Shown: in pieces, positions 1 through 39,017 of the stretch
How positions within the stretch are numbered: the first letter of the stretch is position 1
How the letters are laid out: each line of letters starts with the position of its first letter
Assembly (NCBI GenBank): GCA_019351895.1
Contig: JABBOH010000028.1
Coordinates: forward strand, 23,915 to 62,931
DNA: 39,017 nt
Direction: 5' to 3'
Source of the DNA: Pseudomonadota bacterium
Lineage (GTDB): Bacteria > Pseudomonadota > Alphaproteobacteria > Acetobacterales > Acetobacteraceae
Position numbers and translations under genes: made by a program
The notes under the pieces: generated by a model
The model's database searches: none
What the model was told of the DNA's origin: nothing
The model's input: only the letters and a program-made list of their open reading frames with translations

Positions 1-34
1 AGCGCCCGCCACCCCGGTCGGGGACAATCGGAGA

Positions 35-549
35 CTAGGGCAGCAAGATGCTCTTGGCCTCGGCTTCGGCCTTCATCGCCGCCTCGATCTGCCGGGGACG
101 CCGTCGCGCTGCGCCAGAGCCGCCAGCGCGCGCCCGGTAGCCGAACTGCCCGCCGTGGCGACGATGCCGCGATGCCCCTCCTCGACCATCTGGCGCAGGA
201 AGGCATAAGCGGTGACGATGTTGACCAGCGAGCCGCTGTAATCCCTGGTGTCGACGTGGTCCGGCAAGATCAGGCAGCTCAGGTGATGGATCTGCGCCTG
301 CTCGCTCCACAGGCCGATCGTCTGCCCGGAATGGATCATCGAGATCGAGCGATAGATCGCGACTTTCCGCCCCATATAGTGCTGCGGCACCCCTGGCCCG
401 ATGGCGGCGACGCGGCCGGCGCCCGATGCGCCCCAGATGTCGTGCAATGTCGCAGGCATGGTCATGGGCGTGCGCATCCGCAGGAACGTCTTATCCCCGT
501 GGTTGATCCGGGAGTGAGGGGGAGGCGATCGCCTTAGATCGTTTCCCAC
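35..549 (-). pseudogene. Remnant of a zinc-type (quinone oxidoreductase-like) alcohol dehydrogenase
   Basis: Reading leftwards from about 549, one frame encodes a mid-protein stretch of an MDR dehydrogenase (GAGRVAAIGPGVPQ, MGRKVAIYRS, GLWSEQAQ, DYSGSLVNIVTAYAFL, ATAGSSATGRALAALA). At about 80-95 that frame runs into a stop. A different frame then carries what looks like the protein's own C-terminus (RQIEAAMKAEAEAKSILLP, stop at 35-37). Most of the NAD-binding and C-terminal region between the two pieces is missing. The usual N-terminal 60-70 residues are also absent, because the neighbouring oxidoreductase gene abuts there. This is best read as a gene that lost its 5' end and suffered an internal deletion with a frame change. 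The family assignment is from motif recall; the broken structure is seen directly. Residual expression of a short peptide cannot be excluded. Confidence 0.6.
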
Positions 550-1538
550 CGGCCTGAGTCCGCCGCGCTAAACACCGTGTCGATCACCCGCATGTTGGCG
601 ATCGCATCCTCGAGCGGGAATTCCAGCGGCGCCTCGCCCAGAATGGCGCGGGACACCGCGTCCCCCTGCGCCGTGTACTGGTCGGTCACCGCGAAATCCT
701 CCGCGACCGCGCCGGAGCCGTCCAGCGCCTCGCCGTCGTCGATCAGGATGCGGCAGGGGGCGTCCGGCGGCGCGTTGAAGGGGATCAGAACCTCGATCCG
801 CGCTTTGGTGCCCATGATTGTCACCCGCTGATGCGGGCTGAGCTGGGTCGAGCAGGTGAAGGTTAGGTGGCCGTCAGGAAACTGCAGCACGGCACTCGTC
901 AGCCGGTCGGTGCCCATGGCGGGGTCGCGCTCGATCACGCTCGCGACGCGGACCGGCTCGGCGCCCCACACATAGCGGGCGGTCGCGATGGCGTAGCAGC
1001 CAATGTCCATGAGGCCGCCGCCGCCGATCGACGGGTCGTTGCGGATGTTCGTGGGATCGTCGAGGTAGTAGCTGAACGCGGTCTGGATGGCGGCGACGCG
1101 GCCGAGACGGCCTTCCCGCACCAGCGCGCGGACGCGCTGCCACCAGGGCGTGTAGCGGACCATGAAGGCCTCCGCGACGATGAGGCCGGTGCGGTCCCGC
1201 GCCGCCAGCAGCGTCTCCGCCTCCGCGGCATCGAGCGCGACCGGCTTCTCGCAGAGCACATGCTTGCCTGCTTCCAGCGCGCGGATGCTCCAGGGCACAT
1301 GCAGGTGGTTGGGCAGCGGATTGTAGATCGCGTGGATGTCGGGGTCGGCGAGCAGCGCCTCGTAGCTGCCATAGGCGCGCGGGATGCCGAGGCTCTGCGC
1401 GGTCGCGTCCGCCGTCGCCTGATCGCGTGAGGCGATGCCGAGGACGCGGCTGACCTCACCCTTCTGCATGCCGGGAATGACCTTCTCCCGGCCGATCTTC
1501 GCCGTGCTGAGAATGCCCCAGTTCACTGTCTGCGCCAT
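534..1538 (-). CDS. Gfo/Idh/MocA family NAD(P)-dependent oxidoreductase
   Basis: The 334-residue protein begins with a Rossmann dinucleotide site (WGILSTAKIGREK, residues 7-19). It carries the family signature CEKPVAL at about residues 95-101, whose lysine is the usual catalytic or binding lysine. A C-terminal alpha/beta substrate domain contains GGGGLMDIGCYAI. Length and motifs match the group that includes NADP-dependent D-xylose 1-dehydrogenases and dihydrodiol dehydrogenase-like enzymes. The natural substrate is probably a sugar or polyol derivative, but it cannot be read from sequence. The start ATG at 1538 gives the expected family N-terminus. Its 3' end overlaps the dehydrogenase remnant by 16 bases. 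It may be transcribed with the LysE gene upstream on the same strand (94-base gap). Confidence 0.88.
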   Translation of the reverse strand: MAQTVNWGILSTAKIGREKVIPGMQKGEVSRVLGIASRDQATADATAQSLGIPRAYGSYEALLADPDIHAIYNPLPNHLHVPWSIRALEAGKHVLCEKPVALDAAEAETLLAARDRTGLIVAEAFMVRYTPWWQRVRALVREGRLGRVAAIQTAFSYYLDDPTNIRNDPSIGGGGLMDIGCYAIATARYVWGAEPVRVASVIERDPAMGTDRLTSAVLQFPDGHLTFTCSTQLSPHQRVTIMGTKARIEVLIPFNAPPDAPCRILIDDGEALDGSGAVAEDFAVTDQYTAQGDAVSRAILGEAPLEFPLEDAIANMRVIDTVFSAADSGRWETI

Positions 1539-1632
1539 GGATGTCCGTCCCTTGTCGATGTCCCGCCGCGCGCGGCGCGCGCTTTGTAGCCCGCGACCGC
1601 TGCGCTGGGCAGCCCCTGGTCCAGCCCCTTGC

Positions 1633-2259
1633 TCAGGCGGCGCGCTTCATCGCGGCAAGCCATCCCGCGGCGGTCAGCATCAGCCCGCCGGTGATGCGGT
1701 TGATGCGTCGAGCCACGCGCCGTGTCACTCGCCACGCCTTGATGCGGCTGCCGGCGAAGGCGTAGCCGCTGGCGGTCAGGAACTCGATCAGGATATAGGC
1801 GCCGCCGAGGTCGAGGAACTGCGCCGGCATCGGCCGGTCTGCCGCCACGAACTGCGGCAGGAAGGCGGCAAACAGCAGCACCGCCTTCGGATTGGTGGCC
1901 GCCACTGTGAACTCGCGCACCGTCAGCCTTCGCCACGAGGCCGCCTGCGTCCCCACGGTGTCAGGCCCGGCCAGGTCGTCGGATCGCCACATCCGGATGC
2001 CGAGCCAGATCAGATAGGCAACGCCTGCCCATTTCAGGACCGTGAACGCGATGGCGGAGGCCGCGAGCAGCGCGCCGATCCCCGCCATGACCAGCACGAT
2101 CATGATGGCGAAGGCGGCGCAGCGGCCGGTGATCGCCAAAAGGGCCGGGGTCAGGCCGGAGCGCAGGCCGTTGTTGAGCGCCAGGAAGTTCCCGGCGCCG
2201 GGGGATGCCGCGACCACCGCCGCCGCAGGCAGAAAGAGCAGCCATTGATGCCCGGTCAT
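1633..2259 (-). CDS. LysE/RhtB family amino-acid (or metabolite) exporter
   Basis: The 208-residue inner-membrane protein has the LysE/RhtB family pattern: an N-terminal hydrophobic helix ending in the conserved SPGAGNFLALNNGLRSG segment (about residues 19-35), about six hydrophobic segments overall, and the central TNPKAVLLFAAFLPQFV motif. Members export amino acids such as lysine, homoserine or threonine, or related small molecules. The substrate here is unknown. I chose the ATG at 2259 because translation from there starts directly with the first membrane helix; the frame stays open to 2415, but that extension has no membrane-protein character. It is divergent from etfBA across a 214-base gap. 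Confidence 0.85.
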   Translation of the reverse strand: MTGHQWLLFLPAAAVVAASPGAGNFLALNNGLRSGLTPALLAITGRCAAFAIMIVLVMAGIGALLAASAIAFTVLKWAGVAYLIWLGIRMWRSDDLAGPDTVGTQAASWRRLTVREFTVAATNPKAVLLFAAFLPQFVAADRPMPAQFLDLGGAYILIEFLTASGYAFAGSRIKAWRVTRRVARRINRITGGLMLTAAGWLAAMKRAA

Positions 2260-2407
2260 GCGGTATCTCTGTCCGGATGCCGCGAAGCCGCCAATCACGA
2301 TTGGTGGATGGGCATGTCGCAATCGGCCTGAGCAGCGGTCGCCTCCGGGCGAGAGCGGCGGCGGCCGGCGCTTCAGGAGAATGGCCGCCGCAGGGGGAGT
2401 TGCGCCG

Positions 2408-2421
2408 GGCCGCATGCGGCC
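2408..2421. promoter_or_regulatory. Perfect 14-bp palindrome upstream of etfBA
   Basis: GGCCGCATGCGGCC is a perfect palindrome lying 53 bases upstream of the etfB start, in the region shared with the divergent LysE gene. This is a plausible operator position. Short GC palindromes also arise by chance at this base composition, so function is only inferred. Confidence 0.25.
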
Positions 2422-2473
2422 ATAGGACGTCCCCCGGAAATTGCCCTCGCCCGTTGATGACCCTGGAGGCCTG

Positions 2474-3223
2474 ATGAAGATCCTGGTGCCTGTGAAGCGT
2501 GTGGTCGACTACAACGTCCGCGTGCGCGTGAAGGCCGACGGCTCCGGCGTCGAACTCGCCAACGTCAAGATGTCGATGAACCCCTTTGACGAGATCGCCG
2601 TCGAAGAGGCGCTTCGGCTGCGCGAGGCTGGTCACGCGACGGAGGTCGTCGCCGTCTCGATCGGTCTCGCCCAGGCGCAGGAGACGGTGCGGACGGCGCT
2701 CGCCATGGGCGCCGATCGCGGCATCGTCGTGGAGGTCGCCGAGGCGGTCGAACCGCTGACGGTCGCGAAAGTCCTCAAGGCCGTGGTCGATGAGGAGCAG
2801 CCGCAACTCGTCATCCTCGGCAAGCAGGCGATCGACGACGATTGCGGGCAGACCGGCCAGATGCTCGCGGCCTTGCTCGGCTGGGGGCAGGGAACCTTCG
2901 CCTCGAAGGTCGAGATCGGCGAGGGGAGCGTGACCGTGACGCGCGAGGTCGACGGCGGCTCGCAGACCGTGACGCTGAAGCTGCCGGCGATCGTGACGAC
3001 GGACCTCCGCCTCAACGAGCCGCGCTATGCGAGCCTGCCGAACATCATGAAGGCGAAGAAGAAGCCGATCGCGATGAAAAAGATCGCGGATTACGGCATC
3101 GACCCCGCGCCGCGCCTGCGTGTGCTGAAAACGACGGAGCCGCCAAGCCGCAAGGCAGGCGTGAAGGTCGGCTCGGTGGCGGAACTCGTCTCCAAGCTGC
3201 GCGACGAAGCCGGCGTGATCTGA
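2474..3223 (+). CDS. etfB: Electron transfer flavoprotein subunit beta
   Basis: The 249-residue protein is EtfB, the AMP-binding subunit of the soluble heterodimeric ETF. ETF collects electrons from acyl-CoA and other dehydrogenases and passes them to ETF-ubiquinone oxidoreductase. Signatures seen are the N-terminus [19 protein letters not shown], the segment [17 protein letters not shown], and the dehydrogenase-recognition loop near residues 190-203 ([16 protein letters not shown]). The ATG at 2474 is preceded by GGAGG with ideal spacing; an in-frame codon at 2441 would add residues foreign to the family. EtfA follows after 14 bases, so the two subunits are co-translated from one operon. Confidence 0.97.
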
Positions 3224-3237
3224 GGGAAGACAGAGAC

Positions 3238-4179
3238 ATGAAGACGCTCGTTCTGGCCGATCATGACAATGCGGCGCTGAAGGACACCACGGGACGCGCC
3301 GTTTCGGCCGCGCTGGAGATCGGCGGCGACATCGAGGTGCTGGTGGCGGGCCAGGGCTGCCGGGCGGTCGCGGAAGCGGCGGCGCAACTGGCCGGCGTCA
3401 CCAAGGTTCTCCTCGCCGAGGACGCCTCGCTCGCCCATCTGCTGGCCGAGCCTGTAGCGGCGCTGATCGTCTCGCTGGCGCCGGGCTACGACGTGCTGGC
3501 GGCGCCGGCGACGGCCGCGGGCAAGAACGTGATGCCGCGGGTGGCCGCCCTGCTCGACGTGATGCAGGTCTCGGACGTGATGCGCGTGCTGGGCCCCGAC
3601 ACCTTCGAGCGGCCGATCTATGCCGGCAACGCCATCCAGACGGTCCAGGCGACAGATGCAAAGAAGGTGCTGACGATCCGCACCTCCACCTTTCCGGCGG
3701 CGGTGGGCGGCGGTTCGGCGGCGATCGAGACTGTGGCGGTAGCGGCATCGCTGACGGGCGACCCGGCGTTGTCGGGCTTTGTCGCCGAGAGCCTGTCGCG
3801 GTCGGAGCGGCCGGAATTGCCGTCGGCCAAGATCATCGTCTCGGGCGGCCGGGCGCTGGGCTCCTCCGAGAAGTTCCAGGAGTTGATCCTGCCGGTGGCG
3901 GACAAGCTGGGGGCGGCGATCGGCGCATCGCGCGCGGCGGTCGACGCGGGTTATGCGCCGAACGATCAGCAGGTCGGTCAGACGGGCAAGGTGGTGGCGC
4001 CCGATCTCTACATCGCGGTCGGCATCTCTGGCGCCATTCAGCATCTGGCTGGGATGAAGGACAGCAAGGTCATCGTCGCGATCAACAAGGACGCCGAGGC
4101 GCCGATCTTCCAGGTAGCCGATTATGGGCTGGTGGGCGATCTGTTCACCTTGCTGCCGGAGCTGGAGAAGGCGCTGTAA
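3238..4179 (+). CDS. etfA: Electron transfer flavoprotein subunit alpha
   Basis: The 313-residue protein is EtfA, which binds the redox-active FAD of ETF. The C-terminal FAD domain is clear: SAKIIVSGGRALGSSEKF, then QVGQTGKVVAPDLYIAVGIS and GAIQHLAGMKDSKVIVAINKD. The N-terminal domain is of the same fold as EtfB. The start at 3238 (MKTLVLADHDN) follows a GGAAG ribosome site, 14 bases after the etfB stop; a longer frame opening at 2842 lies inside etfB and is not credible. The length is normal for bacteria. The gene converges on the lipoprotein gene 7 bases downstream. Confidence 0.97.
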   Translation: MKTLVLADHDNAALKDTTGRAVSAALEIGGDIEVLVAGQGCRAVAEAAAQLAGVTKVLLAEDASLAHLLAEPVAALIVSLAPGYDVLAAPATAAGKNVMPRVAALLDVMQVSDVMRVLGPDTFERPIYAGNAIQTVQATDAKKVLTIRTSTFPAAVGGGSAAIETVAVAASLTGDPALSGFVAESLSRSERPELPSAKIIVSGGRALGSSEKFQELILPVADKLGAAIGASRAAVDAGYAPNDQQVGQTGKVVAPDLYIAVGISGAIQHLAGMKDSKVIVAINKDAEAPIFQVADYGLVGDLFTLLPELEKAL

Positions 4180-4186
4180 CGGCGCC

Positions 4187-4567
4187 TCAATTCTGCCGTT
4201 CGGTCCAGCCGTTGCTGCGCATGCAATCGCTGAAGACCGCGTCGCGACCGTCGCTGTTCACGTCCGTGCGGGTCTTTTCCACGGGCGTGTATTTCCCATC
4301 CACTTTCCGGCATGGGGCGCCATCGCTGTTCTTTTTGCACTTGCTCCGGAGCGCGTAGGTCGGCCCGTCAAGAGACCTGCTGGTTACGATGTTGGGCGGA
4401 AGCATGGCGTAAGATACGGCTTTGCAATGGGATCTTGCGGCGTCGCGCATCGCATCATCCGCCCCAGGCTTGACCCAGGTCGTGCAACCACCGAGGACAA
4501 CGCAAAGCCCCAGCGCCGCCGGAACGAGGCAGGATCGCCATGCTCCTACACCGTCCTGACGGCTCAT
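4187..4567 (-). CDS. Small predicted lipoprotein of unknown function
   Basis: The 126-residue protein starts with a type II signal peptide: a hydrophobic helix at about residues 13-26 followed by the lipobox LGGC with the lipidated Cys at 28. The mature part is about 99 residues, with further cysteines at about 48, 77, 86 and 115 that could form disulfides in the periplasm. I do not recognise a domain. The start ATG at 4567 has GGAGGGG immediately upstream. It lies between the convergent etfBA and the co-oriented bluB, with no functional link visible. Confidence 0.7.
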   Translation of the reverse strand: MSRQDGVGAWRSCLVPAALGLCVVLGGCTTWVKPGADDAMRDAARSHCKAVSYAMLPPNIVTSRSLDGPTYALRSKCKKNSDGAPCRKVDGKYTPVEKTRTDVNSDGRDAVFSDCMRSNGWTERQN

Positions 4568-4672
4568 CGCCCCTCCGGCCCGGTTCGAAACTCTAATTTT
4601 TCTATCCGACGATCAGCCGATCTGCCAATCCCCCCCCGTTGAATTGCGGGCCCGACGACGGTCTGGCCCCGG

Positions 4673-5335
4673 CTAACGCCGCAGGCGGGCGGCGGCGGCA
4701 GGGCGGCGATGCTCCCAGCCAGCACGCTCCAACTCGGGCGCGTCATTCTGCTCCTGCGGATATCCCAGGCAGAAATAGCCGATGAAAACCCAGCCCTCGG
4801 GCACATCGAGCGCCGCCGTCACCGCGTGGGGATCGAGGATCGACACCCAGCCCAGCCCGAGCCCCTCCGCCCGAGCCGCCAGCCAGAGTGTGTGCACCGC
4901 CATGACCGCCGAATAGGCCGTGGTCTGCGGCATCGTTCGCCGCCCGAGGCCATGTCCCTGCTCGGGGTCGCTCTCGGCGAAGACCGCGAGATGGCAAGGC
5001 GCCTGATCCAGCCCCGCGAGTTTCAGCCGGGCATAGAGGCCGGCATGGTCGTCCGGCTGGCTGGCGAGAGCCTCGGCGTTGCACCGCTCGAAGCTCGCCC
5101 GCACCGCCGCGCGCCGCGCCGCGTCTTCCACGGTAACGAAGCGCCAGGGCTGGCTGAGCCCGACCGAGGGCGCGAGGCATGCGACCTCCAGCAGGGCGTC
5201 CAGCAAAGCCGGCGCCACGGGGTCGCGCCGGAAGTGGCGCACGTCGCGCCGCCACCGGAACAGCGCCAGCAGCCTGCCACGGAAATCCTCGTCAAAGACC
5301 GGTGCGGACCGGATGCAAGTCTCTGCCCCTGCCAT
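4673..5335 (-). CDS. bluB: 5,6-dimethylbenzimidazole synthase
   Basis: BluB is an oxygen-dependent flavin 'destructase' that cannibalises reduced FMN to make 5,6-dimethylbenzimidazole, the lower ligand of cobalamin. The 220-residue protein shows the BluB versions of the nitroreductase fold: WRRDVRHFR (Asp31), APSVGLSQPWRFV (residues 55-67), GRRTMPQTTAYSAVMAVHTL (131-150), GWVSILDP (Ser165) and FCLGYPQEQNDAPELERAGW near the C-terminus. Asp31 and Ser165 correspond to the two residues shown to matter in the Sinorhizobium enzyme. No other cobalamin gene and no obvious cobalamin riboswitch is visible nearby. Its start overlaps the 3' end of the upstream epimerase-like gene by 44 bases. Confidence 0.93.
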   Translation of the reverse strand: MAGAETCIRSAPVFDEDFRGRLLALFRWRRDVRHFRRDPVAPALLDALLEVACLAPSVGLSQPWRFVTVEDAARRAAVRASFERCNAEALASQPDDHAGLYARLKLAGLDQAPCHLAVFAESDPEQGHGLGRRTMPQTTAYSAVMAVHTLWLAARAEGLGLGWVSILDPHAVTAALDVPEGWVFIGYFCLGYPQEQNDAPELERAGWEHRRPAAAARLRR

Positions 5336-6365
5336 GTGCGGCGCCTGTCGCTTCTACGGCTGCGTTGTTGCCGATGGAGGAAGCACGACGGGCCTCCGCT
5401 GTCACCCTCCCGGCCTTCGCGCGCACCTCAGCGAGCGTCCGGGCGACCGCCTCGTCCAGCGCCGTATGCGGCTCCTCGCCCAGGAAGTCCACGAGGCGGC
5501 GGTTGTCCAGACGGATGTCCTCCCGCCAAAGGTAGCGCATCTCGATCACCTCGCGCAGAAACGTGACGAAGGGCGCGCCGAGATAGACGGGCAGCCAGCG
5601 AAAGTTCCGGATCGGCAGTCCGCTGCCGGTGGCGCGCCGCACCGCCTCGGCCATGTCCTGCCCGGTGAGGGCATGTCCGGCGAAGTGGAACCGCTCGGCC
5701 GGCGGCAGTTCGTCCGCCCGGTCGGCGAGGCGCGCGATCGTCTCCGCCATGTCGGGCAGATAGGCCCATGTGTGCGGCACGCCCGGCAATTCCGGCGTCG
5801 TGATGGCGCGGAGCGGCTTGCCGCCGGCCATCAACACTTGAGCGACCCAGGAACTTGGCGCGTGCGGCCCGAAGAAGTCGCCGGCGCGCAGCGTGAGGTA
5901 TCGCAGGCCCTGGGTGAGGCCCGCTTCCAGCATCGCCTCCATCTCCACGCGAATCCGGCCTTTCCGCGTCTGTGGATGTTGCGGCGAGCCTTCGGCGCAG
6001 AGCGGCCAGGCGTCCGGGCCGTAGTTGTAGACGCTGCCGGGATAGATCAGCCGCGCGCCGCTCGCGCTGGCCGCCGCGATGCTGTTGGCCAGCATCGGGA
6101 TCGCGAGGCCGCGCCAGTTCCGGTAGCCGGGCGGGTTGACGCCATGGAACAGGATATCGGCGTCCTGGGCCGCTGCCATCACATCCCCGGCGCGCATCGC
6201 GTCGCCGGCGATCCAGGCGATGTTCTTGAAATCACCTCCGGGCACGCGGGACGGGTCGCGCGTCAGCGCCCGCACCTGCCATCCGCGACCCAGCAGGGCA
6301 CGCGCCACCTCGCCGCCGATGCCGCCTGTTGCGCCCAGAACCAATGCCGTCTTGCCGTTCATCAT
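5292..6365 (-). CDS. NAD(P)-dependent epimerase/dehydratase-like (extended SDR) protein
   Basis: The 357-residue protein has a Rossmann nucleotide site, GATGGIG at residues 11-17, and the general layout of extended SDR or NmrA-like proteins (AGDAMRAGDVMAAAQDADILFHGVNP; LIYPGSVYNYG). At the position expected for the catalytic YxxxK I see only TRKGRIR, so normal SDR catalysis is doubtful. The C-terminal 30 residues are low-complexity and overlap bluB. The start follows GGAGG; two adjacent ATGs (6365 and 6362) are both usable. It is divergent from a LysR gene, which commonly regulates such a neighbour. The substrate is unknown. Confidence 0.82.
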   Translation of the reverse strand: MMNGKTALVLGATGGIGGEVARALLGRGWQVRALTRDPSRVPGGDFKNIAWIAGDAMRAGDVMAAAQDADILFHGVNPPGYRNWRGLAIPMLANSIAAASASGARLIYPGSVYNYGPDAWPLCAEGSPQHPQTRKGRIRVEMEAMLEAGLTQGLRYLTLRAGDFFGPHAPSSWVAQVLMAGGKPLRAITTPELPGVPHTWAYLPDMAETIARLADRADELPPAERFHFAGHALTGQDMAEAVRRATGSGLPIRNFRWLPVYLGAPFVTFLREVIEMRYLWREDIRLDNRRLVDFLGEEPHTALDEAVARTLAEVRAKAGRVTAEARRASSIGNNAAVEATGAAHGRGRDLHPVRTGL

Positions 6366-6418
6366 CCTGTCCTCCGGTTTGCGATAGAAGGATGACGCGG
6401 CATGCGCTAAACAGGAAT

Positions 6419-6435
6419 TGCATAACCTCTTTGCA
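6419..6435. promoter_or_regulatory. Candidate LysR-type operator in the divergent intergenic region
   Basis: TGCA-N9-TGCA (17 bp, AT-rich centre) lies in the 87-base gap between the epimerase-like gene and the LysR gene, about 18 bases before the latter's start. LysR-type sites are usually short interrupted dyads of the T-N11-A kind. The position fits autoregulation plus control of the divergent gene, but binding is inference. Confidence 0.3.
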
Positions 6436-6452
6436 CCGCTATACGGATATGT

Positions 6453-7355
6453 ATGGCAGATCCGGATTGGACACTCTGGCGATCGTTCCTCGCGGTCGTA
6501 CGGAGCGGCAGTCTCTCGCAAGCGGCGCGCGCCTTGTCCCTCACCCAGCCAACGCTCGGCCGTCACATCTCGCTTCTGGAGCAGGCGCTGGGCGCGCCAC
6601 TGTTCACGCGGTCGAATGACGGGCTCAGGCCCACGGAGCGGGCGCTGGCGCTGGTGCCGCAAGCCGAGGCGATGGCCGCATCCGCCGCCATGCTGCTGCG
6701 GATCGCCACCGGCTCGCAACAGGGGTCAGAGGGCCGCGTCAGCCTCACCGCCAGCGAGTTCATCGGCGTCGCTGTCCTGCCGCCGATGATGGCGAGTTTC
6801 CGCGCACTTTATCCCGGCGTCGATGTGGAACTCGTGCTCAGCAACCGCAACCTCGACCTGCTGCGCGGCGATGTCGATCTGGCGGTTCGGAACGTGGCGC
6901 CGACGCAGGCGGCGCTCGTCATCCGCCGCGTGGGGGAGGCGCCGGTGGGGCTATATGCCCATCGCAGCTACGCCGCCGCGCATGGCCTGCCGGCGACACT
7001 GGACGGACTCAGGACTCATTGGCTGATCGCCAGACCCGCCGACATGGAGCGGATCCCGGCGCTCCGGGCTCTCGATCTGCGTGTCGGGTTCGAATGCGAG
7101 AGCGACAGTGGCCTTCTGGCGGCGTTGCGGGCGGGGCTGGGCATTGGGCCGTGCCAGACCGGCGTCGCAGATGCCGACCCCGCGCTGGTGCGGGTCCTGC
7201 CGGACTTCACACCGGCGCGCATCGGCATCTGGATGGCGATGCATGAGGACCGCCGCATGACGCGGCGCATCAGGCTCCTCTATGACTACCTGGCGACGAA
7301 CCTGGCGGAGTATGCGTCGCCGCCGAAGGATATCAGTTCCGGGCGTAGCGCTTGA
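6453..7355 (+). CDS. LysR family transcriptional regulator
   Basis: The 300-residue protein has the N-terminal winged helix-turn-helix of LysR regulators (residues about 5-65: FLAVVRSGSLSQAARALS, QPTLGRHISLLEQALGAPLF) and a type 2 periplasmic-binding-like effector domain (about 90-290). The ATG at 6453 puts the HTH at the usual distance from the N-terminus. The gene is divergent from the epimerase-like gene, its most likely target. It overlaps the 3' end of the convergent hydroxypyruvate isomerase gene by 23 bases. The inducer is unknown. Confidence 0.92.
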   Translation: MADPDWTLWRSFLAVVRSGSLSQAARALSLTQPTLGRHISLLEQALGAPLFTRSNDGLRPTERALALVPQAEAMAASAAMLLRIATGSQQGSEGRVSLTASEFIGVAVLPPMMASFRALYPGVDVELVLSNRNLDLLRGDVDLAVRNVAPTQAALVIRRVGEAPVGLYAHRSYAAAHGLPATLDGLRTHWLIARPADMERIPALRALDLRVGFECESDSGLLAALRAGLGIGPCQTGVADADPALVRVLPDFTPARIGIWMAMHEDRRMTRRIRLLYDYLATNLAEYASPPKDISSGRSA

Positions 7356-8109
7356 ACCAGCCGAGCCCATCCACCGTCTTGCCTGCGGGGCGATATTCGC
7401 AACCGACGAAGCCGTCGTAGCCGAGGCGATCCAACTCGCCGAGGACGAAGCCGTAGGCGACCTCGCCTTCGTCGGGCTCGTGGCGGTCAGGCACGCCCGC
7501 GATCTGCACGTGGCCGATGATCGGCATCATCTGGCGCAGGCCCATCACCACGTCGCCGTGCAGGATCTGGCGGTGGTAGATATCGAACTGAAGCTTGAGG
7601 TTGGGCAGGCCGAGGGCGCCGATCAGCTCCGCCGCATAGTCGAAGTCGTTGAGGAAATAGCCCGGCATGTCGCGTTTGTTGATGGGCTCGAGCACGAGCG
7701 TGATGTCCGCCCGGGCCAGTCGCTCGGCGGTCTTGGCCACCGCGAGGCGGAAGGCGGCCTGCGCGCGCGGATCGGCGCGATCGGCATTGCCTGCCATCAG
7801 ATGCAGGGTGTGGCACTTGGTCGCGGCGGCGTAGGGAATGGCGGTCTCGACCGCCTGCGCCACCTCGGCCGCGCGATCCGCTAAGGCGGCCATGCCGCGC
7901 TCGCCTGCCGCCCAGTCGCCCGGCGGCAGGTTGAACAGCGCTTGGGTCAGCCCCGCGCGGCTCAGGGCCGCGCCGACCTCTTCGGCCGGGTGGTCGTAAG
8001 GAAACAGATATTCCACCGCCGCGAAGCCGGCATCGGCGGCGGCGGCGAAGCGGTCCAGGAAGGGCCACTCGGTGAACATCATCGAGAGGTTGGCGGCGAA
8101 ACGCGGCAT
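7333..8109 (-). CDS. hyi: Hydroxypyruvate isomerase family protein (Hyi / OtnI type)
   Basis: The 258-residue TIM-barrel protein interconverts hydroxypyruvate and tartronate semialdehyde, or performs the analogous 2-oxo-tetronate isomerisation of the OtnI branch. Both proposed acid-base glutamates are visible: Glu141 in [17 protein letters not shown] and Glu238 in VGCEYRP. Metal ligands of the family are likely Asp176 (LQFDIYH) and His201 ([18 protein letters not shown]). The N-terminus [20 protein letters not shown] is typical. A GGAGAG ribosome site precedes the start. It lies downstream of nusG on the same strand with a hairpin between them. No glyoxylate carboligase or tartronate reductase is visible, so pathway assignment is tentative. 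Confidence 0.9.
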
Positions 8110-8133
8110 CGGTCGCTCTCCGTTCGCGAAGCA

Positions 8134-8150
8134 GGCCGCCCAGGGCGGCC
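8134..8150 (-). terminator. Hairpin between nusG and hyi, possible weak terminator
   Basis: GGCCGCC-CAG-GGCGGCC forms a perfect 7-bp stem with a 3-base loop in the 52-base gap after the nusG stop. No run of T follows on the minus strand, so if it terminates it would be partial or Rho-assisted. It could also mark an attenuation point before hyi. Confidence 0.35.
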
Positions 8151-8161
8151 CGAGGATCAGA

Positions 8162-8692
8162 TCAGACCTTCTCGACTTGGCTGTATTCCAGGTCGACCGG
8201 GGTCGAGCGGCCGAAGATGGAGACGCTGACCTTCACGCGGCCCTTCTCCTCGTCGACTTCCTCCACCGTGCCGTTGAAGCTGGTGAAGGGGCCATCCGCC
8301 ACGCGCACCTGCTCGCCGACTTCGTACAGGATGGAGGGGCGGGGACGCTCCACGCCTTCCTGCGTCTGCTTCATGATGCGGTCGGCCTCGGCCTCGCTGA
8401 TCGGGCTCGGCTTGTTGCGGCTACCCAGGAAGCCCGTCACCTTCGGCGTGTCCTTGACGAGATGCCAGGCTTCGTCGGTCAGCTCCATCTTCACCAGCAC
8501 GTAGCCAGGGAAGAACTTTCGCTCGGAATTCACCTTCTGGCCACGCCGGACTTCGACCACCTCTTCGGCGGGCACGAGGATCTCGTCGAAGTGATCGGCG
8601 AGGCCCTTTTGGGCCGCCTGCTCCTTGATCTGCTGCCCGATCTTCTTCTCGAAGCCGGAGTAGACATGCACGACATACCATCTCTTGGCCAT
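8162..8692 (-). CDS. nusG: Transcription termination/antitermination factor NusG
   Basis: The 176-residue protein is full-length NusG, a general elongation factor that binds RNA polymerase through its N-terminal NGN domain ([22 protein letters not shown], residues 1-22, onwards). Its C-terminal KOW domain ([40 protein letters not shown]) contacts Rho or ribosomal protein S10. The ATG at 8692 is preceded by GGAGGG, and secE ends 12 bases upstream, so the two are translated from one message. Unusually, rplK does not follow; hyi does. Confidence 0.97.
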
Positions 8693-8704
8693 GATCAGCC
8701 CTCC

Positions 8705-8899
8705 TCAGGTGCCGCTGCTGAACAGGGTGCGCACACCGAAACCGATGAGCTGGTCAGCCGCAAAGAAGAAGAAGGATGCAATGACCGCCATGCCGATGAC
8801 CATGGCCGTCGTCACCAGGGTCTCCTTGCGGGATGGCCAGGTAACCTTGGAGACCTCGCTCCGCACGTCACGCAGGAACTCTGCCGGATGGAAGTTCAC
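8705..8899 (-). CDS. secE: Preprotein translocase subunit SecE
   Basis: The protein is the single-span SecE of the SecYEG channel. The conserved cytoplasmic segment EFLRDVRSEVSKVTWPSRKET precedes one long hydrophobic helix (TTAMVIGMAVIASFFFFAADQL). The GTG at 8899 gives a 64-residue protein beginning NFHPAEFL, the normal length and N-terminus for alphaproteobacteria. An upstream GTG at 8950 gives 81 residues with AGGA just before it, so the start is uncertain. The order tRNA-Trp, secE, nusG is the classical bacterial arrangement. Confidence 0.93.
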   Translation of the reverse strand: MNFHPAEFLRDVRSEVSKVTWPSRKETLVTTAMVIGMAVIASFFFFAADQLIGFGVRTLFSSGT

Positions 8900-9010
8900 G
8901 ACCGATGGGAACCCTGAAACGCCTGCCCGGAAATCGTCTTCAACGCACACCTATCCTGAAACAACAGCGCCGGCCGGACGGTCATCGTCCTGGCCGGAGC
9001 AAGAGCCGAC

Positions 9011-9087
9011 TGGCAGGGGTGGAGGGTCTCGAACTCTCAACCTCCGGTTTTGGAGACCGGCGCTCTAGCCAATTGAGCTACACCCCT
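9011..9087 (-). tRNA. tRNA-Trp (anticodon CCA)
   Basis: On the minus strand the sequence folds as a complete cloverleaf. The acceptor strands AGGGGTG and CACCCCT pair over 7 bp. The anticodon arm is CCGGTCTCCAAAACCGG with CCA in the loop. The T arm contains GTTCGAGAC, and CCA is encoded at the 3' end (9011-9013). It directly precedes secE, probably within the same transcript. Confidence 0.97.
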
Positions 9088-9387
9088 GCATGCTCAGCGA
9101 GAGACGCTAGACACATTTTGCGGCCGCGCCTGTCAAGTCCCCAGCGCCGCAGCCGTCTCTGCGCCGCCTGCGGGCTTCCTCCGCGCGATGCCTTACCGCC
9201 GTCTCCCCGGACGCCGCGAAGCGGCTGGTTAAGCCGCTACGATGACGAAATCTCCATGTGACGACCTATTCACGAACTCGAAGGCAGCCGAAACAAATGG
9301 CTGCCCTATGTAACGCTCAACAGGATGGTCATCAGGTGCTGACGGCAGCGCCTCATCCAGCAACGTCAACAGAAGGAAGCCCCCATC
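9088..9387. other. Intergenic region between tRNA-Trp and the DegP-type gene, with two inverted repeats
   Basis: No gene is credible in these 300 bases. Two perfect 7-bp inverted repeats are seen: AGCGGCT-N5-AGCCGCT (9220-9238) and GGCAGCC-N9-GGCTGCC (9283-9305). Divergent promoters for the tRNA-secE-nusG unit and for the protease should lie here. The protease ribosome site AAGGAAG sits just before 9388. The second repeat, about 80 bases upstream of the protease start, could be an operator or leader hairpin. Confidence 0.4.
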
Positions 9388-10977
9388 ATGGCACACCGCT
9401 TCAGACTTAAGTCGACGCTGGCCGTCGCACTCCTCGCTGGGAGCACGCTCGGCGGGTTCGCCTTCGCGCAGCCGAGCTTCGCCGATACCGGCCAGAGCGG
9501 CCAGAGCGCCAGCGGCGATGTCAGCCAGCTGCCCTCCGGCGCTTCGGCCCAGATCCTGCCCGATTTCACCGAACTCGCGGCCCGGGTGAAGCCGGCGGTC
9601 GTGACGATCCTCTCCGATCTGGCCCCCGGCGCCAATCCAGAGAGCGGACCCGGCGACCAGGGCGGCAATGGCGGCCCCGGGGGCGATCAGGGGCCGCAGG
9701 CGCAGAACGGCATGCCGTTCCCGCTGCCCTTCCCCTTCAATATGATGCCCGGCGCGCCCGGCATGCAGATGCAGCCGCAGCATCCCGAGGTGGTCGAGGC
9801 CGCCGGCTCCGGCTTCATCATCAACGCCAACGGCACCATCGTGACCAACAACCACGTGGTCGAAGGCGCGAAGACCATCACCGTGACCCTGTCGGACGGC
9901 ACCCGTCTCCCGGCGACGGTCGTGGGCCGCGACCCGAGCACCGATATCGCCGTGCTGCGGGTCCATGCGAAGCACCCGCTGCCGTACCTCGACCTTGGCG
10001 ACTCGAAGAAGGTTCAGACCGGGCAGTGGGTCGTCGCCATGGGGAACCCGTTCGGGCTTGGCGGCACGGTGACCGCTGGTATCGTCTCGGCCGAGGGCCG
10101 CGATATCGGTGACGGTCCCTATGACAGCTTCCTGCAGATCGACGCGCCCATCAACAAGGGCAATTCGGGCGGTCCGCTGTTCAACCAGCAGGGGAAGGTC
10201 GTCGGCATGAACACCGCGATCCTTTCGCCCTCCGGCGGCAGCATCGGCATCGGTTTCGCCATCCCGTCCGACACCATCAAGACGATCGTCAATGATCTGA
10301 TCAAGAACGGTCACGTGACGCGCGGCTATCTCGGGGTCGAGGCGCAGTCGGTCGATGAGCCGATGGCCAAGGCGCTGCACCTGCCCGACGCCGGTCAGGG
10401 GCCGCTGAACGGCGCGCTCATCGCTCAGGTCGAGCCCGACAGCCCCGCCGCGCAAGCGGGACTGAAGGCCGGCGACGTGATCGAGAAGGTCGACGGGGCG
10501 ACGATCCATACGCCGCGCGACCTCGCGGTCGAGATCGCCGGCATCAACCCCGGCAGCCAGGCGACGCTCGACATCGTCCGCGACGGGCAGGCGAAGGATG
10601 TCCAGGCCAAGATCGCCCAGCTCAAGGCCAAGGTCGCGAGCAATGCCGGGCAGACCCAGCAGGGAACCAACCAGGGCAGCGTCGGCCTTGCTCTGGCGCC
10701 GCTCACCCCGGATCTCCGCGGCCAGCTCAACGTGCCGGACGGCACGGACGGCGCGGTCGTCGCGAATGTGCGGCCGAATTCTCCCGCCGATCAGGCGGGG
10801 ATCGAGCAGGGCGACGTGGTGCTGGGCGTGAACAGCACAAACGTCGGCTCCCCCAACCAGGCCGCGACGGCGATCCACAAGGCGCTGGAGGGCAACAGCG
10901 GCGCGGTCGCGCTCCGCATCCTGCGCCAGGGCCAGCCGATCTACGTGGCGATCACGCCGGACAAGTCGTCCGGCTGA
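9388..10977 (+). CDS. degP: DegP/HtrA-family periplasmic serine protease (Do-like)
   Basis: The 529-residue protein is an envelope quality-control protease and chaperone. It has a Sec signal peptide (hydrophobic about residues 10-27, cleavage near AFAQP), a Gly/Pro/Gln-rich low-complexity loop (about 84-132), and a trypsin-like domain with the triad His156 (TNNHVV), Asp186 (STDIAVL) and Ser260 (GNSGGPL). Two PDZ domains follow at about 310-400 and 425-520 (RGYLGVEAQSV; SVGLALAPLTP). DegP, DegQ and MucD cannot be told apart from sequence alone. Promoter control by envelope stress is usual in the family, but I cannot identify the site here. A strong terminator follows. Confidence 0.94.
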   Translation: MAHRFRLKSTLAVALLAGSTLGGFAFAQPSFADTGQSGQSASGDVSQLPSGASAQILPDFTELAARVKPAVVTILSDLAPGANPESGPGDQGGNGGPGGDQGPQAQNGMPFPLPFPFNMMPGAPGMQMQPQHPEVVEAAGSGFIINANGTIVTNNHVVEGAKTITVTLSDGTRLPATVVGRDPSTDIAVLRVHAKHPLPYLDLGDSKKVQTGQWVVAMGNPFGLGGTVTAGIVSAEGRDIGDGPYDSFLQIDAPINKGNSGGPLFNQQGKVVGMNTAILSPSGGSIGIGFAIPSDTIKTIVNDLIKNGHVTRGYLGVEAQSVDEPMAKALHLPDAGQGPLNGALIAQVEPDSPAAQAGLKAGDVIEKVDGATIHTPRDLAVEIAGINPGSQATLDIVRDGQAKDVQAKIAQLKAKVASNAGQTQQGTNQGSVGLALAPLTPDLRGQLNVPDGTDGAVVANVRPNSPADQAGIEQGDVVLGVNSTNVGSPNQAATAIHKALEGNSGAVALRILRQGQPIYVAITPDKSSG

Positions 10978-11003
10978 ACGCCCGGTCCACCGGCGTGAGC
11001 GGG

Positions 11004-11041
11004 AACCCGGCCGAGGCACTGCCTCGGCCGGGTTCTTTTTT
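11004..11041 (+). terminator. Strong intrinsic terminator after the DegP-type gene
   Basis: AACCCGGCCGAGGC-ACT-GCCTCGGCCGGGTT is a perfect 14-bp GC-rich stem with a 3-base loop. A C and six T follow it. It lies 27 bases beyond the protease stop codon and ends the single-gene transcript. Confidence 0.93.
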
Positions 11042-11154
11042 GCCCAAGCCGCGTTTTGCATCGCGCCGCGCGCCGGTTCATGATGAGAAAACGCAGAGCG
11101 GCAGGCCGATTAGCCGCCGCCGCGACATCGCACTACCTCCTGGGGAGACACGTC

Positions 11155-12186
11155 ATGAAAGCCATGGTTCTTGAGGAAATCCGTCGCGCGCAGTTGCGCG
11201 ACATCGATGTGCCGACCGAGGCCGGGCCGGGCGAGGTCAAGATCGCCATGAAGGCCGTCGGCATCTGCGGCAGCGACCTGCATTTCTACCTGCACGGGCA
11301 TATCGGGCCCTTCTGGGTGAAGGAGCCGATGATCCTCGGCCATGAGGGCGCGGGCCAGATCGCGGCGGTGGGCGAGGGCGTCACGAACCTCAAGGTCGGC
11401 GACCGCGTCTGCATGGAGCCCGGCATCCCCGACTGGACCTCGCGCGCCTCGCAGCTCGGCCTCTACAACCTCGACCCTGCAGTGCGCTTTTGGGCGACGC
11501 CCCCGGTGCATGGCTGTCTGGTGCCCGAGATCGTCCATCCCGCGAACCTCACCTTCAAGCTGCCGGACGGCGTGAGCTTCCAGGAAGGCGCCTTCGTCGA
11601 GCCGCTCGCCGTCGGCATGCAGGCCGTCTCCAAGGCCCATATCCTGCCGGGTCAGGTGGCCGTGGTGCTCGGCGCCGGGACCATCGGCATGATGGTGGCG
11701 CTCGCGGCGCTCGCCGCCGGTGTCTCCAAGGTTATCATGACGGATGTGCAGCAGGAGAAGCTCAAGATCGCCGGCGGCTACGAGAACATCATCCCGGTCA
11801 ACGTCTCCGAGGAGAAGGCGATCGATCGCGTGAAGGCCGAGACCGCCGGCTGGGGCGCGAACGTCGTGTTCGAGGCCTCGGGCAGCCCGCGCGCCTTCCC
11901 AGGCATGTTCGACCTGCTCTGCCCCGGCGGTTGCGTCGTCCTGGTCGGCATGCCGCCCGGAGCGGTCGAGATCGACGTGGTCGCGGCGCAAATCAAGGAG
12001 GCGCGGATTGAGACCGTGTTCCGCTACGCCAACCTCTACCCGAACACCATCGCGCTGCTGGCCTCGGGCAAGGTCGACGTGAAGCCGCTGATTTCCCGTA
12101 CCTTCCCCTTCGAGCAGTCGGTCGAGGCCTTCGAATTCGCGGCGCAAGGCTCGCCCGAGGTCGTCAAGACTCAGATCGTCTTCTGA
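11155..12186 (+). CDS. Zinc-dependent polyol (xylitol/sorbitol-type) dehydrogenase
   Basis: The 343-residue cytosolic MDR enzyme probably oxidises a polyol such as xylitol to the ketose with NAD. Catalytic zinc ligands are visible as Cys38 ([10 protein letters not shown]), His63-Glu64 (LGHEGAG) and Glu149 ([10 protein letters not shown]). The NAD site is GAGTIG (173-178). The structural-zinc lobe reads [20 protein letters not shown], with none of the four cysteines of typical MDR enzymes, as in the Gluconobacter xylitol dehydrogenase subgroup. The ATG at 11155 follows GGGGAGA; the frame is open from 11056 but those residues are not family-like. An SDR gene follows after 10 bases and is probably in the same operon. 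Confidence 0.9.
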
Positions 12187-12196
12187 GGCGCGGGCG

Positions 12197-12964
12197 ATGA
12201 GCGTCGCGGAGCGTTTCGCACTTCACGGCAAGAAGGCGCTGGTCACCGGCGCCTCCAAGGGGATCGGCACCGAGCTTTGCCGCGTGCTGAGCGAGGCGGG
12301 GGCGGATGTCGTCGCGGTCGCGCGGGACGCGGCGGGTCTCGCCGAGGCGCAAGCGGGGGTGGAGGCCAACGGCGGCCGCTGCCTGACCATCAGCGCCGAC
12401 CTCGCTTGCGCGGCAGAGGCCGAGCGGGCGGCCAAGGACGCCCTTGCCGCCTGGGGCACGATCGACATCCTCGTGAACAACGCGGGCGTCAGCGTGCCGA
12501 AGCTGATGGTGGATCAGACCGTGGCGGAATGGGACTTCATCCAGGCGGTCAATCTGCGGGCGCCCTGGCTGATGGCCCGCACCCTGGTGCCGGCGATGAT
12601 GGCGCAGAAGGCCGGCAAGATCGTCAACGTCAGCAGCCAGACCAGCGCGGTCGCGCTGATCGAGCACGGGGCCTATGCGGCGTCGAAGAACGGGCTCAAC
12701 GGGCTGACGAAGGTCATGACGGCCGAGTGGGCGGCGTACAACATTCAGTGCAACACAGTCTGCCCGACGGTCACCATGACGCCGATGGGCCAGCAGGTCT
12801 GGGGCGATCCCGCCAAGCTCGGGCCCATGGTTGCCAAGATCCCGTCCGGGCGCGTGGCCCAGACGGTCGAGGTCTGCGACGTGATCCTGTTCCTCTGCTC
12901 GCAGGCATCGGACATGATCAATGGCCAGGATATCTTCGTCGACGGCGGCTACACCGCGCTTTAG
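12197..12964 (+). CDS. Short-chain dehydrogenase/reductase (probable polyol/ketose oxidoreductase)
   Basis: The 255-residue classical SDR has the nucleotide motif TGASKGIG (17-24), NNAG (94-97), Ser146/147 and the catalytic Tyr160 and Lys164 (YAASK). The C-terminal GQDIFVDGGYTAL is the usual end of the family. Similar enzymes include L-xylulose reductases and D-threitol-type dehydrogenases. The substrate is inferred only from its place directly behind the xylitol-type dehydrogenase, so the pair could shuttle a polyol and a ketose. The stop codon TAG shares three bases with the TAA of the convergent rlmB gene. Confidence 0.9.
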   Translation: MSVAERFALHGKKALVTGASKGIGTELCRVLSEAGADVVAVARDAAGLAEAQAGVEANGGRCLTISADLACAAEAERAAKDALAAWGTIDILVNNAGVSVPKLMVDQTVAEWDFIQAVNLRAPWLMARTLVPAMMAQKAGKIVNVSSQTSAVALIEHGAYAASKNGLNGLTKVMTAEWAAYNIQCNTVCPTVTMTPMGQQVWGDPAKLGPMVAKIPSGRVAQTVEVCDVILFLCSQASDMINGQDIFVDGGYTAL

Positions 12965-14178
12965 CGGGCGCGGCCGAGCTCGTAGAGGGCGACGGCGGTG
13001 GCTGCCGACACGTTGAGGCTCTCCATGATCCCGGCCATGGGGAGCTTCGCCAGCTCATCGCAGGATTCGCGGGTGAGGCGGCGCAGCCCGCTGCCCTCGC
13101 CACCGAGCACGAGGGCCACGCGGCGCTCCCGGAAGGCAGCGCCGTCGAGCGGAGCGGCCGCCTCGGCATCGAGCCCCACCACCCAGAAGTTCGCGGCCTT
13201 CAGCATGACGATGGTGCGCGCGAGATTGACCGCCCGCAGGAGCGGCATGGTTTCCAGCGCCCCGGACGCCGCCTTGGCGAGCGAGCCTGTCTCCTCCGGC
13301 GCATGGCGCTCCTGCACGATGACGGCGGCGACACCGAATGCCGCGGCCGAGCGCAGGATGGCGCCGATGTTGCGCGGGTCCGTCACCTGATCCAGCACGA
13401 GCACGGGTCCGGGGCGTTCCAGCGCATGAGCGAGCACCGGCTGCGGCAGGAGGTCGGCGAGCAGCGCCGCGCCCTGATGTACGGCGTCGCGGCCGAGCAG
13501 TTGATCGATGCGGGCGCGGTCCACCGTTTCGGGCGCTAGCGCCCAGGGCTGCGGCAGGCGGGCTGTGAGCGCGGCTGAGCCCTCCTCAGTCACCACGAGG
13601 CGGCGCAAACGTCTCGCGGGGTTTTGGAGCGCCGCCTGGACCGCATGCAGGCCATAGAGCCAGACCGTGCCGCGGGGCGGCGCTGCCGGCGCGGGAGGCG
13701 CGGCCTGTCCGCTACTGCGGCCGTCAGCGGGGGGCACGTAGCCCGAGTCACGTTCCCGCGTCAGGCTGCCGCGCGCCCGATCCTGCACCTGTGCCCGATC
13801 CTGGACCCGCGCCCGATCCCGCACCCGCACCCGCGTCCGCTCCTGCTCCGGCGCTTGTGGCCGCTCCTGGACCTGTGTCGGCGGCCTGGGACCGCGCTCG
13901 CCGCGGAGTGGGCGGGCATCCTCCCGCTCCGGCCGGACGTGGGAGAATTCGCTGCGGCCGGGGGCAGCCTGCGCCGGAGGCCTGGGCGACGCTGGTCCGC
14001 TGCCGAAACGCGGGCGGCCGGTGTCGCCGGTGCCGCTGCGGGTTTTGCCGCGATCCGGCGCCGGACTGCGTCCGCCGCCCCCCGCGGCCATTCCAGGACC
14101 GTGTGGGCGGCTGGGCTTGTGCGGCGGCTTGGCGCCGGCGGAGCCGCCGCGCGGACGGTCGGATCGGGGGGGCTTCAT
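12961..14178 (-). CDS. rlmB: TrmH-family 23S rRNA 2'-O-methyltransferase (RlmB-like) with long disordered N-terminus
   Basis: Residues from about 170 form a normal SpoU/TrmH enzyme: substrate-binding domain (VWLYGLHAVQAALQNP), then SPOUT motif 1 (VLVLDQVTDPRNIGAILRSA), motif 2 (VALVLGGEGSGLRRL) and motif 3 (LPMAGIMESLNVSAATAVALYE). The RlmB branch methylates G2251 of 23S rRNA. The first 170 residues are a Pro/Arg/Gly-rich disordered extension with Arg-rich repeats (RVQDRA units). The ATG at 14178 has AGGAC upstream; the frame is open to 14259. Some extension is common in alphaproteobacterial RlmB, but this one is long. Total 405 residues against about 250 for the E. coli protein. Confidence 0.9.
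   Translation of the reverse strand: MKPPRSDRPRGGSAGAKPPHKPSRPHGPGMAAGGGGRSPAPDRGKTRSGTGDTGRPRFGSGPASPRPPAQAAPGRSEFSHVRPEREDARPLRGERGPRPPTQVQERPQAPEQERTRVRVRDRARVQDRAQVQDRARGSLTRERDSGYVPPADGRSSGQAAPPAPAAPPRGTVWLYGLHAVQAALQNPARRLRRLVVTEEGSAALTARLPQPWALAPETVDRARIDQLLGRDAVHQGAALLADLLPQPVLAHALERPGPVLVLDQVTDPRNIGAILRSAAAFGVAAVIVQERHAPEETGSLAKAASGALETMPLLRAVNLARTIVMLKAANFWVVGLDAEAAAPLDGAAFRERRVALVLGGEGSGLRRLTRESCDELAKLPMAGIMESLNVSAATAVALYELGRAR
13775..13828. repeat. Three tandem 18-bp units inside the rlmB N-terminal extension
   Basis: GCCCGATCCTGCACCTGT, GCCCGATCCTGGACCCGC and GCCCGATCCCGCACCCGC follow one another without a gap. In the rlmB frame they encode RVQDRA-like hexapeptides. The unit length is a multiple of three, so copy number can change without breaking the gene. 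Confidence 0.85.
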
Positions 14179-14284
14179 GGCGCGTCCTGCTGGAAGAGAA
14201 GGTGGGCGGGCAAAATCTTGCGTGCGGAAGCCATACCCTTCGTTGACAAGGGGAGGCAAATGAGGGAAGTCCGGCTCCCGCGCC

Positions 14285-14370
14285 GGAGGGGTGCCCGAGT
14301 GGCTAAAGGGGACGGACTGTAAATCCGTTGGCTAACGCCTACGTTGGTTCAAATCCAACCCCCTCCACCA
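14285..14370 (+). tRNA. tRNA-Tyr (anticodon GTA)
   Basis: The acceptor strands GGAGGGG and CCCCTCC pair fully. The anticodon arm ACGGACTGTAAATCCGT carries GTA. There is a long variable arm, as expected for this class II tRNA, then the T arm TTGGTTCAAATCCAA and an encoded CCA end. It is divergent from rlmB. Confidence 0.97.
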
Positions 14371-14388
14371 GCGGACTAGCGGAACGCA

Positions 14389-14508
14389 TTGCAGGCGCCA
14401 TCGCCTTCATCCGGGCTCGCCGGCCAGGCTCCGGGTCCCAAGGGCGTCCGCCGGCTGATCGAGCTGGGCCTTGAAGCAGCCAAGAAGCCGGATCCGGAAC
14501 GACGATGA
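14389..14508 (+). CDS. Possible 39-residue basic small protein, TTG start
   Basis: An open frame from the TTG at 14389 to the TGA at 14506-14508 encodes a short protein. Its second half (KGVRRLIELGLEAAKKPDPERR, split here as KGVRRLIELGLEAA then KKPDPERR) looks like a real amphipathic basic helix rather than random translation. Its stop overlaps the ATG of the following membrane micro-gene as ATGA, the classic translational-coupling arrangement. The start is weak (TTG with GCGGA upstream), and no other start exists after the stop at 14377. It could also be the decayed tail of a larger gene. Function unknown. Confidence 0.35.
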   Translation: MQAPSPSSGLAGQAPGPKGVRRLIELGLEAAKKPDPERR

Positions 14509-14657
14509 TCAATGACATGAAGCCTGGACAGAAGAGCGGCGCGGACAGCGACCGCAGGCGCTCCCGCTTCTTTTTGATCCCGATGCTCGTCATGGTGGTC
14601 GCCATGATCTGTCTGATAACCTTTGTTCTGCTCAGGGGCGTCTGGAACTCCATCTGA
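14505..14657 (+). CDS. 50-residue single-span membrane protein
   Basis: This ORF encodes a charged N-terminus (MINDMKPGQKSGADSDRRRS), one hydrophobic helix at about residues 22-43 (FFLIPMLVMVVAMICLITFV) and the short tail RGVWNSI. The Arg-rich stretch before the helix predicts a cytoplasmic N-terminus. An internal ATG at codon 5 is an alternative start. It overlaps the preceding 39-codon ORF by the ATGA motif and lies just behind tRNA-Tyr. The clean helix and topology support a real protein; no family is recognised. Confidence 0.55.
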   Translation: MINDMKPGQKSGADSDRRRSRFFLIPMLVMVVAMICLITFVLLRGVWNSI

Positions 14658-14903
14658 CGCCGCTCGCCTCCTTAGCGGCAGACCATCGCGCGTCAGCGAT
14701 CGTGGCGGAGTGACGCCCGGCGGCAATGCCCGCCCCTGACGCCGAACCTCTGCGGGAGAGAGACGGTTCCGCCGCCGGACCGGACCGCCATGCCTCCTAA
14801 TCAACAAAATGAGAGCATGAGTCACAGCCCTATTTGGGGCTGCTGAAATTACCTCGCCGGCCATAACGATCTGCCTCGACGAACCCCGAAAAGGACAGCG
14901 ATC

Positions 14904-15272
14904 GTGAGCGCCCATCTCAGCCAACCAAGCTTTCAGTACTACGGCGTTCTGAACGGGATCATGTACCGGATCGATGCCGAGTCGGCGTCCCCTTCGGCGC
15001 CCTTGTTCGGTGCGGTTCCGGTTTCGCTGCAGAACACCGTGTTCGAACGTATGGCTCGCGCGCCGTCGCCGGTCGCCGAAGCGCCTGCGGTCATCGACAT
15101 GAAATCGCCCGAGGAACTTGCCGCCGAGCAGCTTCGCGCGGAACGGGCCGCGGCCAGGGCGCTGCTGTTCCGCAGAGACGGCGCCGAGCCGCTGCGGGCC
15201 GGCCATCCGGACATGTGGGCGCTTCTGGTCAACGGCACGTCCCTGGAAGGCGCCGATTTTCCGACGCCATGA
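14904..15272 (+). CDS. Hypothetical protein
   Basis: The 122-residue frame begins at a GTG with AAGGA a few bases upstream and shows the strong third-position GC of its neighbours, so it is probably coding. The sequence has no signal peptide or membrane helix. The middle (residues about 68-92) is an Ala/Glu/Arg-rich predicted helix, followed by GHPDMWALLVNG. I recognise no family. Its TGA overlaps the ATG of another small frame (ATGA at 15269-15272). A hairpin and a short upstream frame precede it. Confidence 0.55.
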   Translation: MSAHLSQPSFQYYGVLNGIMYRIDAESASPSAPLFGAVPVSLQNTVFERMARAPSPVAEAPAVIDMKSPEELAAEQLRAERAAARALLFRRDGAEPLRAGHPDMWALLVNGTSLEGADFPTP

Positions 15273-15409
15273 TGGTCCGCCTCATGACGGCGGCCCTCAT
15301 GATCCGGCTGCACCGGCGCGGCGCGACCCTGCCAGAGTTGCGCGTTCAAGCCGGCGTGGCTGACACGGCCTCGCGCCTGCGCCCGGGATCGACGGTTGGG
15401 CTGACCTAG
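15269..15409 (+). CDS. Possible 46-residue small protein, coupled to the preceding ORF
   Basis: The frame starts with the ATG embedded in the ATGA that ends the upstream hypothetical gene. It encodes a Met/Leu-rich amphipathic N-terminus (MMVRLMTAALMIRLHRRG) and a polar tail. It ends at 15409, overlapping by 4 bases the stop of the convergent diguanylate cyclase gene. No ribosome site beyond the coupling is seen and no family is recognised, so this is tentative. Confidence 0.3.
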   Translation: MMVRLMTAALMIRLHRRGATLPELRVQAGVADTASRLRPGSTVGLT

Positions 15410-16398
15410 CTGCGTTCGAGACGGCGGCCATCGTCGGCACAGCAACGGTTGCGCCCGCTTTGCTTGGCGGCGTACATGGCGGCATCCGCACGCGCCAGCC
15501 ACTCGTCGAGCGATGCCACCTCGGAGGTGAGCGGGGCGATGCCTAGGCTGACGGTGACGGAAAGATCCGGCAGGCTGTCGACCCTGAGCGCCGCGACCGA
15601 CCGGCGAACGCGGTCCGCCGCCAGCGCCGCCTCCCGCGGGTCGGTGTTGCCGAGCAGGATCGCGAATTCCTCGCCGCCGAGGCGGCCGAAGGCGTCGCCG
15701 CCGCGCAACTGGCCGGCGCAGCAGGCGGCGATGGCCCGCAGTACGGCGTCGCCGGCGGCGTGCCCCCGGCTGTCGTTGATCTTCTTGAAGTGATCGATGT
15801 CGAACAGCACGATCGCCGCCGTCTCGCCCTGGCGGCCGAAGCGAGACCACGCCCGATCCATCTCGGTCATGAAGGCGCGCCGCGTCAGGGCGCCGGTCAG
15901 GAAGTCGCTCTGCGCGATGAGCCGCAGCTCCATCTCGTCCATCACGAGGGCCGCAAAATTGCTCATGATCCGGATCTCGGCGTCACGGAAGCTGCGGGGC
16001 CGCAGGTCGATGGCGCAGAGGGCGCCGAGATTGTAGCCGTCGGCCGAGGTCAGCTGGATGCCGAGATAGCTTCGAATGAAGGGTGGCCCCGTGACGGCCG
16101 AGTGGTCCGCAAAGAGGGGGTGGAGCGTGGTGTCCGGAACCACCAATGGTTCGCGCCGCTGAATGGTGTGCGTGCAGAAGGAGGCGTCGCGCGGCATCTC
16201 GCAGACGGACAGTCCTTGCCGCGACTTCAGCCACTGCCGGTCGCGCGCGATCAAAGAAACGGCGGCCATCGGCACATCCAGCACCGTGCGCACCAGGGCG
16301 GTGATCTTGTCGAACTGCGCCTCGGGCTGGGTATCGAGGATGCTGTATCGATCCAGCGCCGCGAGACGTGCCGCTTCGTCGTAGAGCTTGTCCAGCAT
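15406..16398 (-). CDS. GAF-domain diguanylate cyclase (GGDEF)
   Basis: The 330-residue soluble protein makes the second messenger c-di-GMP from two GTP. An N-terminal GAF sensor (about residues 20-160, with SVCEMPRDASFCTHTI and LGALCAIDLRP) precedes a GGDEF domain (about 163-325). The active-site motif is GGEEF (241-245), and DIDHFKKINDSRGHAAGD carries the metal and GTP contacts. The product-inhibition I-site RGGD lies at 232-235, five residues before it, so an active feedback-inhibited enzyme is predicted. The gene starts one base after the stop of a small upstream gene (TGA-C-ATG), so the two are translationally coupled. Confidence 0.93.
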   Translation of the reverse strand: MLDKLYDEAARLAALDRYSILDTQPEAQFDKITALVRTVLDVPMAAVSLIARDRQWLKSRQGLSVCEMPRDASFCTHTIQRREPLVVPDTTLHPLFADHSAVTGPPFIRSYLGIQLTSADGYNLGALCAIDLRPRSFRDAEIRIMSNFAALVMDEMELRLIAQSDFLTGALTRRAFMTEMDRAWSRFGRQGETAAIVLFDIDHFKKINDSRGHAAGDAVLRAIAACCAGQLRGGDAFGRLGGEEFAILLGNTDPREAALAADRVRRSVAALRVDSLPDLSVTVSLGIAPLTSEVASLDEWLARADAAMYAAKQSGRNRCCADDGRRLERS

Positions 16399-16399
16399 G

Positions 16400-16678
16400 T
16401 CAGGGGGTTCCCCCGGCGCCGTCCCGGGCCGCCGCCAGCGAGCGGATGGCGTCCAGCAGCTCCCGCCTGTAGGAGTCGATCACGACGGTGACGGCGGGTT
16501 CGATCTGGGCATCATCCATGCCAGCAGCCCGGAAGCTCTCCAGCAGGCGCAGGAGATTGGCCTGGTGGCGCGCCACGCTGTCGCGCAGCACGGGCGGTAT
16601 CTCGAGTCCGGCAGGCTGGGGCGCGGCCAACAGGCGCCCCTCGAGATTCGCAGGATCAGGCTGTCCGCAGGACGGCAT
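16400..16678 (-). CDS. Small hypothetical protein coupled to the diguanylate cyclase
   Basis: The 92-residue, mostly helical soluble protein has no recognised domain (SVARHQANLLRLLESFRAAG, then VVIDSYRRELLDAIRSLAAA). A GGAG ribosome site precedes the ATG at 16678. It ends one base before the cyclase start, so the two proteins are made together. A role as partner or regulator of the cyclase is inference from position only. Confidence 0.7.
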   Translation of the reverse strand: MPSCGQPDPANLEGRLLAAPQPAGLEIPPVLRDSVARHQANLLRLLESFRAAGMDDAQIEPAVTVVIDSYRRELLDAIRSLAAARDGAGGTP

Positions 16679-16781
16679 GGGTGCTCCACCCTAAGGTCAT
16701 CACCCGAATGGCTATGCCTTCTGGCGCGGCATTAGGCAAACATTTGTCGGGACCGAAACTGAGAGACTGGCAACGGAGCCC

Positions 16782-17261
16782 TCAAGCGGTTGCTCCGAAG
16801 GGCCGGTTCATCCGCACGATGACGAGGTTGAGGTAGGCGGCGAATGCGACCCAGAGCAGGTAGGGCACCAGCAGCCAGCCCGCGAGGGCCGACAGCGGCG
16901 CGAGCGCCAGGATGAGCGCCAGGACGGAGAGCCAGAGAAACGGCACCTCCATCAGCGCCCAGTCGGGTCGCCGCAGGTTGAAGAAAAGCGGGCTCCACGC
17001 CCCGTGGAGCACGATGTTGATGGCATAAAGGCCCGCGATGAGAGCGTGCTCGCCGGCGGTCTTCGCCCTCAGCCAGCCGATCACGCCGGCCCAGGCGGCA
17101 AGGCCGAGGATCAGCGTCCAGGCGGGGCCGAACACCCAGTCGGGCGGGTTCCAGCTCGGCTTGCGGAGGTCCCGGTACCAAGGACCGACGGTGGTCAGGG
17201 CGCCGCCCACAATCAGCATGAGAAGCGTGATGATGGCCGCGACGACGATGGTCCAGGTCAT
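16782..17261 (-). CDS. tspO: TspO/MBR family membrane protein
   Basis: The 159-residue protein has five predicted membrane helices and the family's conserved loop RKPSWNPPDWVFGPAWTLIL (about residues 33-52), together with LHGAWSPLFF and W-rich helices. TspO proteins bind tetrapyrroles and are implicated in porphyrin handling and stress or oxygen responses in alphaproteobacteria. A gene 69 bases upstream on the same strand begins with an SDR; nothing nearby concerns tetrapyrroles except the distant bluB. The ATG at 17261 is preceded by AGGGG. Confidence 0.93.
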   Translation of the reverse strand: MTWTIVVAAIITLLMLIVGGALTTVGPWYRDLRKPSWNPPDWVFGPAWTLILGLAAWAGVIGWLRAKTAGEHALIAGLYAINIVLHGAWSPLFFNLRRPDWALMEVPFLWLSVLALILALAPLSALAGWLLVPYLLWVAFAAYLNLVIVRMNRPFGATA

Positions 17262-17330
17262 GCCCGAGCCCCTGTGGCTCGAAACATGGTGGAGGCGGCG
17301 GCGGCGGCTGTCGAGGGCCGCACGCCCAAG

Positions 17331-18089
17331 CTAGACGATCGTATAGCCGCCATCGATGACGAGGTTCTCGCCGTTGATCAACCCGGCCGCGCCACTCACC
17401 AGATAGAGCACCGCATGCGCGATCTCCTCCACTTCGCCGAACCGGCCGACCGGTATCTTGGCGCGGAAGGCTTCGCCACGCGCGCCGGCCCAGACTTCCC
17501 GGCCCATGGCGGTGTTCACGACGGTGGGCGAGATCGTGTTGCTGGTGATGCCGTGAGGCCCCCATTCCAGCGCCAGCACCTTCGACATGGCGATGACCCC
17601 GGCCTTGCTCGCCGTGTAGGCGATGTGGCCTTCGAGCGCGACGAGCGCCGCCTGGGAGGCGAGGCTCACGATGCGGCCGTAGCGCCGCTCGATCATGTGG
17701 CGGCCGACGGCCTGGCTGAACATGAAAGCCGCACGGATGTTGACGCTGAAGGTCGCGTCCCATGCCGCCATCGTGAAATCCGCCGCAGGTGCGATGGGCG
17801 CGATGCCGACGTTGTTCACCAGAATATCGATGCGCCCGGTCTTCGCGGCAATGTCCGCGACACCCGCGCTGACGGCGCCATCGTCCCGCACGTCGATCGT
17901 GGTGCCGATGCTGTCATGGCCGAGTGCCGCGGCGATTTCGGCGACCTTCGGGTTCTGGTCGACGATCACGACACGCGCGCCCTGCTCGGCGAGGAGCGCG
18001 GCGATCGCGTGCCCGATGCCTTGCGCGCCCCCGGTGATCAAGGCGACCTGGCCGGTGAGATCATAGGCTTTGGTGAGGCTCGTGCTCAT
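17331..18089 (-). CDS. Short-chain dehydrogenase/reductase, probable polyol dehydrogenase
   Basis: The 252-residue classical SDR has the NAD site TGGAQGIG (19-26), NNVG (92-95), and catalytic Ser142/145, Tyr158 and Lys162 (YTASK). The C-terminus LINGENLVIDGGYTIV is typical. It resembles tetritol or polyol dehydrogenases of the D-threitol-dehydrogenase kind. Asp44 at the end of the second strand (VVIVDQN) points to NAD rather than NADP. The ATG at 18089 with CGGAG upstream gives the family N-terminus; the frame is open to 18272. It lies directly downstream of the SorC regulator on the same strand (100-base gap), so it probably belongs to that sugar regulon. Confidence 0.9.
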   Translation of the reverse strand: MSTSLTKAYDLTGQVALITGGAQGIGHAIAALLAEQGARVVIVDQNPKVAEIAAALGHDSIGTTIDVRDDGAVSAGVADIAAKTGRIDILVNNVGIAPIAPAADFTMAAWDATFSVNIRAAFMFSQAVGRHMIERRYGRIVSLASQAALVALEGHIAYTASKAGVIAMSKVLALEWGPHGITSNTISPTVVNTAMGREVWAGARGEAFRAKIPVGRFGEVEEIAHAVLYLVSGAAGLINGENLVIDGGYTIV

Positions 18090-18189
18090 TGATTGCAGCT
18101 CCGGGGCAGGACGCGACACGTGGCATGGCGCCGCGGCTTCATGGCCGCTTGGAGGCGGACGATAGGTCCGTGCTTCGACATGTGTCAAT

Positions 18190-19248
18190 TTACCTTGGCA
18201 AACGTTTGGATGGTGCAGCGGTCGCGAGCACGTTCCGGGCCGTCGCCTCGTCCGTGACCAGCGTCGTGACATAGCCGCCGACGAGTAGCGCGCGGATCGC
18301 CTCGACCTTGTCCGGCCCCGCGGCGACGCAGATGCGCTCAGGGATCTTCGCGATCTCCCGCACGGTCATGCCGATCATGCGGTCGTCGAGTTCGCCGGAG
18401 ACCGCGCGACCGCGCGCATCGACAAAGCGCCCGGCAAGCACCGCCACCGCGCCCTTCGCGAGATAGGGCGCGGCTTCCTCCGGCGATAGAAATCCCGTGT
18501 CGAAGGCGGTGCTGGAGGCCGCAACGCTGCCGACGCCGTAGATGATCTTGTTGCAGGTGCTCATGATGCGGAACTGCTCGATCAGCGTCGGCTCGCGCAT
18601 CAGCATGCGCTTCATCTCGCGGTTCGAGAGGATGCCGGGCGCGTGCAGATAGACGCAGCGGGCGCCGATGCGGTTGGCGATGTTGGAGGCGCAGAGTTCG
18701 GCCGAGAAGCGATAGGTGCCGATGGCGCTGCCGGTGACCTGAACGACCGAGACGCCGGGCAGGACCTTGGGGGTCATCGCCTGCGACAGGGCGAGCACCG
18801 TGCGGCCCCAGGACACGCCCAGCACGTCATCCGGCCGCAGCCGGTCCACGAGCAGGCGGGCGGCGGCGCGGCCGACGCGCTCGTGCTCCGGCAGGCGACC
18901 GCCGTCTCCCGGGACGACGAGGCATTCGCGGACGCCGAAGCGCTCCATGATCGCGCGCGCGATCCCGACCGTCTGCAGATGCTGCGGTGCGACAGAGATG
19001 GAGACGACGCCGTTCTCCCGCGCCTCCTGCAGCATGGTGACGACGCTGCCGCGCGAAACGCCGACGAGACGCGCGATCTCCTCCTGCGTCATCCCCTCCT
19101 CGTAATAGAGCCATGCGACCCAGACGATGGGATCGCCCCCGAACTCCACCGGCGGCGTCAGCGCATCGCGCCGCATCCGGGCTGCGGGTTCGGCCCTCAT
19201 GCCGCCCCTGGCTTCGGTCCTGGTCTCAGGCGGCTTGGTCTTCACCAT
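18190..19248 (-). CDS. SorC/DeoR-type sugar-responsive transcriptional regulator
   Basis: The 352-residue protein has an N-terminal HTH (about 41-78: VAWLYYEEGMTQEEIARLVG, VSRGSVVTMLQEAREN) and a C-terminal sugar-phosphate-binding domain of the SorC family (about 95-350, with DDVLGVSWGRTVLAL and YGVGSVA). Such regulators respond to a phosphorylated sugar intermediate. I prefer the ATG at 19248 because GGAG lies 7 bases before it; 19260 is the alternative. It is divergent from the aldolase/SDR fusion and PfkB kinase and co-oriented with a downstream SDR. Those genes are the expected targets. Confidence 0.92.
   Translation of the reverse strand: MVKTKPPETRTEARGGMRAEPAARMRRDALTPPVEFGGDPIVWVAWLYYEEGMTQEEIARLVGVSRGSVVTMLQEARENGVVSISVAPQHLQTVGIARAIMERFGVRECLVVPGDGGRLPEHERVGRAAARLLVDRLRPDDVLGVSWGRTVLALSQAMTPKVLPGVSVVQVTGSAIGTYRFSAELCASNIANRIGARCVYLHAPGILSNREMKRMLMREPTLIEQFRIMSTCNKIIYGVGSVAASSTAFDTGFLSPEEAAPYLAKGAVAVLAGRFVDARGRAVSGELDDRMIGMTVREIAKIPERICVAAGPDKVEAIRALLVGGYVTTLVTDEATARNVLATAAPSKRLPR
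18199..18208. promoter_or_regulatory. Perfect palindrome CAAACGTTTG near the SorC gene end
   Basis: The perfect 10-bp palindrome overlaps the last codons of the SorC gene, about 110 bases upstream of the downstream SDR start. Its centre AAACGTTT resembles operators of sugar regulators. As it also encodes Lys-Arg-Leu, chance is possible. Confidence 0.2.
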
Positions 19249-19278
19249 CGGAGGCTCCATGAGCCGGCTTTCTACCTT

Positions 19279-19304
19279 TGTCAGAAGCAATTGACGTCTG
19301 TCGG
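19279..19304. promoter_or_regulatory. Cluster of TGAC/GTCA half-sites between the divergent SorC and aldolase genes
   Basis: Within the 114-base divergent gap, TTGTCA, TTGACG and TGTCGG lie at near-regular spacing, forming GTCA-N8-TGAC and GAC-N4-GTC dyads. This is where an operator for the SorC regulator would be expected. The half-sites are seen; binding is inferred. Confidence 0.3.
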
Positions 19305-19362
19305 CCCCGGCTACTACAGTCCGCCCGCTCGAGAGAAGCCGCAAGATGAGCGGCGGCGAAGA

Positions 19363-21447
19363 ATGATGAGCACGGCATGGGGGACGATGAACAGCCTTTG
19401 GTCCGATGAGGATGCGCGCGCCTGCATCGAATACTACGCGGCACGCGGCGTGGGCGAGGATCTCGCTTTGCGGACCTATACCTCCCGCCTTCTCGGACGG
19501 GTTCCGCGCCTCGTCATGCATGGCGGCGGCAACACCTCGGTCAAGACGCAGCTGCCCGACCTGTTCGGGGAACCGGTCGATGTGCTCTGTGTGAAAGGCA
19601 GCGGTCGCGATCTCGCGGTGATCGAGCCTGACGGTCACCCTGCCGTGCGCCGCGCGCCGCTCGACCGGCTGCGCGGCCTGACCGCGTTGTCCGACGAGGA
19701 CATGGTCAACGCGCAGCGGCAGAACCTGCTGGATACAAGCGCGCCCAACCCCTCGGTCGAGACATTGCTGCACGCCTATTTGCCGCACAAGTTCATCGAC
19801 CACACGCATTCAGTAACCTCGACCGCGATCGCCTGCCTGCCGGATGCGGCGGCTGTCTGCGCGGAGATCTTCGGGCGGCGCGTCGGCTTCGTGCCGTACA
19901 TCATGCCCGGCTTCAAGTTGGCTAAGACTGCGGCTGAAGTGTTCGAGCGCGATCCCGCCGTGCAGGGTCTGCTGCTCGCCAAGCACGGCATCTTCACCAT
20001 GGCCGAGACGGCGCGGGATGCCTATGAGCTGATGATCGAGATGGTCACGCTCATGGAGCGGTACGTGGCCACCCGCGAGCGCGACAGGCCGAGCCTGCAG
20101 CCGATCAGCCTCCCGGACGATCTCGCGCCCCCCGAGGCCGTGCTGCCCGTGCTGCGGGGTCTGCTGGCTCAGGCGGCGCCCGAGGGCACGCCCTCGCATT
20201 GGTTGCTCGATCATCGCGTCAGTGCGCGCATCCTGCGATTCGTCAACGGCCGCGATCTTGCCCGCTACGCGCGGCGCGGCATCGCGACGCCCGAGCAGGT
20301 CATCCGCATCAAATCCTTGCCGGCGATCGTGCCGCCCGCCACTGTCTCGGCTCTCTCCGACTGGCGGCAGGCGGCGGAGGCGGCGATCGGCGCCTTCATC
20401 ACCAGCTACGACGACTACTTCCAGCGCCACAACGCGCGTGTCGGCGGCATCAAGAAGCCGCTCGACCCCTTGCCCCGGGTGTTGGCGCTTCCCGGCTTCG
20501 GGATCGTCGGCGTCGGAAAAAGCGCCGCCGACGCGCGCGTCTCCTCCGATGTCGCTGAAGCCTGGATCGACGCCGTGCTCGACGCCGAAGGAATCGGCAC
20601 CTTCGAGTCGATCACCGAAGCCGACCACTTCGACATGGAGTACTGGTCGCTGGAACAGGCCAAGCTCGGCAAAGCATCGGAGAAGCGGCTGGCGCGGCAC
20701 GTGGTGGCTGTGACGGGCGGCGGCGGCGCGATCGGCAGTGCCATTGCCCGCGCCTTCGCCGCGGAGGGCGCGGATGTCGCGATCCTCGACGTGGAGTCCG
20801 TCCGCGCCGAGGCGACGCGCAACGCCATCGGCGGCCGCGCCCTGGCGCTCGGCTGTGACGTGACGAACGCGGCGGCAGTCGACCGCGCGATGGCCGAGAT
20901 CGTCCGGCAGTTTGGCGGGCTCGATGTTCTGGTGTCGAATGCGGGGGCGGCATCGGGCGGCATGATGGCCGAGATGCCCGAGGACGTGCTGCGCGATAGT
21001 TTTGAGCTCAATTTTTTTGGGCATCAGAATGTGGCGCGGGCGGCTGTGCGCGTGATGCGGCAGCAACGCATGGGGGGTGCCCTGCTGTTCAACGTCTCCA
21101 AGCAGGCGATCAATCCGGGCATGAACTTCGGCGCCTACGGCACGGCAAAGGCGGCGCTGCTGGCCCTCGTGCGGCAATATGCGCTGGAGCATGGCGCCGA
21201 CGGCATCCGGTCCAATGCCGTGAATGCGGATCGCATCCGGTCAGGCCTGCTGTCGCCGGAGATGATCGCGGCGCGGTCGGCGGCGCGGGGCGTCACGGCA
21301 GAGGAATATATGGCGGGCAATCTGCTCGGCGCCGAGGTGACGGCCGAGGATGTGGCGCAGGCTTTCGTGGCCTCGGCTCTCCTCCGCCGCACGACGGGCA
21401 ACGTCATCACGGTCGACGGCGGCAATGTCGCCGCGATGATGCGGTAG
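19363..21447 (+). CDS. Bifunctional class II aldolase / short-chain dehydrogenase (rhamnulose-phosphate aldolase-type fusion)
   Basis: The 694-residue fusion has an N-terminal class II aldolase (about residues 40-290) with the sugar-phosphate contact segment HGGGNTSVKT and the zinc histidines of DHTHSVTSTA and LAKHGIFTM. The C-terminal SDR (about 445-694) has VTGGGGAIGSAIA, SNAGAASGG, the YGTAK catalytic pair and a C-terminal VDGGNVAAMM. Related proteins cleave a ketose-1-phosphate to DHAP and an aldehyde, and the SDR oxidises the aldehyde, as in the RhaD/RhaEW-type deoxysugar pathway. The start is uncertain: ATGs at 19363, 19366 and 19387 are all possible with poor ribosome sites. A PfkB kinase follows after 66 bases. 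The true sugar cannot be read from sequence. Confidence 0.92.
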   Translation: MMSTAWGTMNSLWSDEDARACIEYYAARGVGEDLALRTYTSRLLGRVPRLVMHGGGNTSVKTQLPDLFGEPVDVLCVKGSGRDLAVIEPDGHPAVRRAPLDRLRGLTALSDEDMVNAQRQNLLDTSAPNPSVETLLHAYLPHKFIDHTHSVTSTAIACLPDAAAVCAEIFGRRVGFVPYIMPGFKLAKTAAEVFERDPAVQGLLLAKHGIFTMAETARDAYELMIEMVTLMERYVATRERDRPSLQPISLPDDLAPPEAVLPVLRGLLAQAAPEGTPSHWLLDHRVSARILRFVNGRDLARYARRGIATPEQVIRIKSLPAIVPPATVSALSDWRQAAEAAIGAFITSYDDYFQRHNARVGGIKKPLDPLPRVLALPGFGIVGVGKSAADARVSSDVAEAWIDAVLDAEGIGTFESITEADHFDMEYWSLEQAKLGKASEKRLARHVVAVTGGGGAIGSAIARAFAAEGADVAILDVESVRAEATRNAIGGRALALGCDVTNAAAVDRAMAEIVRQFGGLDVLVSNAGAASGGMMAEMPEDVLRDSFELNFFGHQNVARAAVRVMRQQRMGGALLFNVSKQAINPGMNFGAYGTAKAALLALVRQYALEHGADGIRSNAVNADRIRSGLLSPEMIAARSAARGVTAEEYMAGNLLGAEVTAEDVAQAFVASALLRRTTGNVITVDGGNVAAMMR

Positions 21448-21513
21448 GCGCCCAGACTGGCGTGCCTGCCCGATGAATCGCAGAATTCACGGCCATGAAG
21501 AAGAACGGGAACA

Positions 21514-22473
21514 ATGTCCGAGACCGCCAAGCCGACCTTTGATGTGAGCGTCATCGGCCTTTTCTGCATCGACATTCTGGGGCGCCCGGTGCGGCGCATC
21601 CCGGATGGCGGCAACGCCGACTTCATCGACGAGATCCGCCTGACGGTTGCCGGCACCGCCGGCGGCACCATCATCGACTGCGCAAAGCTCGGCATGAAGG
21701 CGCTGGCCGTGGGTGCGGTCGGCGAGGATGAGAAGGGCCTTTTCGTCCGCGCGACGCTGGAAGGCTTCGGCATCGATACCAGCGCCATGCAGCGCTATCC
21801 GGGCGTGCACACGGCGGCCTCGATCCTCGCCGTGCGGCCCAATGGCGAGCGGCCCTGCCTGCATGTTCGCGGCGCGTCCGATGCGCTGCTGATTACGGAA
21901 GCAGAATATCCCCGCGTGCTCGATGCGAGCTTTGTGCATATGGGCGGCAACGGGCTGCTCGGGAAGATGGACGGCGAGCCGACGCGCGCCCTGCTGGCGG
22001 CGGCCAAGGCCGCGGGCCGCACGACGACCTTCGATCTGATCTTCGCGCAAGCCTCGCTGATGGAGAAGATCCGGCCCGCCATGGCTTATGTCGACTACTT
22101 CGCGCCGAGCATTGAGGAGGCGACGGCCCTCTGCGGCCGTGATAAGCCGGAGGATGCGGCGCGATACTTCCACGATCTCGGCGCCAAGGTCTGCGTGCTG
22201 ACGATGGGCGGCGAGGGCTGCTTCGTCTCGACGGGCAATACAAGCTTCCGGCTGCCGGCCCATGACATCGCGGTTGTGGACACGACCGGTTGCGGCGATG
22301 CCTTCACCGGCGGTCTCATCGCCGCGCTGCACCGGGGCTGGGATATCGAGCGGGCGGCGCGCTTCGCCGGCACCTGCGGCGCGCTCTGCGCCGGCGGCCT
22401 CGGCTCGGACGCCGGCATTGTCGACTTCGACGCGACCGTCTCTGCGATGGACAGCCTGCCGCTGAAGCATTGA
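21514..22473 (+). CDS. PfkB-family carbohydrate kinase
   Basis: The 319-residue ribokinase-fold enzyme phosphorylates a sugar or ketose with ATP. It shows the N-terminal FDVSVIGLFCIDILG segment, the second PfkB signature DTTGCGDAFTGG (256-267) with catalytic Asp262, and the expected length. GGGA precedes the start. Sitting behind the aldolase/SDR and opposite a SorC regulator, it probably makes the ketose phosphate that the aldolase cleaves. A palindrome separating it from metY probably ends its transcript. Confidence 0.92.
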   Translation: MSETAKPTFDVSVIGLFCIDILGRPVRRIPDGGNADFIDEIRLTVAGTAGGTIIDCAKLGMKALAVGAVGEDEKGLFVRATLEGFGIDTSAMQRYPGVHTAASILAVRPNGERPCLHVRGASDALLITEAEYPRVLDASFVHMGGNGLLGKMDGEPTRALLAAAKAAGRTTTFDLIFAQASLMEKIRPAMAYVDYFAPSIEEATALCGRDKPEDAARYFHDLGAKVCVLTMGGEGCFVSTGNTSFRLPAHDIAVVDTTGCGDAFTGGLIAALHRGWDIERAARFAGTCGALCAGGLGSDAGIVDFDATVSAMDSLPLKH

Positions 22474-22507
22474 GCGACAGGTCCACGTCGAGCGGCATGG
22501 GCTGGGT

Positions 22508-22527
22508 GGAGGCGGTCGACCGCCTCC
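22508..22527. terminator. Palindromic hairpin between convergent kinase and metY genes
   Basis: GGAGGCGGTCGACCGCCTCC is a perfect 20-bp palindrome (8-bp stem, TCGA loop) in the 58-base gap between two convergent genes. No T-tract follows either way, so it is a candidate bidirectional, possibly Rho-assisted terminator. Confidence 0.55.
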
Positions 22528-22531
22528 TGGC

Positions 22532-23869
22532 TTAGGCCGCGTCGAGCGCCTGACGCAGGTCGTCCAGAATGTCCTCAGGGTGCTCGAGCCCGATCGACAG
22601 GCGGATGTAGCCCGGCGTCACGCCCGTCTGCGCCTGTTCCTCGACCGAAAGCTGGGAATGCGTCGTCGTCGCCGGATGGATCGCGAGGCTGCGCGCATCG
22701 CCGATATTGGCCACGTGGTAGAACAGGCGAAGCGCATCGATGAAGCGCTGGCCGGCCTCAGCGCCGCCCGCCAGTTCAAAGCCCACCAGCGCCCCGTGGC
22801 CGCCGCGCAGCACGGCGTCCGCCCGCCGCCGCGCCTCGCCCGTCTGCACTCCCGGATAGCTGACCCGCTCGACCTTCGCGTGGCCGCTGAGGAACTGGGC
22901 AACCGCCGCCGCCGAGGCGTTGTGCTGGCGCATGCGCAGGGGGAGCGTCTCCAGCCCCTGGATGAACTGGAAGGCGTTGAGCGGAGACATCGCGGCGCCA
23001 AGGTCGCGCTGCAGAACCACGCGCGCCCGCAGGATATAGGCGATAGGCCCGAGCGGCTTCGCGGCCTCGATCCAGACGGCGCCGTGGTAGCCGGGGTCGG
23101 GCTGGCTCAGAAGCGGGAAGCGCCCGGCATGCGCTTCCCAGGGGAAGTTGCCGCCGTCGATGATCGCCCCGCCGATGGAGGTCCCGTGCCCGCCGATGTA
23201 CTTCGTCGTCGAATACATCACGATCGCCGCCCCGTGGTCGAAGGGGCGCGCCGTCAGCGGAGCGGCCGTGTTGTCCATGATCAGCGGCACGCCCAGCCTG
23301 CGGCCGATATCGGCGACCTCGCGGATCGGGAAAACCTCCAGCTTCGGATTGGGAAGCGTCTCGGCGTAATAGGCGCGGGTGCGGGCGTCCGTCGCGCGGG
23401 CGAAGCCCTCGGGGTCGCGCGGATCGACGAACCGCACCTCGATCCCAAAGCGGCGCAGGGTATTGGCGAACAGTGTCCAGGTGCCCCCGTAGAGGTCGGT
23501 GGAGCTGACGATGTTGTCGCCCGCCTCGGCGAGGTTCAGGACCGAGAAGGCCGAGGCCGACTGGCCGGACGAGACCGCGAGCGCCGCGACCCCCCCTTCG
23601 AGGGCGGCCAGACGCTGCTCGAAGGCGTCCTGCGTCGGGTTCATGATGCGGCTGTAGATGTTCCCCAGTTCCTGCAACGCGAAAAGGCGCGCGGCATGGG
23701 CGGTGTCGTGGAACTGGTAGGCGGTCGTCTGGTAGATCGGCACGGCGACCGCGCCGGTCGTGGGGTCGGCCCGGTAGCTGCCGCCGTGAAGTGCGATCGT
23801 TTCCGGCCGCCAGCGCGCACGCCGCTCGGCCTCGGCTTGGGCGGGATCGGGGCTAAGGGTATCCGGCAT
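22532..23869 (-). CDS. metY: O-acetylhomoserine sulfhydrylase (PLP-dependent Cys/Met metabolism enzyme)
   Basis: The 445-residue enzyme catalyses direct sulfhydrylation of O-acetylhomoserine to homocysteine in methionine synthesis. PLP-binding lysine is Lys223 in MYSTTKYIGGHGTSIGG. Other landmarks are the N-terminal ETIALHGGSY and VPIYQTTAYQF, GNIYSRIMNPTQ, and the C-terminal SLAIHPATTTHSQL. The length of about 430-445 and long insertions separate MetY from the shorter MetB/MetC/MetZ. I found no sign of a SAM-II riboswitch in the short upstream region. The mlaC-like gene lies upstream on the same strand. Confidence 0.95.
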   Translation of the reverse strand: MPDTLSPDPAQAEAERRARWRPETIALHGGSYRADPTTGAVAVPIYQTTAYQFHDTAHAARLFALQELGNIYSRIMNPTQDAFEQRLAALEGGVAALAVSSGQSASAFSVLNLAEAGDNIVSSTDLYGGTWTLFANTLRRFGIEVRFVDPRDPEGFARATDARTRAYYAETLPNPKLEVFPIREVADIGRRLGVPLIMDNTAAPLTARPFDHGAAIVMYSTTKYIGGHGTSIGGAIIDGGNFPWEAHAGRFPLLSQPDPGYHGAVWIEAAKPLGPIAYILRARVVLQRDLGAAMSPLNAFQFIQGLETLPLRMRQHNASAAAVAQFLSGHAKVERVSYPGVQTGEARRRADAVLRGGHGALVGFELAGGAEAGQRFIDALRLFYHVANIGDARSLAIHPATTTHSQLSVEEQAQTGVTPGYIRLSIGLEHPEDILDDLRQALDAA

Positions 23870-23945
23870 CGGTTGTTCCTCTGCTCGTTGTGGCTCTTGT
23901 TATGGCGCTTCATCCTCGGGCGCCCGACTGTTCCCCGGGCCGCGA

Positions 23946-23965
23946 GCGGGACCGACCTGTCCCGC
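23946..23965. terminator. GC hairpin between the mlaC-like gene and metY
   Basis: GCGGGAC-N6-GTCCCGC is a perfect 7-bp stem located 18 bases beyond the stop of the minus-strand mlaC-like gene and 77 bases before metY. There is no T-tract; it may attenuate or partially terminate read-through into metY. Confidence 0.4.
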
Positions 23966-23982
23966 CCGCCATAGCGCCGTTC

Positions 23983-24609
23983 TCAGGCGCTCATGGCGCC
24001 GTCGGACAGCACGGAGATCTTCTTCTTCAACAAGGCGATCAGCCGGCTCGCATCCCCGGCGCTGACGAGGGAGGCGAAGTCGGACCGCTGCACCGCGACG
24101 CGGCTGATCGTGCCGTCCAGCAGCACGTCGACGATCTTCCAGCCGCTGGCTTCATTGCGCATCACATAGTCGATGCGCAGCGCGTCGCGGCCAGGCTTGG
24201 TGATTGTCGTTGTCACCACCTGCTCGTTGCCGACCGCGCGCGTGGTGGGGGCCACGCGGATCACGCGGCCCTTGTAGGAGTGAAAGTTCGCGACGTAGTT
24301 CGCGACCGTGTAGTTGCGGAACACCTGCAGCAGGGTTTGCTGCTGCGCGGGCGGTAGACTGCTCCAGAAAGCGCCGACCGAGACGCGCAGAATCCCCGCG
24401 AGATCGAACGCGGCATCCACAGCCGGTAGCAGCGTCTCGTAGCGCTGCTGGAAGGGCGTGCTGCGCCCGGCCTTCATGACCTCCAGCAGCACATCGTAGA
24501 ACTGCGTGATCGGCACGGTCGCGGGAGCCGCGGCCTGCGCCCTGGCGGCGCCCGCGGCCAGGAGGAACGGAACACTCAAGACAAGCACTTGTCGTCGTGA
24601 CGCTGGCAC
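23983..24609 (-). CDS. MlaC/Ttg2D-like periplasmic phospholipid-binding protein
   Basis: The 208-residue secreted protein has a signal peptide (hydrophobic 8-23, cleavage near AARAQA) and the MlaC fold signature: PITQFYDVLLEVMK, a middle RYETLLPAVDAAFDLAGILR and the strand-rich ISRVAVQRSDFASLV. MlaC proteins ferry phospholipids between outer and inner membrane complexes. A related branch (HpnM) is tied to hopanoid lipid transport. No other mla or hpn gene is in the window. The GTG start at 24609 is favoured by the excellent GAGGAGAGG ribosome site. Confidence 0.85.
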   Translation of the reverse strand: MPASRRQVLVLSVPFLLAAGAARAQAAAPATVPITQFYDVLLEVMKAGRSTPFQQRYETLLPAVDAAFDLAGILRVSVGAFWSSLPPAQQQTLLQVFRNYTVANYVANFHSYKGRVIRVAPTTRAVGNEQVVTTTITKPGRDALRIDYVMRNEASGWKIVDVLLDGTISRVAVQRSDFASLVSAGDASRLIALLKKKISVLSDGAMSA

Positions 24610-24687
24610 TGCAGCCTCTCCTCGCCATTGTTGCTCCGATATTACGCCCTATAGGGAACGCCGGGCGGCTTTTTTCAACCTTGCCCA

Positions 24688-24709
24688 CCTGTCCGACATG
24701 CCGGACAGG
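24688..24709. promoter_or_regulatory. Perfect inverted repeat just upstream of the MscS-type channel gene
   Basis: CCTGTCCG-N6-CGGACAGG, with 8-bp perfect arms, ends 20 bases before the channel start codon, in the gap divergent from the mlaC-like gene. It could be an operator or an mRNA hairpin controlling initiation. Confidence 0.4.
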
Positions 24710-24729
24710 CTCCAGCAGCAGGCCCGGCC

Positions 24730-26208
24730 ATGACATCCGACGGCGGCGATCCCTTGCTTCTCCTCACGCTCGCGACGGTGCTTCTAGCGGCCGCGCTGGC
24801 TCTGGGGCGTCTCCGGCCGCGCTGGCCGCTCTGGCTCCACCTTGCATGGCGAGTGGCGAGCTTTGCCGTTCTCACAATCCTGGTGCAGCGGCTGCTCGTG
24901 TCGCCGATCAGTCCCCAATACGGCCCGGTCGGTTCCGGCCGCTATCTGTGGGAGCATGTCGTCGAGGCGGGGTGGTGGCTGTTTGCCGCGCGGGTCGGCG
25001 TGACCTGCGTACGGTTCCTCGTTGTGCTCGAGCACCGCCCGCGTGAGACGCAGATGGTCTCGGATCTGGTGGCGGGCGGCATCTACCTCGCGACCCTGCT
25101 CGCGATCGTGAACTTCGTCTTCGCGGTGCCCATCGCCGGCCTTCTCGCGACCTCGGGGGTCATCGCGATCGTGCTTGGGCTCGCGTCGCAGAACACGCTC
25201 GCCGATGTCTTCTCCGGGATCGCGGTCGGGGTCGAGCGGCCCTACAAGGCCGGCGACATCATCTGGGTCGAAGGCAACATCGAGGGTCACGTCGTGCAGG
25301 TGACGTGGCGCTCGACCCATATCGCGACCTTCCAGAACACCGTCGCGATCGTCCCCAACAGCGTGATGGCCAAGGCCCGGCTGATCAACCGCAGCCTGCC
25401 CGAGCCCGCGCGGGGGGACGCGATCGAGATCCGGCTCGATGCCGCCGCGCCGCCGGACCAGTGCATCATGACGCTGCTTGCGGCGGCGCGCGCCGCCCTG
25501 CTGCCGCTTGCCGTGCCGGCGCCGTCGGTCGCCTGCACTGCCCTCGGCGGCGATGGCGCGTCGTACGAGGTCAGCTATTCGGTTGCCTCCAGCGCGCTGC
25601 TGGAGAGCGCGCGAAGCGAGTTGCTGACACAGATCCATCGCCACCTGCGCCATGCTGGCATCGCGCTGGCGGTCGTGGGTGTCGGGAGCCCCGGCCGCGT
25701 GCCTGTGCCGACGCCCACCGACATCCTCGAACATTCGGACCTTTTCGGCATGCTGGAGGGGGCCAGCCGCCAGTTGCTGGCAGAACGGTTCGAGCCGCTC
25801 TGGCTGCAGGCGGGGGAGGCGCTCTTCCGCGAAGGGGAGACGCCGCAATACCTGTTCCTGGTAGCGGCGGGCGTTGTCGAGATCACCAGGGCGGACGCCA
25901 CGGGTCCGCAGATCATCCACCGCATGAGCCCTGGCGAAAGTCTCGGCGCGATCGGACTCATTACTGGGGCGCAATATCGGGCGACGGCGACGGCGCTGAC
26001 CCCGGTGAAGGTGTTCCGGCAGGACAAGGCAGCGCTTGCCGCGGCCGTTGCGGCGGCGCCGACGCTCCTCGCGGGGCTAGAAGCGCTGGCCGAGCGCGGC
26101 CGGGCGGTGCTGGAGCGGGACACAGCCGCGCATCATCAGCGCCCTGAAGAACCAGAGGAACTGCGCTTCAGGCTGCGGAACTTCCTCAAGCTTCTCAACG
26201 CCTCCTGA
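24730..26208 (+). CDS. Mechanosensitive-channel (MscS) protein with C-terminal cyclic-nucleotide-binding domain
   Basis: The 492-residue inner-membrane protein has four hydrophobic segments (about residues 8-26, 38-58, 78-100 and 115-165). The pore helix and beta domain of MscS follow (LLATSGVIAIVLGLASQNTL, then VFSGIAVGVERPYKAGDII and VPNSVMAKARLINRS, about 140-235). A cNMP-binding domain sits at about 345-460 (ALFREGETPQYLFLVAAGVVEI, SPGESLGAIGLITG). This is the bacterial cyclic-nucleotide-gated (bCNG) architecture, thought to be gated more by ligand than by tension. Its stop codon lies inside the first unit of a 15-bp tandem repeat. Confidence 0.92.
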   Translation: MTSDGGDPLLLLTLATVLLAAALALGRLRPRWPLWLHLAWRVASFAVLTILVQRLLVSPISPQYGPVGSGRYLWEHVVEAGWWLFAARVGVTCVRFLVVLEHRPRETQMVSDLVAGGIYLATLLAIVNFVFAVPIAGLLATSGVIAIVLGLASQNTLADVFSGIAVGVERPYKAGDIIWVEGNIEGHVVQVTWRSTHIATFQNTVAIVPNSVMAKARLINRSLPEPARGDAIEIRLDAAAPPDQCIMTLLAAARAALLPLAVPAPSVACTALGGDGASYEVSYSVASSALLESARSELLTQIHRHLRHAGIALAVVGVGSPGRVPVPTPTDILEHSDLFGMLEGASRQLLAERFEPLWLQAGEALFREGETPQYLFLVAAGVVEITRADATGPQIIHRMSPGESLGAIGLITGAQYRATATALTPVKVFRQDKAALAAAVAAAPTLLAGLEALAERGRAVLERDTAAHHQRPEEPEELRFRLRNFLKLLNAS

Positions 26209-26290
26209 CGAGGGGCCTCCTGACGAGGGGCCTCCTGACGAGGGGCCTCCTGACGAGGAGCGTCCTGAAGAGGGCCGTCCTCAAGAGGGA
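26201..26290. repeat. Six tandem 15-bp repeats at the end of the channel gene
   Basis: Three exact copies of CCTCCTGACGAGGGG (26201-26245), one copy with a single change (26246-26260) and two degenerate copies (26261-26290) follow without gaps. The first contains the channel's TGA stop. Because the period is 15, the first five copies each place a TGA in the channel's frame. Each unit contains CCTC-N5-GAGG, so the array can fold into successive small hairpins. Confidence 0.92.
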
Positions 26291-26352
26291 CCGCGTGTCC
26301 GCGCCGTTTGCCGCATCCGACGAATTCATGACCGCATGGCTCCCGGGCAATC

Positions 26353-26380
26353 TTGTCCGGCCGCGCCGCGCGAGTATAAC
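26353..26380 (+). promoter_or_regulatory. Candidate sigma-70-type promoter of the methyltransferase/transporter operon
   Basis: TTGTCC, a 16-base spacer and TATAAC lie 73-100 bases upstream of the methyltransferase start, in a locally AT-richer stretch. No competing gene is present. Inferred from consensus only. Confidence 0.4.
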
Positions 26381-26452
26381 GTAACGATATCGCCATGGAA
26401 AAAGTCGCAGCGTTAACATGCCCACAATCAAGATCGAGTATTGGCACGTCAT

Positions 26453-27166
26453 ATGCCCAGCGATTTGCCCTTGATCGACAGCTTCGACCTCGCCGCGGCC
26501 CTGCACGTTTTGCGGCCGAGCGAATACACGGCGGCCCTGATCCAGACGCTGTTCGGCATGCCGGGCGCGGTCCGGGGGGCGAACGCGCTCGAGATCGGCT
26601 TCGGCAGCGGCGTCGTTCTGGCGGCCCTCTCGCACCTCGGTGCCGCCTCGCTCTGCGGTGTCGACAGCGAGGAGCAGGCCATCCGGACCGCGGAAGCCAT
26701 GATGGAGCAGATCGGTGGGGTGGCGGAATTTCACCGCGGCGATCTCTGGGCCCCGGTGGACGGCCGCCGTTTCGACCTGATCGTGGCCAACCTCCCGCAT
26801 TTCCCGACAGAGCAGCGCCACTTCCCCGGACGGCTGCCAAGCTGGAGCCACGGGGGCCATGACGGGCGGCAGTTGCTGGATCCTTTCATCGCCGGGCTCC
26901 CGGGCCACCTCGCGCCGTCGGGCCGAGCCCTCATCACCCATAACGCTTTCCTTGGCCTCGCCGAGACCCGCCGGCAGCTGGCCCTGGGCGGCCTTGACGC
27001 CCAGATCTGCCGGACCGTGATGCTGGCGCTGCCGCCCGAGAAGCTGCGCGTGATGTCGCCCGACATCCGGGCACGGGAAGAGGGCCGGACGATCCACACC
27101 CTCGGCGCCTATTGCTTCGCGCGCATGTACATCCTCGACATCAGCGCCCGGCCGGCGGAACGCTGA
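26453..27166 (+). CDS. Class I SAM-dependent methyltransferase (HemK/RsmC-like motif)
   Basis: The 237-residue protein has methyltransferase motif I (ALEIGFGSGVV, about residues 44-54), the ribose-binding acidic end of strand 2 (GVDSEEQAI) and motif IV FDLIVANLPHFP. The latter resembles the NPPY-type motif of N-methyltransferases such as HemK and TrmN6, with NLPH replacing NPPF/Y. The target could be a nucleobase, a Gln side chain or a small molecule. I chose the ATG at 26453; a TTG at 26441 extends it by four residues. The next gene begins immediately after its TGA, so it is first in a probable four-gene transporter operon. Confidence 0.82.
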   Translation: MPSDLPLIDSFDLAAALHVLRPSEYTAALIQTLFGMPGAVRGANALEIGFGSGVVLAALSHLGAASLCGVDSEEQAIRTAEAMMEQIGGVAEFHRGDLWAPVDGRRFDLIVANLPHFPTEQRHFPGRLPSWSHGGHDGRQLLDPFIAGLPGHLAPSGRALITHNAFLGLAETRRQLALGGLDAQICRTVMLALPPEKLRVMSPDIRAREEGRTIHTLGAYCFARMYILDISARPAER

Positions 27167-28873
27167 ATGCTCCGGCGCGTCGCGATGCGCGTCGGGCGGC
27201 TCCTCATCTGGCTCATGCTGCTGGCGGCATCTATCGCCGCGGGGCATAGGGCTTGCGCCGCACGCCCGCCGCTGACGCCTGACGCCGCGCTGCAGAGCAT
27301 TCTCTCGGCGGCGCGGGCGGCTGCCGCCACGTCCTGCGCCGATCCTGCCGACCAACTGGTGCGCATCCTCTGCGCGGGGACCATCCGGGTCGGCGTGCGC
27401 GACGACTACCCGCCCTTCGCCGCCGCCGCCGCGGGGGGGCGGAGCGGCTTCGAGGTCGCAGTCGCGACCCGCATCGCCGCCGCCCTCGGCGTCTCCCCGA
27501 CCTTCGTCACCGTGACGCCCGCTGACCGCATCGCCCTCCTCGCCGAGAACCGGATCGACCTCGCGATCGCGACGATGGGGGACACGACGCTCCGCGACGG
27601 GCAGGCCCGCTTCATCCGCCCGCATTACTATGCCTCTCACACCGCGATCGTGGGGCCGCGCGCGATCCCGCTGCGTACGCTCCGCAGCCTCGCCGGCCAT
27701 ACGCTCTGCGTCACCGTGGGCGATTCCTCGAACCCGGAACTCGCGGCGGCGGGCGTGCGCCTGCTCCTGTTCGCCGCACCCGCGCAGCTGATCGACGAGC
27801 TGCATGCCGGCGCCTGTTCCCTCATCGCCCAGGACGACACCTTCTTCGCCCGCTACTTCGCCAAACCGCGCTTCAGCGCGGAATACGAAACCAAGTTCAC
27901 CATGGACCCGCTGCCCTGGGGCATGGCGGTCGCCCGCTCCGGCGGCGACCAGCTTGCGACGGCGCTATCCCTCATCAGCGAAATCTTTCACCGCGACGGC
28001 GTCTTCCTGAGGCTCGCGGAGCGGAACGGCGTCGCACCCGCCTTCCTGCGGGAACAGCGCGCGGTCTGGCAGCGGCCGACCTGCGACACGGCGCAAGGGT
28101 TTGCGAACCCCGCCTGCGTGCTGCCGCCGCGGCAAAGCGACATGGCGCGCACCCGTTTCGCGGGCACGGTCGCGGCCGCCGAGGCGTTCATCGCAGCCCA
28201 TCTCGGCCTCCATCTCAGCCTCGCCATCTTCAAGCTGCAACCGGCCTGGGACCTGGTGCGTCAAGGCATCCTCAACTCGATCATCCTGATCGTCGGCACC
28301 CTCGCCGCGACCCTCGGCTTCGCGCTCGTCATCGGCCGCGCGCTCGGCGCCCGGCGCCGCGTGCTGCGCTGGCCTGTGCGCTTGCTCGTCATGCTGCTGC
28401 AGTCGACGCCGCCGGTCCTCTCTCTCGTCATCGCCGCCTCGGCCGCCAACGCCATCTTCGCCTTCTCGGCCGCGCTCGCGCTCGGCGCCGCCATCCTGTC
28501 GCTCGGTCTCATCAACGGTGGGAATGCGGGCCAGGCCATTGCCGAGGCGATGGCGACCCTGCGGGCGGAGGAGGCGCATCGGCCGGCCGGCCGGCCGGCA
28601 CTCAGCGACGACGTGCTCTATGTCCATGCGCTGCGCCGCTCGCTCACCCAGATCATCGCCTTCCTTATCAACGCGACCAAGGCGACGCCGATGGCGAGTT
28701 TCATCGGCGCGCCCGAGTTGCTTAACGCGCTGACCGACAGCACCTCGTTCTCCAGCGACCGGGAGACGACCTACTGGCTGCTGCTGATCTTCTACGTCGT
28801 CGCCGTCCTGCTCGTGGTCCGGCTCTGCGGCGTCATGCGCGGCGTGCTCGAGCGCCGGATCGCCGCGTCATGA
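27167..28873 (+). CDS. ABC importer fusion: periplasmic amino-acid-type binding protein plus permease
   Basis: The 568-residue fusion starts with a signal/anchor helix (about 9-30). A family 3 extracellular solute-binding domain follows (about 60-300: IRVGVRDDYPPFAAA, GFEVAVATRIAAALGV, NRIDLAIATMGDTTLRDGQA). The C-terminal HisM/GlnP-type permease domain occupies about 360-565 (QGILNSIILIVGTLAATLGF; MASFIGAPELLNAL). Fusions of this order are known for polar amino-acid importers. The loop expected to carry the EAA motif that docks the ATPase is unusual here (AIAEAMATLRAEEAHRPAGR). The start is adjacent to the methyltransferase stop, and its TGA overlaps the next ATG. Confidence 0.88.
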   Translation: MLRRVAMRVGRLLIWLMLLAASIAAGHRACAARPPLTPDAALQSILSAARAAAATSCADPADQLVRILCAGTIRVGVRDDYPPFAAAAAGGRSGFEVAVATRIAAALGVSPTFVTVTPADRIALLAENRIDLAIATMGDTTLRDGQARFIRPHYYASHTAIVGPRAIPLRTLRSLAGHTLCVTVGDSSNPELAAAGVRLLLFAAPAQLIDELHAGACSLIAQDDTFFARYFAKPRFSAEYETKFTMDPLPWGMAVARSGGDQLATALSLISEIFHRDGVFLRLAERNGVAPAFLREQRAVWQRPTCDTAQGFANPACVLPPRQSDMARTRFAGTVAAAEAFIAAHLGLHLSLAIFKLQPAWDLVRQGILNSIILIVGTLAATLGFALVIGRALGARRRVLRWPVRLLVMLLQSTPPVLSLVIAASAANAIFAFSAALALGAAILSLGLINGGNAGQAIAEAMATLRAEEAHRPAGRPALSDDVLYVHALRRSLTQIIAFLINATKATPMASFIGAPELLNALTDSTSFSSDRETTYWLLLIFYVVAVLLVVRLCGVMRGVLERRIAAS

Positions 28874-29547
28874 GCCTGCTGCCACCCGCCCTGCCGCCGA
28901 GCTTCCTGCCGCACTTGCTGGTCGGCATGCTGCGGGACTTCGCGATGGCCGGCATGGCGCTCGGGCTCGGCCTGCTGCTCGGCCTGCCGCTGGCCCTTCT
29001 CTGGGCGCATCCGGGGCGCCTGCGCGTGGTGCCAGCCGCCATCGTACAGCTGCTACGCGCCGCGCCCACCTTCGTCGTCATGTTCTTCCTGCTCAACATC
29101 TTGCCGCATCAGGCCCGGCTTTTCGGCGCCGAGGTGACGATCACCAAGCAGTTCACCGTCGCGCTCTCGCTGCTGCCCTACTCCGCCTCGATCGTGGCGG
29201 AGAACGGGGCCGAGGCGCTGCGCCAGCTCCGCCTCGGCTCCACGCTCGCGGCGCTGCTCTTTCTCCCTAACCTCGCGCGAACCTATTTCGTCCTCGTCAT
29301 GGCCTCGGGCAGCGCCGCCGCCATCGGCGTGCGCGAAGGCATCTCCGTAATCTTGCGGCAGGCGGACCAGTTTCCGAACTTCGGCGCGCGGCTGTGGATT
29401 TTCGTTCTCGGTGTTTTTGTCTACGGACTCATTCTGCAAAGCGGATTCTTTCTGGTGCTGGAACTGCGTCGGCGGCTCGCGAAACGGGTCGTGCGGCGCC
29501 GCGCCGCGGCTTGGTCCGCAGGGGGAGGCAAAAGCGATGGCGGCTGA
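28870..29547 (+). CDS. Amino-acid-type ABC transporter permease
   Basis: The 225-residue inner-membrane protein has about five hydrophobic segments and the HisMQ-family progression LLRAAPTFVVMFFLLNILP, then a degenerate coupling loop (AENGAEALRQLRLGSTLAALL) ending in SGSAAAIGV. It starts within the ATGA that ends the binding-protein/permease fusion and overlaps the following TAXI gene by 11 bases, so translation is coupled throughout. It probably pairs with the fused permease domain as a heterodimeric channel. No ATPase gene is in the operon or the window. Confidence 0.88.
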   Translation: MSLLPPALPPSFLPHLLVGMLRDFAMAGMALGLGLLLGLPLALLWAHPGRLRVVPAAIVQLLRAAPTFVVMFFLLNILPHQARLFGAEVTITKQFTVALSLLPYSASIVAENGAEALRQLRLGSTLAALLFLPNLARTYFVLVMASGSAAAIGVREGISVILRQADQFPNFGARLWIFVLGVFVYGLILQSGFFLVLELRRRLAKRVVRRRAAAWSAGGGKSDGG

Positions 29548-30799
29548 ACGGATCAGGGACGAGCGCAACCGCAAGTCGACCCAGAGGTTCAACCTCGTTA
29601 TCGGCGTCGTCATGGTCATCGCGCTCATCGTCGCGGCGTATCGCGCCATTCCGCCACCCCGTTTCACCATCGCGACGGGCCCGGTCGGCGGCAGCTACTA
29701 CGACAACGCCAAAGCCTATCAGGCGACGCTGAAGCAGGAAGGCATCACCGTCATCCTGCATCCCGTGCCGAACTCGCTCGACATCCCGGCGCTGGTGAAC
29801 GACAGGAAAAGCGGCGTCGATGTCGGCTTCGTGGCTCAGCCCCTCAGCTCGCAGACCTATCCCGACACCTTGTCCCTCGGCGCGATCGAGCAGCAGCCCC
29901 TGTTCATCTTCGTCTCGAAGACGCTTGGTGCCGCGGATACGCCGGACATACTGCGCGGGCATCGACTGGTCATGCCGCCGGAGCGCAGCGCGAGCAGCGA
30001 GGCGGCGCTCAGCGTGCTCGCCCGCTACGATGTCACGCCGGCCAACACGACCATCGCCTTCATGCCCATCGCGCAGGCGGTCGCCGCTCTGCGCCACGGC
30101 CAATTCGATGCCGGATTCTTCATGCTCGACCCGCAGGACGGGTTCATCGCCGCGCTCGGCCGCGACCCCGCTCTGCGGCTCATGAGCCTGCGGGACGCGC
30201 TGACGCTCTCGCGCCTCGATCCCGCGCTGCATCCGATCGTGCTGCCGCACGGCGTCTTCGATCTCTCTCCCGAAAACCCGCCCGCGGATGTGCGGATGCT
30301 GGCCGCGACCATCAACGTCGTCGCCCGCAAGGACGTGCCGCAGACCATCATCTACCTGCTGCTGCAGGCGATGGGGGAAGCGCATCGCGGCTCCAGCCTC
30401 ATCAACGGCGCGGGGGCCTTCCCCAACCTCGTGGATCTGGCGCTGCCGCCATCGCCGCTCGCGCTAAATTACCAAAAGAACGGCCTGCCCTGGGCCTACC
30501 AGAACCTGCCCCGCTGGATGGCCTCTCTCGTCAACTCCTATCTCATCATCGGACTGACCTTCGTCGTCCTGATCGAGTTGTGGAGTTCGCTGCGCTACTT
30601 CATGGAGCTGTGCGACTTCCTCTTCGTGCATTTCTGGCTTGGGGTTCTGAAACGCATCGAAACCCGCGCCCGCACGGGCAAGGAGTTGCGGCCCGGCGAC
30701 CTCAAGCTCGTCGCTCTCGCCGAAAGCGCCCTGCTCAAAACGGACCGCCGCCGCCGGAGCGAGGAACTGATCGGGCGTATCCGTTCTGCCCGCCAGTAG
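29537..30799 (+). CDS. TAXI-family (TRAP-type) solute-binding protein, membrane anchored at both ends
   Basis: The 420-residue protein has an N-terminal membrane helix (about 19-36) and a TAXI binding domain (about 42-325) with the family start FTIATGPVGGSYYDNAKAYQ and DVGFVAQPLS. A second hydrophobic segment (about 332-354) precedes a basic cytoplasmic tail of about 60 residues. TAXI proteins normally serve TRAP transporters together with a fused DctQM membrane subunit, which is absent here. GGAGG precedes the ATG at 29537; the frame opening at 29411 lies inside the permease gene. Its place as last gene of an ABC permease operon is unusual. Confidence 0.88.
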   Translation: MAAERIRDERNRKSTQRFNLVIGVVMVIALIVAAYRAIPPPRFTIATGPVGGSYYDNAKAYQATLKQEGITVILHPVPNSLDIPALVNDRKSGVDVGFVAQPLSSQTYPDTLSLGAIEQQPLFIFVSKTLGAADTPDILRGHRLVMPPERSASSEAALSVLARYDVTPANTTIAFMPIAQAVAALRHGQFDAGFFMLDPQDGFIAALGRDPALRLMSLRDALTLSRLDPALHPIVLPHGVFDLSPENPPADVRMLAATINVVARKDVPQTIIYLLLQAMGEAHRGSSLINGAGAFPNLVDLALPPSPLALNYQKNGLPWAYQNLPRWMASLVNSYLIIGLTFVVLIELWSSLRYFMELCDFLFVHFWLGVLKRIETRARTGKELRPGDLKLVALAESALLKTDRRRRSEELIGRIRSARQ

Positions 30800-30805
30800 A
30801 GCTTG

Positions 30806-30842
30806 GTCCCGGCGTGAGCGCTGCCGGCATAGCGGCCGGGAC
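30806..30842 (+). terminator. Hairpin after the transporter operon
   Basis: GTCCCGGC and GCCGGGAC form perfect 8-bp arms, enclosing a second short stem CGCT-N8-AGCG. The structure begins 7 bases after the TAXI gene stop. There is no T-run, so termination may need Rho. Confidence 0.5.
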
Positions 30843-30884
30843 GAATATCTATCACCTCCGCATCCGTGCCTTGTGCTATGACGT

Positions 30885-30934
30885 AACTGCAAATACCCTT
30901 CCGAACGATTGACTTGCGTTCCATTTTTGCAGTT
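30885..30934. promoter_or_regulatory. Long inverted repeat upstream of the MHYT-HD-GYP gene
   Basis: AACTGCAAA (30885-30893) and TTTGCAGTT (30926-30934) are perfect 9-bp inverted arms 32 bases apart, in a locally AT-rich 155-base gap. TTGACT lies inside the loop and could be a promoter element. The structure ends 20 bases before the start codon, so it could be an operator pair or a leader stem-loop. Confidence 0.4.
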
Positions 30935-30954
30935 GCGAGCGAAGTAGACCGAGG

Positions 30955-32430
30955 ATGAGCCTTCACATACTGGGGCTATGCATCGAGGAGACCGGCGGCT
31001 CCCACTTCATGCTCAGCCCCTGGATTGTGGTGCTCTCCTTTCTCGTGGCGGTGCTTGGCTCCTTCGCCGCATTGGACATGACCGAACGGCTCCATCGGGC
31101 GCACGGCCGGATGGCCATTCTTTGGCTCATGGGCAGCGCCACGACCCTCGGCGGCGGCATCTGGTCGATGCATTTCATCGGGATGCTTGCGGTGCGCGCG
31201 AATTTTCCGGTGAACTACGATCCTGGCCTGACCGTGCTCTCGCTCGTCATGGCGATCGCGGCCTGCGCCGTCGGTCTGCATCTCGTGCGCGGAGCCGTCC
31301 AGCCCGATCTCCCGCAGCTCCTCGGCGCTGGCGTCGTCGTAGGCCTCGGCGTTGCGGCCATGCACTACACCGGCATGTCCGCGCTTCAGCTGCCTGGCAC
31401 GCTCTCCTACACGCCCGGCCTCTTCCTGATTTCCGTGCTCCTCGCCATCGGCGCGGCGACCGCGGCCTTCTGGCTCTCGTGCAGGCTCGACCGGATGTGG
31501 CAACGGCTGCTCGCCGCACTCGCGATGGGGGGTGCGATCTGCGGCATGCACTACGTCGGCATGGCGGCGACCGTGATCCACTTCGACCCGCTCATTCCGC
31601 CATCCCAGGGGCTTGCTAGGGGGCCGCTCACCGTCGCCGTGACGGGGACCACGATCGCCTTGCTGGCCGTCGTCCTGGTTTTCGACGCCGCCCATCGCGG
31701 TCTCGCCGCCTCGTCGCGGCGGGAGGTCGAGACGCTGCTGATCGCCAACCGCGAGATCATTCATCGCCTCTGCGCCGTGGGCGAGTTCCGTGACGATGCC
31801 ACCGGACGGCACGTGCTGCGTCTGGCGCGCATCGCGAGCCGGCTCGCCTCCCGACTTGGCTGCAACGACGCCTTCGCGCGCCTGATCCTCGAAACCGCGC
31901 CGCTGCACGATATCGGAAAAATCGCGATCCCGGACAGCATTCTGCGCAAGCCAGGCGCCCTGACGGACGCCGAGTGGCAGATCATGCGGTCGCATACGGA
32001 GATCGGGAACCGCATCCTGAGCGGGAGCGGCATGCCGCTGCTGGACCTCGCGGCGGAGATCGCGCTGACGCATCACGAGAAATGGGACGGAACCGGCTAC
32101 CCGCGTGGCCTGAGGGGCGAGGAGATACCGCTGGTCGGGCGCATCGTGGCTGTCGCGGATGTTTTCGATGCGCTCCTGTCCGAGCGCTCCTACAAGAAGG
32201 CGTGGCCGCTGGCGGAGGTGGTGGCGTTCCTGCGCCACGAGTCCGGTCGGCACTTCGACCCGCGGATCGTAACGGCGTTTCTGGCCGATCTGGATGCCAT
32301 GGCCACTCTCCGATCCGAAACCTCGCCCGCGCCGGGCGGCGCCGACGATGTGGCGCGAGATCACCTCACGACGATGATCCTGGGCGGGCATGCCGCCACA
32401 GCCGACGCGGTTTCCATCCGACCAGCCTGA
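30955..32430 (+). CDS. MHYT-domain membrane sensor with HD-GYP c-di-GMP phosphodiesterase
   Basis: The 491-residue protein has an N-terminal seven-helix-type MHYT sensor with three motif copies, MHFIGM (72-77), MHYTGM (136-141) and MHYVGM (198-203), proposed to bind a metal and sense a diatomic gas. The HD-GYP domain follows (about 262-440) with PLHDIGKIAIPD (HD at 318-319), THHEKWDGTGYP (HHE 373-375, GYP 381-383) and DVFDAL. All metal-binding positions look intact, so c-di-GMP hydrolysis is predicted. This opposes the GAF-GGDEF synthase at 15406-16398. CGAGG precedes the ATG; the in-frame ATG at codon 19 is a possible alternative. Confidence 0.93.
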   Translation: MSLHILGLCIEETGGSHFMLSPWIVVLSFLVAVLGSFAALDMTERLHRAHGRMAILWLMGSATTLGGGIWSMHFIGMLAVRANFPVNYDPGLTVLSLVMAIAACAVGLHLVRGAVQPDLPQLLGAGVVVGLGVAAMHYTGMSALQLPGTLSYTPGLFLISVLLAIGAATAAFWLSCRLDRMWQRLLAALAMGGAICGMHYVGMAATVIHFDPLIPPSQGLARGPLTVAVTGTTIALLAVVLVFDAAHRGLAASSRREVETLLIANREIIHRLCAVGEFRDDATGRHVLRLARIASRLASRLGCNDAFARLILETAPLHDIGKIAIPDSILRKPGALTDAEWQIMRSHTEIGNRILSGSGMPLLDLAAEIALTHHEKWDGTGYPRGLRGEEIPLVGRIVAVADVFDALLSERSYKKAWPLAEVVAFLRHESGRHFDPRIVTAFLADLDAMATLRSETSPAPGGADDVARDHLTTMILGGHAATADAVSIRPA

Positions 32431-32499
32431 TCGTCCGCCGATGATCGCCTGACACCGGGCCTGCCTGGACAGGAGCCGTGCAGCGCCTACATCCTGCGG

Positions 32500-32658
32500 A
32501 TGCGCGCGCTTATCGTTCTCGCCCTGCTCGGTTTATCCGGCTGCTCAATCCTCGCGGCCCCTTGCCGCGTGACCTCGGCCGCCGTGGGTTCGGTCCCCGT
32601 GGTCGGCGGCGTCGCCGCGGCGCCCACGAATGCTTGCGGGGATGTCATCGACCCTTGA
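32500..32658 (+). CDS. 52-residue small lipoprotein
   Basis: This ORF encodes a hydrophobic signal (MRALIVLALLGLSGC) with lipobox LSGC and the lipidated Cys at 15, then a short Ala/Val-rich mature peptide (SILAAPCRVTSAAVG onwards) with two more cysteines. I recall the same pattern, a lipobox followed by LAAPCRVTSA, in small lipoproteins of unknown function in other proteobacteria. It lies 69 bases after the HD-GYP gene and is probably anchored in the outer or inner membrane. Function unknown. Confidence 0.75.
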   Translation: MRALIVLALLGLSGCSILAAPCRVTSAAVGSVPVVGGVAAAPTNACGDVIDP

Positions 32659-32732
32659 AGGTCAGGCAGCGATCCTGTGGGTTCAGGCAGTGTCGCCCGG
32701 TCCCGGGTAGCCGAACGCCATGAAAGGCGATT

Positions 32733-32757
32733 GGCCCGCGGAATATCCCCGCGGGCC
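32733..32757. terminator. Hairpin between the small lipoprotein gene and tal (convergent)
   Basis: GGCCCGCGG-N7-CCGCGGGCC has a perfect 9-bp GC stem in the gap between convergent genes. It is placed to end transcription from both sides, although neither side has a clear T-run. Confidence 0.5.
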
Positions 32758-32768
32758 TGCGCCTGAGG

Positions 32769-33851
32769 TCAGGTGAGCACCTTGCTCTTAGACTCGATGG
32801 ACTCCGTCAGTTCGTGCCACGACTTAACGAAGCCCTTCGCACCCTCGGACTGCAGCCTGTGCGAGAGTTCGGTCAGGTCGATTCCGGCGTCCTGATGCGC
32901 CTTCAGCACCTTCGAGAAGTCGCCGCCGTGCCGGGGGATCACCTCGCCCACCGTGCCGTGGTCGGCGAAGGCGAGAAGCGTGCCTTCCGGCATTGTGTTC
33001 ACCGTGTTCGGTGCCGCGAGGCCCTTGATGTAGAGGACGTCGGAGGCCGACTTGTCCTTGGTTCCGGTGCTGGCGAAGAGCAGTCGCTGCGGCCGCGCGC
33101 CGAGGTTTTGCAGGCGCTGGAAGCGGTCGCTCTCCAGCACGTCGCGATAGGCGGCGTAGCACTGCTGCCCGATGGCGAGGCCGAGCGTGTTCTTGATCTC
33201 GGCCGGCACCTTGTCGGCGACCCCGGTATCCCAGCGGCTGATGAAGAGCGATGCGACTGACCGAACATCGGCCGACTTGCCCTCGGCCGCCCGCCTCTCC
33301 AGACCCTTCATGTAGGCGTTCGCGGCGGCGAGATACTGATCCGTCGAGAACAGCAGGGTGACGTTCACCGGCACGCCGGCATAGATCGCCTCCTCAATAG
33401 CGGGGAGGCCCTCGGTGGTGCCGGGGATCTTGATGAAGAGGTTGGGCTTTGCGGCCTGGGCGTGCAGTTCCTGCGCCTGCTTCACCGTGCCCTTGGTATC
33501 GTAGGCAAAGAGCGGCGAGACCTCGAGGGAGACGAACCCGTCAACGGTCCCCGTGCTCTCGTAGATCGGCAGGAACAGGTCCGCCGCGCGCGAGAGATCC
33601 TGGATCGCGAGGTTGAAAAACAGCGCCTCGCCTTTGTGCCCCTGGTCGAGCTGGCGATGGATCTCCTCGTCGTACCACGAGCTTTTGGAGATCGCGTTGT
33701 CGAAGATGGTCGGGTTGGAGGTCAGCCCGGTGACCGACTTCGTCTCGATGTAGTTCTTCAGTGTGCCCGTATCGAGAAGATCGCGGGTGATGTTGTCCAG
33801 CCAAAGGCTCTGGCCGAGTTTGTTGAGGTCGCGGGGTGCGGTCGAGGCCAT
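32769..33851 (-). CDS. tal: Transaldolase
   Basis: The 360-residue enzyme belongs to the longer transaldolase subfamily that transfers a dihydroxyacetone unit between sedoheptulose-7-phosphate and glyceraldehyde-3-phosphate in the pentose phosphate pathway. The Schiff-base lysine is Lys141 in PNLFIKIPGTTEG. Other landmarks are SVTGLTSNPTIFDNAI (39-54), GFVSLEVSP and VNVTLLFSTDQY. It lies 89 bases downstream of glk on the same strand, so glk-tal is likely one operon feeding glucose 6-phosphate and pentose-phosphate reactions. Confidence 0.96.
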   Translation of the reverse strand: MASTAPRDLNKLGQSLWLDNITRDLLDTGTLKNYIETKSVTGLTSNPTIFDNAISKSSWYDEEIHRQLDQGHKGEALFFNLAIQDLSRAADLFLPIYESTGTVDGFVSLEVSPLFAYDTKGTVKQAQELHAQAAKPNLFIKIPGTTEGLPAIEEAIYAGVPVNVTLLFSTDQYLAAANAYMKGLERRAAEGKSADVRSVASLFISRWDTGVADKVPAEIKNTLGLAIGQQCYAAYRDVLESDRFQRLQNLGARPQRLLFASTGTKDKSASDVLYIKGLAAPNTVNTMPEGTLLAFADHGTVGEVIPRHGGDFSKVLKAHQDAGIDLTELSHRLQSEGAKGFVKSWHELTESIESKSKVLT

Positions 33852-33940
33852 GGATCGGGTCCTTTATGGTTTGCCGAGGGCAGCGTCATCGGGTGGCGCG
33901 TCGCATCTCTCTCTCCACCGAAACTATAGCAGGGTTCCGC

Positions 33941-34939
33941 TCATCGCGCTGCGGCTTGCTCCAGTCCGACAATAGCGGCGCCCAGCAGGGCGGCGTTGAT
34001 CATGATGATATGCACGGGCACGGCGCGGAGCATGTTCGCGAACCGCCCCTTAGCGGAGAAGGCCTGCATGAAAGCGCCGTCCTGCAGCTGCGGCACGAGC
34101 CTCGGCGGCATGCCGCCCGCTAAATAGATGCCGCCGGTGGCCATCACTTTCAATGCCAGGTTGCCGGCCTCTGCCCCCCATACGTCGATGACGATGCGCA
34201 GCGTTTCGGCGGCCAGCGGGTTGTTGTCGGCGTCCTTGAGTGCCGCATCCACGATCAAAGGTGTGCGGTCATGGGTGCCGTGGAGGGCCGCGCCGAAGGC
34301 CGGAGGTTCCGAAGCGGGATCGCGCGAGCGCACATAGTCATAAACGTTCGGCAGGCCGGACCCCGCGCAGACGCGCTCATAGGCGGCATGACGGAAGCGG
34401 TCGGTGAGAAAGGCCCAGAGCCCACCCTGAACCTGATTGGTGGGGGCGAAGTCGGTATGGCCGCCTTCGGACTCGCAGGCGATGTAGCCGCTGCCATTCC
34501 AGATGAGGAAGGCCTCGCCGAGCCCGGTGCCGGGGGCCAGCACGCCTATGGCGGCATGCTGCACGGCCCGTCCGGCGTTGATGACGGCGGTTTCCTCCGG
34601 CAGTAGGTGCGGCACCGCGTGGGCTATGGCTTTGAGATCGTTGAGCAAGGTCGCCCGCTGCAGCTTGAGATCGCGGGCCAGCACCTTCTCGTCAAGGTTC
34701 CAGGGCAGATTGGTGAGATGGGCATGGCCGTCGATCACGGGACCCGCAACATCGAAGCAGGCCGACGTGACATTGGCGCCCTGCGCATGGCTTTCCAGAA
34801 AGGAGGCAACGATGGGCTGCAGCCCCTCGAACTCCTGGCTGTGATACTCCTGTTCCGCGAGAAACTTTCGGGGACCGCTCTCTGGCGAGACGAGAGCGAG
34901 GCGGGTCTTCGTGCCACCGACATCACCGGCGATGAGCAT
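33941..34939 (-). CDS. glk: Glucokinase
   Basis: The 332-residue protein is a group A (proteobacterial) glucokinase that phosphorylates glucose with ATP. It shows [15 protein letters not shown] (phosphate 1 motif, residues 2-16), NLPWNLDEK, the catalytic-base region [34 protein letters not shown] and the C-terminal [13 protein letters not shown]. The ATG at 34939 is preceded by GGAAGGAG; the frame is open to 35125 but the extra residues are not family-like. A promoter-like TTGACC-N16-TATTGT lies about 90-115 bases upstream. Confidence 0.95.
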
Positions 34940-35027
34940 CAGGCAGGCTCCTTCCAGATCGGCTCGATCTGTTCCAGCGAGCGTCCCTTCGTCCCACGCA
35001 TTGCGAACCCATGTCCGATCCCGCCCG

Positions 35028-35055
35028 ACAATAGCGTGATGAGGCGCAAGGTCAA
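35028..35055 (-). promoter_or_regulatory. Candidate promoter of glk-tal
   Basis: On the minus strand TTGACC (35050-35055) and TATTGT (35028-35033) are separated by 16 bases, 89 bases upstream of glk. The -35 hexamer lies within CCGTTTGACCTT (35048-35059), a 12-bp sequence repeated exactly upstream of the neighbouring regulator. Expression data are needed to confirm it. Confidence 0.5.
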
Positions 35056-35081
35056 ACGGCTGGCGGGGCGGACGCGAGGCG

Positions 35082-35816
35082 CTATTTGCGGCCGTTCGGG
35101 GAGGCGCGGAGCCCTTCGGCGGCACTCATGACGGCCGATGCGCGCAGAAGCATGGCCGCGAGCGACGCCTGCGAGGTCATGCCCGTCTGCATCAGCAGCT
35201 TCTTGAGCCGGGTGCGGACGGTGCCGATCGGGAGGTTCTCGGCTGTCGCGAAATCGGCGAGGCTGTGGCCGACGGCGAGGCTCTCGGCCAAGGCGGCGTT
35301 CTGGGGCGAGAAGCCGAAAGCGGCGCGAGACCATCCGGCGGCGAGCAGCAGCGGGGCGCGCAACTCGCTGATGGCCACCAGCACCAGCGGTTCGCCCTCG
35401 AGCGGCCTGATGTGCATGAGCGCGCTCGCCTCCTCCTGGCGGGTGAGGAAGCGGATCAACTCCGGCTCTCCGCGTGCGGCGACACGGTTGACGGCCTCGG
35501 CCATGGCCGCGGCGTCGGCGGCTCGGCGTATCACGAGGCGGTTCTGGTGGCGGCGGAAGGCGCGGGAGACGCGCAGCAACTCCTGCCCGGCAGCATTGCT
35601 ATCGAGGATTTCGCTGTTCGGCCGCAGCACGAAGACCGGCACGGACAGGATGTCGAGGAGCGCGCGCGTGGCTTGGGCCAGAGGCTGAGCCGAGGGGCAG
35701 TCAGCCGGAAGCCGCGCATCCAAGGTCGCATTCGATTCGGCAAGCCGGGAAATTATTATCTTAGCCTCCAGTCTCCATAAGCCTTCCGCGAAAAGGGCGC
35801 GGCTGTCCGCATACAT
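35082..35816 (-). CDS. LuxR-type helix-turn-helix regulator with PAS-like N-terminus
   Basis: The 244-residue protein has a PAS-like segment (about residues 50-110: [20 protein letters not shown]) followed by about 60 residues of mixed structure. The C-terminal HTH (about 167-230) has the LuxR/GerE layout: [20 protein letters not shown], then [20 protein letters not shown]. The usual Glu and Thr signature residues are partly replaced. A 19-bp palindrome lies 20 bases upstream of its start. Neighbours are glk-tal downstream on the same strand and the decarboxylase-hss genes in the opposite direction. Which of them it controls is unknown. Confidence 0.8.
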
Positions 35817-35835
35817 CCTTCGGCTCGGAGACCCA

Positions 35836-35854
35836 TCCGTTTGACCTTAACGGA
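35836..35854. promoter_or_regulatory. 19-bp palindrome upstream of the LuxR-type regulator
   Basis: TCCGTT-N7-AACGGA is a perfect interrupted palindrome ending 20 bases from the regulator's start codon, an autoregulatory position. Twelve of its bases (CCGTTTGACCTT) recur exactly, inverted, at the glk promoter. A half-site CCGTTT also occurs at 35929-35934. Confidence 0.5.
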
Positions 35855-36011
35855 AGATCGCGATTTGCCGATATAGCAAGGACAAAAATCCAGGCCTCGT
35901 CATTTCGCCTCCTTGAGAAGTGTACCCGCCGTTTACCGGTCCTTGATGTCACAGCATAGCCGAGGGGCGAGATCGGCATCCCCGGGGGGTCTAATCCTCT
36001 CTATATCTCCT

Positions 36012-36340
36012 GCCGCGCCTGATAGCGCGAGACTCGACGCAACCGCACGTGCCGCGAGCCCCCTCGGGGGCACAGCAACGACGTAACGCGTCCTTTTTGG
36101 TCCAGCCGGTCCCAACCCCGACCGGTGTCCTTAAGGGAAACGGATATGTTTTCTGTTCCGCACGCTGCGATGCCCCTTCATCGCACAATCGTCTGACCGT
36201 CCCGCCGGCTCGCTGACGCCGGTTTGACTGTCATCTGTGGGTCCGTCGACGGTGCAACCTCCGTCGCCGGTCCTGGTCCATGCGCGACCCTTCGCATGTT
36301 CAAGACGTCACATCCGCGCCTGACCGCGGATGCTACGAGG
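36012..36340 (+). ncRNA. Candidate speF-type 5' leader RNA of the decarboxylase operon
   Basis: The speF motif is a roughly 400-nucleotide conserved leader found upstream of proposed ornithine decarboxylase genes in alphaproteobacteria. Here the same gene type is preceded by a long, gene-free, stem-rich leader with GCGCCTGATAGCGC, GACGCAACCGCACGTGCC and GACGTAACGCGTCC blocks that look conserved rather than random. The last hairpin (36311-36332) ends 3 bases before the GAGG ribosome site of the decarboxylase and could control its access. The exact 5' end is not known. Assignment is from recall of context and structure, not from a covariance search. Confidence 0.6.
36146..36196 (+). CDS. 16-residue upstream ORF (candidate leader peptide) in the decarboxylase leader
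   Basis: ATG at 36146 is preceded by AAGGGA with 7-base spacing, a better ribosome site than many genes here have. The peptide is MFSVPHAAMPLHRTIV, ending in TGA at 36194-36196. The hairpin TGCGATG-N6-CATCGCA (36166-36185) lies inside the ORF, so a translating or stalled ribosome would open it. The architecture recalls the enterobacterial SpeFL arrest peptide that senses ornithine ahead of speF, but the sequences are not obviously related. Function is inference. Confidence 0.5.
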   Translation: MFSVPHAAMPLHRTIV

Positions 36341-36348
36341 ATTGTTCG

Positions 36349-37578
36349 ATGAGCCAAATCCGTTCCCGCGCCGCTGTCTCGCCATTTCGTCGTATCTCCG
36401 GCGAGGCGTCATTCCGTCTGCCCAGCGTCGATGAGGCGGTTCTCGCCGCCCAGCCGGCCGAGCCCATGCATTGCCTCCGCCCCACGGTGATCACCGACAC
36501 GGCCGCCCGCTTCGCGCAGAGCTTTCAGGGCGACGTGCTCTATGCCGTCAAATGCAACCCGGAACCCGCGGTTCTGCGCGCGATGTGGGAGGGTGGCATC
36601 CGCCACTTCGACTGCGCCTCGGCGGGCGAGGTGTCGCTCGTGCGGCAGATGTTCCCCGAAGCCGACATCCACTTCATGCACCCGGTGAAGTCGCGCCCGG
36701 CCATCCGCGAGGCCTATTGGCGCCACGGCGTTCGGGACTTCGTGTTCGACAGCGCCGGCGAACTCGGCAAGATCATGGAAGAGACGGAGCAGGCGGCCGA
36801 TCTTGGCCTCGTTGTGCGGCTCGCGCTGCCGGCGGGCGGGGCGATGTACGACCTCTCGGGCAAGTTCGGTGCCGCGGTCGACGAGGCGGCCGAGCTGCTG
36901 CGTGCGGCCCGTCCGCGCGCCCTGAGGCTTGGCGTGTCGTTCCATGTCGGTTCGCAATGCATGGACCCGCTCGCCTATCGCCGCGCGCTGGTGCTGGTGG
37001 GCGACGTGATCCGCCGCGCCGGCGTCGCCATCGACATCGTCGATGTGGGCGGCGGTTTTCCGGTGAGCTACCCAGATATCGAGCCGCCGCCGCTCGGTGC
37101 CTACTTCGCCGAGATCGAGGGCGCCTTCGACGATCTAGGCCTCCCCGCGGCGCGTCTCTGGGCCGAGCCTGGGCGCGCGCTGGTCGCGGCCGGCGCCTCG
37201 GTCGTGGTGCAGGTGCAACTGCGGCGCGGCGACGTGCTCTATGTGAATGACGGCGTCTACGGCAGCCTGTCGGACGCGGGCGCCCCTGCCTTCCGCTTCC
37301 CCGCGCGCCTCATCCGCGCCGGGGCTAAGCCATCCGAGGAGCCGCGCGCCTTCGCATTCTTCGGGCCGACCTGCGACAGCGCGGACTATATGAAGGGGCC
37401 CTTCTGGCTCCCGGCGGACATGCGGGAAGGCGATTGGATCGAGATCGGCCAGCTCGGCGCCTACGGCGCTTGCCTGCGCACTGCCTTCAACGGCTTCGAC
37501 CGGGCACAGCTGGTGGAGGTGCGGGACGCGCCCATGCTGCGCACACCCGGACACGAGCCGCTGACCCTCGCCGCCTGA
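36349..37578 (+). CDS. Ornithine/lysine-type decarboxylase (fold type III, PLP)
   Basis: The 409-residue eukaryotic-type decarboxylase has PLP lysine Lys68 (LYAVKCNPEP), His199 (FHVGSQC), the phosphate-binding GGGFP (234-238), EPGR (273-276) and the catalytic Cys342-Asp343 (GPTCDSADYM). It converts ornithine to putrescine, and in some members lysine to cadaverine. The ATG at 36349 has GAGGA upstream; an in-frame ATG at 36280 lies within the leader hairpins and is less likely. Homospermidine synthase follows after 27 bases, which makes putrescine supply the most likely role. The long leader suggests post-transcriptional control. Confidence 0.94.
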   Translation: MSQIRSRAAVSPFRRISGEASFRLPSVDEAVLAAQPAEPMHCLRPTVITDTAARFAQSFQGDVLYAVKCNPEPAVLRAMWEGGIRHFDCASAGEVSLVRQMFPEADIHFMHPVKSRPAIREAYWRHGVRDFVFDSAGELGKIMEETEQAADLGLVVRLALPAGGAMYDLSGKFGAAVDEAAELLRAARPRALRLGVSFHVGSQCMDPLAYRRALVLVGDVIRRAGVAIDIVDVGGGFPVSYPDIEPPPLGAYFAEIEGAFDDLGLPAARLWAEPGRALVAAGASVVVQVQLRRGDVLYVNDGVYGSLSDAGAPAFRFPARLIRAGAKPSEEPRAFAFFGPTCDSADYMKGPFWLPADMREGDWIEIGQLGAYGACLRTAFNGFDRAQLVEVRDAPMLRTPGHEPLTLAA

Positions 37579-37605
37579 CGCCCAACCCTCGCCGGGAATT
37601 CAGTC

Positions 37606-39006
37606 GTGAAGCACGTCACTTTTTCTGGTCGTCTGGTCATGGTCGGCTGCGGCAGCATTGGCCAGGGCGTGTTGCCGCTGATCCTGCGCCACATCGATCT
37701 CGCGCCGGCGCAGATCACGATCGTCAATTCCGATGAGCGCGGCCGCGCCATCGCCGAGGCGATGGGCGTGAGTTACCGCGTCTCGCCGCTGACGCGGGAG
37801 AATGTCCGGGAGGTCCTGGCGCCGCTGGTGGGCCGGGGGGATTTCCTGCTCAACCTCTCGGTCGATGTCTCCTCGGTGGCGCTGATCGGCTTCTGCCGGG
37901 ACGTGGGCGCGCTCTACCTCGACACTTGCGTCGAGCCCTGGGCGGGCGGCTACACCGATCCGTCGCTCACGGCCTCGCAGCGCTCGAACTACGGGCTGCG
38001 GGAGTCCGCGCTCGCGCTCGCGGGCCAGGACGGCCCGACGGCGCTCATCACCCACGGCGCCAATCCCGGCCTCGTCTCGCATTTCGTCAAGCAGGCGCTG
38101 CTCAATGTGGCCGAGGACATGGGCCTCGTCGCACCTGTGCCGACCACCCGGGCCGAATGGGGCGCGCTCGCACGGACGCTGTCGGTCAAGGTGATCCACA
38201 TCGCCGAGCGGGACACGCAGGTGGCGAGCATCCCGAAGCAGCGGGACGAGTTCGTGAACACCTGGTCGGTGGACGGTTTCGTGGGCGAGGGCTGCCAGCC
38301 CGCCGAACTCGGCTGGGGGACGCATGAGACCGTGTGGCCCGCCGATGCGCGCCGGCATGAGTTCGGCTCTGACGCCGCGATCTATCTCGAGCGTCCCGGC
38401 GCCTCGACCCGCGTGCGCAGTTGGACCCCTCTCGAAGGCCCGTTCCACGGCTTCCTCATCACCCACAACGAGTCGATCTCGATCGCGGACTACTACACCG
38501 TGCGGTCGGACGGCGCGGTGGTCTACCGCCCGACCGTGCATTACGCCTACCACCCGGCGGATGACGCTGTGCTCTCGATCCACGAGCTCGCCGGCAAGAA
38601 CTGGGAGATGCAGAGCCGCACCCGGCTGATGATGAACGAGATCACCTCCGGCATGGACGAACTCGGCGTCCTGCTCATGGGCCACGATCGCGGCGCCTAT
38701 TGGTATGGCTCCCGGCTCACGATCGAAGAGGCGCGGTCGCTCGCGCCCTACAACAACGCGACGAGCCTGCAGGTGACGGCGGCGGTGCTGGCGGGCGTCA
38801 TCTGGGCGATGGAGAACCCCGCGCGCGGCGTCATCGAGCCGGACGGGATCGACCACGAGCGGATTCTGGAGATCACGCGGCCTTACCTGGGCGAGATGGC
38901 GGGCGTCTATTCGGACTGGACGCCGCTTGCGGATCGCGGGCGATTGTTCCCCGAGGCGGTGGATGAGAGCGCGCCCTGGCTGTTCGGCAACTTCCGCGTG
39001 ACCTGA
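37606..39006 (+). CDS. hss: Homospermidine synthase
   Basis: The 466-residue NAD-dependent enzyme condenses two putrescines (or spermidine and putrescine) to sym-homospermidine, a characteristic alphaproteobacterial polyamine. It shows the N-terminal nucleotide site MVGCGSIGQGVLPL, DTCVEPWAGGY, ITHGANPGLVSHFVKQ, and the long C-terminal part with HEFGSDAAIYLERPG, GKNWEMQSRTRLMMNEI and GVYSDWTPL. The start is GTG at 37606 with a modest CGGGA site. It is translated from the same message as the decarboxylase upstream. It ends 11 bases before the window edge. Confidence 0.95.
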   Translation: MKHVTFSGRLVMVGCGSIGQGVLPLILRHIDLAPAQITIVNSDERGRAIAEAMGVSYRVSPLTRENVREVLAPLVGRGDFLLNLSVDVSSVALIGFCRDVGALYLDTCVEPWAGGYTDPSLTASQRSNYGLRESALALAGQDGPTALITHGANPGLVSHFVKQALLNVAEDMGLVAPVPTTRAEWGALARTLSVKVIHIAERDTQVASIPKQRDEFVNTWSVDGFVGEGCQPAELGWGTHETVWPADARRHEFGSDAAIYLERPGASTRVRSWTPLEGPFHGFLITHNESISIADYYTVRSDGAVVYRPTVHYAYHPADDAVLSIHELAGKNWEMQSRTRLMMNEITSGMDELGVLLMGHDRGAYWYGSRLTIEEARSLAPYNNATSLQVTAAVLAGVIWAMENPARGVIEPDGIDHERILEITRPYLGEMAGVYSDWTPLADRGRLFPEAVDESAPWLFGNFRVT

Positions 39007-39017
39007 GGATCGGCGAC

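What the first reader, a model, noticed from the sequence alone, without database searches (positions are those of the whole stretch)
35817..36348. Decarboxylase leader: speF-like RNA with an embedded, well-initiated micro-ORF
Seen: a 532-base gene-free leader with at least five perfect stems, a 16-codon ORF (36146-36196) with AAGGGA at 7-base spacing, a 7-bp hairpin inside that ORF, and a final 8-bp hairpin ending 3 bases from the decarboxylase ribosome site. Known: alphaproteobacterial ornithine decarboxylase genes carry the speF leader motif, and enterobacterial speF is induced through a polyamine/ornithine-sensing arrest peptide. Inference: here the RNA and a short peptide may work together, with ribosome stalling on the micro-ORF reshaping the downstream hairpins. 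A peptide-based mechanism for the alphaproteobacterial leader is not something I know to be described.
Basis: partly seen in the sequence, partly recalled or inferred. Interest (0 to 1): 0.72.

Follow-up and report, generated by a model that had tools for sequence, protein, structure and literature searches.

The report
Translated micro-ORF in decarboxylase leader RNA
Ahead of a polyamine-making gene, many alphaproteobacteria carry a folded RNA followed by a tiny gene whose start, frame and stop are preserved, so ribosomes translating it probably help to decide whether the enzyme is made.

Summary
In detail: the 16-codon ORF (36146-36196), its AAGGGA site at 7-nt spacing and the hairpins are there. 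Rfam finds no speF (RF00518) here even at E 10, but a covariance model of this leader and its relatives (R1) also matches the ar45 (RF02347)+speF leaders of other alphaproteobacteria (34 of 41 loci, best E 1e-7). So this is an unrecognised, diverged branch of the extended speF element.

The micro-ORF is real. Of 76 loci with the element, the window's included, 75 have a start and an in-frame stop after 11-25 codons (other frames 7 and 17 of 75). Start-to-landmark distance is a multiple of three in 59 of 59 and, in another order, 31 of 31. Stems of 6 bp or more inside it exceed synonymous recodings, 47 of 66 against 17.9.

The peptide is weakly conserved in the window's group, clearly conserved in the other order. 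Best reading: a ribosome-controlled attenuator whose micro-ORF hairpin arm can also pair with the decarboxylase ribosome site. Signal unknown. RF00518-type leaders keep no such frame. A different alphaproteobacterial decarboxylase uORF, odc1, is already published.

The parts
35960..35983 (.). Inverted-repeat-containing block CCGAGGGGCGAGATCGGCATCCCC upstream of the candidate promoter (possible operator; not part of the RNA)
   Evidence: Nearly the same block (CCGAGGGGAAAGATCGGCATCCCC) at a similar distance in L004/L016/L017
36002..36007 (+). TATATC, candidate -10 element; transcript would start near 36014
   Evidence: Read; similar TATATC/TATATA in close relatives; the generic promoter scan found none
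36036..36092 (+). ar45-like branched stem: GACGC (36036-36040) pairs with GCGTC (36088-36092), conserved CGCACGTGCC / GCAACGACG inside, inner stem GCCCCC/GGGGGC (36058-36063/36066-36071)
   Evidence: Alignment A1 of 49 loci. Inner stem (helix 3) changes on both sides in 4 of 4 pairs; the outer helices hardly vary (9 of 12 pairs never; one double change, CG to UA in L039/L048/L049). R1 matches the ar45+speF leaders
36093..36098 (+). CTTTTT after the stem: terminator-like tail; in the consensus fold it pairs instead with the micro-ORF ribosome site
   Evidence: Terminator-like site 36080-36092 plus tail (1 found, 0.3 expected, sd 0.7); alternative helix 4, 95.9% of cells paired but 3 of 4 pairs vary on one side only
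36105..36126 (+). Hairpin CCGGTC/GACCGG, counterpart of the first hairpin of RF00518
   Evidence: Helices 5-6 with changes on both sides in 5 of 6 pairs; position and sequence resemble speF hairpin 1
36133..36138 (+). AAGGGA, ribosome site of the micro-ORF, 7 nt before ATG
   Evidence: Site spacing 6-8 nt in 71 of 73 distinct leaders
36146..36196 (+). Micro-ORF (uORF), MFSVPHAAMPLHRTIV, stop TGA
   Evidence: Start, frame and stop in 75 of 76 loci with the element; landmark distance multiple of three 59 of 59, 16 loci lack the landmark
36166..36185 (+). 7-bp hairpin inside the micro-ORF, TGCGATG-CCCCTT-CATCGCA
   Evidence: stems of 6 bp or more in 47 of 66 distinct uORFs against 17.9+-3.2 in synonymous recodings
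36178..36183 (+). TCATCG in the 3' arm, complementary to CGATGA (36347-36352) over the decarboxylase start codon: candidate anti-RBS
   Evidence: 6 nt in the window; over 70 loci the longest uORF:RBS complement averages 6.31 nt against 5.45+-0.13 for recoded uORFs (0 of 200)
36197..36337 (+). Spacer, C over G (0.376 vs 0.291): possible Rho-loading region
   Evidence: C above G in 64 of 75 spacers, against 41 of 75 decarboxylase starts
36311..36332 (+). 8-bp hairpin CATCCGCG/CGCGGATG ending 3 nt before CGAGGA
   Evidence: a similar hairpin by eye in L002 and L004
36349..37578 (+). Ornithine decarboxylase-type enzyme (fold III), 409 aa
   Evidence: Pfam PF02784 and PF00278; nearest solved chains lysine/ornithine decarboxylases; no NCBIfam model over its cut-off, best lysA at 133 of 298 bits
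37606..39006 (+). Homospermidine synthase, 466 aa, next gene downstream
   Evidence: PDB homospermidine synthases E 4e-171 to 3e-151

Best explanation
The leader is a ribosome-controlled attenuator of polyamine synthesis. Step 1 (shown by comparison): an ar45/speF-related RNA with a U-tailed stem lies just before the ribosome site of a micro-ORF. Step 2 (shown by comparison): the micro-ORF is kept as a reading frame and contains a hairpin. Step 3 (suggested): the 3' arm of that hairpin can pair either with its 5' arm or with the ribosome site/start of the decarboxylase, so a ribosome sitting on the micro-ORF would free the decarboxylase site and an empty or slowly initiating micro-ORF would leave it closed; the C-rich spacer may add Rho termination when no ribosome protects it. 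Step 4 (inferred): a polyamine-pathway signal (ornithine, arginine supply, putrescine or homospermidine) acts through initiation on the upstream RNA or through pausing on the micro-ORF, which in many relatives carries rare CGA and AGU codons.
For: Reading frame: 75 of 76 loci with the element have start plus stop at 11-25 codons, other frames 7 and 17 of 75 (on 73 distinct leaders 6 and 16); start-to-landmark distances 24/21/15 nt, all multiples of three (59 of 59), while stop-to-decarboxylase spacers fall 22/35/18 over remainders 0/1/2; in a second order (that of G089, unnamed) seven distances (84-123 nt), all multiples of three (31 of 31), spacers 10/9/11. Stop codons swap TGA/TAA in near relatives (L048/L049, L054/L055, L067/L072). 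Peptide conserved in that order: AGR in 29 and SS(I/M) near the end in 31 of 31. Hairpin inside: 47 of 66 vs 17.9+-3.2; 29 of 30 vs 9.3+-2.5. uORF:RBS pairing: perfect complement longer than for recoded and for swapped partners, 0 of 200 each, up to 11 nt in L070; second order duplex -26.95 vs -21.02+-0.57 kcal/mol for recodings, 0 of 200. Predicted openness of the RBS when ribosomes cover the uORF: 0.24 to 0.39 in the second order, other 35-nt blocks 0.29; 0.23 to 0.42 in the window, control blocks mean 0.26, best 0.37. Rare codons: CGA is 1.3% of Arg codons in the decarboxylases but 30 of 172 in uORFs; AGU 1.2% of Ser but 30 of 124. Polyamine genes: a separate uORF before ODC in 33 and before homospermidine synthase in 4 of 50 loci.
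Against: Nothing is measured: no transcript, ribosome footprint or ligand response. In the window's own group the opening of the RBS is small (0.328 to 0.366; other blocks 0.352; opens in 30 and closes in 9 of 73, control mean opens in 38, better than every control in 11). Duplex energy does not beat recodings (43 of 200 as good) and beats other segments of the same leader in only 36 of 70. In the second order the mean of control blocks also opens the site in 20 of 30, the uORF in 23. Overall uORF folding energy is not below recodings in the window's group (z +0.39). Substitutions do not protect amino acids there (positions 1/2/3: 25/42/34%), and in the second order only weakly (mean BLOSUM62 0.25 in frame, -0.12 and -0.15 off frame). 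In 6 of 50 loci by script, and L196, the element's start codon opens the decarboxylase frame itself, so a uORF is dispensable there. Loci are related by descent, so counts are not independent.
Confidence: 0.55

Rival explanations
1. SpeFL-like arrest peptide: the nascent micro-peptide together with ornithine (or a polyamine) stalls the ribosome near its stop codon, which keeps Rho off the C-rich spacer and opens the decarboxylase site.
For: Conserved peptide end in the order of G089 (SS(I/M) in 31 of 31, SSIG* in 20); conserved short length, median 16 codons; C above G in 64 of 75 spacers; Salmonella orf34 works by blocking Rho and opening the speF site (PMC6386406, abstract and passages).
Against: In the window's group residues change freely; C-terminal residues differ between lineages; a ribosome parked at the stop opens the RBS no more than other blocks in the second order (0.271 vs 0.292); three long uORF peptides match no Pfam family, PF10940 (the orf34 family) included.
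Confidence: 0.2
2. Codon-supply attenuation: the speed of the ribosome at Arg/Ser codons (CGA, AGU, Arg-rich ends) reports arginine or charged tRNA, the pathway's precursor supply.
For: CGA and AGU strongly over-used in uORFs; 24 of 30 Arg codons after the internal Met are CGA; some Neoroseomonas uORFs carry 6 Arg in 18 codons (L066, L071); two Arg codons sense arginine in Salmonella orf34.
Against: The window's uORF has one Arg codon, CGC; CGA and AGU could be kept as bases of the hairpin and its loop rather than as codons.
Confidence: 0.15
3. RNA-only regulator (speF-type): the upstream RNA senses something and controls termination and initiation; the micro-ORF is only a landing site that follows it.
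For: RF00518 leaders keep no frame at the equivalent place (UUG to CCAA remainder 19/11/7 of 37); in several loci the element's start codon is the decarboxylase's own; covariation in the inner stem and the CCGG hairpin; terminator-like tail.
Against: It does not explain why a separate frame with a stop is kept nor the hairpins within it. The Agrobacterium speF RNA showed no measurable binding of ornithine, lysine, diaminopimelate, putrescine, cadaverine or spermidine (PMC1273637, passages).
Confidence: 0.2
4. Chance ORF in a structured leader.
For: Short ORFs with a purine-rich site are common (general knowledge).
Against: Start, frame and stop in 75 of 76 loci with the element; landmark test 59 of 59 and 31 of 31.
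Confidence: 0.02

Closest known systems
speF leader (RF00518) with ar45 (RF02347), the 'extended speF element' of Corbino et al. 2005 (PMC1273637, passages)
   Same: Upstream of fold-III decarboxylase in alphaproteobacteria; same order of CGCACGTGCC, GCAACGACG, U-rich tail, CCGG hairpin, GAAG(A/G)GG; R1 matches these loci
   Different: No RF00518 or RF02347 match in the window (E up to 10), in 9 related leaders (E up to 10) or in 20 more R1 loci (E up to 0.1); downstream half of RF00518 replaced by a uORF; outer stem GACGC/GCGTC instead of GCCC/GGGC
odc1 (uORF-25-1) motif, PMC8632094 (section 19 read)
   Same: Structured RNA plus short uORF before ornithine decarboxylase in alphaproteobacteria; both start codons shown to work in E. 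coli reporters
   Different: odc1 uORF is 11 aa without length variation and starts with UUG 2 nt upstream of the gene's own UUG; here ATG/GTG, 11-25 codons in the window's group, ATG 203 nt upstream of the gene
orf34 (SpeFL) of enterobacterial speF (PMC6386406, abstract and passages)
   Same: Translated uORF in a long leader of an inducible ornithine decarboxylase; RNA pairing between uORF and decarboxylase site
   Different: orf34 starts at nucleotide 32 of the mRNA; here an RNA element of some 110 nt comes first. Peptide family PF10940 not matched by three relatives. The enterobacterial enzyme has another fold (recalled)
Classical ribosome-mediated attenuators and erm-type translational attenuators (recalled)
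   Same: Ribosome position on a short ORF selects between hairpins
   Different: Here the uORF sits behind a separate conserved RNA element with a terminator-like tail

Membership tests
RF00518 speF leader | Covariance match at the family's gathering score | tested here: not met
   None in the window at gathering or E up to 10, own genome, 40 genomes
RF00518 speF leader | Position upstream of alphaproteobacterial fold-III ornithine decarboxylase | tested here: met
Extended speF element (ar45 + speF 5' hairpin), broad sense | Common descent shown by a shared sequence-structure profile | tested here: met
   R1, built without any RF00518 locus, matches at the ar45/speF place in 34 of 41 such loci at E up to 1, 17 of them below 0.001, best 1e-7; three further matches elsewhere have E 0.8-0.97. 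E-values are rough and some loci are near copies
RF02347 ar45 | Covariance match at gathering score | tested here: not met
   None in the window
RF02347 ar45 | Independently expressed, terminated short RNA | not testable with these tools
   Reported for Bartonella (PMC7717549, passages); here only a terminator-like tail
odc1 motif | UUG uORF start 2 nt upstream of a UUG gene start, 11-aa peptide | tested here: not met
   ATG uORF 203 nt upstream of an ATG gene start, 16 aa; definition
SpeFL/orf34 (PF10940) leader peptide | Profile match of the peptide | tested here: inconclusive
   No Pfam match at E up to 1 for three 38-59-aa relatives; the window's 16-aa peptide is below the tool's 20-aa limit
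Ribosome-controlled attenuator (works like) | Leader ORF under selection for frame | tested here: met
   (comparative only)
Ribosome-controlled attenuator (works like) | Mutually exclusive pairing of leader ORF and downstream expression site | tested here: inconclusive
   Longer complements than controls, strong duplex in the second order, but weak predicted opening in the window's group
Ribosome-controlled attenuator (works like) | Expression of the gene responds to uORF translation | not testable with these tools
   Needs reporters or ribosome profiling

The most novel reading that the evidence does not exclude
The orphan speF/ar45 leader, known since 2005 and reported to bind none of the polyamine-pathway compounds tried, is at root a translation gate: its RNA controls ribosome loading at the conserved site behind it, and in many alphaproteobacterial lineages that site feeds a dedicated uORF whose ribosome, not an aptamer, is the polyamine sensor; the RF00518-type lineages lack or lost the uORF, and some lineages let the gate open the decarboxylase directly.
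Probability: 0.4. Interest if true: 0.85.

Novelty: new variant of a known kind. Interest (0 to 1): 0.7.

Why it matters
The alphaproteobacterial speF element has had no ligand since 2005, and its function was still called unclear in 2020. A frame-conserved micro-ORF right behind it gives a concrete and cheap test: break one start codon. It also links two Rfam entries (ar45 and speF) to a third, unrecognised branch found here in 39 of 289 class genomes, own included (31 of 224 genera), and in 70 of 76 genomes of one order, and ties some homospermidine synthase genes to the same control.

Tried and rejected
RF00518 as a direct label: rejected. RAGATH-21 and CcsR1 hits at E 3 and 1.9: chance. 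Classical protein-coding signal (third-position excess) in the window's group: not found. Lower folding energy of the whole uORF than recodings: not found in that group. General opening of the decarboxylase site by uORF occupancy in that group: weak. A uORF in RF00518 leaders: reading frames seen by eye and the remainder test do not support one; UUG to GUGCGG keeps frame in 32 of 37, but the next landmark does not (19/11/7). Likeness of MPLHRT/MPHVR to the orf34 core: noticed, too short to count. R1 in 13 loci, mostly without the anchor: true-looking in L014, L036 (cut) and L082, nothing below E 0.25 in the other ten. The promoter scan found nothing.

Of the 84, L050 and L074 had too little upstream sequence and L036, L080, L090, L091, L093, L094 no usable anchor, leaving 76; L036 had the cut end of an element. 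Two of 52 class rows (G396, G414) were not fetched. No ODC start was found for L076 and L179. In one search L104, L114 and L129 had no pattern match, and one more lacked a landmark, so 37 of 41 enter the remainder test. ODC starts in some loci are extrapolated from the protein match and may be off by some codons. Automatic start choice is rough (L143, L145, L155 two codons longer than; L204's 4-codon reading is doubtful), and ODC/HSS were recognised there by a short motif.

Full report
What is there. The leader lies between a divergent regulator-like gene (35082-35816, minus strand; PAS and LuxR-type matches, all below the curated cut-offs) and an ornithine decarboxylase-type gene (36349-37578) followed by homospermidine synthase (37606-39006; PDB homospermidine synthases down to E 4e-171). 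The leader folds better than 100 of 100 dinucleotide shuffles in two cuts (z -3.1).

Is it speF? Rfam's speF model does not match the window at its cut-off or at E up to 10, nor the window's genome or 40 genomes around it. The family does ring elsewhere at E up to 0.001: 6 of 190 genomes drawn from the class, 7 of 10 of one order and 50 of 121 of another. In three such loci given to cmscan, all three carry RF02347 (ar45) directly before RF00518. Side by side, these and the window's leader share the order CGCACGTGCC - GCAACGACG - U-rich tail - CCGG hairpin - GAAG(A/G)GG.

The relatives. Decarboxylase relatives were found in 14 of 40 genomes, own included, and as 80 loci from named records, many titled Acetobacteraceae or its genera. 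Of 84 loci examined, 76 have the element upstream, 6 do not by pattern, 2 have too little sequence; the 76 include the window's own copy and two pairs of identical leaders. An alignment of 49 elements (window 36036-36148) gives a structure in which 96.5% of cells pair, 11 of 26 pairs change on both sides and none of 500 shuffles reaches these values; support comes from the inner stem and the CCGG hairpin, whereas the outer stems hardly vary, and the structure was derived from the same alignment. A covariance model from it, R1, built without any RF00518 locus, matches 34 of 41 RF00518 loci at the ar45/speF place at E up to 1, 17 of them below 0.001, best 1e-7. So the window's leader is a diverged branch of the extended speF element that Rfam does not recognise; 9 leaders of its group and 20 further R1 loci also show no RF00518 or RF02347 match.

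The micro-ORF is kept as a reading frame. 75 of the 76 loci have ATG or GTG behind a purine-rich site and a stop after 11-25 codons; L082 has none. The two other frames stop in that range in 7 and 17 of 75 (73 distinct leaders: 6 and 16, site spacing 6-8 nt in 71). Stops are TGA 67, TAA 4, TAG 4. From the start to the landmark ATG in the internal hairpin the distance is 24, 21 or 15 nt, a multiple of three in 59 of 59 (16 loci lack the landmark), while stop-to-decarboxylase spacers spread over the remainders (22/35/18). But in 345 pairs of equal length the changes fall 25/42/34% on codon positions 1/2/3: the amino acids as such are not protected in this group. Instead there is a nucleotide signature: CGA makes up 30 of 172 Arg codons in uORFs but 1.3% in the decarboxylases, AGU 30 of 124 Ser codons against 1.2%.

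Class-wide picture. R1 finds the element in 39 of 289 class genomes, own included, often more than once (52 places), and in 70 of 76 genomes of the order of one of them. In 31 loci of that order the uORF has 32-45 codons (the other frames stop in that range in 3 and 0) and a related peptide: AGR in 29, SS(I/M) near the end in 31, SSIG as the very end in 20, NP(L/F)SS in 6; the start to UCSAGUAU distance takes seven values, all multiples of three (31 of 31). Of 50 class-wide loci read, 33 have a separate uORF before the decarboxylase, 4 before homospermidine synthase, 6 (and L196) let the element's start codon open the decarboxylase frame itself, 5 had no recognised main gene and 1 no start codon (the class search favours loci with an AUG because R1 ends with it). 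In 37 RF00518 loci no frame is kept.

Hairpins and the decarboxylase site. Perfect stems of 6 bp or more inside the uORF occur in 47 of 66 distinct uORFs, against 17.9+-3.2 when the same peptides are recoded with the decarboxylase's codons, and in 29 of 30 against 9.3+-2.5 in the other order; total folding energy is below recodings only in the latter (z -0.79; window's group +0.39; first codons of ODC +1.70, internal ODC codons -0.20). The longest perfect match between a uORF and its own decarboxylase site averages 6.31 nt over 70 loci, more than for recoded uORFs (5.45+-0.13) or swapped partners (5.61+-0.13), 0 of 200 each; the duplex energy beats swapped partners (0 of 200) but not recodings (43 of 200), and beats other segments of the same leader in only 36 of 70. 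Matches reach 7-11 nt in Neoroseomonas-type loci. In the other order the duplex is -26.95 against -21.02+-0.57 kcal/mol (0 of 200), and covering the uORF raises the predicted openness of the decarboxylase site from 0.24 to 0.39 (covering its first dozen codons 0.37, parking at the stop 0.27, other blocks 0.29), in 23 of 30 loci against 20 of 30 for the mean of other blocks. In the window the same calculation gives 0.23 to 0.42 (other blocks mean 0.26, best 0.37), but over 73 leaders of its group only 0.328 to 0.366 (other blocks 0.352). The spacer is richer in C than G in 64 of 75 loci, which would suit Rho, but this is weak.

How it most likely works. Shown by comparison: a conserved RNA with a terminator-like tail, a frame-conserved uORF, and hairpins inside it. 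Suggested: the 3' arm of the uORF hairpin doubles as an anti-RBS, so that ribosomes on the uORF open the decarboxylase. Inferred: what sets ribosome traffic, whether the upstream RNA (its U-tail can pair with the uORF site in the consensus fold), slow codons, or the nascent peptide with a ligand. I put the general attenuator reading at 0.55 and the ligand-sensing arrest peptide at 0.2.

Known and new. The speF element was reported not to bind ornithine, lysine, diaminopimelate, putrescine, cadaverine or spermidine (PMC1273637, passages) and its function was called unclear in 2020 (PMC7717549, passages). A uORF for another alphaproteobacterial decarboxylase leader, odc1, is in print (PMC8632094, section 19); its adjoining UUG starts and 11-aa peptide are not met here. 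Salmonella orf34 is the closest working model (PMC6386406, abstract and passages). No paper in the searched library holds all of speF, leader peptide, ornithine and alphaproteobacteria (0 papers); RF00518 is named in 4 papers, two of which I looked into (passages). Further searches were (listings; passages of PMC2573895). The S. meliloti small-protein paper does not mention ornithine or speF in its main text (PMC10117765, find). Subscription papers are not covered.

Noticed in passing
window 35960-35983: A block with an inverted repeat (GGGG...CCCC) upstream of the likely promoter is nearly shared with L004/L016/L017 (Acidisoma by record title for L016 and L017); may be an operator for the divergent regulator.
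   Followed up: no
window 35082-35816 (-): Divergent gene next to the leader shows only weak PAS and LuxR-type (FimY/TraR) matches below cut-off; possibly a dedicated regulator of the polyamine operon.
   Followed up: partly
L158, L162, L195, L196, L198, L200, L201: The element's own start codon opens the decarboxylase frame, with or without an N-terminal extension: a uORF-less form of the same leader.
   Followed up: partly
L139, L141, L160, L205: The same element with its own short uORF (APPPRIER*-like in L139 and L205) stands before homospermidine synthase, recognised by a short motif.
   Followed up: partly
L151 and L206: R1 element followed in frame by a long ORF in which no decarboxylase or homospermidine synthase motif was seen (L151: glutamine-amidotransferase-like, by eye).
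   Followed up: no
L022, L045: uORFs of 25 codons, which look like in-frame insertions; in L022 the extra part holds a 9-bp hairpin.
   Followed up: no
L032, L051, L085: Record titles name Solirubrobacterales, Nitrosovibrio and Rhizobium, but decarboxylase and leader look like the Acetobacteraceae group; probably misnamed MAGs.
   Followed up: no
window 9014-9087 (-) and 14285-14367 (+): Two tRNA genes.
   Followed up: no
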